A stretch of 64,000 nt of DNA from Niabella drilacis. GTDB taxonomy: Bacteria > Bacteroidota > Bacteroidia > Chitinophagales > Chitinophagaceae. The notes beneath the pieces were generated by a model that saw nothing but the letters and a program-made list of their open reading frames with translations, was not told the origin of the DNA and ran no database searches. Where the stretch lies: NCBI RefSeq assembly GCF_900101395.1, contig NZ_FMZO01000019.1, forward strand, positions 1-64,000. The letters are read 5' to 3'. Of this stretch, positions 1-64,000 are shown piece by piece. Position numbers and translations under genes: made by a program. Every line of letters begins with the position of its first letter. The stretch's first letter is position 1.

Positions 1-1
1 C

Positions 2-292
2 AGATTGCCAAAAAAAACACAAGAGGCGCAGAAGCTGATCGATTATTATGAATCCAATAAAACGAGAATGAATTATCCGTTATACAAAACGATAGGTGCA
101 GGGCTTATTGGTTCCGGCGCTATCGAATCGGCACACCGAACGGTTGTCCAAAAGAGGCTGAAGCAATCCGGCCAAAGATGGAGCCGAAATGGCGCCCAAA
201 ATATGTTGTATCTCAGAGTAACGAAGAAGAATCAACAATGGTCAAAGATTGTAGAACTAACCAAAAGGGAGTTTGTTAAGAATGCTGCATAG
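2..292 (+). CDS. C-terminal part of an insertion-sequence transposase (cut by window start)
   Basis: The reading frame is open from the first bases of the window and ends at TAG 290-292, so only about the last 96 residues are seen. The stretch GSGAIESAHRTVVQKRLK followed by GQRWS and GAQNMLYLR is the typical C-terminal end of ISKra4-type (DDE) transposases, where the Glu of the DDE triad lies in the IES segment. The TTG at position 5 is unlikely to be the true start, because the frame continues upstream. The gene stops only about 50 bases before the terminator of tmRNA, so an IS element appears to sit beside ssrA, a common integration neighbourhood. Whether the element is intact cannot be judged here. 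Confidence 0.7.
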   Translation, partial: RLPKKTQEAQKLIDYYESNKTRMNYPLYKTIGAGLIGSGAIESAHRTVVQKRLKQSGQRWSRNGAQNMLYLRVTKKNQQWSKIVELTKREFVKNAA

Positions 293-333
293 CGAAAATT
301 TGAAATGCACCCGGACCTATCTACCATACAATA

Positions 334-375
334 ATAAAAAAAGCCCAAGAAACTGATTTTCAGAAACTTGAGCTT
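334..375 (-). terminator. Rho-independent terminator of tmRNA
   Basis: Read on the minus strand, AAGCTCAAG pairs with CTTGGGCTT (one G-U) around an inner stem-loop, followed by a run of T residues. It lies directly downstream of the tmRNA 3' end, and also close behind the convergent transposase gene. Confidence 0.75.
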
Positions 376-377
376 AG

Positions 378-752
378 TGGAGGCGAGGGGAGTCGAACCC
401 CTGTCCAAACATATCCTCCAAAGGCCTTCTACATGCTTATTCCCTGTATTATTTGTCGGCGCAACACCGGAAAAGGACAAACCAATGAAACGCTTAGCTG
501 AATAGGTCTTTTGCTGCCGGCACAGCCTGAGGCAACAGCATCCTGTTTTTGTTTTATGAGTCGGCGGCGGAGCGTGGTAACAGAACAACCGGCTCAACGC
601 GGCCCTAATGACTACTTAATCACTGATTAGGCAGCCATGGCATACTGAGTATTGCCATTTGAAGTTTGAGTATTCAGATTAACGGGCTAATTACACAACG
701 CCCGGCATGCTTCTACCTTCAAAGATCTACGCTGTCAAAACCAAACGCCCCC
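378..752 (-). ncRNA. ssrA: transfer-messenger RNA (tmRNA)
   Basis: This is the trans-translation RNA that rescues stalled ribosomes and tags the nascent peptide. On the minus strand the 5' end GGGGGCG (752-746) pairs with CGCCTCC (385-379) to form the acceptor stem, allowing one G-U. The T arm AGGGG-TTCGACT-CCCCT precedes the 3' side. The discriminator A is encoded but CCA is not, so CCA must be added afterwards. The tag reading frame ends at TAA 629-627 and gives ...NGNTQYAMAA, with the hydrophobic end expected for a proteolysis tag. The frame stays open for about 18 codons (VNLNTQTSN before GNTQYAMAA). The exact resume codon is uncertain; GTT at 683-681, after TAGCCC, fits best. Length is about 375 nt, normal for the family. 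Confidence 0.93.
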
Positions 753-947
753 TTTACTCCGTTTTAGCTGTCAAAACTTAGCCTTCAGCTATCGGGTTGG
801 GCTGTTCCTGATTTCCAGGAAACCAGAACCAGCATACAAAGATATGGATTAAAAGGGAGATTTATATTGTTCAATGGGGTTTGCGCCTATTGGTGGGACG
901 TAACGACCGGGGGACTGACATAGTCCTCAGCAACGCCAACCCGGTGC

Positions 948-2297
948 TTACCTAAAAAGCCTGAAGATATCCAGCCCGAGCGCGTATGCCATCAGTCCCA
1001 GCAACAGTACCATGCCTGCCATTTGTGCATATTCCATAAATTTATCGCCCGGTTTTCTTCCTGTGATCATTTCGTAAAGTGTAAATAACGCATGACCGCC
1101 ATCGAGGGCTGGTATCGGCAGCACATTCATAAAGGCCAGGATAATGGAAAACAGGCCGGTCATGGTCCAGAACCGCTCCCAGTCCCAGGTACCGCCAAAT
1201 GTTTTGCCGATGCTGATCACGCTGCCAAGGTTATCACTTACTTTGTGTTCCTTTGATGTAAACAGCAGCTTTATCCCCTCCACGTACTCTGCCAGTTTAT
1301 TGACGCCATATTTAATACCCGCAGGTATTGCTTCAAAAAAACTGTAATGGATCATCTCAAGACCAATGATCTCTCCCGGGTTCCTGGGGACAAATTTCGT
1401 CGCAGTGTTTTCATCCGTCATTACCACCACGTTTACGGTATCTTTTCCCCGGAGCGCATGCAGTGTAATATCCTGGTTCTTTAAGTCCTTTTTTGCGGCA
1501 ATATACTGATCAAAATACTGGAAGTACTGATTGTTCAGGCCAATGATCGTATCACCCTTCTCCAGTTTTCCACTTACATATTTCACTTCTTTATCCTCGT
1601 CAATAATAACGGGGAACCGGGCTGTAAACAACTGGGCCGACTTAGCCCTGGTCAGTTTGCTTAAGAACCCTGACGGCAATACGATCGTCGTATCCATCCC
1701 AGCTCTTTTAACCCCCAGTTCGATCTGTTTATCGCTGAAGAACATCCCTTTTCTCAGGTCATCCAGGTATACCACTTTTTTCCCGTTCACCGAACGGATC
1801 AGATCTCCATCCTTTAACCCGACGGATTTAGCCAGGGAGTCCACGGCGATCCCGTACCGGAGATTCTGCATCGGGGTTTTCTCCTCGCCCCATACAAAAA
1901 GGATCATGGCAAAAATGAAGAGGGCCAGTACGAAGTTGATGATGACACCTGCCAGCATGATGATCAGGCGCTGCCAGGCGGGCTTTGAACGGAACTCCCA
2001 GGGTTGGGCAGGTTGTTTCATCGCCTCTTTATCCATGCTCTCATCGATCATCCCGCTGATCTTTACATATCCTCCCAGCGGCACCCAGCCGATGCCATAC
2101 TCTGTTTCTCCTATTTTCTTTTTCCACAGGGAGAACCAGGGGTTAAAGAACAGGTAGAATTTTTCAACGCGGCAGCCAAACCATTTTGCGGTAATAAAAT
2201 GCCCGAATTCGTGTAAAGCAATCAGGATGGAAAAAGACAAAATAAACTGACCTACATTTGCGCCAAAGGCCGACCAGTTAAATGCTAGTAAAGTCAT
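948..2297 (-). CDS. rseP: RIP metalloprotease, site-2 protease family (RseP)
   Basis: An inner-membrane zinc protease that cuts transmembrane substrates (anti-sigma factors and signal peptide remnants in other bacteria). The HExxH zinc site is H29-E-F-G-H33 in the first membrane segment, and the third ligand lies in the conserved NVLPIPALDGGH segment at about 391-401 in the C-terminal membrane region. A central periplasmic stretch holds PDZ-like sequence (around SVNGKKVVYLDDLR and GDTIIGLN). The 449-residue length is normal for Bacteroidota RseP with two PDZ domains. On the same strand, dxr lies 117 bases upstream, the usual rseP-dxr order in this phylum. A -7-like TATCTTTG sits about 40 bases before the start, so it may have its own promoter. 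Confidence 0.93.
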   Translation of the reverse strand: MTLLAFNWSAFGANVGQFILSFSILIALHEFGHFITAKWFGCRVEKFYLFFNPWFSLWKKKIGETEYGIGWVPLGGYVKISGMIDESMDKEAMKQPAQPWEFRSKPAWQRLIIMLAGVIINFVLALFIFAMILFVWGEEKTPMQNLRYGIAVDSLAKSVGLKDGDLIRSVNGKKVVYLDDLRKGMFFSDKQIELGVKRAGMDTTIVLPSGFLSKLTRAKSAQLFTARFPVIIDEDKEVKYVSGKLEKGDTIIGLNNQYFQYFDQYIAAKKDLKNQDITLHALRGKDTVNVVVMTDENTATKFVPRNPGEIIGLEMIHYSFFEAIPAGIKYGVNKLAEYVEGIKLLFTSKEHKVSDNLGSVISIGKTFGGTWDWERFWTMTGLFSIILAFMNVLPIPALDGGHALFTLYEMITGRKPGDKFMEYAQMAGMVLLLGLMAYALGLDIFRLFR

Positions 2298-2333
2298 GTA
2301 TTAATAATAAGATATATAATTTATTCAAGGGTG

Positions 2334-2341
2334 CAAAGATA
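2334..2341 (-). promoter_or_regulatory. candidate -7 element (TATCTTTG) for rseP
   Basis: On the minus strand TATCTTTG matches the Bacteroidota -7 consensus TAnnTTTG and lies about 37 bases upstream of the rseP ATG. The expected -33 TTTG is not well matched 19 bases further up (GAAA is there), so this is a candidate only. Confidence 0.4.
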
Positions 2342-2414
2342 GGGCGATAAAATTCTAATTTTTCATTAACAGGCCCTAAATATCCGGTACCGGAAAACAA
2401 TTAACAACAGTGCT

Positions 2415-3569
2415 TTACAGCCGGATAATATCTGCAGCCAGGGTACGTGCTTCGGCATCGCTTTCAAAATAATCAGCCAGGGAAGGCTTTTGTATATGGG
2501 GCACCTGTGCCATTACCTTTTCAATAACATCGGTCATTTCGAGGAACCCGATGCGGTTCTTAAGAAAAGCATATACCGCAATTTCATTGGCGGCATTCAT
2601 TACACAAGGCAGGTTGCCACCCATTTCCAGGGCTTCTATCGCCAGCGCCAGGTTGCGGAAAGTTTTAAGATCCGGCTCTTCAAAGGTGAAGGTATTCATC
2701 CGCTTAAAATCAAAACGCGGATGATCGTTAAGGATCCGCGACGGAAATCCCAGGGCATACTGGATAGGCAGCCGCATATCCGGCAAGCCGATCTGGGCCT
2801 TGATGCTGCCATCTTCAAACTGTACCATGCTGTGAATGGCGCTTTGCGGATGAATCAGCACATCGATCTGATCCGGCTTCAAATTGAACAGCCACTTTGC
2901 CTCGATCATTTCCAGCCCCTTATTCATTAAGGTAGCGGAATCGATCGAGATCTTGGCCCCCATTTCCCAGTTGGGATGCTGCAGCGCATGCTCTCTTTTG
3001 ACGTTTACGAGGTAATTGGGTTTACGCCCTATAAAGGGTCCGCCGGATGCGGTAAGGTATACCTTTTCAATTCTATTGCGGGTTTCCCCGATCAGGCACT
3101 GAAAGATCGCAGAATGCTCTGAATCCACGGGGATAACGGGCACCCGGTGCTCTACGGCCATTTGCATTACAATATCGCCTGCCACTACCAGGGTTTCCTT
3201 GTTGGCCAGGGCAATGGCTTTGCCATTTTCGATCGCCTTAATGGTGGGTTTAAACCCGGCAAACCCTACAATTGCGGCCAGCATCAGGTCATAGACATCC
3301 ATACCCGCCACTTCCTCCAGGGCATCTTCGCCGGCAAACACTTTAATGTCTGTTTTTGCCAGTGCATCTTTTACAGCGCCATACCTGTTTTCATCCCCGA
3401 TAACAACAATATTCGGGTTGTATACCAGCGCCTGCTCAATCAGCAGCTGATCATTGGAATACGCCGTTAATACCTCTACAGAAAAGAGATCCGGGTTCTT
3501 TCCGATCACATCCAGTGCCTGTGTTCCGATAGAACCGGTTGAGCCAAAAATGGCGATTCGTTTTATCAT
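2415..3569 (-). CDS. dxr: 1-deoxy-D-xylulose 5-phosphate reductoisomerase
   Basis: Second enzyme of the MEP isoprenoid pathway: NADPH- and metal-dependent rearrangement and reduction of DXP to MEP in the cytoplasm. The NADPH-binding GSTGSIG motif is close to the N-terminus. The acidic metal-binding segment (PVDSEHSAIFQCL) and the flexible catalytic loop (GGPF and HPNWEMGAKISIDSATLMNKG) are all present. The start chosen is the internal ATG giving MIKRIAIFGSTGSIG, the normal N-terminus. A GGGAG box lies 8 bases before it. An ATG 15 bases upstream (3584) would add five residues. The 384-residue length is normal. It sits between rseP and the GH3-type gene on the same strand. Confidence 0.95.
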   Translation of the reverse strand: MIKRIAIFGSTGSIGTQALDVIGKNPDLFSVEVLTAYSNDQLLIEQALVYNPNIVVIGDENRYGAVKDALAKTDIKVFAGEDALEEVAGMDVYDLMLAAIVGFAGFKPTIKAIENGKAIALANKETLVVAGDIVMQMAVEHRVPVIPVDSEHSAIFQCLIGETRNRIEKVYLTASGGPFIGRKPNYLVNVKREHALQHPNWEMGAKISIDSATLMNKGLEMIEAKWLFNLKPDQIDVLIHPQSAIHSMVQFEDGSIKAQIGLPDMRLPIQYALGFPSRILNDHPRFDFKRMNTFTFEEPDLKTFRNLALAIEALEMGGNLPCVMNAANEIAVYAFLKNRIGFLEMTDVIEKVMAQVPHIQKPSLADYFESDAEARTLAADIIRL

Positions 3570-3651
3570 ACGTTCGTCTCCCATTTACTTTTTGTAGTAT
3601 TCCTGTCTTAAAAGGGCTAAGATAGGGGCTGTTTCAGGAATAAAAAAATGC

Positions 3652-5148
3652 TTAATTCTTGATCCACTGCGTAAGACCTTCTGCAATTTTCCGGTCGTTG
3701 CTCAGGCGGGGCACTTTATTCTGTCCGCCCAGTTTCCCGATAGAACGCATATAATCGATGAACCCGTTCTTCCGCACAGGTGTAATAATCAGCTGCTGCA
3801 GGATATTACCGGAGATAAGATCATCATAATACGCGTTCTTTTCCCGGAGATACTGATCTACCTTTTGCGAAAAATGGCGTATGTCTTCCGGTTCATTTTC
3901 AAATTCGATGAACCACTGGTGGTACGATTTTCCAGCGTCATTGCTTACATAGGGGGCTACCGTAAACTCGGTAATATGCACATTATCCTCTTTGGCTGCC
4001 TTTAAAAGGCTGTATTCCACTTCTTCCCCGATCACATGCTCTCCAAATGCCGAAATAAAGTGCTTGGTGCGCCCGGTTACTACCAGGCGATAGGGATCCA
4101 CGGACACGAATTTCACCATATCCCCTATATCATAGCCCCATAATCCAGCATTGTTATTGATGATCAACGCATAATTCACACCTGTTTCCACTTCTCCGAG
4201 CGATAACCGCCTGGGGTTTTCCCTGCCGATTTCATCTGCCGGGATGAATTCAAAAAAGATCCCACTATTGGTGTTCAGCAACAGTCCCGGTTCGGTTTGG
4301 GTATCCTGGAAGGCAAAAAAACCTTCAGATGCCGGGAATGTTTCAATACCATCTACTTTCCGGCCGATGCTCTGGAACAGCTTGGCCTGGTAAGGTTCAA
4401 AATTAACCCCGCCATACACCATCACAGAGAAGCGTGGGAATAATTCCCCCACCGGCTTGCCCGACCGCCGGATAAGCTCATCAAAATACATCTGCATCCA
4501 TGGCGGAATACCGCTGATAAGGGTCATATCCTGCCGGATGGTTTCTTCTACAATTTTACCCAACTTGGTCTCCCAGTCTTCTATACAGTTGGTTTCATAT
4601 TCCGGCAACTGGTTCTTGCGCAGGTAACGGGGTATATGATGGTTTACAATACCGCTCAGGCGCCCGGTTGGGATACCGCCTACCCGTTCCAGCACCGGCG
4701 AGCCGCTCAAAAAGATCAGCTTCCCGTCTGCAAAAGCCGTATTCCCGGTCTCGGCCATGTAACATAACAGGGCGTTGCGGGCTCCGTTGATATGATTGTG
4801 GATCGATTCTTTAGAAATGGGAATGTACTTGGTGCCACTCACCGTTCCGGATGTTTTGGCAAAATACAGCGGCTGTCCCCGCCACAACACATTGTGTTTT
4901 CCTGCCTTTATTTCTTCGATATAATGCTTCAGCTGTTCATAGTTCCGTACCGGAACTGATTGCCTAAACTGCTTATAATCATTTAATTCTGCGAAACGAT
5001 GTTCCTTCCCGAACTGGGTGATCCGCGCCGTTTTGATCAGGTATTTCAGTATATTTTCCTGGTCCTCAACCGCCGTTTGCATGCCTTTTTTTATATTTTT
5101 GGATACAATTGATGCAAAGGGCTTGGCCAGGAATGATTTGAATTTCAT
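3652..5148 (-). CDS. GH3-family (auxin-responsive GH3-like) acyl-acid amide synthetase
   Basis: Member of the GH3 branch of the ANL adenylate-forming superfamily, best known in plants for joining acyl acids to amino acids. Bacterial members are common in Bacteroidota, but their substrate is unknown. The ATP-binding segment FAKTSGTVSGTKYIPI, the adenylation-domain stretch PASEGFFAF, and the YALIINNNAGLWGYDIGD motif with its nearby VTGRTKHFISAFGEH hinge are present in the expected order. At 498 residues it is full length. A TATATTTG -7-like element lies about 45 bases upstream of the start. It lies divergent to rplU. The function label is a family assignment; the biological role is not inferred. 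Confidence 0.85.
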   Translation of the reverse strand: MKFKSFLAKPFASIVSKNIKKGMQTAVEDQENILKYLIKTARITQFGKEHRFAELNDYKQFRQSVPVRNYEQLKHYIEEIKAGKHNVLWRGQPLYFAKTSGTVSGTKYIPISKESIHNHINGARNALLCYMAETGNTAFADGKLIFLSGSPVLERVGGIPTGRLSGIVNHHIPRYLRKNQLPEYETNCIEDWETKLGKIVEETIRQDMTLISGIPPWMQMYFDELIRRSGKPVGELFPRFSVMVYGGVNFEPYQAKLFQSIGRKVDGIETFPASEGFFAFQDTQTEPGLLLNTNSGIFFEFIPADEIGRENPRRLSLGEVETGVNYALIINNNAGLWGYDIGDMVKFVSVDPYRLVVTGRTKHFISAFGEHVIGEEVEYSLLKAAKEDNVHITEFTVAPYVSNDAGKSYHQWFIEFENEPEDIRHFSQKVDQYLREKNAYYDDLISGNILQQLIITPVRKNGFIDYMRSIGKLGGQNKVPRLSNDRKIAEGLTQWIKN

Positions 5149-5252
5149 TGCATTGATCTGTTTTTTCTACGCTGCCGGAAAACCGGAACTACAAATATAA
5201 CGCTTGTTATGAGAGAAGGGATATATAACAGAATATATATTTAAAGGTTCTG

Positions 5253-5283
5253 TTTGCAAAATTAAAAAATCTCCTTACCTTTG
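5253..5283 (+). promoter_or_regulatory. Bacteroidota-type promoter of rplU-rpmA
   Basis: TTTG at 5253-5256 and TACCTTTG at 5276-5283 are separated by exactly 19 bases, which matches the Bacteroidota consensus TTTG-N19-TAnnTTTG. The rplU ATG lies 20 bases downstream. Confidence 0.8.
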
Positions 5284-5302
5284 CCGTCCTAATTTTTAGA
5301 CA

Positions 5303-5599
5303 ATGATAGCAATTATTAAGGTGGCCGGTCAACAATTTAAGGTTGAAAAAGATCAAACCCTGTTTGTGCCACATATTGAAGGCAAATCCGGTGATGCTGT
5401 AAACCTCGAGGTTTTGTTGGCACACATCGATGGTAAGTTATCGGTTGGCGGTAACGTTGCCACTGTGAACGCAGAAATTGTAGACCATGTAAAAGGGGAT
5501 ACAGTGATCGCTTACAAAACAAAAAGGAGAAAAGGCTTTCATAAAAAGAAAGGCCACCGTACGGCTTATACAAAAATTAAAGTAACTAATATCGCTTAA
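5303..5599 (+). CDS. rplU: 50S ribosomal protein L21
   Basis: Large-subunit ribosomal protein that binds 23S rRNA and contacts L20. The N-terminus AIIKVAGQQFKVEKDQ and the basic KTKRRKGFHKKKGHR segment, followed by TAYTKIKVTNI, are classic L21. At 98 residues it is slightly short of the usual 103 but complete. It is first in a two-gene unit with rpmA, behind a well-matched promoter. The spacing to rpmA (88 bases) is longer than usual and is filled by a repeat array. Confidence 0.97.
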   Translation: MIAIIKVAGQQFKVEKDQTLFVPHIEGKSGDAVNLEVLLAHIDGKLSVGGNVATVNAEIVDHVKGDTVIAYKTKRRKGFHKKKGHRTAYTKIKVTNIA

Positions 5600-5600
5600 T

Positions 5601-5682
5601 TAAAGTTGGCAGGTTGAACTGTTGAAAGTTGATAGGGGCAACCTGAGAACTTCAACCTTTTAACTCTAAACTTTTAAACTTA
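5601..5682. repeat. inverted array of degenerate 7/8-mers between rplU and rpmA
   Basis: Starting just after the L21 stop, units of 7-8 bases ending in GTT follow each other (AAAGTT, GGCAGGTT, GAACTGTT, GAAAGTT). From 5648 the units are inverted and in strict 7-base register: AACTTCA, ACCTTTT, AACTCTA, AACTTTT, AAACTTA, ending next to the rpmA start. The two arms are degenerate reverse complements, so the transcript could fold imperfectly. The same architecture recurs at 46870, 51710-52221 and 54508-55045. Confidence 0.6.
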
Positions 5683-5687
5683 AAAAA

Positions 5688-5948
5688 ATGGCACACAAGA
5701 AAGGAGAAGGTAGCGTTAAAAACGGCCGTGATTCAGAAAGCAAACGCCTTGGAGTAAAAATCTTCGGAGGTCAGCCTGCTATCGCCGGTAATGTTATCAT
5801 TCGTCAGCGTGGTACTGTTTATCATCCTGGTAAGAACGTAGGTGTTGGAAAAGACTTCACACTGTTTGCGTTGTCTGATGGCATCGTTGAGTTCAGAAAA
5901 GGAAGAAAGAACAGGACCTTTGTTTCTATAAACGAAGCACAGGCTTAA
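5688..5948 (+). CDS. rpmA: 50S ribosomal protein L27
   Basis: Large-subunit protein whose N-terminus reaches the peptidyl-transferase centre. The start [16 protein letters not shown], the segment [10 protein letters not shown] and the [15 protein letters not shown] stretch are diagnostic. At 86 residues it is full length and has no N-terminal extension of the Firmicutes type. It is co-directional with rplU and presumably transcribed with it. Confidence 0.97.
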
Positions 5949-6060
5949 TGCTCTTTGCTGTAACTGAATAAATTGTGGAAAAAAAATTTGTCGGCATTAA
6001 ATAATTGTATAATTTTACCGCCGATAATCCATTATTTACTAATCATTAAATTCAAAAAAA

Positions 6061-6297
6061 ATGGCAGTTAAAAAAGCAGCAGCAAAGAAAGCGGCTCCTA
6101 AGAAAGCAGCAGCAAAAAAAGCAGCTCCTAAAAAAGCGGCAGCAAAGAAAGCGGCTCCTAAAAAAGCAGCAGCTCCTAAGAAAGCGGCAGCAAAAAAAGC
6201 GGCTCCTAAAAAGGCGGCTCCTAAAAAAGCAGCAGCTCCTAAGAAAGCGGCAGCAAAAAAAGCAGCTCCTAAAAAAGCAGCAGCTAAGAAAAAATAA
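6061..6297 (+). CDS. lysine/alanine-repeat histone H1-like DNA-binding protein
   Basis: A 78-residue protein made almost only of Lys, Ala and Pro in repeats of KKAAA and KKAAP. It resembles the C-terminal tail of eukaryotic histone H1 and the Hc-type/AlgP-type basic proteins of bacteria. Such proteins are expected to bind DNA or RNA non-specifically and compact the nucleoid; that role is inferred from composition. The DNA is a run of near-identical 12-33 base repeats, so the gene can change length by slippage. A good hairpin terminator follows at 6324. The upstream region holds an AT-rich TATAATTTTA stretch that may contain the promoter. Confidence 0.8.
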   Translation: MAVKKAAAKKAAPKKAAAKKAAPKKAAAKKAAPKKAAAPKKAAAKKAAPKKAAPKKAAAPKKAAAKKAAPKKAAAKKK

Positions 6298-6323
6298 GGA
6301 TTTCTTTCTAAAAGAATTCAAAG

Positions 6324-6348
6324 GCCTTCCGGATGGAAGGCTTTTTTT
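6324..6348 (+). terminator. Rho-independent terminator after the histone-like gene
   Basis: GCCTTCC (6324-6330) pairs perfectly with GGAAGGC (6335-6341) across a GGAT loop and is followed by seven T residues. It overlaps a TTG that could be read as the start of the next gene, which supports the later ATG at 6377. Confidence 0.88.
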
Positions 6349-6376
6349 ATTGCTGCCTCTTTCCTACTTTGCAGCT

Positions 6377-8056
6377 ATGAACAACAGTACCATCGCCGAT
6401 CATTTCGGATTGCTTGCCAAATTAATGGATATTCACGGCGAAAATTCATTTAAAGCCAGGACCTACTCTATAGCTGCTTTTCATATTGAGCGGCTGGAGG
6501 AACAGCTAACGGCAATGGACCGCAGCACCTATGCAGGGATCAAAGGACTGGGCGCTTCGGTGGCGTCCAAGATTATTGAACTGATCGACACCGGAAAGAT
6601 GAAGGCCCTTGAAGATATCCTGGCCGAAACGCCCGCAGGGATCACCGAAATGCTGCAATTAAAAGGTATTGGCCCCAAAAAGATCCACATCATCTGGAAA
6701 GAAATGGGGATCATATCCGTGGGAGAACTGGAATATGCGTGTATCGAAAACCGGCTGACCCGTTATAAAGGATTTGGAGAAAAGACCCAGGTAAAGATCC
6801 TGGAATCGATCAACTTTTACAACCAGAACAAAGGTCATTTCCTTTATGCACAGGTACATGAAATTTTCCCCTCTATACAGGCCTATCTTGAAAAGATCTT
6901 CGGAAAGGGATCGGTATGGAATACCGGCAACTATTACCGGCAGCTCTCCACATTGCATGAGCTGGAATTTATCATAGCGGAAAAGCTGGATACGATCCGG
7001 CAAAAATTTCAAACCGCCTATCCCCCGGAACTCCTGGAAGAAACCGACAACAGCGTGCTTTACAAACTGAACAACGGGCTCCGGCTCCGGGTTTACGCCG
7101 TACAGGAAAAGATCCCGCAATGGCTGTTCAACACCTCCTCTTCCGCCGAATTTTCAGCGGCATTCCGTGAGCGCTTCTATCCTGAGAACTTTGATACCAC
7201 TGTTTTTGACAGCGAGTCGGCTATTTTTGAAAAAGCCAACCTGCCCTATATCCCCGCCTGTTTGCGTGAAACTGCAGCCACCATCGACCGGGCCGAAAAG
7301 CACGAGCTGCCCCCGCTGATCCAGGTAAGCGATATCAAAGGGATCATTCACAACCACAGTACCTGGTCCGACGGACTCTTTACGATTGAAGAAATGGCCA
7401 AAGCCCTTATCGATAAAAAAATGGAATACCTGGTGATCTCTGATCACTCAAAATCTGCCGCCTATGCCAACGGACTTACCGAGGAGCGCATTGTGCAGCA
7501 GCAACAGCAGATCGACGCGCTTAACCAAAAACTGGCGCCTTTTAAGATCTACAAAAGCATTGAGTGCGATATCCTGGGCGATGGAAGTCTTGATTACCGC
7601 GATGATGTGCTGGCGACCTTTGACCTTGTTATTGCATCTGTACACAGCAACCTCTATATGAACGAAGCCCGGGCTATGGAGCGCCTGATGCGGGCGATCG
7701 AAAATCCCTATACCACGATCCTGGGGCATCTTACGGGGCGCCTGTTGCTTAGCCGTAACGGATACCCCATCGACCATAAAAAGATCATTGACGCCTGTAT
7801 TGCGCATAACGTCGTAATAGAAATCAATGCCAATCCCCACCGCCTCGACCTGGACTGGAGCTGGATCGATTACGCAATGAACAGCGGGGCCCTGCTGTCT
7901 ATAAACCCTGATGCGCATACCATTGAAGGCTTTGATGATATCCGGTTTGGCGTGATCTCTGCGCAGAAAGGGGGCCTCACCCCGGCATACAACCTGAGCA
8001 GCTTTACACGGGAGCAATTTGATACATTTATCAGCAGGAGAAAAGCGGCCCTATAA
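6377..8056 (+). CDS. PolX-like protein with HhH and PHP domains; polymerase active site degenerate
   Basis: The order is that of bacterial PolX: an N-terminal helix-hairpin-helix region (about 1-150, with LKGIGPKKIHIIWKEMGI and RYKGFGEKTQ), a nucleotidyltransferase-like middle, and a C-terminal PHP domain (about 320-559). The PHP metal ligands are intact: HNH at 325-327, SDHS, IECDILGDG, SVHS, GHLTG and NPDAH. In the middle domain the catalytic Asp-x-Asp is replaced by E195-L-E197, the GSLRRG-type loop reads GNYYRQ, and the third Asp position reads RLRV (R236). It is therefore probably a PHP nuclease or phosphoesterase with HhH DNA binding rather than an active polymerase (inference). ATG 6377 was chosen because the upstream TTG lies in a terminator. 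Confidence 0.82.
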   Translation: MNNSTIADHFGLLAKLMDIHGENSFKARTYSIAAFHIERLEEQLTAMDRSTYAGIKGLGASVASKIIELIDTGKMKALEDILAETPAGITEMLQLKGIGPKKIHIIWKEMGIISVGELEYACIENRLTRYKGFGEKTQVKILESINFYNQNKGHFLYAQVHEIFPSIQAYLEKIFGKGSVWNTGNYYRQLSTLHELEFIIAEKLDTIRQKFQTAYPPELLEETDNSVLYKLNNGLRLRVYAVQEKIPQWLFNTSSSAEFSAAFRERFYPENFDTTVFDSESAIFEKANLPYIPACLRETAATIDRAEKHELPPLIQVSDIKGIIHNHSTWSDGLFTIEEMAKALIDKKMEYLVISDHSKSAAYANGLTEERIVQQQQQIDALNQKLAPFKIYKSIECDILGDGSLDYRDDVLATFDLVIASVHSNLYMNEARAMERLMRAIENPYTTILGHLTGRLLLSRNGYPIDHKKIIDACIAHNVVIEINANPHRLDLDWSWIDYAMNSGALLSINPDAHTIEGFDDIRFGVISAQKGGLTPAYNLSSFTREQFDTFISRRKAAL

Positions 8057-8152
8057 CAGGTTCGCCGTTGCTCATTTGAAGTTGGACCCGGTTTTGTACC
8101 CGATGAACCAGGTTAGGAGTAATAATAAGCCGGCATCAAAATCATTTCTTTT

Positions 8153-8211
8153 CACGGTCAGTGAGGACACTGACCGTGGCGTGGGCCGTGGTTTGTGTCC
8201 TCACAAACCAC
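8153..8211. repeat. solo REPIN (two inverted REP hairpins)
   Basis: Hairpin 1 has an 11-base stem CACGGTCAGTG (8153-8163) with loop AGGA and a perfect complement at 8168-8178. Hairpin 2 has a 10-base stem GTGGTTTGTG (8188-8197) with loop TCCT and a complement at 8202-8211. The loops are reverse complements, so the two REPs face each other, as in a REPIN. The core GTGAGGACAC / GTGTCCTCAC is shared with the copies flanking the RAYT gene near 50 kb. Confidence 0.8.
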
Positions 8212-8315
8212 TAGTAATTACGCATTTTAATAAAATTGATTCCGGTTCATTATAAAAGGCGTATAGTAAGCAGTTTTGCTACCCGGCGGGCCATTGGCCA
8301 TTCACCGTCTGATGT

Positions 8316-11300
8316 TTAAGTCCCCATGCTCTTCATATAGTTAGAAGGGTTATCAGAAATCAGAAGCGGAAGCCGCACGTAGAAGGTGGTCCCTACACCC
8401 AGCTCGGTTTCAAACCAGATCGTTCCGTTTGCTTTTTCAACAATGCTCTTGCACATGGCCAATCCCAGACCTGTTCCGGAACTTTTGGTTGTAAAATTAG
8501 GCGTGAATATTTTATTGCGCATCTCATCGCTGATGCCGGTTCCATTATCGGTTATGCTAACCGTAACGGCACTGTTCTCAAGGGTCTCCCTTACAGAGAT
8601 CACTCCCTGTGTATTTTTATCACAGGCATCTATCGCATTCACCAGCAAATTAGTAAACAGCCGGTTCATCTGCGTTTTGTCGGCCTTAATGGTTACACTG
8701 CCCGGAAGCATCTTCCAGTGGAACGTAACATCCGGGTTTTTGCTGTAGATGCTTTCCAGCGGCTGCAATACCTCGTGCAGGTCAAAGACCATTTCCTTCA
8801 CATGATTGATATTGGCAAACTGGGAAAAGTCTGCTGCGATCTTCGAAAGATAATCGATCTGCTCCACCAGTGTTTTGGCAACACTTGAAGTGAGCTGCTG
8901 CACATTGGAGCTCTTTTCTGCAATGGCCTTCTGAAGGTATTGCAAACTCAACTTCATCGGCGTAAGCGGATTCTTGATCTCATGGGCCACCTGTCTTGCC
9001 ATTTCCCGCCAGGCTTCCTCGCGCTCCGATCTTGCCAGCCGGTCTGCGCTCTCCTGCAGCTGGGACACCATTTTATTATATTCCCTTACCAGTTGGCCGA
9101 TCTCATCATTCCGCTCCCATACGATCTCCTCATTAACGCGCGAAAGGCTCACCTCCTTCATTTTATTACTGATCACCGTAAATGACCCGGTGATCCGGTT
9201 GGTGATCAGCAGCGCCAGTAATCCCGTTAATAGGAAAATAAAAGCATAAAGATTGATCAGGGTTATAAGGAAGTTCGATATCTCCTGGTTGAGCTCCTGC
9301 TGTGAGGTAAAATACGGGATGCTCAGGTACGCATACGGCGCTGCGCTGTTGGCGCCCACCGGGGCATAGATGGTATTGTAGGAAAGCTTGGAAACCTGTT
9401 CTTTCTGTATGTACTGGGCCCTTCGCAGACGTAACAAACTATAAAAGGCCCGGGGCGACATCCGTGTGCTCAGGACCCCCCTGCTGTAAACATCTGCCTG
9501 GCTGGTTGCTCTTAATTCGCCTGTAAAATCGTACACGTTCACATCCAGCCCGTGGATGTCCGAAACCCGTTTTACAACAGCATTGAATGCGCTTGCCTGG
9601 AACAGATCCTCATTGAAATGCCCGCTTTCCAGTGTCACCCTCAGGCTGTCATGAAAGTTGATTTCATTCAGCATAATGTTCATCGTTCGTCCCAGCCGGT
9701 CATTATTGGATTCTTCAAACCGATTGACAAAAAAGGATATGGTGGCGGCGCCTACCACTACAAAGGCCAGCACATTGATGAGGATAAATGTACCATGGAT
9801 CTGGCTGCGGATTGTTGGAAAGAAAGTGGAGTTCCGGAGGAGCCGCTTATTCATAAAGGCTCCCAGAACGATCATCAGCACATTGATGAGCGCTACCAGG
9901 AACAAAAAAGCACAAAAGATATAGGAGAACAAGGTAGTGGCCTCCAGGAACATTTCGCTTTTCCGGACCATGATGATCACTTTGGAAGCGCCGGCCCTGT
10001 ACCATACCTCGCTATACCCGCCCCGTTCCCGCACATCCACCTTCTTTTTGGGAAACTGGTTTTTTGTAAGCGTGGTGGTAAACGGATATTTTTTTGAAGC
10101 AGATGACGATGTAAGCTGGTAGTTATGATAGATCGCAAACTGGTATACGGCAGAGTTGGAAAGCTCCCCCTGTTTGAACTGTTTGAACAGCTCAGGCTTG
10201 ATATTGGCTACAGCAAACCGCCGCGGATTGGATACAATATATATGCTGCCCATAAGCCGGCCGGTTTCAGCATCCTTAATGATCCGGCGGGTGATATAGG
10301 CAAAATTGTCGAACTCTTCAGATTCATAAAAATACATATCGGGCAGCGATGTGGGGCGCGACCTGTTTGCTATGGTCGTATTTAACGAAGCTACCGTTTG
10401 CGGAAACTGGTTGTACAACGGATTGTCCAGGCTGTCAAAAATATACAGGTTGGTCACATAATTATTGAGGTAACCGATATAATTACGCTGCCGCATACTG
10501 TCTCTTAAATAGGCATTCTGCTCCTCATCATACAAACGGTGAAAATTATTCCTGAAATAATTACTATCCATGTATTTGTTTGCAATGCTGATGAGCCGTT
10601 CACTTGCCGGATCGGTTTGCGTGGCCAGCTTCTGACAATAAAGCGTACGAAGGCTTAACTCAGCCTTGGTGATCTCGTTCAGCATCAGCAAACAGAGACT
10701 GATCGAAAAAATAAAGATCCACAGCACGGTTCCTGAAACACTGAATTTTACAAACCGGCTGATAACCTCTTCTTTTGTAAAAATAAACGTGTATACCAGC
10801 AACCACAATAACACCGGCAGGCAGAAGGTAACATTCCTGCTGCTCACAAACAGGGTGATAAACATCAATCCAAGCACGGCCGTCCATAGATAGACCTGCC
10901 ATACATGGGCTCTGAATATTGCAAAAATATATTTATAAAGGGTCCGGCTGAGATAATAGAACCCCAGGCAAAGACAGGCCAGCACCAGGAAGCCAACAAT
11001 CGTAAATACGCTAAGGCTATCGATATTGGTAACATCGAAGGAGATCTTTGATTTCCCGATGATATCTTTTATCACATCGGCAATACTGAAGGTGGCAGCG
11101 ATCAGTATTACCAGGAAACTGGCGCCGGAAATCCGCAGCGTTTTACTGGTGTATTTTTCGGTAAAGAACGGCCTTACGGAAAGGCGGTTCCAGACAAACA
11201 CACAGATCCAGCAAAAAAGCAGGCTGTTGATCAGCAGATCGCCAAAGGTAGACAGCAGGAAACCCGATCCGTACAGGTCCGGATCAAATAATTTGAACTC

Positions 11301-12179
11301 TGAAAAGTTCCAGGCATTACTCATAATGTACACCCCTATGCGGAATGCCAGTAAACAGGCCAGTAACAGCCAGATCTGGAGCCTGTAGCTGGATGCTGCA
11401 AAACGTTTTGCCAGCAACAGGTAACAGGAAAGAAAGATCAGAAACAGCCCGGTGATCTTCAATACCACGGAAAGTGCGGAATCCCGTGCCGGTTTTACTT
11501 CCTGTATTTCTGTGCGGACTCCGGTACCCGCAGCTCCATCCATCTTCCGGGCAAACTTTATATCCGGCTTTTTTTTCAGATAAAAGACCGGTTGCCCCCC
11601 AAGACCCCGGATAGCATGTTGTGTAGGCGCAACACCAATATCCATTACCTGGTCCATTGCCTGGTCGAACGGATAAGAGTCCCGGAGGTAATCTGTTTCT
11701 ACGAAAAAAGAGGACTTCATCAGGATCAGGCAAATGGCCATAAAATCCGGATGGCCCGGAACCGGTCTCCTGATGGAATAATAATAACCGTTTGCCAGTT
11801 TGATCCCCTGTTCATTCTGGTCGCTATACAGCAGTTCATCCGAAGGCACAACGATCCCCGTATTCCAAAACCGCAGGAATGATTTATCCTGGTCATTTTT
11901 GTATAAATAGAAATAGAACCGGCTGTCGGGAATGGAGGCCAGGTCTTTCAATGTTTCCTTTGACTGGGTGAGGCGGTCCATCAAGCCGGCCTGTGACAGG
12001 AGCTGGTCAAACGCCTTCACCCGCGCTCTGATCTCTTTTTCAAAAAGCCGGGTTTGCGCATCCAGGGAAGTATTTTTCAGATAGCTGGAATTCAGCAGGA
12101 ACGCGCCGACAAAAATAGCCAGGGCTGCAGACAAAAGCAGCAACTCCCATAAGTATTTATTCCTGCCGCGGAACTTCAT
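8316..12179 (-). CDS. large membrane sensor histidine kinase (NtrY-like HisKA/HATPase)
   Basis: A 1287-residue kinase. The N-terminal two thirds alternates membrane segments (one near 15-30, a cluster at about 235-515, others near 755 and 815 and again near 990) with two extracytoplasmic sensor regions. A HAMP-like segment follows the last membrane helix. The H box is HEIKNPLTPMKLSLQYL with the phospho-acceptor at about H1066. The ATPase domain has MNRLFTNLLVNAIDAC (N box), DNGTGIS (G1), FTTKSSGTGLGLAM (F/G2). The HEIKNPLTPM sequence is the NtrY/PilS type. No response regulator is adjacent, so it is an orphan. Its start codon lies 1 base after the mazG stop, so translation may be coupled. Confidence 0.9.
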   Translation of the reverse strand: MKFRGRNKYLWELLLLSAALAIFVGAFLLNSSYLKNTSLDAQTRLFEKEIRARVKAFDQLLSQAGLMDRLTQSKETLKDLASIPDSRFYFYLYKNDQDKSFLRFWNTGIVVPSDELLYSDQNEQGIKLANGYYYSIRRPVPGHPDFMAICLILMKSSFFVETDYLRDSYPFDQAMDQVMDIGVAPTQHAIRGLGGQPVFYLKKKPDIKFARKMDGAAGTGVRTEIQEVKPARDSALSVVLKITGLFLIFLSCYLLLAKRFAASSYRLQIWLLLACLLAFRIGVYIMSNAWNFSEFKLFDPDLYGSGFLLSTFGDLLINSLLFCWICVFVWNRLSVRPFFTEKYTSKTLRISGASFLVILIAATFSIADVIKDIIGKSKISFDVTNIDSLSVFTIVGFLVLACLCLGFYYLSRTLYKYIFAIFRAHVWQVYLWTAVLGLMFITLFVSSRNVTFCLPVLLWLLVYTFIFTKEEVISRFVKFSVSGTVLWIFIFSISLCLLMLNEITKAELSLRTLYCQKLATQTDPASERLISIANKYMDSNYFRNNFHRLYDEEQNAYLRDSMRQRNYIGYLNNYVTNLYIFDSLDNPLYNQFPQTVASLNTTIANRSRPTSLPDMYFYESEEFDNFAYITRRIIKDAETGRLMGSIYIVSNPRRFAVANIKPELFKQFKQGELSNSAVYQFAIYHNYQLTSSSASKKYPFTTTLTKNQFPKKKVDVRERGGYSEVWYRAGASKVIIMVRKSEMFLEATTLFSYIFCAFLFLVALINVLMIVLGAFMNKRLLRNSTFFPTIRSQIHGTFILINVLAFVVVGAATISFFVNRFEESNNDRLGRTMNIMLNEINFHDSLRVTLESGHFNEDLFQASAFNAVVKRVSDIHGLDVNVYDFTGELRATSQADVYSRGVLSTRMSPRAFYSLLRLRRAQYIQKEQVSKLSYNTIYAPVGANSAAPYAYLSIPYFTSQQELNQEISNFLITLINLYAFIFLLTGLLALLITNRITGSFTVISNKMKEVSLSRVNEEIVWERNDEIGQLVREYNKMVSQLQESADRLARSEREEAWREMARQVAHEIKNPLTPMKLSLQYLQKAIAEKSSNVQQLTSSVAKTLVEQIDYLSKIAADFSQFANINHVKEMVFDLHEVLQPLESIYSKNPDVTFHWKMLPGSVTIKADKTQMNRLFTNLLVNAIDACDKNTQGVISVRETLENSAVTVSITDNGTGISDEMRNKIFTPNFTTKSSGTGLGLAMCKSIVEKANGTIWFETELGVGTTFYVRLPLLISDNPSNYMKSMGT

Positions 12180-12180
12180 A

Positions 12181-12966
12181 TTATCGCCCCTCTGTTTTTA
12201 CCTGGTTCCATAATGTATCCATCTGCTCTAATGTTAACGCCGCAAACTGATCGCCCGCCGCCGCCGCCAGCTGTTCCATCCTGGTAAAGCGATGGAGGAA
12301 TTTTTTATTGGTCCGCTCCAGCGCGGCTTCTGCATCTATATTCAAAAACCGTGCGTAGTTGATAAGAGAGAACAATAAATCGCCCAATTCTTCTTCCATT
12401 TTTTCCGGGGCCCCGGTTTCTACTGCTTCCCGGAGTTCTTCCGTTTCTTCTGTTACCTTTTCCCATACCTGCGGGGCTGTTTCCCATTCAAATCCTACCT
12501 GCCCGGCTTTTTCCTGCAACCGCATGGCCTTCACCACTGCAGGCAGGGAACGGGGCACGCCACTCAATACCGAAGTCTTACCTTCTTTCAGCTTCAGTTG
12601 TTCCCAGTTCTTTTTAACATCTTCCTCGGTACGCACTTCCTTCAACCCGCCGATCGCCGCATCCGGCGGATAAATATGCGGGTGCCTTTTGATCAGCTTT
12701 TCCGTAATGCCCGTTAACACTTCCGTTATCGTAAACCGGTCCTGCTCCTGTGCAATCTTCGCGTAAAAGACGATGTGCAGCAGCAGGTCGCCCAGCTCTT
12801 CCTTCATCCCCTTCCAGTCTTCCTCAAGAATGGCATCTCCCAATTCATAGGTTTCTTCAATGGTCATTTGCCGCAATGTATGGATGGTCTGCTTGCGGTC
12901 CCACGGGCATTTTTCCCGTAATTCATCCATAACCTGTACCAACCTGTTAAATGCATCCTGGTTCAT
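12181..12966 (-). CDS. mazG: nucleoside triphosphate pyrophosphohydrolase MazG
   Basis: Cytoplasmic enzyme that hydrolyses (d)NTPs to NMP and pyrophosphate, acting in nucleotide-pool clean-up and (p)ppGpp-related stress in other bacteria. The N-terminus CPWDRKQTIHTLRQMTIEETYE is diagnostic. Each half carries an EE/D metal-binding motif: EELGDLLLHIVFYAKIA in the first MazG domain and EELGDLLFSLINYARF in the second. At 261 residues it is the usual two-domain form. It is directly upstream of the large sensor kinase, with a single base between stop and start, so the two are probably co-transcribed. Confidence 0.95.
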   Translation of the reverse strand: MNQDAFNRLVQVMDELREKCPWDRKQTIHTLRQMTIEETYELGDAILEEDWKGMKEELGDLLLHIVFYAKIAQEQDRFTITEVLTGITEKLIKRHPHIYPPDAAIGGLKEVRTEEDVKKNWEQLKLKEGKTSVLSGVPRSLPAVVKAMRLQEKAGQVGFEWETAPQVWEKVTEETEELREAVETGAPEKMEEELGDLLFSLINYARFLNIDAEAALERTNKKFLHRFTRMEQLAAAAGDQFAALTLEQMDTLWNQVKTEGR

Positions 12967-12986
12967 CGCTCTTCAGTTTTTAGGTT

Positions 12987-13823
12987 CTATTTTGTTTTGA
13001 CATCGGCTTCCGAAAAAAAGCGATCCATAAATAACAACTGATAAAAGATGGCGTTTTGCCAGTAGGCGCTGGTGTGCGCACCCGGCCGCGTAATGTAGTC
13101 GTGGGGAATGTTGCGCAGCAGGAGCGCCTGGTGCAGCTCTTCATTTACTTTATAAAAGAAATCGTCTGTTCCGCAATCAATGATGATCCTCAGCGTTTGG
13201 GGTTCTATAAGATGCAGCATATTAATGACGGTATTCTTTTCCCAGCGCTCCGGAAACTCCGAATACCGGCCAAGCCGTTTTGCCATATCCCAGTTATTGG
13301 GAAAAGGCCGGATATCCACGCCCCCGCTCATACTCCCTGCAGCGCCAAAAACATCCGGGTGTTTGATTGCAAGGTACAACGCACCATGCCCGCCCATGCT
13401 GAGCCCCGCAATGCCCCTGCCCTTTGACGTGGGAATGGTAGCATAATTCTTATCTACCCATGAAACCAACTCCCCTGATACAAAGGTTTCGTACCGGAAG
13501 GAGGGATCTACCGGACTGTCCCAGTACCAGCTGCCATAGCCGCCATCCGGGCAAACAAGGATCATCTGATACCGGTCTGCGCCCTCAAGCGCGCCTTTTA
13601 CACCGGCCCAGTAAGCATAGCTGCCACTATAGCCATGTAGCAGGTATACAACCGGGTACTTTTTTGTTTTAGCATATCCATCCGGCAATACAACCGATGT
13701 TCTAATGCGCTTCTTCATCGATGCGCTGTATACCTCCAGGGTATCTACTTTGGCCGCCAACACATTGAAACTCAACAGCAGCAATACTCCTATTGCCAAG
13801 AAAGACCTCATTTTCATTAACAT
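12987..13823 (-). CDS. secreted esterase of the esterase D / feruloyl-esterase-like family
   Basis: An alpha/beta hydrolase with an N-terminal signal peptide (about 1-24, hydrophobic run FLAIGVLLLLSFNVLAA). The oxyanion region is YLLHGYSGSY, the nucleophile elbow is G-L-S142-M-G-G, and the acid and histidine fall at DCGTDD (about D220) and GAH250TSAYW. This is the PF00756-type putative esterase family, whose secreted Bacteroidota members often remove acyl groups from plant or microbial polysaccharides. The exact substrate is not known. A second ATG 9 bases downstream is an equally possible start. It lies 20 bases downstream of mazG's start on the same strand. Confidence 0.85.
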   Translation of the reverse strand: MLMKMRSFLAIGVLLLLSFNVLAAKVDTLEVYSASMKKRIRTSVVLPDGYAKTKKYPVVYLLHGYSGSYAYWAGVKGALEGADRYQMILVCPDGGYGSWYWDSPVDPSFRYETFVSGELVSWVDKNYATIPTSKGRGIAGLSMGGHGALYLAIKHPDVFGAAGSMSGGVDIRPFPNNWDMAKRLGRYSEFPERWEKNTVINMLHLIEPQTLRIIIDCGTDDFFYKVNEELHQALLLRNIPHDYITRPGAHTSAYWQNAIFYQLLFMDRFFSEADVKTK

Positions 13824-13856
13824 ACTTTTATAGGGACGAATTTATACAAAAAATGG

Positions 13857-13880
13857 CCACTGAAGCACAGAAACGCTGAA
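13857..13880. repeat. octamer repeat array (CCACTGAA / GCACAGAA / ACGCTGAA)
   Basis: Three consecutive 8-base units in strict register lie in the 257-base gap between the esterase and the deacetylase. The same units occur at 60498 with an inverted partner arm. The rest of this gap (13824-14080) shows nothing else recognisable. Confidence 0.5.
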
Positions 13881-14080
13881 CATCGATCATATCATCCGCC
13901 AAATGAACCTGAGAACAGGATCCCGATAGCTTCTTCAACAGAGGAGACGCCGGATATGGGCCTATAAGCATTAGACCATACCCGCGGACTGACCAGCGGA
14001 CCAGGCTTGGAGGACCGGGGTGTAAACACAGGAGAGCAGCAACACCATTCTAACTACAGGCAACGGGGAATGTGGAATTC

Positions 14081-14938
14081 TTAAAAGCGCTTCTGGTTTG
14101 CCAGGGCTTCTTTTACACCCGGGTAATCTGTGATCAGTGCCAGCTCATATCCTGGTCTGCTTTTCAGCTTCCGGATAAATTCATGCAACCTTAAAGAGTC
14201 TGTTGAGGTTCTCCACATCTGGTCATGCGCCAGGATCACCAGGTTATCGGGTTTAAGCGTTTTATTAGCGGCAAATAAGTGATCTACCTGGGCCATCAGC
14301 TGGTCCGGGGTTTGTATAGCCTGCGCATTTTTATGATTGAACTGCCACTCCAGGTCCCAGCCAATAAGCACATAACCGCCTTTTTTCTGAAGCGAGTCGA
14401 TCACGGTCCTGTTTTTTACAAGATCCGTCCGGGCAATGCTGTCTATACGCCAGGCATTCCGGCCGGGTGTACGGGCTATCGGCTCCTTCAGCATCATCAT
14501 CGCCTGGGCGCGGTTAAAGTCGGAAATAACGGAATCTGCATTTTTATAAAATCCCGTAAAACGGTTTCTCCAGGCATGGGAATAACTATGGTTGAACAAT
14601 TCGATCCCCGGGAAGGTTTGCAGCTGCTCCCACATCAGTTTTTGCTCCGGGCTGGCCTTGGTGTGCAACCCGATCAGGAACATGGTTGCAGGTACTTTTT
14701 CTTCTTTCAGGATCGTTAACAGGTTACGGGTCCCCAGGTTGGGGCCATCATCAAATGTCATGAAGATCCGCTTCTTTCTCGGTTGTTCACTTTCTTTCTG
14801 CGGGGCTTTTAAATTGATCTCCACCGAATCGGGAATATCAAGTTCCGCCCCCAGTTTCTTCCCCCTGGAACCGGAATCACTACAGGAAAAAAGCAGCAGA
14901 AAAGCAGGAAATCCCAAAAAGCAACGCCATTTTCTCAT
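14081..14938 (-). CDS. polysaccharide deacetylase family (NodB-like) lipoprotein
   Basis: Predicted metal-dependent carbohydrate esterase 4 enzyme that removes N- or O-acetyl groups from a glycan or peptidoglycan. The NodB motifs are present: TFDDGPNLGT (metal-binding Asp), NHSYSHAW (metal-binding His pair), RTPGRNAW and IGWDLEW, and LAHDQMW near the C-terminus. The chosen start gives MRKWRCFLGFPAFLLLFSC, a lipoprotein signal with lipobox Cys, so the mature enzyme should be membrane anchored. An upstream ATG (14986) would add 16 residues that spoil the signal. A perfect 16-base palindrome (14943-14958) lies just before the chosen ATG. Confidence 0.87.
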   Translation of the reverse strand: MRKWRCFLGFPAFLLLFSCSDSGSRGKKLGAELDIPDSVEINLKAPQKESEQPRKKRIFMTFDDGPNLGTRNLLTILKEEKVPATMFLIGLHTKASPEQKLMWEQLQTFPGIELFNHSYSHAWRNRFTGFYKNADSVISDFNRAQAMMMLKEPIARTPGRNAWRIDSIARTDLVKNRTVIDSLQKKGGYVLIGWDLEWQFNHKNAQAIQTPDQLMAQVDHLFAANKTLKPDNLVILAHDQMWRTSTDSLRLHEFIRKLKSRPGYELALITDYPGVKEALANQKRF

Positions 14939-14986
14939 CAAAGCAGGGAGCTCCCTGCAGGTAGCCCCTTCCATAAATTGTTTCAT

Positions 14987-15411
14987 ATATTTTATCTAAA
15001 AAATCGTAAAACAGGGGAGCCAGCAGATAGGGTCAGCCTTAAAAACAAAAGCCACCGGAGGATGACCGACAGACTTTTCAGATGTGCATTCCATGTTATT
15101 TTACAATTCAAATGTAAAGCTAATCAATAGGAACAGTATTTCAAAATTATCTTTGGGCGATCCTCCCGTTTGCAACCAGTTTGCATTGCCCCCCGCGGGG
15201 TTACTGCAGCTGCATCAGATGTCAATGCCGCAAACTGCAATGGTCCGGCGGCAACTCCTGTTCGGCAAACCGCACCATTCCTATGCTTTTGCTGCCGGCC
15301 ATCTGCTACCGGCAGGAATTGTCCGTACACGCAGCGATTGACTACCCGGAGAACCCGGAACATTCAACATTAACCGTAACCAAGAGTAACGCAGCAGCTC
15401 CCGGGCCCCGG
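14987..15411. other. 425-base intergenic stretch, no recognised gene
   Basis: Short frames occur on both strands, but none resembles a known protein and the composition is mixed. I see no tRNA, IS end or convincing hairpin terminator. Confidence 0.5.
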
Positions 15412-16296
15412 TTAGCGACCAAAGGAATCATAGTTATCCTGTGCATATTTTTCAAACCGTTGCAGCAGCGCCACATTTTTCTGTTCCATCCCGGTAAGCG
15501 CGCCATCAATATTGTTGGTTACCGGAACATACCAGTCTACCTGGTCAAAAAACTGCCGTACCCCTTTGCTTTTAAACGAGTAGCCATGGCGCGCAAAAAT
15601 GGTGTTCCGGATGATCTCCAGGTCCAGCTTTTTAAGATTTTTGAGTTGTTTTTCCGTCAATTCCGACGCCGAGCCATTCAGTTTATATACTTCTTCCGAA
15701 GCGGCCCGGTATACCTTGTTGATAGAGGTATCTACAGTGCCGTCCTCGTTGGTATAAAGCTCAGTTTGCATACGCCCGTTTTCATAGTCCACATATTCCC
15801 AGTCTTCGGGAAGCATCAGGTTTGCATTGTAGCGAAACGGCTTTTTTACCAGTGTAAACTCCTTTACCGGGTTCTTTACTTCTGTTGCCTTATAGGCCTT
15901 CCACCTGCCCTTCAGGGTATCGCCCATAATGAAAAACTCGAACCGGCCATCGTGCCGGTCGCTGCCCGGTTCATCCATCACAAAGGCATATTTATTCCCG
16001 GTGACGGTAAGCGCTCCTTTCATAGGGCGGTCGTTTCCTTTGACCACGCTCCTGCCCTCCACTCCTTCTGCGGTGATGCGGGTGAGCCGGATATTGATCC
16101 GGGCCACATCCTCATAATCCGGTTCCTCCCCCGATATACTTATAAAGTCGCCCACCCAGTTGCCGTAAAGATCCGTATGCAACTCCGGCGGCAGTTCCCG
16201 GACCGCGGCCGCATCCGTTTTTGCCGGCGTCTTTTTGGGCCTGCATGAAAAGCACAATAATAAACAAAGCAGCGTTACCGGATAAGCGTATTTCAT
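15412..16296 (-). CDS. YARHG-domain lipoprotein
   Basis: An N-terminal lipoprotein signal (VTLLCLLLCFSC, lipobox Cys about residue 18) is followed by a beta-rich region. The C-terminal YARHG domain is visible as IRNTIFARHGYSFKSK followed by FFDQVDWYVP. YARHG domains occur in extracellular and cell-envelope proteins; their molecular role is unknown. The start ATG overlaps the stop of the DUF2306 gene by 4 bases (ATGA), so the two are translationally coupled and form an operon with the GH76 gene. Confidence 0.82.
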   Translation of the reverse strand: MKYAYPVTLLCLLLCFSCRPKKTPAKTDAAAVRELPPELHTDLYGNWVGDFISISGEEPDYEDVARINIRLTRITAEGVEGRSVVKGNDRPMKGALTVTGNKYAFVMDEPGSDRHDGRFEFFIMGDTLKGRWKAYKATEVKNPVKEFTLVKKPFRYNANLMLPEDWEYVDYENGRMQTELYTNEDGTVDTSINKVYRAASEEVYKLNGSASELTEKQLKNLKKLDLEIIRNTIFARHGYSFKSKGVRQFFDQVDWYVPVTNNIDGALTGMEQKNVALLQRFEKYAQDNYDSFGR

Positions 16297-17024
16297 TTTG
16301 ATCTGATTTTATAAATAATATATTCTGCACACAGCCAGTTGGGTACCCAGCCCAGCCCGGCCACAACAACATAAACATCCATGGGCGCGGGATGAAAGAG
16401 CTGCACCAGCACCCATTTCCAAAGGCGCAGCGTAATGGCCGATAAGGCGAGCGCGTAACTCCGGATCATCATAAAACGGTGCCTGCGAAAATCCTTTTTT
16501 TTTGCAGCCGTCACCGCCTGCCATGTAAAGCCCCACCACAGTACCGACAAAACAGTGAAAAACAAAACGACCACCCACCCGCCGTTGGCATGCATCCCCA
16601 TAATAAAACCGGTGGGTGCCGAAAAGAGCAGTACTACGCCAACGTAGAGGTACCCGACCGCCCGGTGCACGCTCCTGCGTTTTTTGAGCAGGGCCGGACT
16701 GAATTGGGTAAACCCCGCTACCAGGCAGCATACAGAGCTGTATACATGCATATAAAATACAGGCAGGTAATACCAGAGGCCGGTCACCTCGGTTTGTTTT
16801 ATCTGCAAAAAGGAAGCGGTGCTGCTTGCCGGGATATAACGCAGGGTGATCTCCAGCATTAAGAAACTAAAAAAAGCCAGCAGGACCAATACGAGGAACT
16901 GCGCAGTTGTTTTATGTTTTTTTGTTAGCTGCAATGCGGATCTTTGGTATAAAGGTAGCTTATTATTTAATGATGCCCTGTTTTTGTAACACTGCCATAT
17001 GTGCCAGCAGTTCCAGCATGCCAC
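16293..17024 (-). CDS. DUF2306-type membrane protein
   Basis: An integral membrane protein of about six helices. The conserved features are a His-Arg pair after the second or third helix (RRSVHRAVGYLYVG), the APTGFIMGMHANGG stretch, RRHRFMMIRSYALALSA and ITLRLW, typical of DUF2306. These proteins are predicted haem- or quinone-type membrane proteins with no proven function. The first ATG (17024) lies 62 bases inside the upstream GH76 gene; no other ATG precedes the first helix. A TTG near 16936 would remove the overlap, so the true N-terminus is uncertain. It is coupled by a 4-base overlap to the YARHG gene. Confidence 0.75.
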   Translation of the reverse strand: MACWNCWHIWQCYKNRASLNNKLPLYQRSALQLTKKHKTTAQFLVLVLLAFFSFLMLEITLRYIPASSTASFLQIKQTEVTGLWYYLPVFYMHVYSSVCCLVAGFTQFSPALLKKRRSVHRAVGYLYVGVVLLFSAPTGFIMGMHANGGWVVVLFFTVLSVLWWGFTWQAVTAAKKKDFRRHRFMMIRSYALALSAITLRLWKWVLVQLFHPAPMDVYVVVAGLGWVPNWLCAEYIIYKIRSK

Positions 17025-18075
17025 CCTGGGGCACCAGGTTTTGAGAGGTGCCGTCTTTCCCCACCAGGCCCTGACTCGTTTTATGTGTAATGGCGTGGTC
17101 TACGGCGCCCCGGAACGCTTCCAGGTAGCGGGCATCTCCATCAACCCGCCAAAGATGCAGTAACCCGCGCAGCAATACGGCATTGAACCAGAAATTGTCT
17201 TTCAGCTCCCGGTTCTTAAGGAAGTAACGATCGGCACTCCCGGCCATTTTTTGCGCAGTAACCAGGTAAGCGGAGTCCCGGGTTATTTCATAAAAAAGTA
17301 CATTCGCCTCCAGCATGGTGCCGGTATTGTAAGAATACACCCGCTTATCGACCCTCCGTTCTTTTAAATGCAGGTTATCATAGTACAATCCATCGGCTGT
17401 GCGCAGCCAGCGGTTCACCCATTGATACAACCCCACTGCCGTTTTGAAATAAGCACTGTCGCCGGTCGCTTTGTATAACTGGAGTGCCAGGAGGATGCCG
17501 GGCCCGTTGCTGCAGGTGTTCTTGGTATTTTTATGCCCTTCCTGCCAGTAAAGCCCGCCCCCCGAAACCGTGTCATACCCGGTCATCATAAAACGGTAGA
17601 TCTCGCTCCCCGTCTTTAGCCAACGTGGCTCCTTTGTCTTTTCATACTGATGCATTACCGTGATCCCGATCCATTGGTTGTCGTCGTAAAAACGATCTCC
17701 CCCGCCCAGTCCAGGGGGATAAGAGGCGTAACCGGCCGCCGGCGCCCGTTTATCGTCATATTTCCGGATGATCTCAAAGGTATGCTCAAAATCCTTTGAT
17801 TTTTTTTCCAGCACAGCGCCTGCCTGATACGCCTCAAACAACGCGCAAAGCGGCCATAAATAGGAAACTTTCCGGTCGCCCGGGCGCGCCGGCACCTGCT
17901 CTACATAATACTTCAGTTCCGGTTTGTAATAGTGTTTTATTATCTGCGCCTTCAGCAGCGCATATTCCTGCGCATAGTCCGGTTGCTGGCCTGTTGCTGC
18001 CTTGGTAAAAAAGAGCAGGGCAACAAGGGCCCATCCCCTGCTGCTCCGGGATATTGATTTCAATCTACTTTTCAT
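16963..18075 (-). CDS. secreted glycoside hydrolase family 76-like (alpha-1,6-mannanase type)
   Basis: After a signal peptide (MKSRLKSISRSSRGWALVAL...ATGQ) the protein shows the GH76 (alpha/alpha)6-barrel pattern. The catalytic Asp-Asp pair lies in GGDRFYDDNQWIGI. The conserved YWQEGHKNTKNTCSNGPG segment and YSYNTGTMLEAN follow. GH76 enzymes cut alpha-1,6-mannan backbones, for example from fungal walls. The start chosen (18075) begins the signal peptide and overlaps the epimerase stop by 11 bases; the longer upstream frame is shadow sequence. The gene is about 370 residues, full length. It sits in a tight run with the epimerase, DUF2306 and YARHG genes. Confidence 0.83.
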   Translation of the reverse strand: MKSRLKSISRSSRGWALVALLFFTKAATGQQPDYAQEYALLKAQIIKHYYKPELKYYVEQVPARPGDRKVSYLWPLCALFEAYQAGAVLEKKSKDFEHTFEIIRKYDDKRAPAAGYASYPPGLGGGDRFYDDNQWIGITVMHQYEKTKEPRWLKTGSEIYRFMMTGYDTVSGGGLYWQEGHKNTKNTCSNGPGILLALQLYKATGDSAYFKTAVGLYQWVNRWLRTADGLYYDNLHLKERRVDKRVYSYNTGTMLEANVLFYEITRDSAYLVTAQKMAGSADRYFLKNRELKDNFWFNAVLLRGLLHLWRVDGDARYLEAFRGAVDHAITHKTSQGLVGKDGTSQNLVPQGGMLELLAHMAVLQKQGIIK

Positions 18076-18481
18076 TTGTTGGTTTTGAACATAATTCCGT
18101 AAGAACCCCATGCGTGGATTTCGGATGCAAAAATGCGATCTGCAGGCCTTCTGCGCCGGGCCGGGGCTCTGCGTCAATAAGGGTAATATCTTTTTCCTGT
18201 ACCGATTGCAGCGCGTCTTTAACATCATCCACCGCAAATGCGATATGGTGCACTCCTTCGCCTCTTTTGTCGATAAAACGGGCAATGGGACCGTCGGCAT
18301 CCGTTGACTCCAGGAGCTCTATTTTCGTATCCCCGATCTTAAAAAAAGCAGTTCTTACTTTCTGATCAGCCACTTCCTCTACACGGTAGCACTGCAAGCC
18401 GAATACATTTTCCCAATAACGGATGCTTTCTTCCAGGTTCCGGACCGCCAGGCCGATATGTTCGATATGCGATGGCTTCAT
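18065..18481 (-). CDS. mce: methylmalonyl-CoA epimerase
   Basis: Vicinal-oxygen-chelate enzyme that interconverts (R)- and (S)-methylmalonyl-CoA in propionate and branched-chain amino-acid metabolism. HIEHIGLAVRNLEESIRYW supplies the first metal His, HHIAFAVDDVKDAL the second, and KIELLESTDADGPIARFI and LIDAEPRPGAEG match the family. At 138 residues it is full length. It fits the carboxylase/leucine genes near 45-55 kb by pathway but is 27 kb away. It heads a tight run with the GH76, DUF2306 and YARHG genes, an unrelated-looking set. Confidence 0.9.
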   Translation of the reverse strand: MKPSHIEHIGLAVRNLEESIRYWENVFGLQCYRVEEVADQKVRTAFFKIGDTKIELLESTDADGPIARFIDKRGEGVHHIAFAVDDVKDALQSVQEKDITLIDAEPRPGAEGLQIAFLHPKSTHGVLTELCSKPTNEK

Positions 18482-18504
18482 TGCTGTTGTTTTAACCAGG
18501 TCTT

Positions 18505-19311
18505 TTACTTAATAAAGAGATCTTTTTTATCAAAGGTATTGGCACTGAAATAACCAAGGGCTCCCCCCCGGATGTTGCTGACCGGGTTGCCGGGCGATGC
18601 GCTTTGGCTTTGCCCCAGTGCACTCTGCGCCAGGCTATACCAGAAGTTATAATTGTCCGTATTGATGCAGCGCATCTCCACCCGCAGGTTATCTCCGCGT
18701 TTCAGATCAGAAGTAGTGTCGCTTGAAAACATGAGGAGCTCATATACCACGTTGCGTCCGTCGATGAGCTGATCATTGGTTACAAAGATGGTATTCTCTT
18801 TTTCCCCGTCCACCAGCTGGGTAAACCGGTAAGCGTTCCCCAATCCCGGGGGGTCTTTGAACTCAACAGTGGCAATCAGCTGCCGCCGGCCTACCAGCTG
18901 CCTGCCGGTAGTATACAAAGAATCGAATGCTACTTTCTGCGGCATGGAAGAGCGGGCGGTAAATACTTCGGCGCCTATCCGCACAAAAAGATCATAGGTC
19001 TTGCCCGGTGTCCCGGAAGCATTGGCCCGGTAAAGGCCATTGCCTTTATGTTGCAGCAATACGGGGAGCTTTCCTTCTTCGGCAATGGTCACCACCGCAT
19101 CCTCCACTCCCTTAAACAGATTGAGGTCCGAAACATTCAGCGTCTGCGACACAATAACGCTGTAGGAGTCGTCGTAATCCGCAACCGTACCCTCAATTAC
19201 ATATTTTTTGCCCACACTTTTGATATCAACATGGATCACCTTCTGGCAACCCGCCGTTACCAGCAGGAGCAGCAATAACCAGCCATTATATACAGAGCTT
19301 ATCTTTTTCAT
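18505..19311 (-). CDS. DUF4249 outer-membrane-associated lipoprotein
   Basis: The N-terminus is a lipoprotein signal with lipobox GCQKVI (Cys about residue 22). The segment VDIKSVGKKYVIEGTVADYDDSYSVIVSQTLNVSD, and the following TAEEGK-type Ig-like beta region, match DUF4249. That family is found in Bacteroidota immediately behind CarboxypepD-type TonB receptors, as here (6 bases after the receptor). The natural inference is that it is a surface partner of that receptor for an unknown substrate. At 268 residues it is near the short end of the usual range. Confidence 0.85.
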   Translation of the reverse strand: MKKISSVYNGWLLLLLLVTAGCQKVIHVDIKSVGKKYVIEGTVADYDDSYSVIVSQTLNVSDLNLFKGVEDAVVTIAEEGKLPVLLQHKGNGLYRANASGTPGKTYDLFVRIGAEVFTARSSMPQKVAFDSLYTTGRQLVGRRQLIATVEFKDPPGLGNAYRFTQLVDGEKENTIFVTNDQLIDGRNVVYELLMFSSDTTSDLKRGDNLRVEMRCINTDNYNFWYSLAQSALGQSQSASPGNPVSNIRGGALGYFSANTFDKKDLFIK

Positions 19312-19317
19312 TTTGGC

Positions 19318-21642
19318 TCAGAATTTAAAGTGCCAGGAAACCGAGGGCACAAAACGGAACAGGGAGGTCTGCATCACTTCCGTAATATCCGGGTCATCTT
19401 TATTTTGCTGGAAGGAGATCAGGTAGGCATTCTCCCGGCCGTAGGCATTAAATAAACTAAAAGCCAGCTCGGATGACGTATTCTTCCGCCGGGTTTTCAA
19501 CTGCCGGGTGGCCCCCAGATCCAGCCGGTGATAAGCGGGCATGCGATACGCGTTCCGCTTGGTATAGTAAAATACGATCTGCTTATCCACTACATATTTG
19601 CCACTTGGGAAAGTAACGGCATCCCCAGTATAATATACCCAGTTGGCAGAAAGGTTCCATTTATTATTCAGCTGGTAATTGGTCACAATGGCCACATCGT
19701 GGGTACGGTCCTGGCGGGCATTGTACCATTCCCCGTCGTTGATCCCCCCGATCTTTCTTTCGGTCTTGGAAAGTGTGTAGCCTACCCATCCGGTAAGCCG
19801 GCCCTGTTTCTTTTTCAGCAACATCTCAAGGCCATAAGCCCTGCCGATACCCGACAGCAACTGGGTTTCTATAGCATCATTGGTGTACACATCGGCCCCG
19901 GTGCGGTAATCGATCTGGTTTTGAAAGGATTTATAGTAGGCCTCGGTCGTCAGCTCGTACCGGTTACCGGGAAGGTTCTTATACCAGCCAACGGAATAGA
20001 TGTCCACGATCTCCGGCCTGATACTGTTGGTGCTGGCGATCCATTTATCTGTTGGAAAATTAGCTGCGGAATTGGCGATCAGGTGCAGGTTCTGCGTGTT
20101 GCGTACATAGGAGGCCTTTACGGAGGTCGTATTGTTCAGGATAAAGCTGGCGGCCAGCCTGGGCTCCAGGTTCCAGTAATTCTTTACCAGGGCTCCTTTT
20201 GCATATCGTAAGGTATCCGTAATCTTTCCGCTGGCATCAACTTCATAAAAGTCACCCGGGCCAAAAATGGCAAAGGAGGAGAGGCGGAGCCCGAAGGTGA
20301 TATTCAACCATTCGGCTGTTTTCCACGTATCGGAAGCGAAAAGTGCATTTTCCCAGGAATAACGGTCCTGGAGGTACAGGTTGTTATAGCTGGTCTTCCC
20401 GGAGCTGGTAATCTCCCCCGGCGTAATGGTATGGTAAATAGAATTGAATCCCAGGCGCAGCGAGTGGCTGGAGCCGGCATACCATTGTATCTCTTCCTTC
20501 AGGTTCAGATCGCGTATCTGCGAAAAAATATTCAGATCATTATTGGAATTATTGATCGCAATATTGTAGTTAAAATCACTGTAGATAAAGGAGGTATTGG
20601 AAAAAAGCCGGTCGTTAAAAATATGGTTCCACCGCAGCGTTCCGGTTTTATTGCCCCAGTCCATCCCGAATTGTTTTTCCAGCTTCAATACATCGCGCCC
20701 GAAATAGCCGGACAGGAACAAGCGATCCTTTTTCCCCAGCGTATAATTCATTTTAGCATTTACATCATAAAAGAACAGGCGGGTATTCTTATTGGAAGAG
20801 TCGCCCAATACCGGCAGGAACAGGTCCGCATAAGTGCGCCTTCCCGAAACCAGGAAGGAGGACCTGTTCTCCTGGATGGGTCCTTCTACATTGAGCTTCG
20901 CCGATATAAGGCCCACACCGCCGCTCACCGCATACCGCTGGTTATTGCCCTCATTCATTTTTACATCCAGCACCGAAGAAAGCCTGCCGCCGTATGGCGC
21001 CGGCATACCGCCCTTATAAACGGTTACATCTTTTACTATATCCGAGTTAAAAGTGGAAAAGAACCCCATCAGATGCGAGGCATTATACACATTGGCCTCA
21101 TCCAAAAGGATCAGGTTCTGATCGGTGGAGCCGCCTCTTACATAAAAGCCGCTGTTACCGTCGCCGGCAGATTTGATGCCCGGCAGCAGCTGGATCGCCT
21201 TCAGGATATCCCGTTCTCCCAGGAGCATAGGGATCGTATTGATCTCCTTCATCGTTAACCGTTCCACACCCATCTGCGTACCCCTAATAGTACGGCCCCT
21301 GGCATTGGCAGTAATCTGAACACTGTCGAGGCTGGTGACCAGCTCCTGCAATGAAACATTGTGCACTTTGTTGCCGGTGAGCCGGATGGTTTCGGTGACC
21401 GGCTCAAAACCAATTGCTGAATAGGTAATGTTGTATTCGCCCCCAGGGAGTGTCAGCGAATAAAAACCATATTCATTTGAAACGGTCCCGGTTTCGCCGC
21501 CCTGCAGTTCCACGCTTGCGCTGATCAGCGTTTCACCGCTGACAGCCGACCTGACCGTGCCGCTGAGCGTAACCTTATCCTGCGCCAAACAGCCGAGCGT
21601 AATCATGATCGCTATAAAAAAAGTTCCTGTCCTCTTTGTCAT
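19318..21642 (-). CDS. TonB-dependent receptor with N-terminal carboxypeptidase-regulatory-like domain
   Basis: Outer-membrane importer driven by TonB. A signal peptide (MTKRTGTFFIAIMITLGCLAQ) precedes a CarboxypepD_reg-like beta domain (about 25-110: LSGTVRSAVSGETLISASV...NEYGFYSLTLPGG). The plug domain has MLLGERDILKAIQLLPGI, GFYVRGGSTDQNLILLDEANVYN and GGMPAPYGGRLSSVLDV, and a beta-barrel ends in SFVPSVSWHFKF with a terminal Phe. The start is moved 24 bases into the open frame to begin the signal peptide. It is a non-SusC receptor, paired with DUF4249. Substrate is unknown. Confidence 0.92.
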   Translation of the reverse strand: MTKRTGTFFIAIMITLGCLAQDKVTLSGTVRSAVSGETLISASVELQGGETGTVSNEYGFYSLTLPGGEYNITYSAIGFEPVTETIRLTGNKVHNVSLQELVTSLDSVQITANARGRTIRGTQMGVERLTMKEINTIPMLLGERDILKAIQLLPGIKSAGDGNSGFYVRGGSTDQNLILLDEANVYNASHLMGFFSTFNSDIVKDVTVYKGGMPAPYGGRLSSVLDVKMNEGNNQRYAVSGGVGLISAKLNVEGPIQENRSSFLVSGRRTYADLFLPVLGDSSNKNTRLFFYDVNAKMNYTLGKKDRLFLSGYFGRDVLKLEKQFGMDWGNKTGTLRWNHIFNDRLFSNTSFIYSDFNYNIAINNSNNDLNIFSQIRDLNLKEEIQWYAGSSHSLRLGFNSIYHTITPGEITSSGKTSYNNLYLQDRYSWENALFASDTWKTAEWLNITFGLRLSSFAIFGPGDFYEVDASGKITDTLRYAKGALVKNYWNLEPRLAASFILNNTTSVKASYVRNTQNLHLIANSAANFPTDKWIASTNSIRPEIVDIYSVGWYKNLPGNRYELTTEAYYKSFQNQIDYRTGADVYTNDAIETQLLSGIGRAYGLEMLLKKKQGRLTGWVGYTLSKTERKIGGINDGEWYNARQDRTHDVAIVTNYQLNNKWNLSANWVYYTGDAVTFPSGKYVVDKQIVFYYTKRNAYRMPAYHRLDLGATRQLKTRRKNTSSELAFSLFNAYGRENAYLISFQQNKDDPDITEVMQTSLFRFVPSVSWHFKF

Positions 21643-21695
21643 AAATGATATCGTAAAGAACCCCAATTCAACAAAAATAGCCGAACTGGGGCAGA

Positions 21696-23714
21696 TTATT
21701 GTACTGTTTCACCTTTCGGCGGTACGATAAAGGTTAGCGGCTTTCTGAAGAAATGGCGGATGATCACCCTTATCAGCTCGGGATAGCGGCGTAACTGTAT
21801 TCCTCTTGATCTCACGGCTACGATAAAGGCCAGCGAAAAGCTTGCCAGGAAGTTAAAAAAACCGATACCCAGAACGCCCAGGAATACGGTAACCAGGTAT
21901 CTTGCCGGAATATGCTCAAACCCCAGCCCATAGATCCCGATGGCCATATTGCCGGATGAAATGGTGATATGCCGGATATCGAACGGGATCCCGAATATCT
22001 TGCCCATATTGGCGGCCATCCCCAGGAAAAAACCCAGGCTGATATTGCCGGCATAAGCGCCGGCATTTTTTTCGATAAACCCGGCCCACCAGCGCCTCCT
22101 TGCCACGGACGTATGAGCATGCAGCCCCGGATGATGGGCAAGCCGCGCGCCGATATTGCCAAAGCGGATCTTATTTTGTACATATCCGGCGATGATCCCG
22201 CTTAAAAACAGGAAGACCCCGGTATTACATGCATACAACAGGGACAGGCTTTGAAAAGGGTGTTGCTCCTGCAGCAGCATAAAAGCAGCTTTACCGGCCA
22301 CCAGCTTTGTACCCATTATTTTGTGATACCCCCAGGCCAGCAGGTAGGTGCCGGGAAATACAATGATAAGGTTCCCGATAAAGGAAGCCGTTTGGCTCCG
22401 GAAGACCCGGGCTACCGTAAGCGCCAGGCTTTGAAGGTCCGGTTGCTCATTGTTCTTTTTGGAATCCAGCGAAACAGCTACGGCATTTGCTGTAAAGGCC
22501 GGTTGTTTGGTGGCCAGTGTGGACCCCGTCTGATCGATGAGCACAAAGCCGGCACTGTAATTTACACTGTACCAGAATCCCTGCCAGAAATAGGCATAGT
22601 GCAGCTTCGCAAGGATATTTTTAGTGATCGCTACAAAGCAGATGATCAGCCCTCCCCACATGGCGCTGACCAGCATATTCAGGTAGTCCCTGCGGGTGGT
22701 AGTAATGTACTTTCCTCCTTTTTGCCCTTTATGCTCAGCGATCTGATAAGCGATATACCCCACGCCCTGTGAAATGAACTGACGGATGCTGTTCTTCAGG
22801 TTCTCATTCCTGACCAGTAATTTAAAAAGATCTACAAACCGGCCTATATCAAAATGATCGTCGTTGTCGATGGTATCGAGCAGGATCTGCATCCGTTCGA
22901 TACGGGCGCCCAGGATCAGCAGCAGGTAGCTCTGCCGGATACTGGTACCCCGCTGGTCCTGGTGCTGGCGGATATAGTAGCATTCATTTTCAATTTCAAA
23001 AAGCACGCTCTTTAGCCGGCTGCCTACTTCCCGCATGTTATAGGGATCATTCTTTACCTGTTGCTGCAGTTCATGCAATAAGCGGCTTTGCAAAAGAAAG
23101 GGATTTTCCTGTCCCTCCCGGAAAGGAGCAATATAGTCTGCGATCTCTTTTTCCAACCCGTTATTGGCAACCTGGAACGACAATACGGTGAGGGCGTCGG
23201 TCAGGTGCTGGGTCAAACGCTGATCCCTGGCCTGCAGGGTGAACTGCAGCAGCTCAAAGAAGCTGATCCAGGTAGAACGCCGGATAGCTTCGATCCATAC
23301 ATGGTCATTTTTTTTGTAAAATACCCGGTCCAGTACATATACAAAATCATCCTTATCCTGTTCTTTGGGAAGGACCTTATGTTTGAGTTTACTGATCAGT
23401 TCATCCCAAAAGCCACTGCTGAGCGGGATGCCGCTTTCTGTAAACGCCACTTCAAGCCGGGCATTGATCAGCTGAACAAGGATTGCCTGTTGCAACCGGG
23501 CTACGAGCGCAGGATGTGCCTCCAGTAAAAGGATCATCTCCTTCATCCGGGTATCCGCCAGGTGCAGCTCTTTTTTTGGTGGTCGCAGGTCTTCAAAAAA
23601 GGCGATCAGGAAATGAAGGCTTTCCTCCTTTGTACCGATGGCATATGCCGCTTCATCTTCCAGCACTTTTTCACAAAAGCGCTTTTCCTTCTTCTGTCGT
23701 TTAAATAAATTCAT
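21696..23714 (-). CDS. Gcr-family membrane protein annotated as site-specific recombinase
   Basis: A 672-residue protein with a soluble helical N-terminal half (about 1-340) and a C-terminal half of several membrane helices (for example LVSAMWGGLIICFVAI, FIGNLIIVFPGTYLLAWG, ISLGFFLGMAANMGKIFG, and FLGVLGIGFFNFLASFSLAFIVA). This matches the family named site-specific recombinase Gcr in databases. That name rests on an old report; the membrane topology suggests a different role and none is proven. It stands alone, convergent or divergent features are not seen, and it shares direction with the TonB receptor 54 bases downstream. Confidence 0.75.
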   Translation of the reverse strand: MNLFKRQKKEKRFCEKVLEDEAAYAIGTKEESLHFLIAFFEDLRPPKKELHLADTRMKEMILLLEAHPALVARLQQAILVQLINARLEVAFTESGIPLSSGFWDELISKLKHKVLPKEQDKDDFVYVLDRVFYKKNDHVWIEAIRRSTWISFFELLQFTLQARDQRLTQHLTDALTVLSFQVANNGLEKEIADYIAPFREGQENPFLLQSRLLHELQQQVKNDPYNMREVGSRLKSVLFEIENECYYIRQHQDQRGTSIRQSYLLLILGARIERMQILLDTIDNDDHFDIGRFVDLFKLLVRNENLKNSIRQFISQGVGYIAYQIAEHKGQKGGKYITTTRRDYLNMLVSAMWGGLIICFVAITKNILAKLHYAYFWQGFWYSVNYSAGFVLIDQTGSTLATKQPAFTANAVAVSLDSKKNNEQPDLQSLALTVARVFRSQTASFIGNLIIVFPGTYLLAWGYHKIMGTKLVAGKAAFMLLQEQHPFQSLSLLYACNTGVFLFLSGIIAGYVQNKIRFGNIGARLAHHPGLHAHTSVARRRWWAGFIEKNAGAYAGNISLGFFLGMAANMGKIFGIPFDIRHITISSGNMAIGIYGLGFEHIPARYLVTVFLGVLGIGFFNFLASFSLAFIVAVRSRGIQLRRYPELIRVIIRHFFRKPLTFIVPPKGETVQ

Positions 23715-23793
23715 CCGCTCTTTTTAACCGGGACCAGGATTCCCTGACAAAGATCTAAAAATAGGAAATCTATTTTTTATTGGCCTTCGCGCT

Positions 23794-24675
23794 CTATGAA
23801 ATGATTGTTACGGACCAGCTTCTAATAAAGTGCCGGCCGGGTTCCAGTCCGCAGATCCCTTCTTTTTCCGTAAGATCCTGCCCCGAGCCCACAGTATCCG
23901 CAATACCGCACCAGGGTTCTATACAGACAAAGTCTGCGCCGGGCGCAGCCCATATACCCAGGTAAGGAAATCCGGTCCAGCTAAAATCGAAGCCGGTCCC
24001 GGTCCTGTCTGAGCGCAGGGCCAGCCTGCGGGATCTCAGGTCTTTCAAAACCACCGCATCTTTTGCAAACAAGCCTTTATTTAAACGCAGTATATTGGTA
24101 TTATTCAGGAAGGGTACCGGCTCCCTTGCCAACAGGCCACCCGCTTCAATCGGCCACTTCCCGGCATGTTCCTTCTCCTCAAATTCAAGAGCGTATTCCG
24201 CATAAGCATCGCCCCTGAACAGGGGCAATTTAAACGCCGGATGCCCGCCGATGGAGAACCACATCTTCTGAGCGCCGGTATTGCAGACGTCATAGGTCAC
24301 GGTGAGCGTTTTTCCATCGAGCCGGTACTTTAATTTCAGATCAAACTCAAAGGGATAAACGCCCAGCGTTTCTTCTGTTTGCTTCAGTAAAAAAACGATC
24401 TCATCCGCCAGCTGTCCAACCGGCACAAAATTCATTTCACGCGCAAAGCCATGACGGTTCAAATGATAGCGGCGACCTTCATACTCATACGTATTGTCTT
24501 TTAAAGTGCCTACTACCGGGAAAAGCACGGGCGAGTGTTTGCCCCATACAGCCGGGTCTCCGCTCCACATATACTCCTGCCCCGTACTTTTGTCTATAAG
24601 ACTTTGCAGTTCTGCACCTTTTTCTGAAACGGCGATCTTCAGTGCACTGTTTTCTTTCTGGTATATTTTAGCCAT
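23794..24675 (-). CDS. aldose 1-epimerase family protein (LacX-like)
   Basis: A galactose-mutarotase-fold protein that interconverts sugar anomers or binds sugars. LQSLIDKSTGQEYMWSGD, HSPVLFPVVGTLKD (substrate-binding Pro/Phe), LNRHGFAREM (catalytic-region His), FSIGGHPAFKLPL (second His) and IEPWCGIADT (catalytic Glu) all fit. The 293-residue length matches the LacX subfamily. It has no signal peptide, so it is cytoplasmic. It lies between the Gcr gene and the sulfatase cluster and may serve sugars released by that cluster, though this is only inference from position. Confidence 0.87.
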   Translation of the reverse strand: MAKIYQKENSALKIAVSEKGAELQSLIDKSTGQEYMWSGDPAVWGKHSPVLFPVVGTLKDNTYEYEGRRYHLNRHGFAREMNFVPVGQLADEIVFLLKQTEETLGVYPFEFDLKLKYRLDGKTLTVTYDVCNTGAQKMWFSIGGHPAFKLPLFRGDAYAEYALEFEEKEHAGKWPIEAGGLLAREPVPFLNNTNILRLNKGLFAKDAVVLKDLRSRRLALRSDRTGTGFDFSWTGFPYLGIWAAPGADFVCIEPWCGIADTVGSGQDLTEKEGICGLEPGRHFIRSWSVTIIS

Positions 24676-24777
24676 AGAATCCCGATTTGAACATTAAACG
24701 GGAAATCGATCATTTTAGTATGCAATTCTGCAATAAATTCCTGTTCTTCAACACCTGCCGGGGAGCAATAAGATAGC

Positions 24778-26184
24778 TTACTCGCGGATATCCCAGTTGC
24801 GCGGCGCCTCAAACTTTTTTCTTCCCTGCTCATAGGGTGGTACTTTTTGTGCAGGAACAATAGCCTGGTATTGCTGTAACAATGCCACTAAAGCTTTTAG
24901 ACGGCCGGGATACCGGGCGCCCAACGCTTCTTTCTCGTATGGATCTTTGTCAATAGCAAACAGCTGCGGACCGGCGCCCCCGGCTGCGCTTTCCTTTTTG
25001 GGCATTACCAGTTTCCAGTCATTGCTGATCAGCGTACCATTTCCCAGGTAAAAATCGCGTCTTACCGTTTTGCGCTCCTTCAGGCATTGAATTATTGAAA
25101 GGCCATCATAAGGTTGCGGCGGCGGTTGCTGCAGCCCTGTTATTTCCCGGAGTGTTGGCGCAATATCAATATAGCCGGTCACCTGCTCACAAACCCATCC
25201 TCCTTTAAATGCAGCAGGCCAACGGATCACAGCAGGCACCCTTACCCCACCCTCCCATTCCTGGAATTTAAATCCTCTCAGCGGCAGGTTACGCCCTCCC
25301 TCTTTGGGGGCCGCTCCATTATCGCTTTGAAAAAGGACCAGGGTATTATCATCGATGCCGGCGTTATTAAGTGCCTGCAGTATACGTCCAATACCTGCAT
25401 CCATTGCCGTAACCATTGCTGCATAGGTTTGCCTGCGTGTATTTCCCCGTCCTGCGGAGCCCTCTTCACCCGGTTGCCCTTTACCAAAAACCGGCTTTAA
25501 CGGATCAAAGCCGTAGGAGGAAAGATCATGCTCCTTTGCCTGCAGCGGACCATGTGGCGCGTTGTAAGCCACATATAAAAAAAATGGCCCTTCCTGTTGA
25601 TAACTGTTGATACAGTTGATTGCTTCTGCAGTAATGAGGTCGGTTGTATAACCGGTGTCTGCTGCTGTTTGCCAATCGTTATGCCAATCCAGTTCACCTT
25701 CCCGCTTATGTGTAAAATAGTCGATAGCACCATTATAATGACCGTAAAAATGTGTAAATCCCCGGCGCAGCGGCAGGTATTTACGCTTTGAGTGCCCGAG
25801 GTGCCATTTACCAATGGCCGCCCGGTTCTTATAGCCCGCCTGTGCCAGCATTTGCGGCAGGAATTCGGCCGTTGTGTCTACACCAAAATCCAGCCAGGGA
25901 GCGATCACATTCTCCCTCAGTCCGTAGCGCTCCGGTAGCCGCCCGGTCATAAGGCCGGCGCGTGTTGGTGAACAGATCGGGCTTACATAATACCGGTTCA
26001 GCACCACTCCTTCCCGCGCCAGCTGATCAATATGCGGCGTGCGGATCTCGCTGCCATGAAAACCCACATCGCCCCAGCCCATATCATCGGCCACAATGAT
26101 CACGATATTGGGCCGCGCTTGCTGCGCCCCGGCCTGCAGCAATAAAAAGACTCCGAGGAGCAACATTCCCACCCTATGCCTCAT
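24778..26184 (-). CDS. secreted arylsulfatase-type S1 sulfatase
   Basis: Alkaline-phosphatase-fold sulfatase that hydrolyses sulfate esters from glycans after export. A signal peptide precedes NIVIIVADDMGWGDVG (metal-binding DD). The active-site Cys, to be converted to formylglycine, is C71 in C-S-P-T-R-A-G. KWHLGHS and VLFQSDNGAAPK (metal-binding DN) follow in order. The start ATG at 26184 gives the cleanest signal peptide; another ATG at 26214 adds ten residues. At about 468 residues it is full length. It is the first of four sulfatases on one strand. No maturase (FGE/anSME) gene is in the window. The exact glycan is unknown. Confidence 0.9.
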   Translation of the reverse strand: MRHRVGMLLLGVFLLLQAGAQQARPNIVIIVADDMGWGDVGFHGSEIRTPHIDQLAREGVVLNRYYVSPICSPTRAGLMTGRLPERYGLRENVIAPWLDFGVDTTAEFLPQMLAQAGYKNRAAIGKWHLGHSKRKYLPLRRGFTHFYGHYNGAIDYFTHKREGELDWHNDWQTAADTGYTTDLITAEAINCINSYQQEGPFFLYVAYNAPHGPLQAKEHDLSSYGFDPLKPVFGKGQPGEEGSAGRGNTRRQTYAAMVTAMDAGIGRILQALNNAGIDDNTLVLFQSDNGAAPKEGGRNLPLRGFKFQEWEGGVRVPAVIRWPAAFKGGWVCEQVTGYIDIAPTLREITGLQQPPPQPYDGLSIIQCLKERKTVRRDFYLGNGTLISNDWKLVMPKKESAAGGAGPQLFAIDKDPYEKEALGARYPGRLKALVALLQQYQAIVPAQKVPPYEQGRKKFEAPRNWDIRE

Positions 26185-26456
26185 TGCTCTGAAAGATAGC
26201 ATCGTTATATACATGATCTGATCATTATTTTTGAACCAACAATCGCTCCCTTAAGCTTTCATCTTTCGCCCCGCTCATACGTTGAGCTGCAGACCCGGAA
26301 TATTTTCGTCACCCTGCCAGGCATTCCAGGAGTATTAAAAAAACACCATTACAGATTCCTGATATTAAACCGTGCTATTGTATTTATAATACGCAGGTAA
26401 AATGTTCAAAAGACGATCCATCCGCTCTTGTCATTGTGCCGTGCCACTCCTGCCCG

Positions 26457-27866
26457 CTATTTTTTTGCTTTCTTTTTCACGATGGTATCCGGCACTTCCG
26501 CATCCACTGCCTTTAGCCACTGATCCAGTTTCTTTTTAAGCTCTGCCGCTTTTTCAGGCATCTGCACCGCAAGATCTGTTTGTTCCGAAGGGTCTTTTTT
26601 AAGGTCATATAATTCAGTACGGCGGGCCTTATAGAAATACAACAATTTATAATCCCCGTCCCGCACCGCGCTGCACATGCGGTTTATCCAGCGACCGGTC
26701 TCCGAGGGATAGTGCCAGAAGAACGGTTCGCGCGCTCCCATTGTTTTTCCCTGCAGCAACGGAACCATGCTTTTGCCATCCAGCCGGTTATCCTTCCGGT
26801 TTTTTGTTTGCGCCAGTTGCAGGAAGGTTGGATAAAAATCAGTGGCCATCACACGTGTATCCACTGTGGTATGCGGCCGGATCGTTGCCGGCCAGCGCGC
26901 GATCAGGTTTTCACGGATACCGCCCTCATACAGCCAGGACTTACCGGCGCGGAGCACCCCATTATTTCCCAGGTGCCATACCCCGCCATTGTCGGAGAAA
27001 AAGATCACCAGTGTATTTTTATCAATCCCTGCTTTTTTCAACGTTTCCATTACCGTTCCCACACCAGCATCGATCCGTTCGATCATTGCTGCCAGATACG
27101 GGTTATCCGGGTGATCGGCTTCGTGCCGCCCATTCTGCGGGCCATACAGCGATTCGGCCTTTCCTTCCCCGTATTTTGCATCAAACTTTTTCTTATACTT
27201 TTTCACCAATGCATCGGGGGCATCCAATTTGGTATGCACACTGTAAAAAGTAAGATAAAGAAAGAACGGCTTTGCTTTGTTGCGCATAATAAACCCGGAA
27301 GCTTCACTGCACTGCCGGTCCGTAAGATACTCGCCGTCTGCGCCTTTATCAAAAGTGCTTATCTTATCATACGGGTAAAAATAATCCCCGTCTGCGATGT
27401 ACTTTGTTTCAGAGCCGATCACTTCATCAAAACCATGCTGCTTCGGATTGCCTTTCGGGTCACTGAACTTCGTGTCGAGGTGCCATTTGCCAATAATGCC
27501 GGTATGGTATCCAGCAGCCGCCAGCGCCCGGTTTATGGTATAGGACCGTGCCGGATCCAGGTAGCGGTCTGCATTATTATCCAGGAAATCCGTGATCCGT
27601 ACCCGGGCCGGATACTGCCCCGTCATAATTCCTGCACGGGAAGGTGAGCAAATCGGCGCTGCTGAGTAGGCCTGTGTAAACCGGGCCCCTTCTCCCGCCA
27701 GCTGATCCAGGTGGGGCGTTTCGTTAAAAGTATTGCCATAGCATCCGAGCTCCGCCGAACCCAGGTCATCCGCCATAATAAAGATAATATTCGGCCGCTG
27801 CTGGGCTTCTGTAATTGCGCTCCACAGGCTTGCGACCATTAAAAGGAGCCATCTTGTTCTTTTCAT
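26457..27866 (-). CDS. secreted S1 sulfatase
   Basis: The signal peptide (MKRTRWLLLMVASLWSAITEA) precedes NIIFIMADDLGSAELGCYG. The formylglycine Cys is C73 in C-S-P-S-R-A-G-I-M-T-G. The supporting motifs GIIGKWHLDT and TLVIFFSDNGGVWH follow. A C-terminal subdomain with LYDLKKDPSEQTDLA completes the 469-residue enzyme. The C-terminal tail ends in the basic KKKAKK. It is about 40 bases from the neighbouring sulfatase gene upstream, so the two may be co-transcribed. Its QQRPNIIF start and ELYDLKKDPSEQTDL end are close in pattern to the collapsed pseudogene at 32212. Confidence 0.9.
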   Translation of the reverse strand: MKRTRWLLLMVASLWSAITEAQQRPNIIFIMADDLGSAELGCYGNTFNETPHLDQLAGEGARFTQAYSAAPICSPSRAGIMTGQYPARVRITDFLDNNADRYLDPARSYTINRALAAAGYHTGIIGKWHLDTKFSDPKGNPKQHGFDEVIGSETKYIADGDYFYPYDKISTFDKGADGEYLTDRQCSEASGFIMRNKAKPFFLYLTFYSVHTKLDAPDALVKKYKKKFDAKYGEGKAESLYGPQNGRHEADHPDNPYLAAMIERIDAGVGTVMETLKKAGIDKNTLVIFFSDNGGVWHLGNNGVLRAGKSWLYEGGIRENLIARWPATIRPHTTVDTRVMATDFYPTFLQLAQTKNRKDNRLDGKSMVPLLQGKTMGAREPFFWHYPSETGRWINRMCSAVRDGDYKLLYFYKARRTELYDLKKDPSEQTDLAVQMPEKAAELKKKLDQWLKAVDAEVPDTIVKKKAKK

Positions 27867-27909
27867 TTGCTTGTATCCGGGGTTTTATTTTTCAAATCCA
27901 TGCCGTATA

Positions 27910-29280
27910 TCATCTCCGTTCAAACGGGATGTCCAGTGTTGCACCGGGATCACCCTGCTGGTGCATCCAGCCCTCGAGCTTTTGACGGTACGCGGCTATC
28001 TGCGCCGCATATTTTTTATCGCCGGCCAGGTTGTGCAATTCATAGGGATCCTTTTCAAGGTCATAAAATTCCACAGCGGGCCGGTGAATATTGCGTTCTA
28101 CCAGTAGTTTATCGTTTGGAGATGTTTTGGCTTTTTCCTTCCAGCTCACCCAATACGCATTTTTAGGATTCATCATATACTTGATGTGATAATTTTTACC
28201 GGGTGTAAGATTCAGCAATAACTTATACCGGCCGTCGCGAATGCTGCGGATCGGATACGGCGGACCTTCCGGCAGATTATTGTGAATGCCAAAAGCCACC
28301 TCCCTTGCCTGCTGCGTTTTACCCTGCAGTACTTCCAGGAAGCTGCGCCCGTCCAGCTGTGCAACAGGACTGCCACCTGCGATATTAATAAATGTAGGCG
28401 TAATATCTTCATATTGTACAATGGCGCCGGTAGCCGATTTGGGTTGTACCACGCCGGGCCAGCGCACGATCATGGAGCTTTTTTGTCCTGCGTCCCAAAG
28501 CGTCCATTTGGCACCGGGAAACTGAGCGCCCTGTTCTCCAAGAAAGATAAACACGGTATTATCCTCCTTCCCGGTTTCTTTTACCGCCTGCATCAACTCC
28601 CCTACCTGGTTGTCCAGCCTGCGCACTTCTGCCAGGTATTTCCGGAATTGTTGTCTTGTGGATTTGGTGTCTACCCAGTGTGGCGGCAGGATCAGTTGCT
28701 CCGGATCAAACTCGGTGGTATCGCCCATCGTCCAGGGAGCATGCGGGTTGATGCTCATTACAAAAAGACAAAAGGGTTTCTGTTGTCCGCTCATAAACGC
28801 TTTTACATCTGTAAGCGAATAATCGTCTGTAGGGGATACACAATTGGGTTCAAAGCCTTTGATGATCTCGAAGGGAAACACCGTCCGGGGCTTTGTGCTA
28901 TGATCTTTCCCGGTTAAGGCAACCGTGTATCCCAAACCGGAAAGGTAATGCCCGATACTTTTTAAGGTATCATATACCGGTTTATGATTCTGGTAAGAGC
29001 CATGCCGTACCGGGTACAAGCCGGTGAACAGGGAGGCACGGGTAGGTACACACATTGCCTCCGATGCGATCATATTATTGAATTGCATGCCCTGATCTGC
29101 CAGCCGGTCGATATTGGTGGTTTTAAGATTGCGGCCACCATAACAGCTGAGCTGCCGCGAATCGAGGTCGTCGGCCATGATCACGACGATATTGGGCTGT
29201 TTACCGCGCTGCGCCTGGCTTTTAATACCAAGCCCTGTTAACAGCAATCCTAAAAATAACAGCCTGGTTCTTCCGGCCAT
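27910..29280 (-). CDS. secreted S1 sulfatase
   Basis: A signal peptide is followed by NIVVIMADDLDSRQLSCYGG (metal-binding DD). The formylglycine Cys is C77 in C-V-P-T-R-A-S-L-F-T-G. The LTGKDHS lysine/His segment and the FIFLGEQGAQFP segment (G-E-Q in place of S-D-N) follow. The latter replaces the usual Asp-Asn metal ligand pair with Glu-Gln, a feature of heparan/N-sulfoglucosamine-type sulfatases, so this enzyme may belong to a different subfamily from its neighbours (inference). The protein is 456 residues, full length. Confidence 0.87.
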   Translation of the reverse strand: MAGRTRLLFLGLLLTGLGIKSQAQRGKQPNIVVIMADDLDSRQLSCYGGRNLKTTNIDRLADQGMQFNNMIASEAMCVPTRASLFTGLYPVRHGSYQNHKPVYDTLKSIGHYLSGLGYTVALTGKDHSTKPRTVFPFEIIKGFEPNCVSPTDDYSLTDVKAFMSGQQKPFCLFVMSINPHAPWTMGDTTEFDPEQLILPPHWVDTKSTRQQFRKYLAEVRRLDNQVGELMQAVKETGKEDNTVFIFLGEQGAQFPGAKWTLWDAGQKSSMIVRWPGVVQPKSATGAIVQYEDITPTFINIAGGSPVAQLDGRSFLEVLQGKTQQAREVAFGIHNNLPEGPPYPIRSIRDGRYKLLLNLTPGKNYHIKYMMNPKNAYWVSWKEKAKTSPNDKLLVERNIHRPAVEFYDLEKDPYELHNLAGDKKYAAQIAAYRQKLEGWMHQQGDPGATLDIPFERR

Positions 29281-29449
29281 AATAATCTTCTTTTATTTGT
29301 ATTGCAAAATACCCGGTAATTCTTTCACATCCCCGGTAAGTGACAGAATCCCCGCAAGCGGCATACCAGCGGGGCTATATCCGGCATACCCGGTTGCGCC
29401 ATTGTACCCAATACCATTGCAACAAAAAATATTTGTCTGAACAACATAC

Positions 29450-31504
29450 TTATTTTTTTACAGCAACAAGTTCCACGTCATCAATCCATACTTCCGACCC
29501 GGGCGCAGCCGTTCCAAAATAAAGTCCAACACGGTACATGCCGTTTTCAGGAATGGCAGCAGAAGTAAATTCAAAACCCTCCACACCCGGCTGTATCTGC
29601 AGCTCCTGGTCAATGACTTTTGGAGCGCCCGCGCCCGTGCTTTCCAGGCGCACAAAAAAACGGGTGTTTTGATTTGCCGTTGTTTTCATCCTCAGCAGAA
29701 AGTGTTCTCCCTGCCGCGCTTTAAAAGGCCAGAGCATGGACAGCGCTGCAGGTCTTGCAGCGGGCTGCGACACGGAAATGAAAGCCGACTTTTTCCCCGA
29801 GATACGGCTGTTTTCATCTACTATTATCGAACCTTTCATCCCCTCTGCACGGTGTATATTCCAGCCGCCCAGGTTATCATCAAAATCCCCGTTGATGTTT
29901 CTCCGGTAAGCCTGCATCCGAACCCCATATTCCCGTGTATCGAGGGGAAATGCGCCTATCTTCCGGGCCCACTGTTCCCAGTCGGCGTAGAGCGCCTTTA
30001 CCCGCTCCGGTTCCTTACGGCTCAGGTCCTTCATTTCTGTGGGGTCGGCGTCCATATCATAGAGCTGCAGGGAGGCCATTGTAAATTTTTCACCTTCCGG
30101 TGTTTTGGCCACCAGCTTCCATTTTCCATCACGCAGGGCGATATTGGCCTCATGCTCCCAATAGATCCGCCCCCGGTTATTCGACTGCCCCGAAAAATGA
30201 GGCAGGAGACTTTTCCCTTCCATGGGATGAATATTGTGGCCATGAAATGCCGAAGGATACTGTGCTCCGGACACCGCCACACAGGTGGCCATAATATCAG
30301 TAATATGCCCGTAGCCGGAAACAAATTGGTTATTCAGGCGGGCGGCAATGCCCTTTGGCCAGTGTACGATCAGCGGAGTGGCAATGCCTCCTTCATGAGT
30401 AAAATGTTTATACTGCTGAAAGGGTGTGCTGCTTACATTGGCCCAGGGCAGCCGGTAGCTTTCAAATGTGGCTTCTGTTCCATCCACGGCTTTGCTTTTT
30501 CCACTGCTGATAAACTCTGCACAGGCTCCGTTGTCGCTGAGAAAAAAGATCAGGGTGTTATCCAGCTCGTTGTTCGCGCTGAGTGTTTCTATGATCTTCC
30601 CGATGCCTTCATCCATAATATCGATCTGCGCCGCATAAATGGCCATGCGCATGCTCATCTCCTCTTTTTCCTGCCCGGTCAGCTGGTCCCAGGCAGGCAC
30701 TGCCGTATCCCTCGGTGTACTTACAGCTGAGGCGACAAATAAACCGATCTCCTTTTGTTTTTTAAAACGTGCGGCCCTTACGGCATCCCAGCCTTTTTTA
30801 TATTCCGTCTTATATTTATCAATGGTGGCCTTCAAGGCATGCAGGGGCCAGTGGGGCGCCGTATAAGCCACATACATAAAGAAGGGATCCTGCTTTTGGC
30901 TGCGAAAGTGATCCTTTAAAAAACGCACGCTGGTATCGGAGATCGCATTGGTTAAATAAAAATCATCGGGAGCCTTATATTTCCGGTTATCGCTGTAAAG
31001 TACCGGTGTGAAATAATTGGCCCCACCGGGAATAATACCGAAATAACGGTCGAACCCACGTTGCCGTGGCCAGTTATCTATCACCTCGCCATCGATCTTC
31101 CGCTCATTGGTCACATGCCATTTTCCGGTCATGTATGTACGGTAACCGGCGGTCTTTAATACTTCTGCAATCGTTACGCATTCGTTGTTCAGGTTGTCCT
31201 GGTAAGCAGGACCGGTGCCCAGGTCTGCCGCTGCCATCCAGCCCATTCCGGCCTGGTGCGGGTACAGCCCGGTAAGCAGGGATGCCCGCGTTGGGCAACA
31301 CCGTGCCGCATTGTAAAACTGCCGGTAGCGGATGCCTTCCTTTGCCAGCTGGTCAAGATGCGGGGTCCGGATCTCCCCGCCATAAGCACCGATATCGGAA
31401 TAGCCCATATCATCTGCCATTATGAGCAGGATATTGGGTTTCGACTGCGCACAGGCAAACACTGAAACGCCCAATAAAAATATAAGAACAGCGAAGCGGA
31501 ACAT
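29450..31504 (-). CDS. secreted S1 sulfatase with C-terminal beta-sandwich
   Basis: A signal peptide is followed by NILLIMADDMGYSDIGAYGG. The formylglycine Cys is C69 in C-C-P-T-R. TGKWHVT and LIFFLSDNGACAEF follow. After the catalytic domain (to about residue 540) there is an added domain of about 140 residues with a beta-rich, carbohydrate-module-like pattern (FFVRLESTGAGA...). The total is 684 residues, longer than the other sulfatases here. The added domain may bind glycan. The gene lies 51 bases from the SusD C-terminal remnant, on the same strand, suggesting it once followed a susC-susD pair. Confidence 0.88.
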   Translation of the reverse strand: MFRFAVLIFLLGVSVFACAQSKPNILLIMADDMGYSDIGAYGGEIRTPHLDQLAKEGIRYRQFYNAARCCPTRASLLTGLYPHQAGMGWMAAADLGTGPAYQDNLNNECVTIAEVLKTAGYRTYMTGKWHVTNERKIDGEVIDNWPRQRGFDRYFGIIPGGANYFTPVLYSDNRKYKAPDDFYLTNAISDTSVRFLKDHFRSQKQDPFFMYVAYTAPHWPLHALKATIDKYKTEYKKGWDAVRAARFKKQKEIGLFVASAVSTPRDTAVPAWDQLTGQEKEEMSMRMAIYAAQIDIMDEGIGKIIETLSANNELDNTLIFFLSDNGACAEFISSGKSKAVDGTEATFESYRLPWANVSSTPFQQYKHFTHEGGIATPLIVHWPKGIAARLNNQFVSGYGHITDIMATCVAVSGAQYPSAFHGHNIHPMEGKSLLPHFSGQSNNRGRIYWEHEANIALRDGKWKLVAKTPEGEKFTMASLQLYDMDADPTEMKDLSRKEPERVKALYADWEQWARKIGAFPLDTREYGVRMQAYRRNINGDFDDNLGGWNIHRAEGMKGSIIVDENSRISGKKSAFISVSQPAARPAALSMLWPFKARQGEHFLLRMKTTANQNTRFFVRLESTGAGAPKVIDQELQIQPGVEGFEFTSAAIPENGMYRVGLYFGTAAPGSEVWIDDVELVAVKK

Positions 31505-31554
31505 TCGTTATTTAAATTTAAAGTTAGACCATCTTTTGATTCATGGGTTTAAAA

Positions 31555-31644
31555 TTACCACCCGGGATTCTGATTAGCGGTTCCGATATTCGGATTTTGC
31601 GTAATCTCATCAGCCGGCAGCGGGTATAACAGCAACGGTTTCCG
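31555..31644 (-). pseudogene. remnant of a SusD/RagB C-terminus
   Basis: On the minus strand, 29 codons read PLLLYPLPADEITQNP then NIGTANQNPGW and end at TAA 31557-31555. This is the classic C-terminal sequence of SusD-like outer-membrane glycan-binding lipoproteins. Immediately upstream (higher coordinates) the frame meets a TAG and no longer shows SusD, so the body of the gene is missing or scrambled. The stop lies 51 bases upstream of the 29450-31504 sulfatase on the same strand, which is the usual susC-susD-enzyme order. The rest of 31505-31884 shows no intact gene. Confidence 0.8.
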
Positions 31645-31884
31645 CTACCCCGGAAGCCTGTATTTTCATGATCGTATACTTTTCCTAATAACATTTTAGC
31701 AAAAAAAATAAAAGGGTGGAGCAATGCGGGACAGCAATACGTTCTGCAATATCATAACAGCAGGTCCGGGGCACTGCTACTATTGTAGGGATTGCTATAA
31801 TAATTGTTTTGTAACCCGCCGGTGCCGGAATTTCCATTTAAAACAGGGGTCATCATGCCGTTTTTAAATTATTGCCGACAGTTA

Positions 31885-32034
31885 GAGCCTGTTTAAAATT
31901 CATTCAATGGCTGTTTTGGGCTGCAACTGCGTTTAATTTTTCGCCATAGTGGCCTACTATGCCTGCAAAATTTTCCTTGTTTCGCTCCAAAATAGCTTCA
32001 TAATAAATTCCATCAATAAAATTTAAACAGGCTC
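31885..32034. mobile_element. MITE copy 1, flanked by TTA duplications
   Basis: A 150-base element with inverted ends GAGCCTGTTTAAA...TTTAAACAGGCTC and no coding capacity. TTA (31882-31884) and TTA (32035-32037) flank it as a 3-base target duplication. A near-identical 161-base copy with the same TTA duplication sits at 56426. It has an internal hairpin CATAGT/ACTATG. The GAGCCTG ends and a 3-base TNA-type duplication recall IS5-family elements such as the IS1031 group, so such a transposase may move it in trans (inference). Confidence 0.85.
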
Positions 32035-32105
32035 TTACATAAGTATACAAATTTAGTAGACTTTTATTTTCCAGGGCGGAAAATCCCTGTTAAAATTGTT
32101 TTTTC

Positions 32106-32146
32106 GACATTTGTTACAATCCCTGAGACATTTATTACAGCCCGGG
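32106..32146. promoter_or_regulatory. 21-base-spaced direct repeats upstream of GH43
   Basis: GACATTTGTTACAATCCC (from 32106) and GACATTTATTACAGCCC (from 32127) are direct repeats offset by 21 bases, two helical turns, in the intergenic region between MITE copy 1 and the sulfatase remnant and GH43 gene. This is operator-like (for example a dimeric or tandem regulator site) but the regulator is not identified. Confidence 0.35.
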
Positions 32147-32211
32147 GGCCCTTTTACCGGGCCCAGATCAGGAAGAGTTGTTTATATTGCGGCCGGGAAT
32201 ACTGTAAGCAC

Positions 32212-32505
32212 ATGCATTTTTCCGGATTAAAATGTCATATGACCTTTTTTTGGGGGGTGTTATTCTTTGACACCAAAGGGCAACAGCGCCCTTATATCAT
32301 TTTTACCCCTGCCGGTGACCGGGGATACAGCGAACCGGGCTGCGGCGCCCGGGAACTGATCTCTTTTTTTGACGACGGACCTAAAGAGTTATATGATCCC
32401 GGCGGGCAGACCGACCTGCCTGCCCAATATCCCGGCAGGGTTGCCAGGCCGGACTCCGCATTGTGCAGCTGGCAAAGAACTTCATGCATCCCATTAAATT
32501 TTTGA
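32212..32505 (+). pseudogene. collapsed sulfatase pseudogene
   Basis: The 97-codon frame joins both ends of a sulfatase and lacks the middle. Its start reads QQRPYIIFTPAGDRGYSEPG, a mutated form of the N-terminal QQRPNIIFIMADDLG pattern of the 26457 gene. It then jumps to FFDDGPKELYDPGGQTDLPAQ, the C-terminal pattern seen in active sulfatases (ELYDLKKDPSEQTDL). The metal-binding DD and the active-site Cys motif are both lost. It ends 2 bases before the GH43 start and probably contributed only as leftover sequence. It lies on the strand opposite the four sulfatases to its left. Confidence 0.75.
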
Positions 32506-32507
32506 AT

Positions 32508-33590
32508 ATGAAACGAATACTTCCGGCGCTTTTCCTGCTTTTGTCGCAGGCAACTGCAGCGCAAAAGACACCTGCAGCCTCTAACAATCCATTGCCTGTA
32601 CAATTTGGAGATCCTTATGTATTGCATGTTAAAGGAGATCAGTATTATATGTATGGCACCGGCGGCGGCGCCAAAAAGGGGTTCAGTGCCTATTCTTCAA
32701 CGGACCTGGTGAACTGGAAGCCTGAAGGGCAGGTGTATTCCGGTGACAATAAAAACGGATGGGGCATTCACTCTTTCTGGGCGCCCGAAGTGTATGAGCG
32801 CAATGGAAAATTCTACCTGTTCTACAGTGCCCAGTGGAAAGAGAACCCGGCCAACGAGCTGGAAAATTTCAAAATCGGCGTTGCCGTTGCAGACAAACCT
32901 TCCGGTCCGTTTATTGATATGCTGCCACGTCCTGTATTTGATCCGGGGTATCCTATTATTGACGCCAATGTTTTATTTGAACCCGACGGAAAAGTATTCC
33001 TCTACTATTCGCGCTGCTGTTATAAGCACCCCGTAAAAAGCGAGATCGCCGACTGGGCCCGCAAAAAAGGGTGGTTCCATGAAGTGGAAGAGAGCTGGGT
33101 ATACGGAGTGGAGCTAAAGCCGGACTTCAGCGGCGTTATTGGCAAGCCGGTCCTATTGCTGCGCCCGCCCGTGAAAATGAGCGACCGGCAATCGGAATGG
33201 GAAAGCCGTTCTGTTACATCAAAGGAAGTAAACCGCCGCTGGACCGAAGGGTCATTCATCTTCAAACACGGGGAGCTGTATTATATGATGTATTCCGCCA
33301 ATTATTTCGGTGGAAAAAATTACGCAGTAGGTTATGCCACTTCCAGGAGTCCCTTAGGACCTTTTAAAAAGGCCGCTAACAATCCTGTATTACAAAAGAA
33401 TGTTGAAAAAGGGGGCATTGTTACCGGAACCGGCCATAACAGCATCACCTTTTCGCCGGATGGCAAACAAATGTTTTGTGTATATCATGGCCGTACCAGC
33501 AAAACAGGCGATGAGCGGGTGGTATTCATTGACCCGATGGAAATTGATCAGAACGGGGTTTTGAAAGTAGCCGGTCCTACAACAAAATAA
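32508..33590 (+). CDS. secreted glycoside hydrolase family 43
   Basis: Five-bladed beta-propeller enzyme, typically an alpha-L-arabinofuranosidase or beta-xylosidase acting on hemicellulose-type side chains. The signal peptide is MKRILPALFLLLSQATAAQ; the ATG at 32508 was chosen because it starts that peptide. Predicted catalytic residues are the base Asp in FGDPYVLHV, the pKa-modulating Asp in YPIIDANVLFEPDGKV and the acid Glu in RRWTEGSFIF. WAPEVYERNGKFYLFYS is also typical. Length 360 is normal for the single-domain form. Subfamily cannot be set here. It is the only gene on the plus strand inside the sulfatase/glycosidase island. Confidence 0.87.
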   Translation: MKRILPALFLLLSQATAAQKTPAASNNPLPVQFGDPYVLHVKGDQYYMYGTGGGAKKGFSAYSSTDLVNWKPEGQVYSGDNKNGWGIHSFWAPEVYERNGKFYLFYSAQWKENPANELENFKIGVAVADKPSGPFIDMLPRPVFDPGYPIIDANVLFEPDGKVFLYYSRCCYKHPVKSEIADWARKKGWFHEVEESWVYGVELKPDFSGVIGKPVLLLRPPVKMSDRQSEWESRSVTSKEVNRRWTEGSFIFKHGELYYMMYSANYFGGKNYAVGYATSRSPLGPFKKAANNPVLQKNVEKGGIVTGTGHNSITFSPDGKQMFCVYHGRTSKTGDERVVFIDPMEIDQNGVLKVAGPTTK

Positions 33591-33694
33591 GAGCGGGATA
33601 GGCGGTAGGATCTCTTCTCCCTGCTGATCTGCGGAAGCGATCCGCGCCAATTTGCGGAACAAAAACATCAAGAGCTGCAGGATGAAAATCCCGG

Positions 33695-35725
33695 CTAGTA
33701 GAAATCTCCCTGTTCCAGCAGCCGCTTTTCAAAGCCAGGTCCGCTCCAGTACAGCTCCGGCTCCGGATGCGGTCCCTCTCTTTTCAATAACAGGCGAATG
33801 GGATGCAGGCCCGCTTTGAGCAAAAGCGTCTGTTGCACTTCGGCTCCCGGGGTATAACCATAATCGGCATCCAGCAGGGCAATTTCATGCAACCGCACAA
33901 AAGCTTTTCCATTCACCTTCAGATAAAACGTGTAGGCCCCATCGGCCGGTACCCGGATGTAGCCGCTGAGGGAGCCGGCATCGGCATCAGATAAAGCATT
34001 CATTGCTGCCTTTATGCTGCCGGTGCCTGATTTTGCGGCCCCTGAACCGGCAGTCCCGGGCACCCATAAAAAGGATCCTTTATACAGCTGGTATCGGATG
34101 CCTTTTGAGGCTTTCTTTTCGGAAACGGAGGCTACCGGCACACTGTCATAAGGACGCGGAGCTTCCAGCGAAGGTATCCGCATTTGCAACACTTTTTCCT
34201 TAAACTGCTTTTGCAGTGCAGGAAGTGCCGGAGCCCTGTTCAGCTTCTCCTTCGGGTCTTTTACCACATCATAGATCTCAAAATCATCCTCGCTGTTTTT
34301 GATATCATAACGTACGCCAACATAATCACCCTGGCGTATGAACTGCATCTGGTTGCGCATGCGGTTCCGGTGACGCTGCTCAAAATCGGCATAGCCGGGT
34401 GTTTTGCCATCAAAAAAATATTCCGAGTAAAGTGTTTGCCGCTGCTGTATACCCCTGCCTGTAAGCGCCGGCAACAGCGATACGCCATCCGTTCTTGCCG
34501 GTGCCGTCATACCCGCCGCATCCAGGAACGTAGGCATCCAGTCCGACAGGAAAGAGGGCAGCAGCACTGTTTTTCCCGGTACTACGGTCCCTTTCCACTG
34601 TACGATGGTAGGCGTACGCATTCCGCCTTCCCACTGGTCGCGCTTAATACCGTCAAAAGGCCCATAACCCTGGAAAAACTCCGGTGTATAATCTTCTTTT
34701 AAATAAGATTCGGCTGAGGGACCGTTATCCGAGGTGAAGACAACCATTGTATTTTCATCGATCTTCAGATCTTTCAGCAATTGCAGCAGATCGCCTACCT
34801 GCGCATCCAGGCGCTGTACTACTGTAGCATAGCGTTTATTGACATCTTTCCACGGGACCATCTTACCGGTGGCCTTGTCCAGGTACGTCGCATTTTTAAA
34901 TTCGGGGGCCATCCAGGAATCAATGTTTCCTGAAGCCGTATTGATCATCTGTCCGGGCTTACCGATCCACTGCAATCCCCCCGTAAGACCGCTCCCCCCG
35001 GGATAGGCCTGGGTAGGCAATTCTATCACTGCGTGCGGCGTATCATAGGCAAGGTACATAAAGAATGGGGCCCCGTTCTTCGATTTTTTGTAATCCATGA
35101 TCCACTGTTTGGCACGTGCCGTCCACAGATCACCCGTGTAGCATTTATCCAGCCCCTCTGTAACATTTGCCGTGTTATCATATACTTCTTTGGTCTTCCG
35201 GTACAGTCCTTCCTTGGGGTAATGCTCATGACCATCGCTATGTCGTATGTATCCATAGTAAGCGTCAAAACCTCTTCGCAGCGGATGGCCGGGCCAGTCT
35301 TCCTTACCGGTTCCCTGTAGCCCCCATTTCCCGATAGCCACGGTATTGTACCCTGCTGCTTTCAGGGTAGATGCAATGGTATAGTTATCTTCAAGTGCCC
35401 TGTCAAACTGGTTATTGCGTACTACCGCATGGCCTTGTGTAACACCCGTCAGCAGGGACGATCTTGATGATACGCATACCGGCGCATTGGCATATTGCTG
35501 TGTAAATATCGTACCGTTGGAAGCCATCCGGTCCAGGGCGGGCGTTACCATAAAAGGTACCGCCGGATCCTTCAGGGCTTTGCGGGCATTTTGATGAAAA
35601 ACACCCACATCTCCATAGCCGAGGTCATCCACCAGGATAAAAATAATATTGGGACGCAGTCTGCCGGTCTGTGCCCAAATACCAGACACCAGCAGCAGGC
35701 AGGAAAAAAGAAAAAGTTTACGCAT
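33695..35725 (-). CDS. secreted S1 sulfatase with C-terminal PA14-like domain; atypical CVSSR active site
   Basis: A signal peptide is followed by NIIFILVDDLGYGDVGVF. The position of the C-x-P-x-R motif reads C84-V-S-S-R, so the usual Pro is Ser. AIGKWGLQ and VVFTSDNGPSAE are present. The catalytic part ends near 560. The last 100 residues (SLSGYIRVPADGAYTFYLKVNG...LYWSGPGF) form a PA14-like beta-barrel that often binds carbohydrates. At 676 residues it is complete. Pro in the motif is needed by most formylglycine-generating enzymes, but the aerobic-type enzyme tolerates some changes, so activity is not excluded. It is the last sulfatase of the island. Confidence 0.86.
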   Translation of the reverse strand: MRKLFLFSCLLLVSGIWAQTGRLRPNIIFILVDDLGYGDVGVFHQNARKALKDPAVPFMVTPALDRMASNGTIFTQQYANAPVCVSSRSSLLTGVTQGHAVVRNNQFDRALEDNYTIASTLKAAGYNTVAIGKWGLQGTGKEDWPGHPLRRGFDAYYGYIRHSDGHEHYPKEGLYRKTKEVYDNTANVTEGLDKCYTGDLWTARAKQWIMDYKKSKNGAPFFMYLAYDTPHAVIELPTQAYPGGSGLTGGLQWIGKPGQMINTASGNIDSWMAPEFKNATYLDKATGKMVPWKDVNKRYATVVQRLDAQVGDLLQLLKDLKIDENTMVVFTSDNGPSAESYLKEDYTPEFFQGYGPFDGIKRDQWEGGMRTPTIVQWKGTVVPGKTVLLPSFLSDWMPTFLDAAGMTAPARTDGVSLLPALTGRGIQQRQTLYSEYFFDGKTPGYADFEQRHRNRMRNQMQFIRQGDYVGVRYDIKNSEDDFEIYDVVKDPKEKLNRAPALPALQKQFKEKVLQMRIPSLEAPRPYDSVPVASVSEKKASKGIRYQLYKGSFLWVPGTAGSGAAKSGTGSIKAAMNALSDADAGSLSGYIRVPADGAYTFYLKVNGKAFVRLHEIALLDADYGYTPGAEVQQTLLLKAGLHPIRLLLKREGPHPEPELYWSGPGFEKRLLEQGDFY

Positions 35726-35806
35726 AAGGACCTGTTTCGTTTGCTTGAAGGATCAAACCCGGATCATGATCCTTTTGACTTCGGATAGAACGATTCGTTT
35801 ACCCCC

Positions 35807-36619
35807 TTAAAAACCAATTTTCAGCACGGCCTGTACCGGGCGGTGATCCGATGCATAGTCTTCGGCTACCACATGATGCGAAAGCACCGAAAAGGCATTC
35901 CCGGGTTTATAGGCGATAAAATCGATGGCCTGCTTCTCCTTGCCCTCTTCTATGGTAAATGCACAGTTGTGGCAGGTACGGGTAAATGCCTTATCCAGCA
36001 GCTGAATGGTCTCGCTTTTTTCAGTGGCATTAAAATCACCGCCAATGATCACCGGTAACCGCTCATCAGCAAGAATCCTGTTCACTTCGGTCATCTGCAA
36101 TTTTCCGTTGGTCTTTCCATGAAAATCCAGGTGTGTTGAAGCCACCCTTATTTTTTTTCCGCCCGGCAAAGTAACCGTGGCCAGCGATAATACCCTCGGC
36201 TCGCCGCCTGTTGCAGGATCTGTGGGGAGTTTATGCGTTGCCATATCCGACAACGGATACTTTGAAAGAATCATGATCCCGTAGTCACCGCCATCATGAT
36301 CGATCGACTTTGAAAAATGGAAAGAATGATAGCCCGTCTTCTCCGACAACAATGCGGCCTGGTTAATCTTGCCGGAGCGGCCTGTATTTACATCAATCTC
36401 CTGTAAGGCTACCACATCCGGGTTTTCCTTTTTGATGACCCTCACTACTGCATCCACATCGATAACTCCCGGTTTGGAAGGAGGATTGCAATGATGCACA
36501 TTGTACGACATAAACGTGATAGCATCCTTACCGGCCTGGCTGCCGGCGGGCACAGTTTTACGGGCGCAGGAAATCATTACCAATACCGCCCAAAATCCCA
36601 AAACACTGATCGTTCTCAT
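35807..36619 (-). CDS. endonuclease/exonuclease/phosphatase-family lipoprotein
   Basis: A metal-dependent phosphoesterase fold. The N-terminus is a lipoprotein signal (LVMISCARK, lipobox Cys). Family motifs are present in order: FMSYNVHHC (Asn ligand), ALQEIDVNTGRSG (catalytic Glu), STHLDFHG, IGGDFNA (Asp/Asn) and DYASDHRPVQAVL (Asp-His). Exported members in Bacteroidota are often found beside glycan loci, where they may act on sugar phosphates or nucleic acids; substrate is unknown. At 270 residues it is full length. It lies between the PA14-sulfatase and the GH95 gene on the same strand. Confidence 0.85.
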   Translation of the reverse strand: MRTISVLGFWAVLVMISCARKTVPAGSQAGKDAITFMSYNVHHCNPPSKPGVIDVDAVVRVIKKENPDVVALQEIDVNTGRSGKINQAALLSEKTGYHSFHFSKSIDHDGGDYGIMILSKYPLSDMATHKLPTDPATGGEPRVLSLATVTLPGGKKIRVASTHLDFHGKTNGKLQMTEVNRILADERLPVIIGGDFNATEKSETIQLLDKAFTRTCHNCAFTIEEGKEKQAIDFIAYKPGNAFSVLSHHVVAEDYASDHRPVQAVLKIGF

Positions 36620-37129
36620 AAACTTTTTATTCTTTTTTATTCCCCTTTATTTTAACCGGGGTATTCCAATAAACGGTTCCAATTACCTCAAAAATAATAA
36701 AGGGCTGCAAACCCATAATAACAACCGCCACTTTAACAGCGTTACCAGGCACACAGGAGCCACATCAGCGGGTGCCTGCAACGGGGACACCGGTGCTGTA
36801 CCAGGTATCCGTAAAAGCCCGGTGCGGCGCCAGGTTGCCGGTGCAAAACCAGGTCAATAATAATAAACTTTTGGCTTCCCGTCAACTTTAAAGACCGATT
36901 TATGATGGCCGGCAATAACCAATCCCGTGAACAGCCGGTACCGGCCATTTCCACACGGATCGGGAGCCGGTCCATTCCCGTGCACGGAGAGAGGCTTAGA
37001 GCTGCTGTAACGCTGGTATCCCGGCGCGGCGTCCGTTTCAGTAACCGGCAGCTCCTGCCGGTCCGCAGCTTTTGGGCAACCGGGACCAGATACCATGCCG
37101 GAGCCCTTCAGGGGAATAACACCCCCTTG
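36620..37129. other. 510-base intergenic stretch, no recognised intact gene
   Basis: Frames on both strands are short and unlike known families. On the minus strand one frame reads NGRYRLFTGLVIAGHHK and then FKVDGKPKVYYY before a stop (36858), which could be a decayed C-terminus, but I cannot name the family. A perfect 12-base palindrome GCCGGTACCGGC is at 36934-36945. No MITE or REP sequence is seen. Confidence 0.4.
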
Positions 37130-39958
37130 CTATAATTCTTTTATATCCTTAAAACCGGGCGCCACTTCATAGCGCTTTCCTTTTTTAAAGGTAAAAGGCA
37201 ATACAGCCCCGTTATAGCGCAGGGTAGCCCGGCCATCTGCGATGGTCCTTATTGTTAGTGTTGTAAGCTGTTTATTTTCCCATTTCATATCCAGCACCAA
37301 CCCACCCCGGGCATGGATGCCGTTGATCCATCCCCCGGGTAATGCATCGGGCAACGCCGGCAGGATATCAATAAGACCGGCATGGGACTGTACCAGCATT
37401 TCGCCGATACCGGCCGCGCCGCCAAAATTACCATCGATCTGGAAGGGAGGATGCGCATCAAATAAGTTGGGATAGCTACCGGCCCCTCTTCCCGCGGGGC
37501 TGAGCAGCATCCGGATGAGTTTATAGGTATGATCTCCATCTTTAAACCGTGCCCACAGGTTGATCTTCCAGCCCAGGCTCCAGCCGGTGGCGGCATCCCC
37601 GCGGTAGATCAGCGACTGGCGGGCCGCCTTCATCAGGTCCGGGGTTGTTTCCCAGTTGATCTCACTACCGGGATATACGGCCCATAAATGTGATACATGC
37701 CGGTGTTTGTTTGTTGTGTCATCCACATCCTGCATCCATTCCTGCAACTGGCCATACCGCCCGATCTTATTGGGTGCAATGCGGGGATATTTATCTTCCA
37801 GCTCTTTTCTGAACGCGGCATCCCTCTTCAGTATCTTAGACGCCTCGATGGTATTCTTAAATAAAGCGCGGATGATCTGGTGATCCATAGTAGGCCCTGC
37901 CACCAGTCCGCCCTGTTCCGGTGAATTGGAAGGCGTACTGATGAGGTACCCGCTCACCGGGTCCTTCACCATGAAGGTATTAAAGAACAACGCCGCTTCC
38001 TTCATGATGGGATAGGCCGTATCTCTTAAAAAACGTTCGTTTTTCGTAAACAGGTAACGCTCCCAAAGATGCTCGCAGAACCAGGCCCCGCCGGTAACCC
38101 AGATGCCGTGATCGGATGCATTGATCGGGGCGGTTCCCCGCCACAGATCCGTGTTATGATGTAGCACCCAGCCCGGTGCCCTATAATATTCCCCTGCCGT
38201 TTCGCGGCCGGATGCGGCCACTTCCTGCGTCATCCTGAAAAATGCGCTATGCAGCGGAGAAAGCCCCAGCAATTCGGCCGGCCAGTAGTTCATTTCCGCG
38301 TTGATATTGGTGGTATATTTACTTCCCCAGGGTGGCGATAACAGGTCGTTCCAGATCCCCTGCAAATTCGGCGGGTAGGTACCTGGTCTTGAGCTGCTGA
38401 TGAGCAGGTACCGGCCATACTGAAGGTACAGCGCTACAAATTCCGGATCCCCTGAGCGGGAGAACCGCGCCAGCCGCTGATCGGTAGGCAGCTGTTCATT
38501 CCGGTTCTGTACTGCCGGATTGGAGAAATCTACCGAAAGGGTATTGAAATATTGCTGGTACTCTTTTATATGATCGCGCAGTAATGAAGCGAATGTCAGC
38601 TGATCCGTTTTCTGCAATGCTGCTTTACAAAGCGCAGCAGGTTGCCCGGATACATCTTTATAGTTGCGGTAATTGGTAGCTGCCGTTATCCATACCGTTG
38701 CTTCATCTGCCCCACTTACCACCAAACGGTTGTTCTCTACAGTGATATTGCCGCTTTTCGTTGTCACCCGCACATAGCTCTCTCCAAAAAGAGCCCCGTC
38801 CTTTACCTGTACATGAAGCGCTACTGTATGCGGGTCTATTTTTTTAAGTATAAAATCCCGGTGCGGGCTGGAAACTGCCGTTGCAAAGCTGATGGCCCCG
38901 GCCCTGTCTGCGGTAAAGTTTACGGCAATTACCTGGCCGGGCACGCTGGCAATATATGTGCGTTTAAAGGTTGTACCATTGCTCTTATAGGACGTAGTTA
39001 AAGTAGCATCTTCCAGGCTGAGCACCCGCTTGTATTGTGTAACCGATGCGGTATCCACATCTGAATAAAAATGTATATCCCCAAATGGCTGGTAGCGGGC
39101 CTGGTATTCTTCTTCCGGGGGCACTTTATCCGATTGTACCCAGTATTTCCACACGCCCTCCAGCAACAGTTTTGCCTCCTGTTTTCCTGCGGGGTAAATA
39201 CCCATGGTTTTGCCACTGTCCTTATATCCCAGGATCCCGCCTTTGCCTGCCATGTTCAGTACCTGAATAGCGATGCTGTTTTTACCGGTCTTTAACGCGG
39301 AACCAGGCACCCTGTATTTACGCAGAGCCCCGTTGTCCTGCGTGCTTACCTGTATCCCATTTACAAAACAGATGTCCTGCCCCGCTATGCTGCCCAGGTC
39401 CAGCTCTAATGGCTGGTTCTTCCAGTTAGCAGGCAATTCAAAGCTGGTACGGAACCACACAGCGCCATCCAGCTCTGCAAGACCCTCTTTTTCCCAGCCC
39501 TCATAGTGCGGTACACGGATCATTTTCCAGTTGCGGTCATTATAAGCGGTTGCGGAAGGATTATCCTTTTGTTGCTGAATGGCCTTCATCTTTACGATCC
39601 AGGCCTGGCGGGCGCCTTCATTTGACCGTACTCCCAAAAACTCGCGTCCGGCCAGCTGCTCCGCCTCTTTTTGCTTACCCGCAAACAGCAACCCTCTTAT
39701 GGAATCGAGATACCGGTACGCCCCTTTCCGGTTATAATCCCGCGGTCCGCCGGACCACAATGTTTCCTCGTTGAACTGGATCCGGTCATCCGCCACACCT
39801 CCAAAAACCATGGCACCCAAACGGCCGTTCCCGATGGGTAATGCTTCCACCCATTCTTTTGCCGGCCTGTCGTACCAGAGTTTCAGATCCTGTCCTTCTG
39901 CCGCAGATACTCCCAAAAGAAGCACGGCCCATAATAGTATATAGCTTTTTATTTTCAT
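37130..39958 (-). CDS. secreted GH95 (alpha-L-fucosidase / alpha-L-galactosidase) with inserted beta-sandwich
   Basis: An exo-acting enzyme that removes terminal alpha-1,2-linked fucose or galactose. A signal peptide (1-22) precedes LKLWYDRPAKEWVEALPIGNGRLGAMVFG, the GH95 N-domain. A segment from about 112 to 285 interrupts it; it resembles the jelly-roll domain of sialate O-acetylesterases and GH2 enzymes (LDGAVWFRTSFELP, GQDICFVNGIQV, GKNSIAIQVL). The N-domain then resumes at YQARYQPFGDIHF. The catalytic barrel has NINAEMNYWPAELL, YLISTPSNSPEQG and FQIDGNFGGAAGIGEML. Length 942 exceeds the usual roughly 780, because of the insert. Confidence 0.88.
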   Translation of the reverse strand: MKIKSYILLWAVLLLGVSAAEGQDLKLWYDRPAKEWVEALPIGNGRLGAMVFGGVADDRIQFNEETLWSGGPRDYNRKGAYRYLDSIRGLLFAGKQKEAEQLAGREFLGVRSNEGARQAWIVKMKAIQQQKDNPSATAYNDRNWKMIRVPHYEGWEKEGLAELDGAVWFRTSFELPANWKNQPLELDLGSIAGQDICFVNGIQVSTQDNGALRKYRVPGSALKTGKNSIAIQVLNMAGKGGILGYKDSGKTMGIYPAGKQEAKLLLEGVWKYWVQSDKVPPEEEYQARYQPFGDIHFYSDVDTASVTQYKRVLSLEDATLTTSYKSNGTTFKRTYIASVPGQVIAVNFTADRAGAISFATAVSSPHRDFILKKIDPHTVALHVQVKDGALFGESYVRVTTKSGNITVENNRLVVSGADEATVWITAATNYRNYKDVSGQPAALCKAALQKTDQLTFASLLRDHIKEYQQYFNTLSVDFSNPAVQNRNEQLPTDQRLARFSRSGDPEFVALYLQYGRYLLISSSRPGTYPPNLQGIWNDLLSPPWGSKYTTNINAEMNYWPAELLGLSPLHSAFFRMTQEVAASGRETAGEYYRAPGWVLHHNTDLWRGTAPINASDHGIWVTGGAWFCEHLWERYLFTKNERFLRDTAYPIMKEAALFFNTFMVKDPVSGYLISTPSNSPEQGGLVAGPTMDHQIIRALFKNTIEASKILKRDAAFRKELEDKYPRIAPNKIGRYGQLQEWMQDVDDTTNKHRHVSHLWAVYPGSEINWETTPDLMKAARQSLIYRGDAATGWSLGWKINLWARFKDGDHTYKLIRMLLSPAGRGAGSYPNLFDAHPPFQIDGNFGGAAGIGEMLVQSHAGLIDILPALPDALPGGWINGIHARGGLVLDMKWENKQLTTLTIRTIADGRATLRYNGAVLPFTFKKGKRYEVAPGFKDIKEL

Positions 39959-40217
39959 CCCCAGATATTTCGTATCAAACCAAATCTATGCAAATCTGCT
40001 GATCAGCGGAAAACAAGCCCCCCGATCGTTACGTTTTTGCCCCTGCAATAGCTTACCCGCTGCGTATACCGGCAGCCGGGCATCGTCAGGATCCCCGGAA
40101 GGAAGAACCGCTCATACCGGAAAAACCGGCAGGTGCAGGTATACTACATAAAACAGCCTGATTAACAAATGCAGTTGAACCGGCAGAGACAAACAACGCA
40201 GTTCTGTGCGCAGGCAC

Positions 40218-41075
40218 TCAATCCAGCTTCAGGTCATAAAACCGGATCGCATTGCCGGCATATACATTTTCCAGCGCTTCGCCCGAAAGCAATGACGACA
40301 ATACATTCTTATACACCTCCCAGGTGTACACATAATCCCCTGCCAGCAATGATACCGGCCAGTCGCCGCCGCAAAAACAACGGTCTGTATCAAAATGCTC
40401 CAGCACAAACCCGATATAGGGCGTCAATGTCTCTGCAGTGAATTTTTCAGTACCGGCTACCGTTCCCAACCCCGAGATCTTTGCGTAAATATTTTTATTT
40501 TTTGCAACCTCCTGCATCAACACGCCCCATTGTCCATAACGCGCTCCGCTACTCACGGGCGGCGCATTCAGATGATCAAAAACCATTTGCAGCTCCGGAA
40601 CCAGCTCCGCTACTTTTAAAACCGTTTCAATGTGCTCCGGCAGCACCCCTATCACATCATATGGGATACGATGAGCAGCCAGCATTTTCAGGCTTTCTAT
40701 TGCCGCGGGCTGTAACAACCATTTCGGATCCTTTTCATCATGAATGAGGTGGCGTACACCCACAAAATATTCATCTTTCAACAGCCGCTGTTCCAGCAGC
40801 ATAGCGGTACGTCTGGGGTCGGCCAGCGGCAGCCAGCTCACCACGCCTTTGATCCAATCCGTTTTCCCGGCCACGTCCAGCATATGGAAGGAATCTTCCA
40901 TTTGCACATCTGCCTGCACAAAAATACCGGCAGCAATACCCGCCGTTTTTCTTGCGGCATCCAGTTCCCCGATGGCATATGTGCGTTTTAAAAGCTCCGG
41001 CGCACCGGCCAACCAACCATAGGAGGACTTTCCTGTATCCCAAATATGTATGTGTGTATCAATAATCATCTGCAT
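40218..41075 (-). CDS. amidohydrolase family protein, L-fuconolactonase-like
   Basis: A TIM-barrel metal-dependent hydrolase of the COG3618 type. The N-terminal metal site is IIDTHIHIWD, the later His falls in VGVRHLIHDE and MVFDHLNAP, and the Asp metal ligand is CGGDWPV. This is the pattern of L-fucono-1,5-lactonase and 2-pyrone-4,6-dicarboxylate lactonase. No signal peptide is seen, so it is cytoplasmic. The neighbouring GH95 enzyme, which releases fucose, supports a fucose-catabolic role (inference). Other genes of the oxidative fucose pathway are not in the window. The first ATG is at 41075, another is at 41069; the frame also opens at a TTG. Confidence 0.8.
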   Translation of the reverse strand: MQMIIDTHIHIWDTGKSSYGWLAGAPELLKRTYAIGELDAARKTAGIAAGIFVQADVQMEDSFHMLDVAGKTDWIKGVVSWLPLADPRRTAMLLEQRLLKDEYFVGVRHLIHDEKDPKWLLQPAAIESLKMLAAHRIPYDVIGVLPEHIETVLKVAELVPELQMVFDHLNAPPVSSGARYGQWGVLMQEVAKNKNIYAKISGLGTVAGTEKFTAETLTPYIGFVLEHFDTDRCFCGGDWPVSLLAGDYVYTWEVYKNVLSSLLSGEALENVYAGNAIRFYDLKLD

Positions 41076-41375
41076 CAATATTTTATTCCTTCGGGGCTAT
41101 GCTATCTTCATCCTGGCTTTTAATAATTCTGTCCGGAGAGACCATTCCCTGGTCTTAAAGATCCTAAACATTGAACCTCAAACCTGAAAACAGGTCAACA
41201 ACCCAGCGCCTAAGATACTACAGCTGTTCCTTTTTGCAATCGATTTAATCTAAATTCTTTGCAATAACCGGTCGCGTAAAAAATGAGCTTGGCAAAGGCC
41301 TGTTACTGTTTCCGCGCAACCGCTTCAGCCTATATACCGCTGCGGCGCCGGGAACAACGGGCTACCGGGGAACGT

Positions 41376-41409
41376 AAAAAAAATCCGGCTCCCACAACGG
41401 AAGCCGGAT
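41376..41409 (-). terminator. Rho-independent terminator of the GH92 gene
   Basis: On the minus strand ATCCGGCT (41409-41402) pairs perfectly with AGCCGGAT (41390-41383) across an 11-base loop and is followed by a run of eight T residues. The rest of the 351-base gap 41079-41429 shows nothing else recognised. Confidence 0.85.
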
Positions 41410-41429
41410 ATCCTTATAGCTTTACAGGA

Positions 41430-43715
41430 TTATTGATCATCGCGGCTCATCGAATAAGGCACATCCGTATCCGCCGTACCACGGGTCTTATTGGGTTGCG
41501 CACCCATGTTAAAGCTGATAACAGCCCCTTTCTGAAGGGCGCTAAAGCTCAGCCAGTTTTTGCTGTAAGCCTGCCCGTTTAAAGTGACCGATTGTACATA
41601 ACGGTTTTGATCGCTGTTCGCCGGGGCATTGATGACGATTGTTTTGCCGTTCTCCAGGCGAACGGTCACCTTTTTAAACAAGGGAGCTCCCACCACGTAC
41701 TGATCCACACCTGGTGTTACCGGGTAAAAGCCCAGGGCTGAAAATACATACCAGGCACTGGTTTGCCCGTTATCTTCATCACCGCAATAACCATCCGGTG
41801 CAGCCTTATACATGCGGTTCATCGTTTCCCGTACCCAGTACTGCGCCTTCCAGGGAGCGCCTGCGTAATTGTACAGATAGATCATGTGCTGTATGGGCTG
41901 ATTGCCATGTGCATACTGGCCCATGTTGGCGATCTGCATTTCCCGGATCTCATGGATCACACCGCCATAATAACTGTCGTCAAAAACGGGGGGCAGACTA
42001 AATACATTGTCCAGCTGTTTTACAAAATTGGGTTTGCCTCCCATCAGGTCGATCAGCCCCTGTATGTCGTGAAACACGCTCCAGGAGTAGTGCCAGCTGT
42101 TCCCTTCCGTAAAAGCATCGCCCCATTTATAGGGATTGAAGGGGCTTTGAAATTTACCGTCCCTGTTCTTCCCCCGCATCAGGTTGTGTTCAGGATCAAA
42201 AAGATTCTTATAATTCTGCGAGCGTTTCTTGTACAGGTCCAGCTCTGCCTTTGGACGCCCCAGGGCCTTACCCAGCTGGTAGATGGTAAAATCATCATAG
42301 GCGTACTCCAGCGTGCGCGCTGCATTTTCATTGATCTTTACATCATAGGGTACATAACCCAGTTCATTATAATAGGTCACACCGCGGCGCCCTGTAGCCC
42401 TTGGTCCTTCATTGTTGGCGCCATGCAGCAGTGCCTCATACAGCGTATTGATATCATAGCCTCTTAATCCTTTTAAATAGGCATCGGATACCACGGAAGC
42501 AGAGTTATTGCCCACCATCACATCCGAATACCCAGGGCTGCTCCATTCCGGCAGCCAGCCGCCTTCCCTGTAATCATTAACCAGGCCGGCCTGCATCTCC
42601 TTATTGATGGAAGGGTACAGGAAATTCAGGAAGGGATATAATGCCCGGAAGGTATCCCAAAAACCGGTACCGGAAAACCGGTACCCCGGAAGAATTTTGC
42701 CGTTGTGCGGGCTGTAATGAACTACCTGGTTGGAGGCATCCAGTTCATACATTTTATGAGGGAAAAACAAAGTACGGTACATGGCCGAATAGAAGGTCCT
42801 TAGCTGGTCGGCGGAAGCGCCGTCGATCTTGATCCTTCCCAGGCGATCATTCCACGATTTCTTTGCCCTTGCCATGGTCTGTTCAAACCCGTCTGTTCCC
42901 AGCTCCCGCTTCAGGTTCAGCTCAGCCTGTTCAAAGCTGATAAAAGAAGTGCCGATCTTCATATGCACCTTTTCTCCTTTAACGGTCTTAAACCCGACAA
43001 TGGCCCCGCTGTGATCGGCAGTGATCTCCAGCGCCGACTCATTGAGCGTCTTGCCCTCCCAGGTATGGGCATTGGCAAAAGGCTTATCAAAATAGATTAC
43101 AAAGAAATTCCGGAAATCCGGCAGCGGCCCGCGTGCATGTTTGGTAGAGTAGCCAATGATCTTTTTTTCTGCAGGAAGGATCTTAATATAAGAGCCTTTA
43201 TCAAACGCATCAATCACCACAAAAGAACTATCCGTCCTGGGAAAAGTAAACCGGAACTGCGCGGCCCGTTCGGTGGGTGTAAGCTCCGTGGTTACATCAT
43301 GATCGGCCAGGTACACACTGTAATAATAAGGTTTTGCAACCTCCGCTTTGTGCGAGAACCAGCTGGCCCGGGCATCCTGCTCAAATGCCATTTTGCCGGT
43401 GACCGGCATGATGGAGATCTGGCCATAATCATTCATCCACGGAGAAGGCTGGTGCGTTTGCTTAAACCCGCGGATCTTATCAGCATCATAGGTATACATC
43501 CAGCCATCGCCCATTTTACCGGTTTGAGCACTCCACAGGTTCATACCCCAGGGCACACCCACAGCAGGATAAGTATTTCCATTGGAAAGGCTGGGCTTGG
43601 ATTGAGTACCCATCAGCGGGTTCACCAGTTCTACAGGATCATTTTTCTGAGCGTGCAGCAGGAGCGAAAAACCTCCGGCCAGCAAAAAAAGGGCGCAGTG
43701 TGCAATCTTCTTCAT
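41430..43715 (-). CDS. secreted glycoside hydrolase family 92 (alpha-mannosidase)
   Basis: A calcium-dependent exo-alpha-mannosidase. The signal peptide is MKKIAHCALFLLAGGFSLLLHA; the ATG at 43715 was chosen because it starts there and the upstream 39 codons are not needed. The N-domain has VELVNPLMGTQSKPSLSNGNTYPAVGVPWGM. The (alpha/alpha)6 barrel includes FSGTGFWDTFRALYPF, the catalytic Glu in LPEWSSPG, and the C-terminal GYCGDEDNGQTSAWYVFSALGFYPV with the conserved Asp residues. At 761 residues it is full length. It is followed by a strong terminator at 41376. Together with GH95 and GH43 it suggests a branched host or algal-type glycan. Confidence 0.93.
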   Translation of the reverse strand: MKKIAHCALFLLAGGFSLLLHAQKNDPVELVNPLMGTQSKPSLSNGNTYPAVGVPWGMNLWSAQTGKMGDGWMYTYDADKIRGFKQTHQPSPWMNDYGQISIMPVTGKMAFEQDARASWFSHKAEVAKPYYYSVYLADHDVTTELTPTERAAQFRFTFPRTDSSFVVIDAFDKGSYIKILPAEKKIIGYSTKHARGPLPDFRNFFVIYFDKPFANAHTWEGKTLNESALEITADHSGAIVGFKTVKGEKVHMKIGTSFISFEQAELNLKRELGTDGFEQTMARAKKSWNDRLGRIKIDGASADQLRTFYSAMYRTLFFPHKMYELDASNQVVHYSPHNGKILPGYRFSGTGFWDTFRALYPFLNFLYPSINKEMQAGLVNDYREGGWLPEWSSPGYSDVMVGNNSASVVSDAYLKGLRGYDINTLYEALLHGANNEGPRATGRRGVTYYNELGYVPYDVKINENAARTLEYAYDDFTIYQLGKALGRPKAELDLYKKRSQNYKNLFDPEHNLMRGKNRDGKFQSPFNPYKWGDAFTEGNSWHYSWSVFHDIQGLIDLMGGKPNFVKQLDNVFSLPPVFDDSYYGGVIHEIREMQIANMGQYAHGNQPIQHMIYLYNYAGAPWKAQYWVRETMNRMYKAAPDGYCGDEDNGQTSAWYVFSALGFYPVTPGVDQYVVGAPLFKKVTVRLENGKTIVINAPANSDQNRYVQSVTLNGQAYSKNWLSFSALQKGAVISFNMGAQPNKTRGTADTDVPYSMSRDDQ

Positions 43716-43810
43716 GAGCAATAATACTATTTTTAAATAACAAAATCGTTTTTGCAATCTTCCACAAAAATAACACGCCGGGGCCGAACCTGTATGGAAA
43801 ATCTTCTGCA

Positions 43811-44995
43811 TTAAAAAACGGCGCCCGCCCACATAAAATCGGTAAAAGTAGGTGCAGGCCGAAAACCGGCAACAAGGCTTTCCGTAATCCCGATAGACAC
43901 CGCCCTTAAGACCAGGGCATTATGATCCTGCTGCACCGGCGTTTCCTTTACCTCAATGGCCATTTTCTGATTGTAGATAAAATCGATCTCCTGCCCGCTT
44001 TTTTTCTGATAATACTGCAACACGCCCATTGGCTTTAACTGGGCTGCCACTGCATTTTCAAACACCTGCCCTGCCGATAACTGGTTTCCCCCAAGCACAT
44101 TCAACAGGCCCGTATCGCTAAAGTACAGCTTCCGCTGCTGGGATATTTCCTTATCGATATTATGGGTAAACGGTGTTAGCTGGTAAATGAGATAGGTCTG
44201 TTCCAGCAATTGCATATACGCGGCAATTTTTTGCCTGCCGATACCGGAAGCACTGCTAAGTTTTGAGTAATCAATTTTATTACCGGCTCTGGCAGCCAGT
44301 AGTTTTACCAGTTTATACAGTTCCTCGCCCGCAGCATAATCTGCCAGCAGTTTTACATCAAGCTCAATGTAGGAATTCAGGATATCCTGCAACAAATCGG
44401 TTTTGTCCTTCTCTTTTTTTTGCAATACCACTTCCGGGAACCCCCCATAAGCCAGGTACTCCGCATACCAGCTTTTTGCCTTATTATACCATGCAGCCTT
44501 ATAGGGTTGCCAGCGGTAGCGCTCAAAGGGTTTAGCCCATACCCCCTTAAATACCAGGAACTCTCTAAAATTCAGCGGGTACATTTCAAAAACATGTTTT
44601 CTTCCGGCCAGGCTCTCTGAAAAAGTATTCTTCATATAGTAAGAGCTGGAGCCGGTTACCACAAACTTAACGGTATAGGTATCATACAGGTATTTTATCA
44701 GGCTGGGCAAATTTGCCACCAGCTGAATCTCATCCAATGCGATCAGACAGGGTTTTGTAAAATCAAGCCCCTTTAACTCCAGCTCCTCCTTTATTTCTTC
44801 ATAATGCGGCTTGTTCAGCAGGATCCTTATCTCGATACGCTCACAGTCCAGGTACAGGCTGTTTTTATGAGACACTTTTGCCAGCAGGTATTTTACGGCG
44901 GTACTTTTACCTACCCGGCGCATACCGGTGATCACTGTAACCTGTCTTTTGGACAGGTGTTCTGCTAATTCTTTATAGATAGAACGTTCAAACAT
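43811..44995 (-). CDS. AAA+ ATPase with DUF4143 (PD-(D/E)XK-like) domain
   Basis: N-terminal P-loop: GMRRVGKST (Walker A, about 24-32) and PCLIALDEIQ (Walker B), followed by sensor-type VVTGSSSYYMK. The C-terminal DUF4143 segment carries LYFSDTGLLNVL and the nuclease-like QEIDFIYNQKMAIEVK motif (Asp, Glu-x-Lys). Such two-domain ATPases are common, often carried on variable loci, and are of unknown function. At 394 residues it is full length. It is flanked upstream by a perfect 20-base inverted repeat (45046-45096) that may control it. It does not belong functionally to the glycan island or to the carboxylase cluster. Confidence 0.87.
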   Translation of the reverse strand: MFERSIYKELAEHLSKRQVTVITGMRRVGKSTAVKYLLAKVSHKNSLYLDCERIEIRILLNKPHYEEIKEELELKGLDFTKPCLIALDEIQLVANLPSLIKYLYDTYTVKFVVTGSSSYYMKNTFSESLAGRKHVFEMYPLNFREFLVFKGVWAKPFERYRWQPYKAAWYNKAKSWYAEYLAYGGFPEVVLQKKEKDKTDLLQDILNSYIELDVKLLADYAAGEELYKLVKLLAARAGNKIDYSKLSSASGIGRQKIAAYMQLLEQTYLIYQLTPFTHNIDKEISQQRKLYFSDTGLLNVLGGNQLSAGQVFENAVAAQLKPMGVLQYYQKKSGQEIDFIYNQKMAIEVKETPVQQDHNALVLRAVSIGITESLVAGFRPAPTFTDFMWAGAVF

Positions 44996-45045
44996 AATTA
45001 GCGATCACAAACTGACTATAAAGCTACAAAAATTAACTTATAAAT

Positions 45046-45096
45046 CAAATAGTATAACTTTTTGAATAACTTTAAATCAAAAAGTTATACTATTTG
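45046..45096. promoter_or_regulatory. perfect 20-base inverted repeat upstream of the AAA+/DUF4143 gene
   Basis: CAAATAGTATAACTTTTTGA (45046-45065) is matched exactly by its reverse complement at 45077-45096, across an 11-base spacer. The spacer adds a third ATAACTTT. It lies 51 bases upstream of the ATPase start in an AT-rich divergent intergenic region (45253 gene on the other side). It could be an operator for either gene or a bidirectional terminator; no T-tract is needed for the former. Confidence 0.6.
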
Positions 45097-45252
45097 CAAT
45101 TCTATGAGGAAAACAAAAATAGCTCCTCAACCATTCATCCCCCCGATTCCCCATTTGTGTAACACCTCAAAATAAAGCTAACAATTGTTAGTTAATTTAA
45201 AAAAGATTTCCTTACTTCGTATAACGTTTAGAAGAATAAAAAATTTCAGGCC

Positions 45253-46860
45253 GTGTACCAGATCCAATCATTGACAGATACGCATTCTGTGGCGTTTAAC
45301 GAAAATAAAAATGCTTACCGGCAGTTGCTGGAACAGTATCATCGCCGCCTGAAGGGCGTGCTGCATGATGACGCCCAGCCAGCCGTTCAAAAACATAAGC
45401 AAAGGGGAAAGCTGCTGGCGCGGGAGCGGGTAGACAACCTGTTGGATCCGAATACCCCGTTCCTGGAACTTTCGCCGCTTGCTGCCTTCGACATGTATGA
45501 CAATCAATTTCCTTCAGCAGGGATCATCACCGGCATCGGCGTTGTACACGGCCAAATGGTAATGATCATTGCCAATGATGCTACCGTAAAAGGCGGCACC
45601 TATATGGAACTTACAATAAAAAAACACGTACGGGCCCAGGAAATCGCGCTGGAGAACCAGCTCCCCTGTATCTATATGGTCGACTCCGGCGGTGCCTTCC
45701 TGCCGGAGCAGGACAAAGTGTTTCCGGACCGCTATGATTTTGGCCGCTTCTTTTATAACCAGGCCCGGATGTCGGCTGCCGGTATCCCGCAGATCGCGAT
45801 CGTAATGGGATCCTGTACCGCAGGCGGGGCCTATGTTCCGGCCATGAGCGATGAAACGATCATTGTACGGAACCAGGGCACTATTTTCATTGGCGGACCT
45901 CCCCTCGTAAAGGCAGCCACCGGAGAAGAAGTGACCGCCGAGGAATTGGGCGGTGCGGTGGTACACACTTCAATTTCGGGCGTGGCAGACCATATTGCGG
46001 AGAATGACCAGCATGCGCTGGTCATCTGCAGGAACATCATACAGACCTTTAAACAACCGGACCCCCAGCCACTGGAACGGGTTGACCCGGAAGAACCGCT
46101 GTATGACCCGCAGGAGCTTTACGGACTGATACCGACGGATCTGAAGAAGGCTGTGGACGCCAAAGAGATCATCGCACGATTGGTGGATGGCAGCCGCTTC
46201 CATGAATTCAAAGCGGCTTATGCCCCTACCCTGGTCACCGGCTTTGCACATCTCATGGGGTACCCGGTGGGCATCATTGCCAACAATGGCGTGCTGTTCG
46301 GAACATCTGCTTTAAAAGGTGCGCATTTTGTAGAACTGTGCACGGCCCGGCAAACACCCATTTTATTTTTACAGAATATTACCGGCTTTATCGTAGGTAA
46401 GGAATACGAGCACAAAGGCATCGCCCGTGATGGCGCCAAGATGGTGCACGCCGTAGCCAATGCCAATGTGCCCAAATTCACCGTGATCTTTGGCGGCTCT
46501 TTTGGTGCAGGCAACTATGCCATGTGCGGCCGCGCCTATGATCCCCGTTTTTTATTTATGTGGCCGCATTCCAAAATATCCGTAATGGGCGGCGAGCAGG
46601 CCGCAGGCGTACTGACCACAGTAAAAGAAGAACAGCAAAAGGCAGCAGGCAAGGAATTTCCGGAAGCAACAAAAGAGGCCCTGCGTCAGTCGATCTTAAA
46701 AAAATATGAAACAGAGGGCTCCGCCTATTACAGTACGGCCCGGTTATGGGACGACGGTATCATTGACCCCGCCGAAACCCGGAAGATCATTGCATTGGGC
46801 ATTGCCATCTCATTAAATAAAAAATGGGACGAAACAAAAAACGGCGTGTTCCGGATGTAA
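45253..46860 (+). CDS. acyl-CoA carboxylase beta subunit, methylcrotonyl-CoA carboxylase type
   Basis: Carboxyltransferase subunit that transfers CO2 from carboxybiotin to 3-methylcrotonyl-CoA (leucine pathway); the propionyl-CoA form cannot be fully excluded. [64 protein letters not shown] and [21 protein letters not shown] are the carboxyltransferase motifs, and the FLPEQ plus CGRAYDP signature favours the MCC type. At 535 residues it is full length. It starts at GTG 45253, the only start near the family N-terminus. It is divergent to the AAA+ gene and leads the leucine cluster. Confidence 0.9.
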
Positions 46861-46869
46861 ACAGCTTAT

Positions 46870-46938
46870 AGTTCATAGCTGATGGTTCATGGCAACTACA
46901 TAAATGATGACCCATTAACCATAAACGATCCATTTCTC
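46870..46938. repeat. inverted 7-mer array with no embedded gene
   Basis: Left units AGTTCAT (46870), AGCTGAT, GGTTCAT run in strict 7-base register. After a short centre the inverted units ATGACCC (46907), ATTAACC, ATAAACG, then ATTTCTC follow towards the next start codon. Reverse complements of the right units (GGGTCAT, GGTTAAT, CGTTTAT) match the left ones. Same dialect as the array around the 51814 gene. Confidence 0.6.
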
Positions 46939-46964
46939 ACTATAAAATTTTTCACTATTGCATT

Positions 46965-47744
46965 ATGTACACGACTATCGAAACAGAACAGCATTACCAC
47001 ATCGCCACTGTCTGGCTGAACCGGCCGGATGTTCGGAATGCATTCAACGACACTATGATCGCGGAACTGATCCATGCATTTGAAACCCTGGGCAGCGATG
47101 AAGTTGTGCGTGTGATCACCCTGCGGGGACGCGGAAAAGTGTTTTGCGCCGGCGCCGATCTGAAATGGATGAAAGCCACTGCAACATCCGGCTATAAAGA
47201 AAGCCTGGAAGAGAACCGGCAGCTGGCACAATGCTTCCAGACCGTCTATAATACCCCCAAACCCACGATCGCCGTGGTACATGGAGCCGCAATGGGCGGT
47301 GCAAATGGCTTAATCGCTGCCTGCGACTTCGCTTATGCGGGCAATGATACCCTGTTTGCATTTTCTGAAGTGCGACTGGGATTGGTGCCGGCAACCATTG
47401 CGCCCTATATTCTGAAAAGAATCGGGGTAGCAAAAGCAAAAGAGCTCATCCTTACGGGACGGCAATTCCATGCAAAGGAAGCTGCGCAGGCAGGGCTTAT
47501 CAACCAGGTATTACAGGAAATGGACCTGGAAAGCAAGGTAGCCGAGCTCATACAGGAACTACTGCAGGCGGGTCCTGAATCCATTGCTGCATGTAAGCAG
47601 TTATTGCATTATCTGTCAGCAAAAGAGCTGGAAGCCTCCGTTCCATACACCATTGAAGCCATCGCCAGGGCCCGCAGCTCTGCCGAAGGCCAGGAAGGCA
47701 TGCAGGCCTTTTTTGAAAAACGGAAACCCGACTGGATCCGGTAA
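46965..47744 (+). CDS. enoyl-CoA hydratase/isomerase family, probable methylglutaconyl-CoA hydratase
   Basis: Crotonase-fold enzyme. The N-terminal oxyanion segment is VITLRGRGKVFCAGADLKWM, the second is TIAVVHGAAMGGANGLIAACDFAYA, and the catalytic Glu is in FSEVRLGLVPATIAPYIL (the Glu of the ...E-V-R-L-G-L... pattern). Its place between the two carboxylase subunits points to hydration of 3-methylglutaconyl-CoA to HMG-CoA. The length, 259 residues, is typical. It is preceded by an inverted 7-mer array and followed by another right-hand array of 7-mers. Confidence 0.87.
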   Translation: MYTTIETEQHYHIATVWLNRPDVRNAFNDTMIAELIHAFETLGSDEVVRVITLRGRGKVFCAGADLKWMKATATSGYKESLEENRQLAQCFQTVYNTPKPTIAVVHGAAMGGANGLIAACDFAYAGNDTLFAFSEVRLGLVPATIAPYILKRIGVAKAKELILTGRQFHAKEAAQAGLINQVLQEMDLESKVAELIQELLQAGPESIAACKQLLHYLSAKELEASVPYTIEAIARARSSAEGQEGMQAFFEKRKPDWIR

Positions 47745-47763
47745 CATGCTACGGCCCGCTGCA

Positions 47764-47798
47764 AACTTCTAACTATAAAACTTCTCACCTTTCACTCA
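47764..47798. repeat. one-armed 7-mer array next to the carboxylase start
   Basis: Five units AACTTCT, AACTATA, AAACTTC, TCACCTT, TCACTCA run in strict 7-base register from 47764 and end at 47798, so the ATG of the carboxylase follows without a gap. No opposite arm is clear on the left (47745-47763). Confidence 0.5.
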
Positions 47799-49823
47799 AT
47801 GAATAAGATCCTCATAGCAAACCGTGGCGAAATAGCGGTACGTATTATCCGCACTGCAAAAAAAATGCGGATCAACACTGTATTGGTCTATGCCCCCCAG
47901 GATGCCGGTGCGGCCTATCTTCATGAAGCAGACGAAACGGTATTACTGGAGGGACAATCGCTGGGAGAAACCTACCTGAACAGCCGCAATATCATCGCCG
48001 CTGCCAAAGCGGTACATGCAGATGCCATTCACCCGGGCTACGGGTTCCTTTCTGAAAATGCCGCATTTGCTGAAGCCTGCAGAAAGGAGGGCATTATTTT
48101 TATCGGTCCCACACCGGAGGCCATGGAAGCCATGGGGGATAAGATAGCGGCCCGCCGGACGGCCCAGACTGCCGGAGTACCGGTTACACCGGGTATTACC
48201 GGCACTGTACCCGAATTGCTGGCACAATACGCGTCCGTTGGCTTTCCACTGCTGATAAAGGCCGCTGCCGGCGGAGGCGGCAAAGGGATGCGCGTGGTGC
48301 AGCAGGAAACCGAATTAAAAGAGGCCCTGGAAGCAACGGCCCGTGAGGCAAAAAATTATTTTGGCGATGATACGGTTTATATTGAAAAATATATTGAGGC
48401 GCCCAGGCATGTGGAAGTACAGGTGCTCGGCGATCAGCAGGGCCATATCATTCACCTGTTTGAGCGCGAATGCTCCCTGCAACGACGCCATCAGAAGATC
48501 ATCGAAGAAGCGCCCTCTCCTACTTTAACACCCGAAGTAAGGGACCGGATCTGCCATGCCGCGGTACAGCTGGCCGCAGCGATCGGTTACCAAAGTGCCG
48601 GAACGCTCGAATTCCTGGTAGGCCCTGATCTTAGTTTCTATTTTCTTGAAATGAATACCCGCATACAGGTAGAGCACCCGGTTACCGAACTCACCACCGG
48701 TATCGACATCGTGGAACAGCAGATCCGCATCGCCCGGGGAGAACCGCTGGACATCCGCCAAAAGGACATCCGCCAAAGGGGGCATGCTATTGAATGCCGT
48801 ATTTATGCCGAAGATCCCGAACAACAGTTCTTACCGGCCCCCGGCCTCCTGCGCTTTTACAAAGAACCTTATGGCGAGCACATCCGCATCGACAGTATGC
48901 TGCTGCAACACGGCTCCCTAGTGACGGGAGATTTTGATCCGATGATCGCAAAACTCATTACCTGGGGCACAGACCGGGAGGCAGCACGCAAAAAAATGGC
49001 AGAGGCCCTTCAGCAATATTTTATATATGGCATTAAAAACAATATAGCCTTCCTGTCGGGGCTCCTTCATCACCCGGATTTTATTAAAAACAGGATCTCC
49101 ACAAAATACATCGACATCCATCTCGCCGGTCTGCTACAACAGTTCGAAGATCGGAAAAAAAAGGAGCACATACAGATTCCTTTGACCGCTGCATTGGTAT
49201 TCAGCCTGCTGCACAAAGCGGGCAATGCATCATCCATCTGGGAAACCATCGGTTACTGGCGGCGGGTTCCACAGCTTATACTGGATGTGGAGGGTAAGGA
49301 TATTGTGGTAGTGATTCACCGGCAGACGCACTCTTCAGTCGATTTTGAATATCAAACAGTATCCGGCAGTGCAACGCTTGCGGCTACAGGAGCGCAGCAA
49401 TTCAATCTTATACTGGATCAGCAATCATATCCGGTACACATTTTTGAAAGGGCGCCGGGTATATTCATCATACGTTACAACGGATTTGACTATACCGTAA
49501 AACGCAATGATATCTTGCATATAGCGGCAAACAGGTTGCCTCCTCCATCTGTCAGCTCCGCAACAGCCGGAAATATTTGTGCGCCCATGCCGGGCAAGGT
49601 GATAAAAATAGCTGTAGCCCCCGGAACCGCAGTGCACGCCGGGGATCTGCTATTAATTGTAGAAGCTATGAAAATGGAAAATAATATCCTGAGTCCGAAA
49701 GACGGAACAGTAACAGCAATAGATGTAGCCGAAGGCGATAAGGTAGACACAACGACCACATTGATTCACATAGAGGATGCGAATTCGCTGGTTCGTGAGG
49801 ACACGAACCAGGGCACAAAATAA
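47799..49823 (+). CDS. acyl-CoA carboxylase alpha subunit (biotin carboxylase + BCCP), methylcrotonyl type
   Basis: ATP-dependent carboxylation of biotin, then handing it to the beta subunit. Biotin carboxylase domain: ILIANRGEIAVRIIRTAKK (N-term), GAGAAGGGGKGMRVV-like ATP loop (KAAAGGGGKGMRVV), ERECSLQRRHQKIIEEAPS and EMNTRIQVEHPVTE. The C-terminal BCCP ends with the biotin Lys in VEAMKMENNI (about 620). Length 674 fits the MCC/PCC alpha type. The last 12 codons (from about 49788) lie in a REP hairpin (LVREDTNQGTK before the stop), so the native C-terminus has probably been altered by that repeat. It is co-directional with the hydratase. Confidence 0.92.
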   Translation: MNKILIANRGEIAVRIIRTAKKMRINTVLVYAPQDAGAAYLHEADETVLLEGQSLGETYLNSRNIIAAAKAVHADAIHPGYGFLSENAAFAEACRKEGIIFIGPTPEAMEAMGDKIAARRTAQTAGVPVTPGITGTVPELLAQYASVGFPLLIKAAAGGGGKGMRVVQQETELKEALEATAREAKNYFGDDTVYIEKYIEAPRHVEVQVLGDQQGHIIHLFERECSLQRRHQKIIEEAPSPTLTPEVRDRICHAAVQLAAAIGYQSAGTLEFLVGPDLSFYFLEMNTRIQVEHPVTELTTGIDIVEQQIRIARGEPLDIRQKDIRQRGHAIECRIYAEDPEQQFLPAPGLLRFYKEPYGEHIRIDSMLLQHGSLVTGDFDPMIAKLITWGTDREAARKKMAEALQQYFIYGIKNNIAFLSGLLHHPDFIKNRISTKYIDIHLAGLLQQFEDRKKKEHIQIPLTAALVFSLLHKAGNASSIWETIGYWRRVPQLILDVEGKDIVVVIHRQTHSSVDFEYQTVSGSATLAATGAQQFNLILDQQSYPVHIFERAPGIFIIRYNGFDYTVKRNDILHIAANRLPPPSVSSATAGNICAPMPGKVIKIAVAPGTAVHAGDLLLIVEAMKMENNILSPKDGTVTAIDVAEGDKVDTTTTLIHIEDANSLVREDTNQGTK

Positions 49824-49863
49824 TAACTTAAGCTAAAGCCACGGTTCGTGTCCTCACGAACCG
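49788..49863. repeat. REPIN copy left of the RAYT gene
   Basis: Hairpin 1: stem CTGGTTCGTG (49788-49797), loop AGGA, perfect complement at 49802-49811. Hairpin 2: stem CGGTTCGTG (49842-49850), loop TCCT, perfect complement at 49855-49863. Hairpin 1 is inside the carboxylase reading frame. Confidence 0.88.
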
Positions 49864-49882
49864 CAATAGAAATACTTTCATC

Positions 49883-50446
49883 ATGGAAGAACAGATCTTA
49901 AAAACACAACGGAAAAGCCACATAGAAATCGGAGAAATTTTCTTTTGGACGGCAACCATCCACAACTGGCAACGGTTGCTGGAACAAGACGCTTATAAAC
50001 ATATAATCATCAACCCCTTGCAACATTTATCAGACGCCGGAAAAATCGATGTTTTTGCTTTTATAATCATGCCGAATCATATTCATTTAATCTGGAGGAC
50101 CAATGCGCTAAATGGCAAGGAAACGGCACAGGGTTCCTTTCTAAAATTTACGGCACACGAATTTAAAAAGCGAATTCCAACAGAACAGAAAAATCATCTT
50201 TCTTCCTATAAAGTATCTGCAATCAATAAACAGTATGAATTCTGGCAACGGGATCCTTTAGCCATTCATCTATATACAAAAAATGTAGCTTATCAAAAAC
50301 TGGATTACATTCATTGCAATCCATGTACAGAACGCTGGAAACTGGTAGCAGACCCCTGTGATTACGTGTATTCCTCCGCAGGTTTCTATGAGAAGAACGA
50401 AAACCGGTTTGCATTTTTAAAGGATTTACGTGAAGAATTTGGTTAG
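49883..50446 (+). CDS. REP-associated tyrosine transposase (RAYT), IS200/Y1 HUH family
   Basis: A single-domain HUH nuclease that processes single-stranded REP hairpins; not a self-mobilising IS gene in most cases. The HUH metal motif is H66-I-H68 in IIMPNHIHLIW. The C-terminal part has the KLDYIHCNP and YVYSSAGFY segments seen in the Bacteroidota Y1 transposases; the catalytic Tyr is one of these. At 187 residues it is a normal length. It is bracketed by REPINs at 49788-49863 and 50456-50536, the hallmark of RAYT/REP units. Its insertion interrupts the leucine cluster without breaking a gene. Confidence 0.9.
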   Translation: MEEQILKTQRKSHIEIGEIFFWTATIHNWQRLLEQDAYKHIIINPLQHLSDAGKIDVFAFIIMPNHIHLIWRTNALNGKETAQGSFLKFTAHEFKKRIPTEQKNHLSSYKVSAINKQYEFWQRDPLAIHLYTKNVAYQKLDYIHCNPCTERWKLVADPCDYVYSSAGFYEKNENRFAFLKDLREEFG

Positions 50447-50455
50447 ACACATCTT

Positions 50456-50536
50456 CTGGTTCGTGAGGACACGAACCAGGGCGCAGAATGATATGAAGAT
50501 ACGAACTAAAGCCGCGGCTCGCGTCCTCGCGAACCG
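50456..50536. repeat. REPIN copy right of the RAYT gene
   Basis: Hairpin 1: stem CTGGTTCGTG (50456-50465), loop AGGA, perfect complement at 50470-50479; identical to the left copy. Hairpin 2: stem CGGCTCGCG (50515-50523), loop TCCT, complement at 50528-50536 with one C-A mismatch. Confidence 0.88.
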
Positions 50537-50565
50537 CAACAAAACCAAAAAAGATACATTATAAT

Positions 50566-51711
50566 ATGGACTACACATTAAGCGAAGAGCACAAGGCGAT
50601 CCGGAATATGGTGCGGTCTTTCGCGGAAAAAAACATCAAACCCCAGGCACAGGAACTGGATGAGCGGGAAAAATTTTCACCGGAGCTTACCCGGCAGATG
50701 GGCGAGCTGGGCCTGATGGGCATTTACCTTCCCGAAAAATACGGGGGAGCAGGTATGGATTACCTGGCATATATCATTGCTGTGGAAGAAATAGCGCGGG
50801 TAGACGGATCACAGGCAGCCACCCTGGCGGCACATAACTCCCTGGGCATTGGTCCCATTTACAACTATGGCACAGAGGAACAAAAACTGCAATACCTGCC
50901 GCAGCTTTGCACAGGCACAGCCCTATGGTCGTTCGGATTAACAGAACCCGGCGCCGGAAGCGACTCCCGGGCATCAAAGACCACAGCAAAAACGGACGGC
51001 GATCATTGGGTGATCAACGGCAACAAGATCTTTATCACCAATGGTTCCGTTTCACTGAACCGGGGTACTACTGTACAGGCTGTAACCAATGAAGTAAACG
51101 GCAAAAAAGAATTCACCACGATCATTGTTGACCGGGATACGCTGGGCTTCTCGCAACAAGCCATGCATGGAAAAATGATGTGGCGTGCCAGCGATACCGC
51201 CCAATTATTCTTCGACGATTGCCGCGTACCAAAATCGCATACCCTTGGACCGGTTGGGGAAGGATCAAAGATTATGTTGCGTACACTGGATGCAGGCCGG
51301 CTGAGTATTGCCGCCATGGGACTGGGCTGCGCACAGGGCGCTTTTGAAATGGCATTGAGTTACGCACAGGAACGCCGCCAATTTGGTAATTCGATCGCGT
51401 CCTTTCAGATCAACCAGTTCAAACTGGCCGATATGGCCCTGAAAATAGAACTGGCGCGTACGTTTTTATATAAGGCCTGCTGGCTGAAAGATACCCATCA
51501 GCCTTTTACAAAAGAAGCCGCCATGGCCAAGCTTTATTGCTCGGAGATCGCCAGGGAAGTAGCCGATGCTGCCGTACAGCTTCACGGGGGTTATGGCCTG
51601 ATGAAGGAATACAATATCGAACGTTTTTATCGTGATCAACGGCTCTTACAAATCGGAGAAGGTACATCAGAGATCCAACGGATCGTGATCGCAAAGCAGT
51701 TGGGGTTGTAG
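50566..51711 (+). CDS. acyl-CoA dehydrogenase (short/branched-chain family)
   Basis: A FAD enzyme that introduces the alpha-beta double bond of acyl-CoA. Key segments: KNIKPQAQELDEREKF, EKYGGAGMDYLAYIIAVEEIARVDGS, FGLTEPGAGSDSRASKTTA (FAD loop), YAQERRQFGNSIASFQINQFKLADM, and LLQIGEGTSEIQRIVIAKQL. The Glu in I-G-E-G-T is the base position of the short/medium-chain enzymes. Isovaleryl-CoA dehydrogenase usually has Ala there (GAGT) and its base elsewhere. Its location in the leucine cluster suggests isovaleryl-CoA, but by motif it is closer to the short/branched-chain type. Length 381 is normal. Confidence 0.87.
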   Translation: MDYTLSEEHKAIRNMVRSFAEKNIKPQAQELDEREKFSPELTRQMGELGLMGIYLPEKYGGAGMDYLAYIIAVEEIARVDGSQAATLAAHNSLGIGPIYNYGTEEQKLQYLPQLCTGTALWSFGLTEPGAGSDSRASKTTAKTDGDHWVINGNKIFITNGSVSLNRGTTVQAVTNEVNGKKEFTTIIVDRDTLGFSQQAMHGKMMWRASDTAQLFFDDCRVPKSHTLGPVGEGSKIMLRTLDAGRLSIAAMGLGCAQGAFEMALSYAQERRQFGNSIASFQINQFKLADMALKIELARTFLYKACWLKDTHQPFTKEAAMAKLYCSEIAREVADAAVQLHGGYGLMKEYNIERFYRDQRLLQIGEGTSEIQRIVIAKQLGL

Positions 51712-51738
51712 TTCATGGTCGAATCGTTCATAGCGGAT
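51710..51738. repeat. left arm of inverted 7-mer array around the 51814 gene
   Basis: Units AGTTCAT (51710), GGTCGAAT, CGTTCAT, AGCGGAT run in nearly strict register from inside the acyl-CoA dehydrogenase stop codon. The right arm is at 52180-52221. Confidence 0.6.
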
Positions 51739-51813
51739 AGCTTTTACTATAGACTGCAGCCTTGAAGTGCATGGATATACTCGAAAAAAACAAATACAAT
51801 AACCTAAATTCAT

Positions 51814-52164
51814 ATGGCATTCCGTTTTGAAGCATTAAATGTCTGGCAGAAGGCGGTCGATACATCCAATGAGATTGATCCTATAACGAAGCGCTTTCCC
51901 GTTGAGGAAAGATATAGCCTGTCTTCCCAGCTCAAAAAAGCAGCTGACGCTGTTGTGCTGAACATCGTCGAAGGCGCTACAGGGCAAACTGTTCCGGTAT
52001 TTAAGCAATTCTTAAATATCGCCTTGCGCCCGGCCATAGAAGTAGTGGCCGGGTTGTTTTTAGCAAAAAAGGGCAACTATATCCCAGAAGATTTGTTTAA
52101 AAAATTATACGAAGAATATGAGTTATTGAGCAAAATGATTACCAGGCTCCGTAATGCTTTATAA
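51814..52164 (+). CDS. four-helix-bundle protein (23S rRNA intervening-sequence / S23 family)
   Basis: A 116-residue all-helical protein. The pattern LNVWQKAVDTSNEI, FPVEERYSLSSQLKKAADAVVLNIVEGATGQ, FKQFLNIALRPAIEVVAGLFLAKKG, and a Leu/Lys-rich C-terminal helix is typical of the S23/IVP four-helix family, also related to Avd accessory proteins of diversity-generating retroelements. Here no reverse transcriptase or template repeat is seen. The function is unknown. It lies between an acyl-CoA dehydrogenase and HMG-CoA lyase and is flanked by inverted 7-mer arrays, as is its cousin at 54567. Confidence 0.83.
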   Translation: MAFRFEALNVWQKAVDTSNEIDPITKRFPVEERYSLSSQLKKAADAVVLNIVEGATGQTVPVFKQFLNIALRPAIEVVAGLFLAKKGNYIPEDLFKKLYEEYELLSKMITRLRNAL

Positions 52165-52179
52165 ATATATCGGACAGCG

Positions 52180-52221
52180 ATTTACCATGAACGATGATCA
52201 ATTAACTATTCACTATACGTT
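52180..52221. repeat. right arm of inverted 7-mer array, abutting the HMG-CoA lyase start
   Basis: Six units in perfect 7-base register: ATTTACC, ATGAACG, ATGATCA, ATTAACT, ATTCACT, ATACGTT; the ATG of the lyase follows directly. The reverse complements (CGTTCAT, GGTAAAT, AGTTAAT) match the left arm at 51710. Confidence 0.7.
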
Positions 52222-53088
52222 ATGATCCATGAACTTAAAATAACCGAATGCCCCCGCGATGCACAGCAGGGACTTCCCTACATCATTCCGCCGGAGAAAC
52301 GGGCGGCCTATATCAATGAACTGATGCAGGTTGGATTTGAGGTGATCGATTTCGGGAGTTTTGTGTCGCCCAAAGCAGTGCCGCAAATGGCGGACTCCGC
52401 AAAAGTGCTGGAGGGCATCAACAAAGAAGGTTCGGCTACCAGGTTGCTGGCCATTATCGGGAACGAAAGGGGTGCAACAGAAGCCGCCGCCCAGCCCAAA
52501 GTGGATATTTTAGGATTTCCCTACTCCATCTCCAATACCTTCCTGGAACGGAATATTCATTCCGATTCCTCCAAAGCGCTGCATGTGCTTGATGCAATCA
52601 CCGGTATTGCCCGGGACACCGGCAAGCAGCTCCGCGTGTATATCAGCATGGCCTTCGGCAATCCCTACGGGGACGAATGGTCAGCATTCATCGTACAGGA
52701 CGCCGTTTATTTACTGGCAGGGAAGGGTGTTCAAACCATCACGCTGTCCGATACCACCGGATTGGGCACACCGGAAATCATTTACAAACTTTTTAAAACC
52801 CTGATCCCCCGTTTTCCGGGTGTGGAACTGGGTCTCCACCTTCATACCCTTCCGGGGCAGGCGATGGAAAAAATCGACGCCGCCTGGAAAGCCGGTTGCC
52901 GTAGTTTTGATGGTGTGATCAACGGGTTGGGCGGCTGCCCGCTTACCGGTTATGAACTATTGGGCAATGTAAACACCCTTTCATTACTGCAATATTGCCG
53001 TGATCATAAGATCGCATCCGGGCTGGACGAGGCCCGTATCCGGAAGATCGCCGCGGCCTATCCCGGTTTTAACCTGTTGAAATCTTAA
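52222..53088 (+). CDS. mvaB: hydroxymethylglutaryl-CoA lyase
   Basis: A metal-dependent TIM-barrel lyase that splits HMG-CoA to acetyl-CoA and acetoacetate. ITECPRDAQQG carries the catalytic Arg-Asp pair, GFEVIDFGSFVSPKAVPQMAD the substrate region, LSDTTGLGTP and ELGLHLHTLPGQ (His-x-His metal ligands) follow, and INGLGGCPLTG holds the active-site Cys loop. At 288 residues it is full length. With the carboxylase, hydratase, dehydrogenase and CoA-transferase it completes leucine degradation. Its start codon is abutted by a 7-mer array. Confidence 0.93.
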   Translation: MIHELKITECPRDAQQGLPYIIPPEKRAAYINELMQVGFEVIDFGSFVSPKAVPQMADSAKVLEGINKEGSATRLLAIIGNERGATEAAAQPKVDILGFPYSISNTFLERNIHSDSSKALHVLDAITGIARDTGKQLRVYISMAFGNPYGDEWSAFIVQDAVYLLAGKGVQTITLSDTTGLGTPEIIYKLFKTLIPRFPGVELGLHLHTLPGQAMEKIDAAWKAGCRSFDGVINGLGGCPLTGYELLGNVNTLSLLQYCRDHKIASGLDEARIRKIAAAYPGFNLLKS

Positions 53089-53122
53089 ACAGGATGATGT
53101 AACTTACATAAAAACCACGGCT

Positions 53123-53719
53123 ATGAAATGGCTATCTGTTATCCTTCTCAGTTGTTTCTACTGTTTTTCACAGGCACAGGAAAACAGCATACCGAATACT
53201 GAGATGTTGCATCAGCAACGGATCGAAACCAACCGGAAAGGCATGTGGGTATTATCCGGATGGGGCCTGGCTAATATGGGTAGTGGTATCATTGGAGCGC
53301 TCAATACAACCAACACGGAAGTAAAAGCCTTTCACACCATGAATGCCTTATGGGGCGTGGTCAATACCGGCATTGGTGTTTTAGGGCTGATGCGCGCGAA
53401 AAGAGAAAAGAGCCTGTCCTTTTCAGACGCCGATAAGTACCGGGCTTACAAAAATGTAAAAAAACTTTACCTTATCAATGGCGGACTTGATGTGCTGTAT
53501 ATGGGCACGGGGGCGTTCTTAAAAGCGCGGGCGGACAATGCAAAAAACCCGGCCAGGAACAGGGGCTACGGAAATTCATTGATCGTTCAGGGTGCAGGAT
53601 TGTTGCTGTATGATATTACCATGTACCTGAGCCATCAAAAACAAAACCGCTACTGGAAGAAGGCCGTGCAGGAATTGGCAGTCACAGAAAACGGCATCGG
53701 TATGGTCTATCATTTTTAA
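53123..53719 (+). CDS. exported protein of unknown function, possibly DUF6992-like
   Basis: A signal peptide (MKWLSVILLSCFYCFSQAQ) is followed by two small hydrophobic stretches (GWGLANMGSGIIGAL, ALWGVVNTGIGVLGLM) and later LYLINGGLDVLYMGTGAFL and IVQGAGLLLYDITMYL. The Gly-rich helix pattern suggests a small membrane-associated protein. I do not recognise a known enzyme; the closest impression is a small Bacteroidota family of unknown function. 198 residues. It sits between mvaB and the CoA-transferase on the same strand. Confidence 0.55.
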   Translation: MKWLSVILLSCFYCFSQAQENSIPNTEMLHQQRIETNRKGMWVLSGWGLANMGSGIIGALNTTNTEVKAFHTMNALWGVVNTGIGVLGLMRAKREKSLSFSDADKYRAYKNVKKLYLINGGLDVLYMGTGAFLKARADNAKNPARNRGYGNSLIVQGAGLLLYDITMYLSHQKQNRYWKKAVQELAVTENGIGMVYHF

Positions 53720-53823
53720 GACCCCGTTCGAAGAACAGAAACGACAAAGACGCAAAGGGAGGAACACCAAAATCAGCTTAACAGCATCTGAAGGCCCAGT
53801 GCCTCAGTGGCAAAACAAATAAT

Positions 53824-54513
53824 ATGAACAAAGTTGTAAAAAATGCGCAGGAGGCGATCGCTGGTATCAAAAGCGGTATGACGCTGATGGTGGGAGGCTT
53901 CGGGCTTTGCGGCATCCCTGAAAACTGCATTAAGGCAATCACGGAAACGGATCTCAGCGCACTCACCTGCATTTCCAACAATGCAGGTGTAGATAACTTC
54001 GGACTTGGCCTCCTGCTTCAGAAAAAACAGATCCGGAAAATGATCTCCTCTTATGTTGGTGAGAACGCCGAATTTGAGCGGCAGCTCCTACAGGGAGAAC
54101 TGGAAGTGGAACTGATTCCCCAGGGTACCCTTGCCGAACGTTGCCGGGCAGGCGGAGCAGGTATCCCTGCCTTTTATGTTCCCGCGGGATATGGTACCGA
54201 AGTTGCGGCCGGCAAGGAGGTGCGGGATTTTAATGGCAAGCCTCATTTACTGGAATACGCCTTAACGGCCGATTTTGCCATTGTAAAAGCCTGGAAGGGC
54301 GATACCCATGGCAACCTTATTTACAAAGAAACAGCAGGCAATTTCAACCATCCGATGGCCACCGCGGGAAGGATCACCATTGCGGAAGTGGAAGAACTGG
54401 TACCGGCAGGGCAGCTGAACCCGATGCAGATCCACACGCCGGGTGTATATATAAAACGCATCTTCCAGGGCACGCATTATGAAAAAAGGATTGAGCAATT
54501 AACGGAAAGCTAG
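53824..54513 (+). CDS. scoA: 3-oxoacid CoA-transferase subunit A
   Basis: Forms, with subunit B, the succinyl-CoA:3-ketoacid CoA-transferase that activates acetoacetate to acetoacetyl-CoA. [18 protein letters not shown], the [18 protein letters not shown] segment and the [24 protein letters not shown] region are typical of the alpha subunit. The length, 229 residues, is normal. It is separated from its partner by about 550 bases containing a four-helix-bundle gene in an inverted 7-mer array, which is unusual because the two subunits are normally adjacent. Confidence 0.93.
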
Positions 54514-54541
54514 TAGAGAATAGCAAGTAGCCAGTAGGAAT
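54508..54541. repeat. left arm of inverted 7-mer array between scoA and scoB
   Basis: Units of 7 bases in strict register: AGCTAGT (spans the scoA stop), AGAGAAT, AGCAAGT, AGCCAGT, AGGAATT. They are directly followed by AT-rich DNA and the embedded 54567 gene. A second short copy (TAGAGAA...TAGCAAG) follows the stop of that gene at 54936. Confidence 0.65.
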
Positions 54542-54566
54542 TATTCTAAACTTAAATATAAATAGC

Positions 54567-54938
54567 ATGTTAGAACTGTCGCACAAAAAACTACAGGTAT
54601 ATCAATTTGCTTTACAATTAGTAAAAGAAATCGATCTACACACCCAGGCTTATCCTAAAGAAGAACAATTTGTTTTAGTTAGTCAGCTTCGCAGAGCTGC
54701 TATTTCTGTTTGTAGTAATCTCGCTGAAGGAGCTGCAAGAAACTCAAAAGTTGAAAAGAAAAGATTTTATGAAATCTCCCGAAGTTCATTAGTAGAAGTT
54801 GATACACAAATAGAAACATCACTAATTCTTGAATACTTAAAAAAAGATAAAATTTTAAAACTTGAAGAATATCTTGAATCGATATTCAGAATGTTAAGTA
54901 ACATAATTGCAAATTTAGAATCGGGAAGCAAGAAATAG
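54567..54938 (+). CDS. four-helix-bundle protein (S23 family) embedded between scoA and scoB
   Basis: A 123-residue helical protein of the same type as the 51814 gene. The core HKKLQVYQFALQLVKEIDLHT, SQLRRAAISVCSNLAEGAARNSK, and VEVDTQIETSLILEYLKK matches the S23/IVP four-helix family. DNA is clearly more AT-rich than the flanking scoA and scoB, a sign of separate origin. It is bracketed by inverted 7-mer arrays of consensus AGNNAGT. Function is unknown; no linked reverse transcriptase is present. Confidence 0.85.
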   Translation: MLELSHKKLQVYQFALQLVKEIDLHTQAYPKEEQFVLVSQLRRAAISVCSNLAEGAARNSKVEKKRFYEISRSSLVEVDTQIETSLILEYLKKDKILKLEEYLESIFRMLSNIIANLESGSKK

Positions 54939-54974
54939 AGAAGGAAAATAGCAAGCCGTATAATCCCATTCGTT

Positions 54975-55045
54975 ACTTGCTGTTCTCCTGCCAACCACTC
55001 CCCACTAGCTACTAATCACTGGCCACGCTCTATTTCCTACTCGTT
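54975..55045. repeat. right arm of inverted 7-mer array between scoA and scoB
   Basis: Ten consecutive units, all 7 bases except one of 8: ACTTGCT (54975), GTTCTCCT, GCCAACC, ACTCCCC, ACTAGCT, ACTAATC, ACTGGCC, ACGCTCT, ATTTCCT, ACTCGTT (ends 55045). Reverse complements include AGCAAGT, AGCTAGT, GGCCAGT and AGGAAAT, matching the left-arm units at 54508-54541. Confidence 0.75.
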
Positions 55046-55060
55046 AAAAAAACAAAAAAA

Positions 55061-55720
55061 ATGAGCCTTACAAAACAACAAATAGCACAACGCATTGCGC
55101 AGGAGTTAAAAGACGGGTACTATGTAAACCTGGGTATCGGTATTCCCACCCTGGTAGCCAATTATATTCCCGAAGGCATAGAAGTGGTACTGCAATCGGA
55201 GAATGGTATGTTGGGTATGGGGCCCTTCCCTAAAAAAGGCATGGCTGATCCGGACCTGATCAATGCCGGCAAGCAAACAGTCACCCTGCTGCCCGGCGGC
55301 GTGTATTTTGATTCCGCCACGAGCTTTGCCATGATCCGCGGGGGCCATATCGATCTTACGGTGCTGGGGGCTTTTGAAGTAAGCGATACCGGCGATATCG
55401 CCAGCTGGAAGATCCCGGGCAAAATGGTAAAAGGCATGGGCGGGGCGATGGACCTGGTAGCTGCGGCCAAAAATATCATTGTGGCGATGCAACACACGAG
55501 TAAGGATGGGCAATCCAAGCTATTAAAACAATGTACCCTGCCCCTTACAGGCGTAAAATGCATTAAAAAAATTGTAAGCGATCTGGCCGTACTCGAAATT
55601 ACTGATGAAGGCTTTGTGCTGCTTGAACGCGCTCCCGGCGTATCTGTGGAGGATATAAAAAAAGCGACCGAAGGGCGGCTGGTCGTAAAAGGAGATGTCC
55701 CCGAAATAAAACTGGGGTAA
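55061..55720 (+). CDS. scoB: 3-oxoacid CoA-transferase subunit B
   Basis: Carries the catalytic Glu that forms the enzyme-CoA thioester; it is in VVLQSENGMLGMGPFP. The N-terminus LKDGYYVNLGIGIPTLVANYIPEG and GHIDLTVLGAFEVSDTGDIASWK are typical. The 219-residue length is normal. It is the last gene of the leucine-to-acetoacetyl-CoA cluster. The preceding gap carries ten 7-mers of an inverted array before its A-rich leader. Confidence 0.93.
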   Translation: MSLTKQQIAQRIAQELKDGYYVNLGIGIPTLVANYIPEGIEVVLQSENGMLGMGPFPKKGMADPDLINAGKQTVTLLPGGVYFDSATSFAMIRGGHIDLTVLGAFEVSDTGDIASWKIPGKMVKGMGGAMDLVAAAKNIIVAMQHTSKDGQSKLLKQCTLPLTGVKCIKKIVSDLAVLEITDEGFVLLERAPGVSVEDIKKATEGRLVVKGDVPEIKLG

Positions 55721-55815
55721 CCCGGCACAGCATCTCATTATTCGCAGCAATCCTTCGCGGAAGCTGCAGCAAATAGCATCAGCCTTCAACAGATCCTGAT
55801 CGCTGTTTACCGCAT

Positions 55816-56190
55816 CTAGGCCTCCTGCCAGCCTCCCTTTCTTTTGGCAATCTCAATAAGCCGCAGGCCTTCTTCCGTCATTTTTCCTTCGGATATCAGA
55901 CGCTTTGCCCGCTCTATATTGGGCTGGCTCCAGCTGCTTTTACGGGAATTACGCGGTGAAAATGTGAGGTAGTAACTGCCGGCATCCCGTTTTTTGCACA
56001 AACTGTCGATCCACCCAAAACAAAGCGCCTCTTCCGTTGCCGCAATACGGTCTACTGATTGCATGCTACTCCCTTTATGAAAAAGGATCAGCCACACTGG
56101 TTCCTGTTTACCCGCATTTTTTTGCAGCCAGCTTCGCCATTGGCGGCGGTTTTTGGCATATACCGCTACTTTACCATCTTTTGTTTCCAT
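55816..56190 (-). pseudogene. YdeI/OmdA-family gene with a frameshift
   Basis: The frame VYAKNRRQWRSWLQKN, EPVWLILFHKGSSM, EALCFGWIDSLCKKRD and YYLTFSPRNSRKSSWSQPN matches the YdeI family (often called bacteriocin-protection or OmpD-associated). The family is about 190 residues, but this one stops after 124 at RKGGWQEA. Restoring one base in the following GGCCTAG gives W-Q-E-A-L-D-A-V-N-S, exactly the family continuation, and the frame then stays open to about 55775. The rest of the C-terminal domain is lost or degraded before scoB. So the gene is probably a frameshifted, truncated pseudogene, unless the shorter form is still functional. Confidence 0.65.
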
Positions 56191-56192
56191 CG

Positions 56193-56411
56193 TTAAAGGG
56201 TTTTATTATCTTTCATTATAGCTTTTGTGTCTTCTTTACTGCTTATCATTTTAAAAACCGAACCAAAGGGATCTACAACCAATGCCGTTTCAAAATATCC
56301 TCTGCCCTCGCTGTGGTCCGCAGGAGATTGCAGTGCCTTGCGATCCTGTATCAGCAACCGGTACAGGGCTTGCTGCAGATCATCTACCTGCCATCGGGTT
56401 ATTGTTGTCAT
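56193..56411 (-). pseudogene. VOC-family gene fragment truncated at a MITE
   Basis: Only the C-terminal half of a vicinal-oxygen-chelate (glyoxalase-like) protein is present: ITRWQVDDLQQALYRLLIQ, then GYFETALVVDPFGSVFKMI, which is the usual last module. The ATG at 56411 is the first after the MITE end; an ATG inside the MITE (56444) reads into it in frame. No N-terminal half is seen beyond the MITE, so its first half is gone. The stop lies 2 bases before the YdeI-like start. Confidence 0.6.
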
Positions 56412-56425
56412 ATCATCAGGATTTA

Positions 56426-56586
56426 GAGCCTGTTTAAAATTCATTCAATGGCTTTATTATGGCTGTTTTGGGCTGCAACTGCGTTAAACTTTTCGCCATA
56501 GTGGCCTACTATGCCTGCAAAATTTTCCTTGTTTCGCTCCAAAATAGCTTCATAATAAATTCCATCAATAAAATTTAAACAGGCTC
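56426..56586. mobile_element. MITE copy 2, flanked by TTA duplications
   Basis: 161 bases with the same GAGCCTGTTTAAA ends as copy 1 at 31885; TTA at 56423-56425 and at 56587-56589. Most of the 150 bases match copy 1; copy 2 carries an extra 11 bases (CTTTATTATGG) near 56452. It lies between the truncated VOC gene and mrdA. Confidence 0.87.
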
Positions 56587-56699
56587 TTAATTGCTTTAAC
56601 GATACAAAGCTACTTTGATGTAGTGACAGCTTTATGTCAGCAGGAAAAAAGGGATTCGGATTTTATTTTTAGCAGATGAACGCCGCCCGTAGCGCCGCA

Positions 56700-58850
56700 T
56701 CAGTTACCAGAAAGAACCGGCCCGAAAAATCTCCGGTTTTCCCCGAAACCGGCAACGGCCCATTCCGGTATTACCGGCCTGTGCTTTTCGCCCGGCAGCC
56801 CTGCATTCCGGGAAAACGGATCCAATACCGGTTTTATTGCAACACGGGCACTATCCGGGCTTTTTGCTGCAGCATGTGGATTATGTTTTAAGAACCGCAA
56901 CAACCGTGTGCTATCCTTCGTCAGTTTGGTCCATTGCTCCGCTCTTACAGAATCCGTTTTATATTGCAGCCTGTCAAAATACCAGGGCACCAGGTTGGCA
57001 TGGGAAATCCGCTCCAGGTCGGCCCTGCTTTTACTGGTCAAACTGTCCAGCAGGTATTGCTCCATCAAAATACGCGCAATGGGTCCGGCCCAGGTACTCC
57101 CATAGCCGGCATTTTCCACAACTACTGCAATAGCGATCCTGGGATGGTCCTTGGGTGCAAAGCAGATAAACATCGAATTATCTTCCAGTTCTATACGTTT
57201 TCCATCCAGCACGGTTGCATTTTCTGCGGTACCTGTTTTGGCACATACATCAATACCCGGAATAGCGGCCACCTTGGCAGTGCCCTGCGTTACCACATCG
57301 TTCATCCCATTGATAATGGCATCGTAGGCGGCTGCAGAAATATGCGTTAACGTTTCCTGCCGTTGCCGGTATTTATGCAGAGCCTGTGCATCGGCAGGCG
57401 TTTCGCCTTCAATACTGTCTACAAAATGAGGAATGTAATAATACCCCCTGTTTGCAATAATGCATGCTGCATTAGCCAGCTGCAGGGGTGTTGCCAGCAT
57501 CTTATCCTGCCCCATTCCAAGGGCAAGATTGGTACAGGAGGTCCAGTGTTCATTATATGCTTCATCGTAAACCGCCACCGTGGGTATTTTGCCTTTATCT
57601 TCGGCCGGCAGGTCAACGCCCAAACGCACACCCAGGCCCAGCCGGTGCATATACTCTTCCCATTTTTCATAGCCCCGTTTTACATCACCATACTTTGGAT
57701 TATCAACGGTAAGGCGGTAGGCATTCATGAAAAAAGCGTTGCAGGAATGGGCAATGGCCAGGCGCAGGTTATCTGCATGTCCGGCCCAGGACTCCAGGCA
57801 GCCCACCCTTCTGCCGCAGGCATAATAACCACCCCGGCATGGATAAGCTGAGGCCGGCGTGATCACTCCTTCACTTAGTGCCACCAGCCCTCCCAGCGGT
57901 TTAAAGGTAGAACCCGGCGGATACCGTCCCTTGATGCCCCTGTTCAATAAAGGTCCTCTCACGTTCAACGCCATTTTTGCATAGTTGGCATTTTTTTGAG
58001 CCCCCGTAAGATCGTTGGGATTGAAGACAGGGCCTGATGTCATTGCAAGGATGCCCCCGTTTTGGGGGTCCAGGGCAACCACGGCCCCTACTTTGTTGGT
58101 CATTAATTTTTCAGCCAGCACCTGCAGGTCTACATCCAGGCTGGTTTTTAGTCCCCTTCCCGCTATGGCGGTGGTATCAAAGCTCCCGTTCTCATAATGC
58201 CCTACCAGGCGGTTCTTATTGTCTTTGATCATATACTGTACGCCGCGCCGTCCCATCAGTACTCCTTCGTAGTGATACTCCAATCCATTCTTTCCCATAT
58301 AATCGCCCGGCCGGTAAAAATCTCCGGAACGTTCCATATCGTTTGCATCCACCTCCCCGATATAACCGAGGAAATGTGCTCCCACATTGTACGGATAAGT
58401 GCGCACCGGCCGCTGCTGCAAGGCAAAACCGGGAAAGCGCCAGCTGTTCTCTTCAAAACGTGCCTGCACCTCCGGTTTCAGCAATGATTGAAATACGGAA
58501 GGCCGCATACGGGAGTTTTTTATAATAGCGTTTACAATGCGGGTCCTGAACACCGCACTATCGATCCCCATAAGACTACAGAAGGCTGCCGTATCCAGGT
58601 GCTTCACTTCGGCAGGGGTCACCACCAGGTCAAACATGATGGTGTTATTCAAAACAGCCCTCCCCTTCCGGTCATAAATGATACCCCGCTCCGGGTAAAT
58701 GACCTTTTGAAAAACGGCATTATCCTTTGCCAGCGCCAGGTATTTCCGGTTCACTAACTGCAGGTTGGCCAGCTGGGCAACAATAAGGGCAAATACACAT
58801 AAAATGACCAGCTTCACCACATAGCCTCTCGACTTATTAAATACGGGCAT
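56700..58850 (-). CDS. mrdA: penicillin-binding protein 2 (transpeptidase of the elongation complex)
   Basis: Bitopic membrane protein with a single N-terminal helix (KLVILCVFALIVAQLANLQLV), a dimerisation/pedestal domain and a C-terminal transpeptidase domain. Active-site motifs: PPGSTFKPLGG (S-x-x-K), HSCNAFF (S-x-N) and CAKTGTAENA (K-T-G). Cross-links peptidoglycan during lateral growth with RodA/MreC/MreD. At 716 residues it is near the longer end for PBP2. No mreBCD or rodA gene lies next to it in the window. It starts 29 bases from the CoA-transferase gene stop, on the same strand. Confidence 0.93.
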   Translation of the reverse strand: MPVFNKSRGYVVKLVILCVFALIVAQLANLQLVNRKYLALAKDNAVFQKVIYPERGIIYDRKGRAVLNNTIMFDLVVTPAEVKHLDTAAFCSLMGIDSAVFRTRIVNAIIKNSRMRPSVFQSLLKPEVQARFEENSWRFPGFALQQRPVRTYPYNVGAHFLGYIGEVDANDMERSGDFYRPGDYMGKNGLEYHYEGVLMGRRGVQYMIKDNKNRLVGHYENGSFDTTAIAGRGLKTSLDVDLQVLAEKLMTNKVGAVVALDPQNGGILAMTSGPVFNPNDLTGAQKNANYAKMALNVRGPLLNRGIKGRYPPGSTFKPLGGLVALSEGVITPASAYPCRGGYYACGRRVGCLESWAGHADNLRLAIAHSCNAFFMNAYRLTVDNPKYGDVKRGYEKWEEYMHRLGLGVRLGVDLPAEDKGKIPTVAVYDEAYNEHWTSCTNLALGMGQDKMLATPLQLANAACIIANRGYYYIPHFVDSIEGETPADAQALHKYRQRQETLTHISAAAYDAIINGMNDVVTQGTAKVAAIPGIDVCAKTGTAENATVLDGKRIELEDNSMFICFAPKDHPRIAIAVVVENAGYGSTWAGPIARILMEQYLLDSLTSKSRADLERISHANLVPWYFDRLQYKTDSVRAEQWTKLTKDSTRLLRFLKHNPHAAAKSPDSARVAIKPVLDPFSRNAGLPGEKHRPVIPEWAVAGFGENRRFFGPVLSGN

Positions 58851-58878
58851 ACAACTGTTTTAGCGCTTTTGTTTTTTT

Positions 58879-60381
58879 TTAAGGCTCCGGTACGGGTTTC
58901 ATTGTTCCTGTTTCTGCAAAGCGGGTATGCCAGCCCAGGGCTTCTTCCAGTAAATGCGGTGTATGGCCACCCCGTTTGCAGGCCCGGTCAAAATAGGACT
59001 GCAGCAGTTCCCTATAATCCGGATGTACACAATGATCGATGATGGTCTGTGCCCGCTCCCTGGGCGCCAGCCCCCGCAGATCGGCAATACCGATCTCTGT
59101 AACCAGGATATCCACATCATGTTCTGTATGATCTACATGCGATACCATGGGAACAATATGGGAAATGGTATCGGATTTTGATGCGGCCTGTGTTACAAAG
59201 ATGCTGAGATAGGCATTGCGTGCAAAATCGCCGGAACCGCCAATACCATTCATGATCTGTGTGCCGCCGATATGGGTAGAGTTTACATTGCCATAAAGGT
59301 CAAATTCGATAGCGGTGTTAATGGCAATAACACCCAGCCGGCGGATAAGGCCCGGCGTGTTGGAAATATTCTGTGGTCTTAAAACAAATTTTTCCTTGTA
59401 CTGCTGCAGGTTTTCAAATAACCGCTTGTGCCATACTTCCGATACAGCCAGGGAGGAGGCGGAGGCAAAGGAAAGAATGCCGGCGTCAATCAGCTCAAAA
59501 GTACTGTCCTGTAATACCTCGGAGAACATCGTCAGGTCATAAAAATTGCTCTGCCGGAATTCCGCCAATACCGCATTGGCCACCCTGCCGATACCGGCCT
59601 GCAAGGGCAATAGGCGATCGGTAAGGTGCCCAAGGCGCACTTCGGCCTCAAAGAACCGGAGAATATGTGCGGCCATGGCGGCCGTTTTTTCATCCGGCGG
59701 GGCGATGTCTGCCGGGCTGTCCGGTATATCGGTAAATACGATTGCTGCTATTTTATCCGGATCTACCGGGATGGATTTACGCCCGATCTTATTCCAGGGC
59801 GCTACAATGGGGATCACATTGCGGTGCGGGTAATCTTCTGCCTGGTATATATCATGGATCCCGTATACGTCCATGGGTATGCTGGTATTGATCTCTATGA
59901 TCACCTGCCGGGCAAAAGCCGCAAAGGTTACGGAATTGCCTACCGAAGTAGTGGGTACCAGGCTGCCATCCCGCTCAATAAAGGCCACTTCGATCACGGC
60001 AATATCCAGCGGACCGATGATCCTGTTATGGATCTGCTCTGCGCTTTCGCTCAGGTGCTGGTCGACGAACAGGACCTCTCCCTGGTTGATCTTATCCCTT
60101 AAAATCTTATCCACCTGGAAGGGCATGCGTTTTTTTAACGCATGAGCGGCAGCCAGCTTTCCATCCGTACCATGCCCCAGCGATGCACCCGTGATCAGGC
60201 TAATCTTTAAGGGTTCCTTTTGCGCACGTTCGGCCAGGGCCGGTAAAATCACCTTGCTGTCGCCGGCCTTGGTAAAGCCGCTGGCGCCAACGGTCATACC
60301 ATCTTTAAACAGTTTTACCGCTTCCTCAACGGTGGTTATCTTGTTTTTTAGCCGCTCCAGGCGAACCCGTTCGTTAAACAT
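58879..60381 (-). CDS. acetyl-CoA hydrolase/transferase family (succinate/propionate CoA-transferase-like)
   Basis: A 500-residue family I CoA-transferase-type enzyme that moves CoA between acyl groups such as acetate, propionate and succinate. The N-terminal GMTVGASGFTKAGDSKVILPALAER and the ITGASLGHGTDG segment, the LQAGIGRVANAVLAE and FTELIDAG-like FELIDAGILSFAS region, the GGTQIMNGIGGSGDFARNAY loop and DVDILVTEIGIADLRGL all match. The active-site Glu is in TMFSEVLQD. The substrate is not settled. It lies directly upstream of mrdA on the same strand and has no further partner here. Confidence 0.9.
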   Translation of the reverse strand: MFNERVRLERLKNKITTVEEAVKLFKDGMTVGASGFTKAGDSKVILPALAERAQKEPLKISLITGASLGHGTDGKLAAAHALKKRMPFQVDKILRDKINQGEVLFVDQHLSESAEQIHNRIIGPLDIAVIEVAFIERDGSLVPTTSVGNSVTFAAFARQVIIEINTSIPMDVYGIHDIYQAEDYPHRNVIPIVAPWNKIGRKSIPVDPDKIAAIVFTDIPDSPADIAPPDEKTAAMAAHILRFFEAEVRLGHLTDRLLPLQAGIGRVANAVLAEFRQSNFYDLTMFSEVLQDSTFELIDAGILSFASASSLAVSEVWHKRLFENLQQYKEKFVLRPQNISNTPGLIRRLGVIAINTAIEFDLYGNVNSTHIGGTQIMNGIGGSGDFARNAYLSIFVTQAASKSDTISHIVPMVSHVDHTEHDVDILVTEIGIADLRGLAPRERAQTIIDHCVHPDYRELLQSYFDRACKRGGHTPHLLEEALGWHTRFAETGTMKPVPEP

Positions 60382-60497
60382 GCTGCAGGTTTTAAGAATG
60401 ATTGATTTTTACAAAATGCGAAATTACGAACCGGTTGTTATTGAGCACTGATGAAGATCAGTATGCTGTATAATTTTTTTCAGCACACTATTCATGG

Positions 60498-60598
60498 CCA
60501 CTGATACACAGAAACGCTGATTTTTTCATGCTCATTTCCCGGCATCCACTACAATGGGGAATCAGGAACAGGAGCCGAAGTCATCTGTGCTTCAGCGG
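60498..60598. repeat. octamer array with inverted partner
   Basis: CCACTGAT, ACACAGAA, ACGCTGAT in strict 8-base register at 60498-60521, and inverted ATCTGTGC, TTCAGCGG at 60583-60598 (reverse complements CCGCTGAA, GCACAGAT). The left units recur in the gap at 13857. Confidence 0.5.
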
Positions 60599-60602
60599 CA
60601 AT

Positions 60603-60631
60603 AAAAAAAAGCCACCCGTAAAACAGGTGGC
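60603..60631 (-). terminator. Rho-independent terminator of smc
   Basis: On the minus strand GCCACC (60631-60626) and GGTGGC (60616-60611) form a stem across a 9-base loop, followed by a T run (60610-60603). It lies 27 bases beyond the smc stop codon. Confidence 0.8.
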
Positions 60632-60657
60632 GGTATTAAATAATAACAACTAAAAAC

Positions 60658-63600
60658 CTAATTCTGCGCAGCCAGGCTCCTGAAATCGACGCTAACCAGT
60701 TTGCTTACCCCCGGTTCCTGCATGGTTACCCCGTAGATCACATCCACCGTGCTCATGGTGGTTTTGTTGTGCGTTACAATAATGAACTGCGAGTTCTGGC
60801 TGAACTGCCGGATCATATTGGTGAATTTACCCACGTTGGCATCATCCAGGGGCGCATCTACCTCATCCAGGATACAGAATGGTGCCGGCTTGATCAGGTA
60901 GATGGCAAATAACAGTGCGGTTGCGGTTAAGGTACGCTCCCCGCCACTTAGCTGCGTTAATGAAGTAGGACGTTTTCCTTTGGGCTTGGCCACTACATCA
61001 ATCCCTGTATCTGCAAGGTTTTCCGGGTTTTCCAGTACGAGATCACACTGATCATCTTCGGTGAAGAGTGATTTAAATACTTTCTGAAAATTCTCCCGTA
61101 CCTGGTTAAAAGTGTCCAGGAATTTCTGGTTGGCGGTCGTTTCTACTTCTTCGATGGTCTTCAGGAGACTTTCCTTGGCATTTACCAGGTCGCTCTTCTG
61201 CTCTACAATAAATTCATAGCGCTTCTTCATTTCGGTAAATGCCTCTATGGCTGTGGGGTTCACCTCTCCGAGGTTCTCCAGGCGCTTCTTCATCCGGTCT
61301 GCCTTTTCCTGCAGTTCTTCCGTGGCAATCTCCGTATTCCGGGGATCGTCCAGGATGTCTTCGATCTGGATCTTAAACTCTACGTTCAGGCGCTCGCGCG
61401 TACCGGCCAGCTGCAGTTTCAGCTCGTTCAATTTATCCTTAATGGCTGCCAGCAGGTGCTCTACCTGCTCTTTTTCCCGGATCTTGTGCCGCAGCTCGCT
61501 TTCTTTTTCGTTCAGCACATTCCGCATATTGTAATACGACTGGTCCGCTTCATTCAGCATTTGCTGATCCTGCTCACGGCTGCGGACGAGGTTCAGCAGG
61601 GTATCCTCAATTTCTCTGAGCGTATTTTCCGAACTAACGATCTCCCCGCCGGTATCGGAAAGCTGCACGGTGCTTTGTTCAATCTGGCGTTTTAATTCGC
61701 CCAGCTGATTGGTTTTAAAATTCAGCTCCTGCTTTAGCGCATTCACCTTGCTTTGCTGGCGGGTTACATTCAGGTTAAACTCGTTAAACTGCGCTGTTGC
61801 CTCCTGGTAACCGCCTTCGGTCTGCTTAAAGGTATCTTCTGCCTCTGCAAGCTTGTTGGCGTTCTGCTGTAATATTTCTGTAAACTCCGCCAGCGATGCA
61901 CGAACGCCGGAGATGGAGCTTTGTGTATTTTGCAATTGTTCTGCAAGTTCTTCCAGCCGGTTCTTTGCCGTGCCCTGCTGGCTTTGCAGGTTCTCGGAGC
62001 GGTTCTGCAGCGCAAATACGGCATTGGTCAGCTCCTGGATCTCTTTCTGCGTTTCTTTGATAGCGTTTTCCCGCAGGTCTTCATTAAAGGCGATCACTTC
62101 GTTGTGCCGCGCCTGTATCTGAGCCCGCAGATCCTGTACAATCGCATCCTGTGCTGCAATATCGTCCTGCAGTTTTTCAAGATTTTTTACCCGGCCGATC
62201 TTCTTCCCCTCAATCAGTCCCACACTACCGCCGGTAAGGGTAAACTTTCCTTTTACAAACCTGCCCTGTTTTTCGATCACCACGGAGCCGTTGCTGTTTT
62301 CCAGTGCATCTACTCCTTCCGCAATAAATACATTCCCCAGCAGGTGTTCTGCCAGTTTACGGTATTTCGCCTCCACCTCAATCACTTCCAGCGCCGGAAT
62401 GGCCCCCTGCAAACGATGCCCGCTGCTATTGTCCGCTTCCCCGATCTTATTCAGCAAAAAGAAATTGGCCTTTCCTTTCTTCTGATCACTCAGCAAATGT
62501 ACGGCCTGCAGCCCCTGCTGCAAATCTTGCACCACGTAATAGTTGAGGTAGGGCTCCAGCACATTTTCCAGCGCCGTGCGGTACTCTTCTTTTACATAAA
62601 GGATATCGGAGAGAATGGGTGCATTGGTATTCCAGTCCTTATTATTGTGCAGGAACTTTACGCTTTCCGGGTAACCTTCCATGGAATCGATCATGCTTTT
62701 AAGCAGGTCGTGCTCGTTACGTTTGGCGTCCAGCACGCGGTTTTCATCCGCCAGCCGGTTACGCAATTCTTCCACGATACCCTGGGTCTGCAGGATCTGT
62801 TCTTTTGTATGATCATGATGCGCCTGCAACTGCTCCAGCGAGGCATTCCGCTCCTCCAGTTCCCGCTCCTTCAGCTGATGATCGGCCTGTACTTTCTGGA
62901 CAAGTTCCTCCCGCTGTGCTGACTCGTCCTCTATCTGGTGCATGGTCCGTTGCAGGTTCTGCACAGAGGTATCGGCCACCGCTACTTTTTTCTCGGCTTC
63001 AAACTGCTCCCGTTGTACCTGCTGGTACTCCATACGCAAACTGTCTACGCCATGGCGCTGCTCATCCAGGATATTACGCCGGCGGGTAACTTCATCCCTG
63101 AAGTTTTCCAGTTGTTCGGTAAGCCCTTCATGCGCTTTTTCCTCATCGCTTACCTGTTGCCGGGTAAAACCAATGCTTTCTTCGATCCCTTTCAGCTGGG
63201 CATCGGATTTTGAGAGGAATTCCTGCAGCCCGGTTTCCCGCTCTTTCAGGTATTGCAGTCGCTGCACGGCCAGGTTCTTATCACCCTCTGTGGTGCGTAC
63301 CTGCTGTACCAGCTCATTATACGCCGCCTGCATGCTCTGCAGCGCCCGTTCTTTTTCGATAAACACGAGCTTCTCCTGCTCAATATGCGCTTCTGCAGTG
63401 GCAATTTCAGCCTCCAGTTTTACCGATTTATCGGTCTCTGCCTGCTGTTGCTCATTCAGTTCTTTATAGGTAAGGTTAAACCCTTCCAGCGCTGCTTTGG
63501 CCAGCTCAATGCTTACTTCGCGGTACTCTTTTTTGATCTCGTGGTATTTCTCTGCCTTTCTGGCCTGGCTTTCGAGGGCCTTCAGCTGGTTGTTGATCTC

Positions 63601-64000
63601 GAACAAGAGGTCCTCGATCCGGTTCAGGTCCTGCTCCGTAGCATCCAGCTTTTGCCGGGCTTCCTTTTTACGGGTCTTATAAATGGAAATACCGGCGGCC
63701 TGTTCCAGCATCCGGCGACGACTGTTGTCTTTATCCTTGATCAGGTCGTCCACCATGTCCAGCGCAATGATGGCATAAGAATCCGTGCTGACACCGGTGT
63801 CCATAAACAGGTTCTGGATATCCTTCAGGCGGCACTGCACATCATTCAGTCGGTATTCGCTTTCGCCGCTCTTATAAAATTTACGGGTAATGCGCACGGT
63901 GCTGAATTCTGTAGGCAGGAGGTTCTTCGTATTCTCAAAAGTAAGGCTTACTTCTGCCAGTCCACTTGCAGAACGGGTCTTGGAGCCGTTAAACACCAGC
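60658..64000 (-). CDS. smc: chromosome segregation protein SMC (N-terminal part outside window)
   Basis: Structural-maintenance-of-chromosomes ATPase that loops DNA and aids chromosome partition. The frame is open to the window edge and the residue before MFNGSKTR is not a true start; FNGSKTR follows the Walker A region, which lies outside. The N-terminal QNLFMDTGVSTDSYAIIALD and then two long coiled coils (LEQAAGISIYKTRKKEARQKL onward) surround the hinge, about 430-590 (VKFLHNNKDW...LSDQKKGKANFFLLNKI). The C-terminal head has SLTQLSGGERTLTATALLFAI (signature) and PFCILDEVDAPLDDANV (Walker B). A terminator follows. At least 1113 residues are visible, near complete. Confidence 0.95.
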   Translation of the reverse strand, partial: LVFNGSKTRSASGLAEVSLTFENTKNLLPTEFSTVRITRKFYKSGESEYRLNDVQCRLKDIQNLFMDTGVSTDSYAIIALDMVDDLIKDKDNSRRRMLEQAAGISIYKTRKKEARQKLDATEQDLNRIEDLLFEINNQLKALESQARKAEKYHEIKKEYREVSIELAKAALEGFNLTYKELNEQQQAETDKSVKLEAEIATAEAHIEQEKLVFIEKERALQSMQAAYNELVQQVRTTEGDKNLAVQRLQYLKERETGLQEFLSKSDAQLKGIEESIGFTRQQVSDEEKAHEGLTEQLENFRDEVTRRRNILDEQRHGVDSLRMEYQQVQREQFEAEKKVAVADTSVQNLQRTMHQIEDESAQREELVQKVQADHQLKERELEERNASLEQLQAHHDHTKEQILQTQGIVEELRNRLADENRVLDAKRNEHDLLKSMIDSMEGYPESVKFLHNNKDWNTNAPILSDILYVKEEYRTALENVLEPYLNYYVVQDLQQGLQAVHLLSDQKKGKANFFLLNKIGEADNSSGHRLQGAIPALEVIEVEAKYRKLAEHLLGNVFIAEGVDALENSNGSVVIEKQGRFVKGKFTLTGGSVGLIEGKKIGRVKNLEKLQDDIAAQDAIVQDLRAQIQARHNEVIAFNEDLRENAIKETQKEIQELTNAVFALQNRSENLQSQQGTAKNRLEELAEQLQNTQSSISGVRASLAEFTEILQQNANKLAEAEDTFKQTEGGYQEATAQFNEFNLNVTRQQSKVNALKQELNFKTNQLGELKRQIEQSTVQLSDTGGEIVSSENTLREIEDTLLNLVRSREQDQQMLNEADQSYYNMRNVLNEKESELRHKIREKEQVEHLLAAIKDKLNELKLQLAGTRERLNVEFKIQIEDILDDPRNTEIATEELQEKADRMKKRLENLGEVNPTAIEAFTEMKKRYEFIVEQKSDLVNAKESLLKTIEEVETTANQKFLDTFNQVRENFQKVFKSLFTEDDQCDLVLENPENLADTGIDVVAKPKGKRPTSLTQLSGGERTLTATALLFAIYLIKPAPFCILDEVDAPLDDANVGKFTNMIRQFSQNSQFIIVTHNKTTMSTVDVIYGVTMQEPGVSKLVSVDFRSLAAQN

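Follow-up and report, generated by a model that had tools for sequence, protein, structure and literature searches.

PF05635 genes and inverted arrays of 7- or 8-nucleotide units form single units in junctions between bacterial genes

Between scoA and scoB, the two CoA transferase subunit genes of Niabella drilacis, lies a short gene of the 23S rRNA intervening-sequence protein (IVP) family, bordered on both sides by 7-nucleotide (nt) units in opposite orientations. What is such a gene doing in a protein operon, and does it belong together with the repeats around it? We addressed this question in the window (the whole stretch of DNA analysed, 64,000 nt of contig NZ_FMZO01000019.1), in the rest of the genome and at PF05635 loci from relatives and other phyla. 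The PF05635 gene and the inverted arrays on its two sides, built of 7- or 8-nt repeats, form a single unit, which in relatives is present, decayed, reduced to its arrays or absent, and the same type of gene recurs with the same type of unit at unrelated places. With moderate confidence, we interpret this unit as a selfish insertion element resembling an intervening sequence (IVS), made up of one PF05635 gene and its array ends and situated in operon junctions.

The gene and its arrays between scoA and scoB

The gene matches the PF05635 profile at 106.8 bits (curated cut-off, 33.8), in agreement with the first-pass annotation, which had described an S23-type gene between the two subunits of one enzyme (Table 1). 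The profile also matches PDB entries 2gsc and 2rld, in both of which the sequence is present as five chains, and the available part of PMC4990558 describes the IVP as a pentamer, stated there after Lin et al. 2006. As that annotation had claimed, the gene is richer in AT than its flanks, with a GC content of 0.31 versus 0.51 in scoA and 0.50 in scoB. The element is located between protein genes and not inside an rRNA gene helix, and an Rfam search of positions 49,500–56,500 returned a sub-threshold MIR156 at 49,785–49,870 as its sole match. Pfam comparison in the window covered five genes; within the scoA-scoB unit it covered the PF05635 ORF only, and no transposase was found there. The other ORFs in the unit are short antisense ones of 70–75 amino acids (aa) according to the ORF list.

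Table 1 Coordinates of the two PF05635 elements of the window and of the scoA and scoB genes
Feature	Position	Strand	Basis
scoA, upstream host gene, CoA transferase subunit	53824..54513	+	Pfam CoA_trans
Left array, AGCTAGT AGAGAAT AGCAAGT AGCCAGT AGGAATT	54508..54545	+	lag-7 identity 0.61
PF05635 (23S_rRNA_IVP) gene, 123 aa, four-helix-bundle family	54567..54938	+	Pfam E 8e-31
Right array, inverted, about seven clear units up to the scoB leader	54939..55046	-	sequence, lag-7 test
scoB, downstream host gene	55061..55720	+	Pfam CoA_trans
Second element, left array TAGTTCATGGTCGAATCGTTCATAGC	51709..51734	+	sequence; at stop of acyl-CoA-dehydrogenase-like gene (by eye)
Second element, PF05635 gene, 116 aa	51814..52164	+	Pfam E 9e-28
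Second element, right array	52181..52234	-	lag-7 array; runs into HMG-CoA-lyase-like gene start (by eye)

The left arm consists of five 7-nt units, the first of them at the scoA stop codon, and its lag-7 identity was equalled by none of 2,000 dinucleotide shuffles; for the right arm (54,951–55,046) the identity was 0.39, equalled by 14 of 2,000. The inverted match between the two arms scored 14, a value equalled by none of 500 shuffles. The 7-nt periodicity thus exceeds that of shuffled sequence, the check that the first-pass annotation had set, and its claims of reverse-complementary arms, of a left array beginning at the scoA stop and of a right one reaching into the scoB leader are borne out. 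Its count of ten inverted units on the right was too high, since about seven are good and the register then loosens; the part nearest the gene is a short stretch in direct orientation, AAAATAGCAAG. Overall, this locus is a weak example of its kind: the best 42-nt lag-7 window scores 23, narrowly under our cut-off of 24, which places it among the 45 of 202 PF05635 loci without an array call.

The second PF05635 element of the window has arms of the TTCATGG type. Elsewhere in the window, at 5,602–5,681, inverted heptamer arrays (AAAGTTG.. / ..AACTTTTAAACTT) without a PF05635 gene stand directly before the start codon of an ORF that by eye resembles ribosomal protein bL27. A 187-aa ORF at 49,883–50,446 looks like a REP-associated transposase by eye and had no Pfam match at E 0.001.

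Arrays and arm pairing at PF05635 loci

Among 202 PF05635 loci, which were drawn from the top of score-ranked lists (favouring intact members) and are mutually related, 157 have an array of 7-, 8- or 9-nt units within 200 nt, compared with 120 of 1,205 tiles taken from the same loci at a distance of 400 nt or more (73 of 1,205 for lag 7 alone); all of these counts depend on a single cut-off, 24 of 42 comparisons. The first-pass annotation had proposed to look for such arrays in related genomes and to test S23 genes for enrichment inside them, and the unit does recur widely. Lag 7 gave an array within 200 nt at 119 of the loci, lag 14 at 68, lag 8 at 40, lag 12 at 7, and lags 4, 5, 6, 9, 10, 11 and 13 at one to six each. 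Lags 7, 14 and 21 were prominent in the 180-nt flanks on both sides (own-genome, genus and family loci), and the lag-7 peak was absent from stretches 720–900 nt from PF05635 genes.

Across seven locus sets and two flanks, with six loci truncated at the end of a contig (L037, L082, L090, L097, L098 and L103) omitted, lag 7 ranked first in 12 of 14 cases; the exceptions were the upstream flank of the own-genome set, where it came after lag 14, and the downstream flank of the named Bacteroidota set, where it came after lag 8. The named loci were found with one motif, SIPSNIAE, and we judged by eye from the titles of their records whether they belonged to Bacteroidota or to another phylum. For loci of other phyla (n = 40), many from metagenome bins that may be mislabelled, lag 7 came first on both sides. 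The elements lie in junctions between neighbouring, usually co-directional genes. The N. drilacis genome has 13 PF05635 matches, three of them under the curated cut-off, and by eye most are accompanied by locus-specific inverted arrays.

The two arms of a locus belong together. Over 65 loci, the match between an upstream flank and the reverse complement of its own downstream flank averaged 17.0, versus 9.8 with other loci, and none of 5,000 permutations reached the own-locus value. The direct-orientation match was also above the cross-locus level (11.1 versus 9.3; 0 of 5,000 permutations), indicating that some direct copies exist too. Further sets, in which each locus was compared with at most ten randomly chosen partners for the cross-locus values, gave own and cross means of 15.9 and 9.7 for the phylum set (17 of 30 loci above the cross-locus 95% line), 16.8 and 10.4 for named Bacteroidota (20 of 40), and 17.9 and 9.2 for other phyla (27 of 37, with 3 of 40 left out for short flanks). 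In the order set (17.0 and 11.2; 5 of 27) a unit type common to many loci probably accounts for the high cross scores.

Paired arms raise the question of whether the element acts at the RNA level, that is, whether the two arms form a stem within the polycistronic mRNA that RNase III then cuts, the insertion being tolerated because it is removed or insulated and the protein being secondary or a binder of the paired-arm RNA. We consider this rather unlikely. Pairing maintained in the sense RNA would favour G.U over A.C mismatches, yet transition mismatches between the arms comprised 222 G.U and 286 A.C (155 loci), or 195 and 254 when the 15 antisense loci were set aside (145 loci); in the absence of an excess of G.U, an RNA stem kept by selection is not supported. 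Those antisense insertions also retain their arms, 10 of 15 with a score of at least 13, although the sense bias itself is strong and speaks for an RNA-level element: by ORF calls, 157 of 193 genes are in sense between co-directional genes (++), 15 are antisense (--) and 21 are arranged otherwise. The same explanation draws on the protein family shared with rRNA IVS proteins and on the Coxiella IVS, which, in the accessible text of PMC4990558, is bordered by complementary sequence, is cut by RNase III and carries GACAGAT heptamers before its ORF.

Eight of the 15 antisense copies (L014, L017, L021, L022, L023, L088, L096 and L104) belong by eye to one subfamily of the KLxxWQ+SH type, so orientation may be a subfamily property.

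Protein relatedness, insertion sites and age

We compared protein similarity with unit sharing at 175 of the 202 loci, leaving out ORFs that contained stops, were of odd length or had short flanks. Upstream arms were matched to the downstream arms of other loci in those 14,780 of 15,225 pairs whose flanks showed no homology by blastn, the one screen applied, so that diverged orthologous sites may remain. The unit was shared in 46% of 87 pairs with a protein similarity of at least 0.65, in 6.2% at 0.50–0.65 and in 0.4 to 2.2% below 0.5, compared with 5.7% in the top band and 0.1–0.4% below it in the direct-orientation control. Rank correlations were 0.115 for the inverted comparison and -0.006 for the direct control, and a Mantel test on the inverted-minus-direct difference gave 0 of 999. 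Judged by record titles, unit-sharing pairs cross phyla, for example among L160, from the order of N. drilacis, L260, from a bin titled Ruminococcus, and L277, from Thiohalocapsa halophila. Joint inheritance or transfer of gene and unit could contribute to this match.

Unit length follows the protein as well. It is 7 nt at 127 of the 202 loci and 8 nt at 41, with no label at 34, and the first-pass description of a 7-mer unit accordingly stands for the 7-nt form, beside which 8-nt and probably 9-nt versions occur elsewhere. When the 175 proteins (149 with a unit-length label, 26 without) are placed on a quick tree, the label changes 10 times, versus at least 24 times in all of 300 shuffles. One clade (support 81) has 22 eight-unit, 4 seven-unit and 4 unlabelled members, and its eight-unit members come from Flavobacteria, other Bacteroidota and bins titled Nitrospirae, KSB1 and Desulfobacteraceae; the eight-unit sequences differ among them. 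A second 8-nt clade has three members, all from the genus of N. drilacis, and eight 8-nt loci fall outside both clades. This tracking of the protein tree by unit length is the strongest single hint that the protein may read the array, though gene and array inherited together could account for part of it. Nature offers a test of how unit length depends on the protein at L364 (genome G298, around 820–1,720), where two PF05635 genes adjoin and, by eye, one has 9-nt units, GTGATGAAC, and the other 7-nt GTGACTC units.

The dependence of the arrays on the gene can also be asked from the opposite side, because lag-7 arrays do occur away from PF05635 genes. They were found at 20 places in 464 kb sampled of the 6,099-kb N. 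drilacis genome (other lags, 1–15), one of which is an arm of the second IVP element, and gene-less arrays are common, including those with other heptamers at scoA-scoB and HMG-CoA-lyase junctions within the genus. STRR, the short heptameric repeats of cyanobacteria, are the model for regarding such arrays as an independent, general intergenic repeat inside which PF05635 genes merely lie or were captured. We hold this to be very improbable, since arrays are strongly enriched at PF05635 genes, their arms pair locus by locus, their unit length follows the protein tree and some solo arrays have visibly arisen by gene loss (scoA-scoB of genome G002).

Five heptamer arrays lie within about 7 kb of the N. 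drilacis genome (L111, 5,980–12,822), away from PF05635 matches; each differs (AACCTGA, AATCAGA, AATCTCA, GCCTTGA and AAACCTT types), and by eye four of the five stand closely before an ATG.

We examined the insertion sites in relatives for states in which the unit is lacking or incomplete. Among the 14 genus genomes with scoA, 6 have the complete element at scoA-scoB, G002 has the same heptamer with the gene gone, G003 has a decayed gene, and 6 have gene-less arrays of different heptamers. The empty junction that the first-pass annotation had sought was thus met in none of these 14. It did appear in other genera, where 17 of 29 junctions are tight (1–44 bp) and array-free by eye; these 29 genomes and our own are the best 30 of 101 matching genomes. 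Three of the remaining junctions have gene-less arrays, one is doubtful (57 bp), four measure 65–112 bp without a clear array, one lacks an adjoining scoB, and that of L148, from another genus, holds a different IVP type with TTTAACC arrays.

The remaining two of these 29 junctions, from two other genera (L154 and L156), contain 755 and 761 bp of other sequence that is coding-like by eye.

Three further sites within the genus are similarly patchy. At the HMG-CoA-lyase site of the second element, the unit is full in 3 of 14 genomes and internally deleted in 2, and the gene is absent from 9. Site 6 (L006) is occupied in 7 of 17 genomes, the other 10 having 44–74 bp without the gene and, in some cases, heptamer-like sequence of their own. 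At site 4 (L004), copies are recognisable by eye in 7 of 17, several of them decayed; one genome has a remnant, 7 have 54–102 bp without the gene and 2 have other sequence.

The subfamily of the window IVP (at least 75% identity) was found in 7 of 17 genus genomes. In one of them, G006, it stands at another junction, again with AGTAG-type arrays, and the scoA-scoB junction of that genome has a different array. With overlaps included in the count, an AGTAGNN array pattern matched 2, 18, 39, 26, 37, 97 and 45 times in the subfamily carriers G000, G005, G006, G007, G008, G015 and G016 and 0–13 in the other ten genomes, an excess that is confounded because a reversed-AGTAGNN control was likewise highest in most subfamily-carrying genomes. 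AGTAGNN-type arrays recur every ~112 bp over 600 bp at G008:C1:1794568-1795166, forming a higher-order tandem repeat.

Ages were compared at fourfold sites. In two of ten scoA-scoB ortholog pairs the IVP is much younger than its flanks: 31/38 versus 72/193 between G000 and G007 (p 5e-7) and 30/36 versus 95/189 between G008 and G016 (p 2e-4). Of the 40 ortholog pairs compared over the four sites, none of the other 38 had a clearly younger IVP after correction, and at the three sites other than scoA-scoB (30 pairs) the nearest p was 0.005, nonsignificant after correction. Movement is therefore rare, inheritance is mostly vertical, and homing as a rule was rejected. In pairs of empty and filled junctions the flanks are too diverged for the edges to be read, and no target-site duplication was resolved.

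In two unsaturated pairs the IVP has dN/dS values of 0.15 and 0.14. This purifying selection, the retention of the site 6 copy in 7 of 17 genus genomes and arrays that span stop codon to next start would suit a domesticated regulatory module, in which the unit tunes the downstream gene (for example, by translational coupling) and the protein autoregulates through the leader array, but we regard such a module as the least probable explanation given the patchy presence at all four genus sites, host genes that vary between sites and copies that often decay.

PF05635 was present at E 0.001 in 17/17 genus, 87/117 family and 162/198 order genomes (overlapping samples) and in 232/296 genomes of the phylum sample (220 above the curated cut-off), compared with 0/14 control genomes. 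Matches to PF05635 genes were identified in 21 plasmid records, all below 60% identity, and none among 50,697 phage records. All four plasmid copies inspected (of the 21 records; all cyanobacterial) carry inverted heptamer arrays; they are located between ribonucleotide reductase subunit genes (in antisense), between cas6 and cas4 (twice) and between an AAA-ATPase gene and a ParB-family gene. A gene common in many bacterial groups that stands between facing repeat arrays and has entered gene junctions together with them suggests a little-noticed selfish DNA element with a protein that reads repeats.

Proposed mechanism and comparison with known systems

If the unit is a selfish, IVS-like insertion element, its homopentameric protein, as in the solved relatives, would bind its own array in such a way that every repeat is contacted by a single subunit, and the protein would consequently fix unit length while unit sequence would follow the protein. 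The ring protein TRAP, which binds spaced triplets, offers an analogy for such binding. Protein on both ends would protect the element, bring its ends together or help to copy it. Because the gene is mostly in sense, transcription of the host operon probably reads through it and so expresses it. We saw no catalytic gene in the unit; movement or homing would need a host enzyme (reverse transcriptase or recombination) not encoded there. Avd, which resembles PF05635 (2GSC versus 4DWL) in the available part of PMC10053308, works with reverse transcriptase on RNA according to the accessible text of PMC12875486, making an RNA-templated route of movement a fair guess.

We tentatively extend this to a wider reading of pan-bacterial minimal mobile elements in which a ring protein reads the arrays and a borrowed enzyme does the copying, with IVSs and much intergenic repeat DNA as members or remains. 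Each protein clade would then determine how long its units are (7 or 8 nt, perhaps also 9) and each subfamily which sequence they have; the protein would join the two inverted arrays, the borrowed enzyme would copy the element into operon junctions, and the remains would cover short intergenic repeats of cyanobacteria and Bacteroidota. A unit length that tracks the protein gives the PF05635 family a concrete, testable candidate ligand. It also carries a warning for annotation, as PF05635 genes within operons are probably insertions and not operon members.

In the literature covered, which mostly excludes subscription journals, we found neither an established function for PF05635 nor a link of PF05635 genes in general to short repeat arrays. 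The first-pass annotation had called the unit undescribed and different from known transposons, without terminal inverted repeats of the usual kind. The arrays are themselves inverted ends, matched locus by locus as in a DNA transposon or insertion sequence; unlike in these, no transposase was found among the ORFs searched. The unit recurs widely, and it has relatives in rRNA intervening sequences. Like STRR and TAACTGA-type repeats, the arrays are tandem 7-nt intergenic units of patchy distribution; what we add is their connection with PF05635 and the finding that the arms pair in inverted orientation. In the available part of PMC4679880, TAACTGA repeats are described from Beggiatoaceae, Cyanobacteria and Bacteroidetes, with S1, Csp or Csr proteins proposed as binders; the terms S23, intervening and helix bundle are absent from that paper. 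Unlike diversity-generating retroelements, which use Avd, the unit itself has no template or variable repeats or reverse transcriptase that we noticed. PF05635 genes in cas loci, as given in the accessible portions of PMC3936711 and PMC10910872, likewise stand between operon genes, and the two plasmid copies between cas6 and cas4 carry heptamer arrays; we explain those reports by insertion at the junctions of operon genes and not by a role in CRISPR.

Among known systems, the unit comes closest to the ORF-bearing 23S rRNA IVS of Leptospira, Coxiella and others, with which it shares the protein family. Both have an ORF between complementary ends and a sporadic presence, and in Coxiella heptamers lie beside the ORF, as far as the available text of PMC4990558 describes it. 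Unlike rRNA IVSs, elements of the scoA-scoB type are found in protein operons, the RNA-stem test was negative for them, and they end in arrays whose 7- or 8-nt units are degenerate and differ from locus to locus. Seen together, they would join three loose ends: ORF-bearing rRNA IVSs, bacterial heptamer repeats and PF05635 genes in cas loci.
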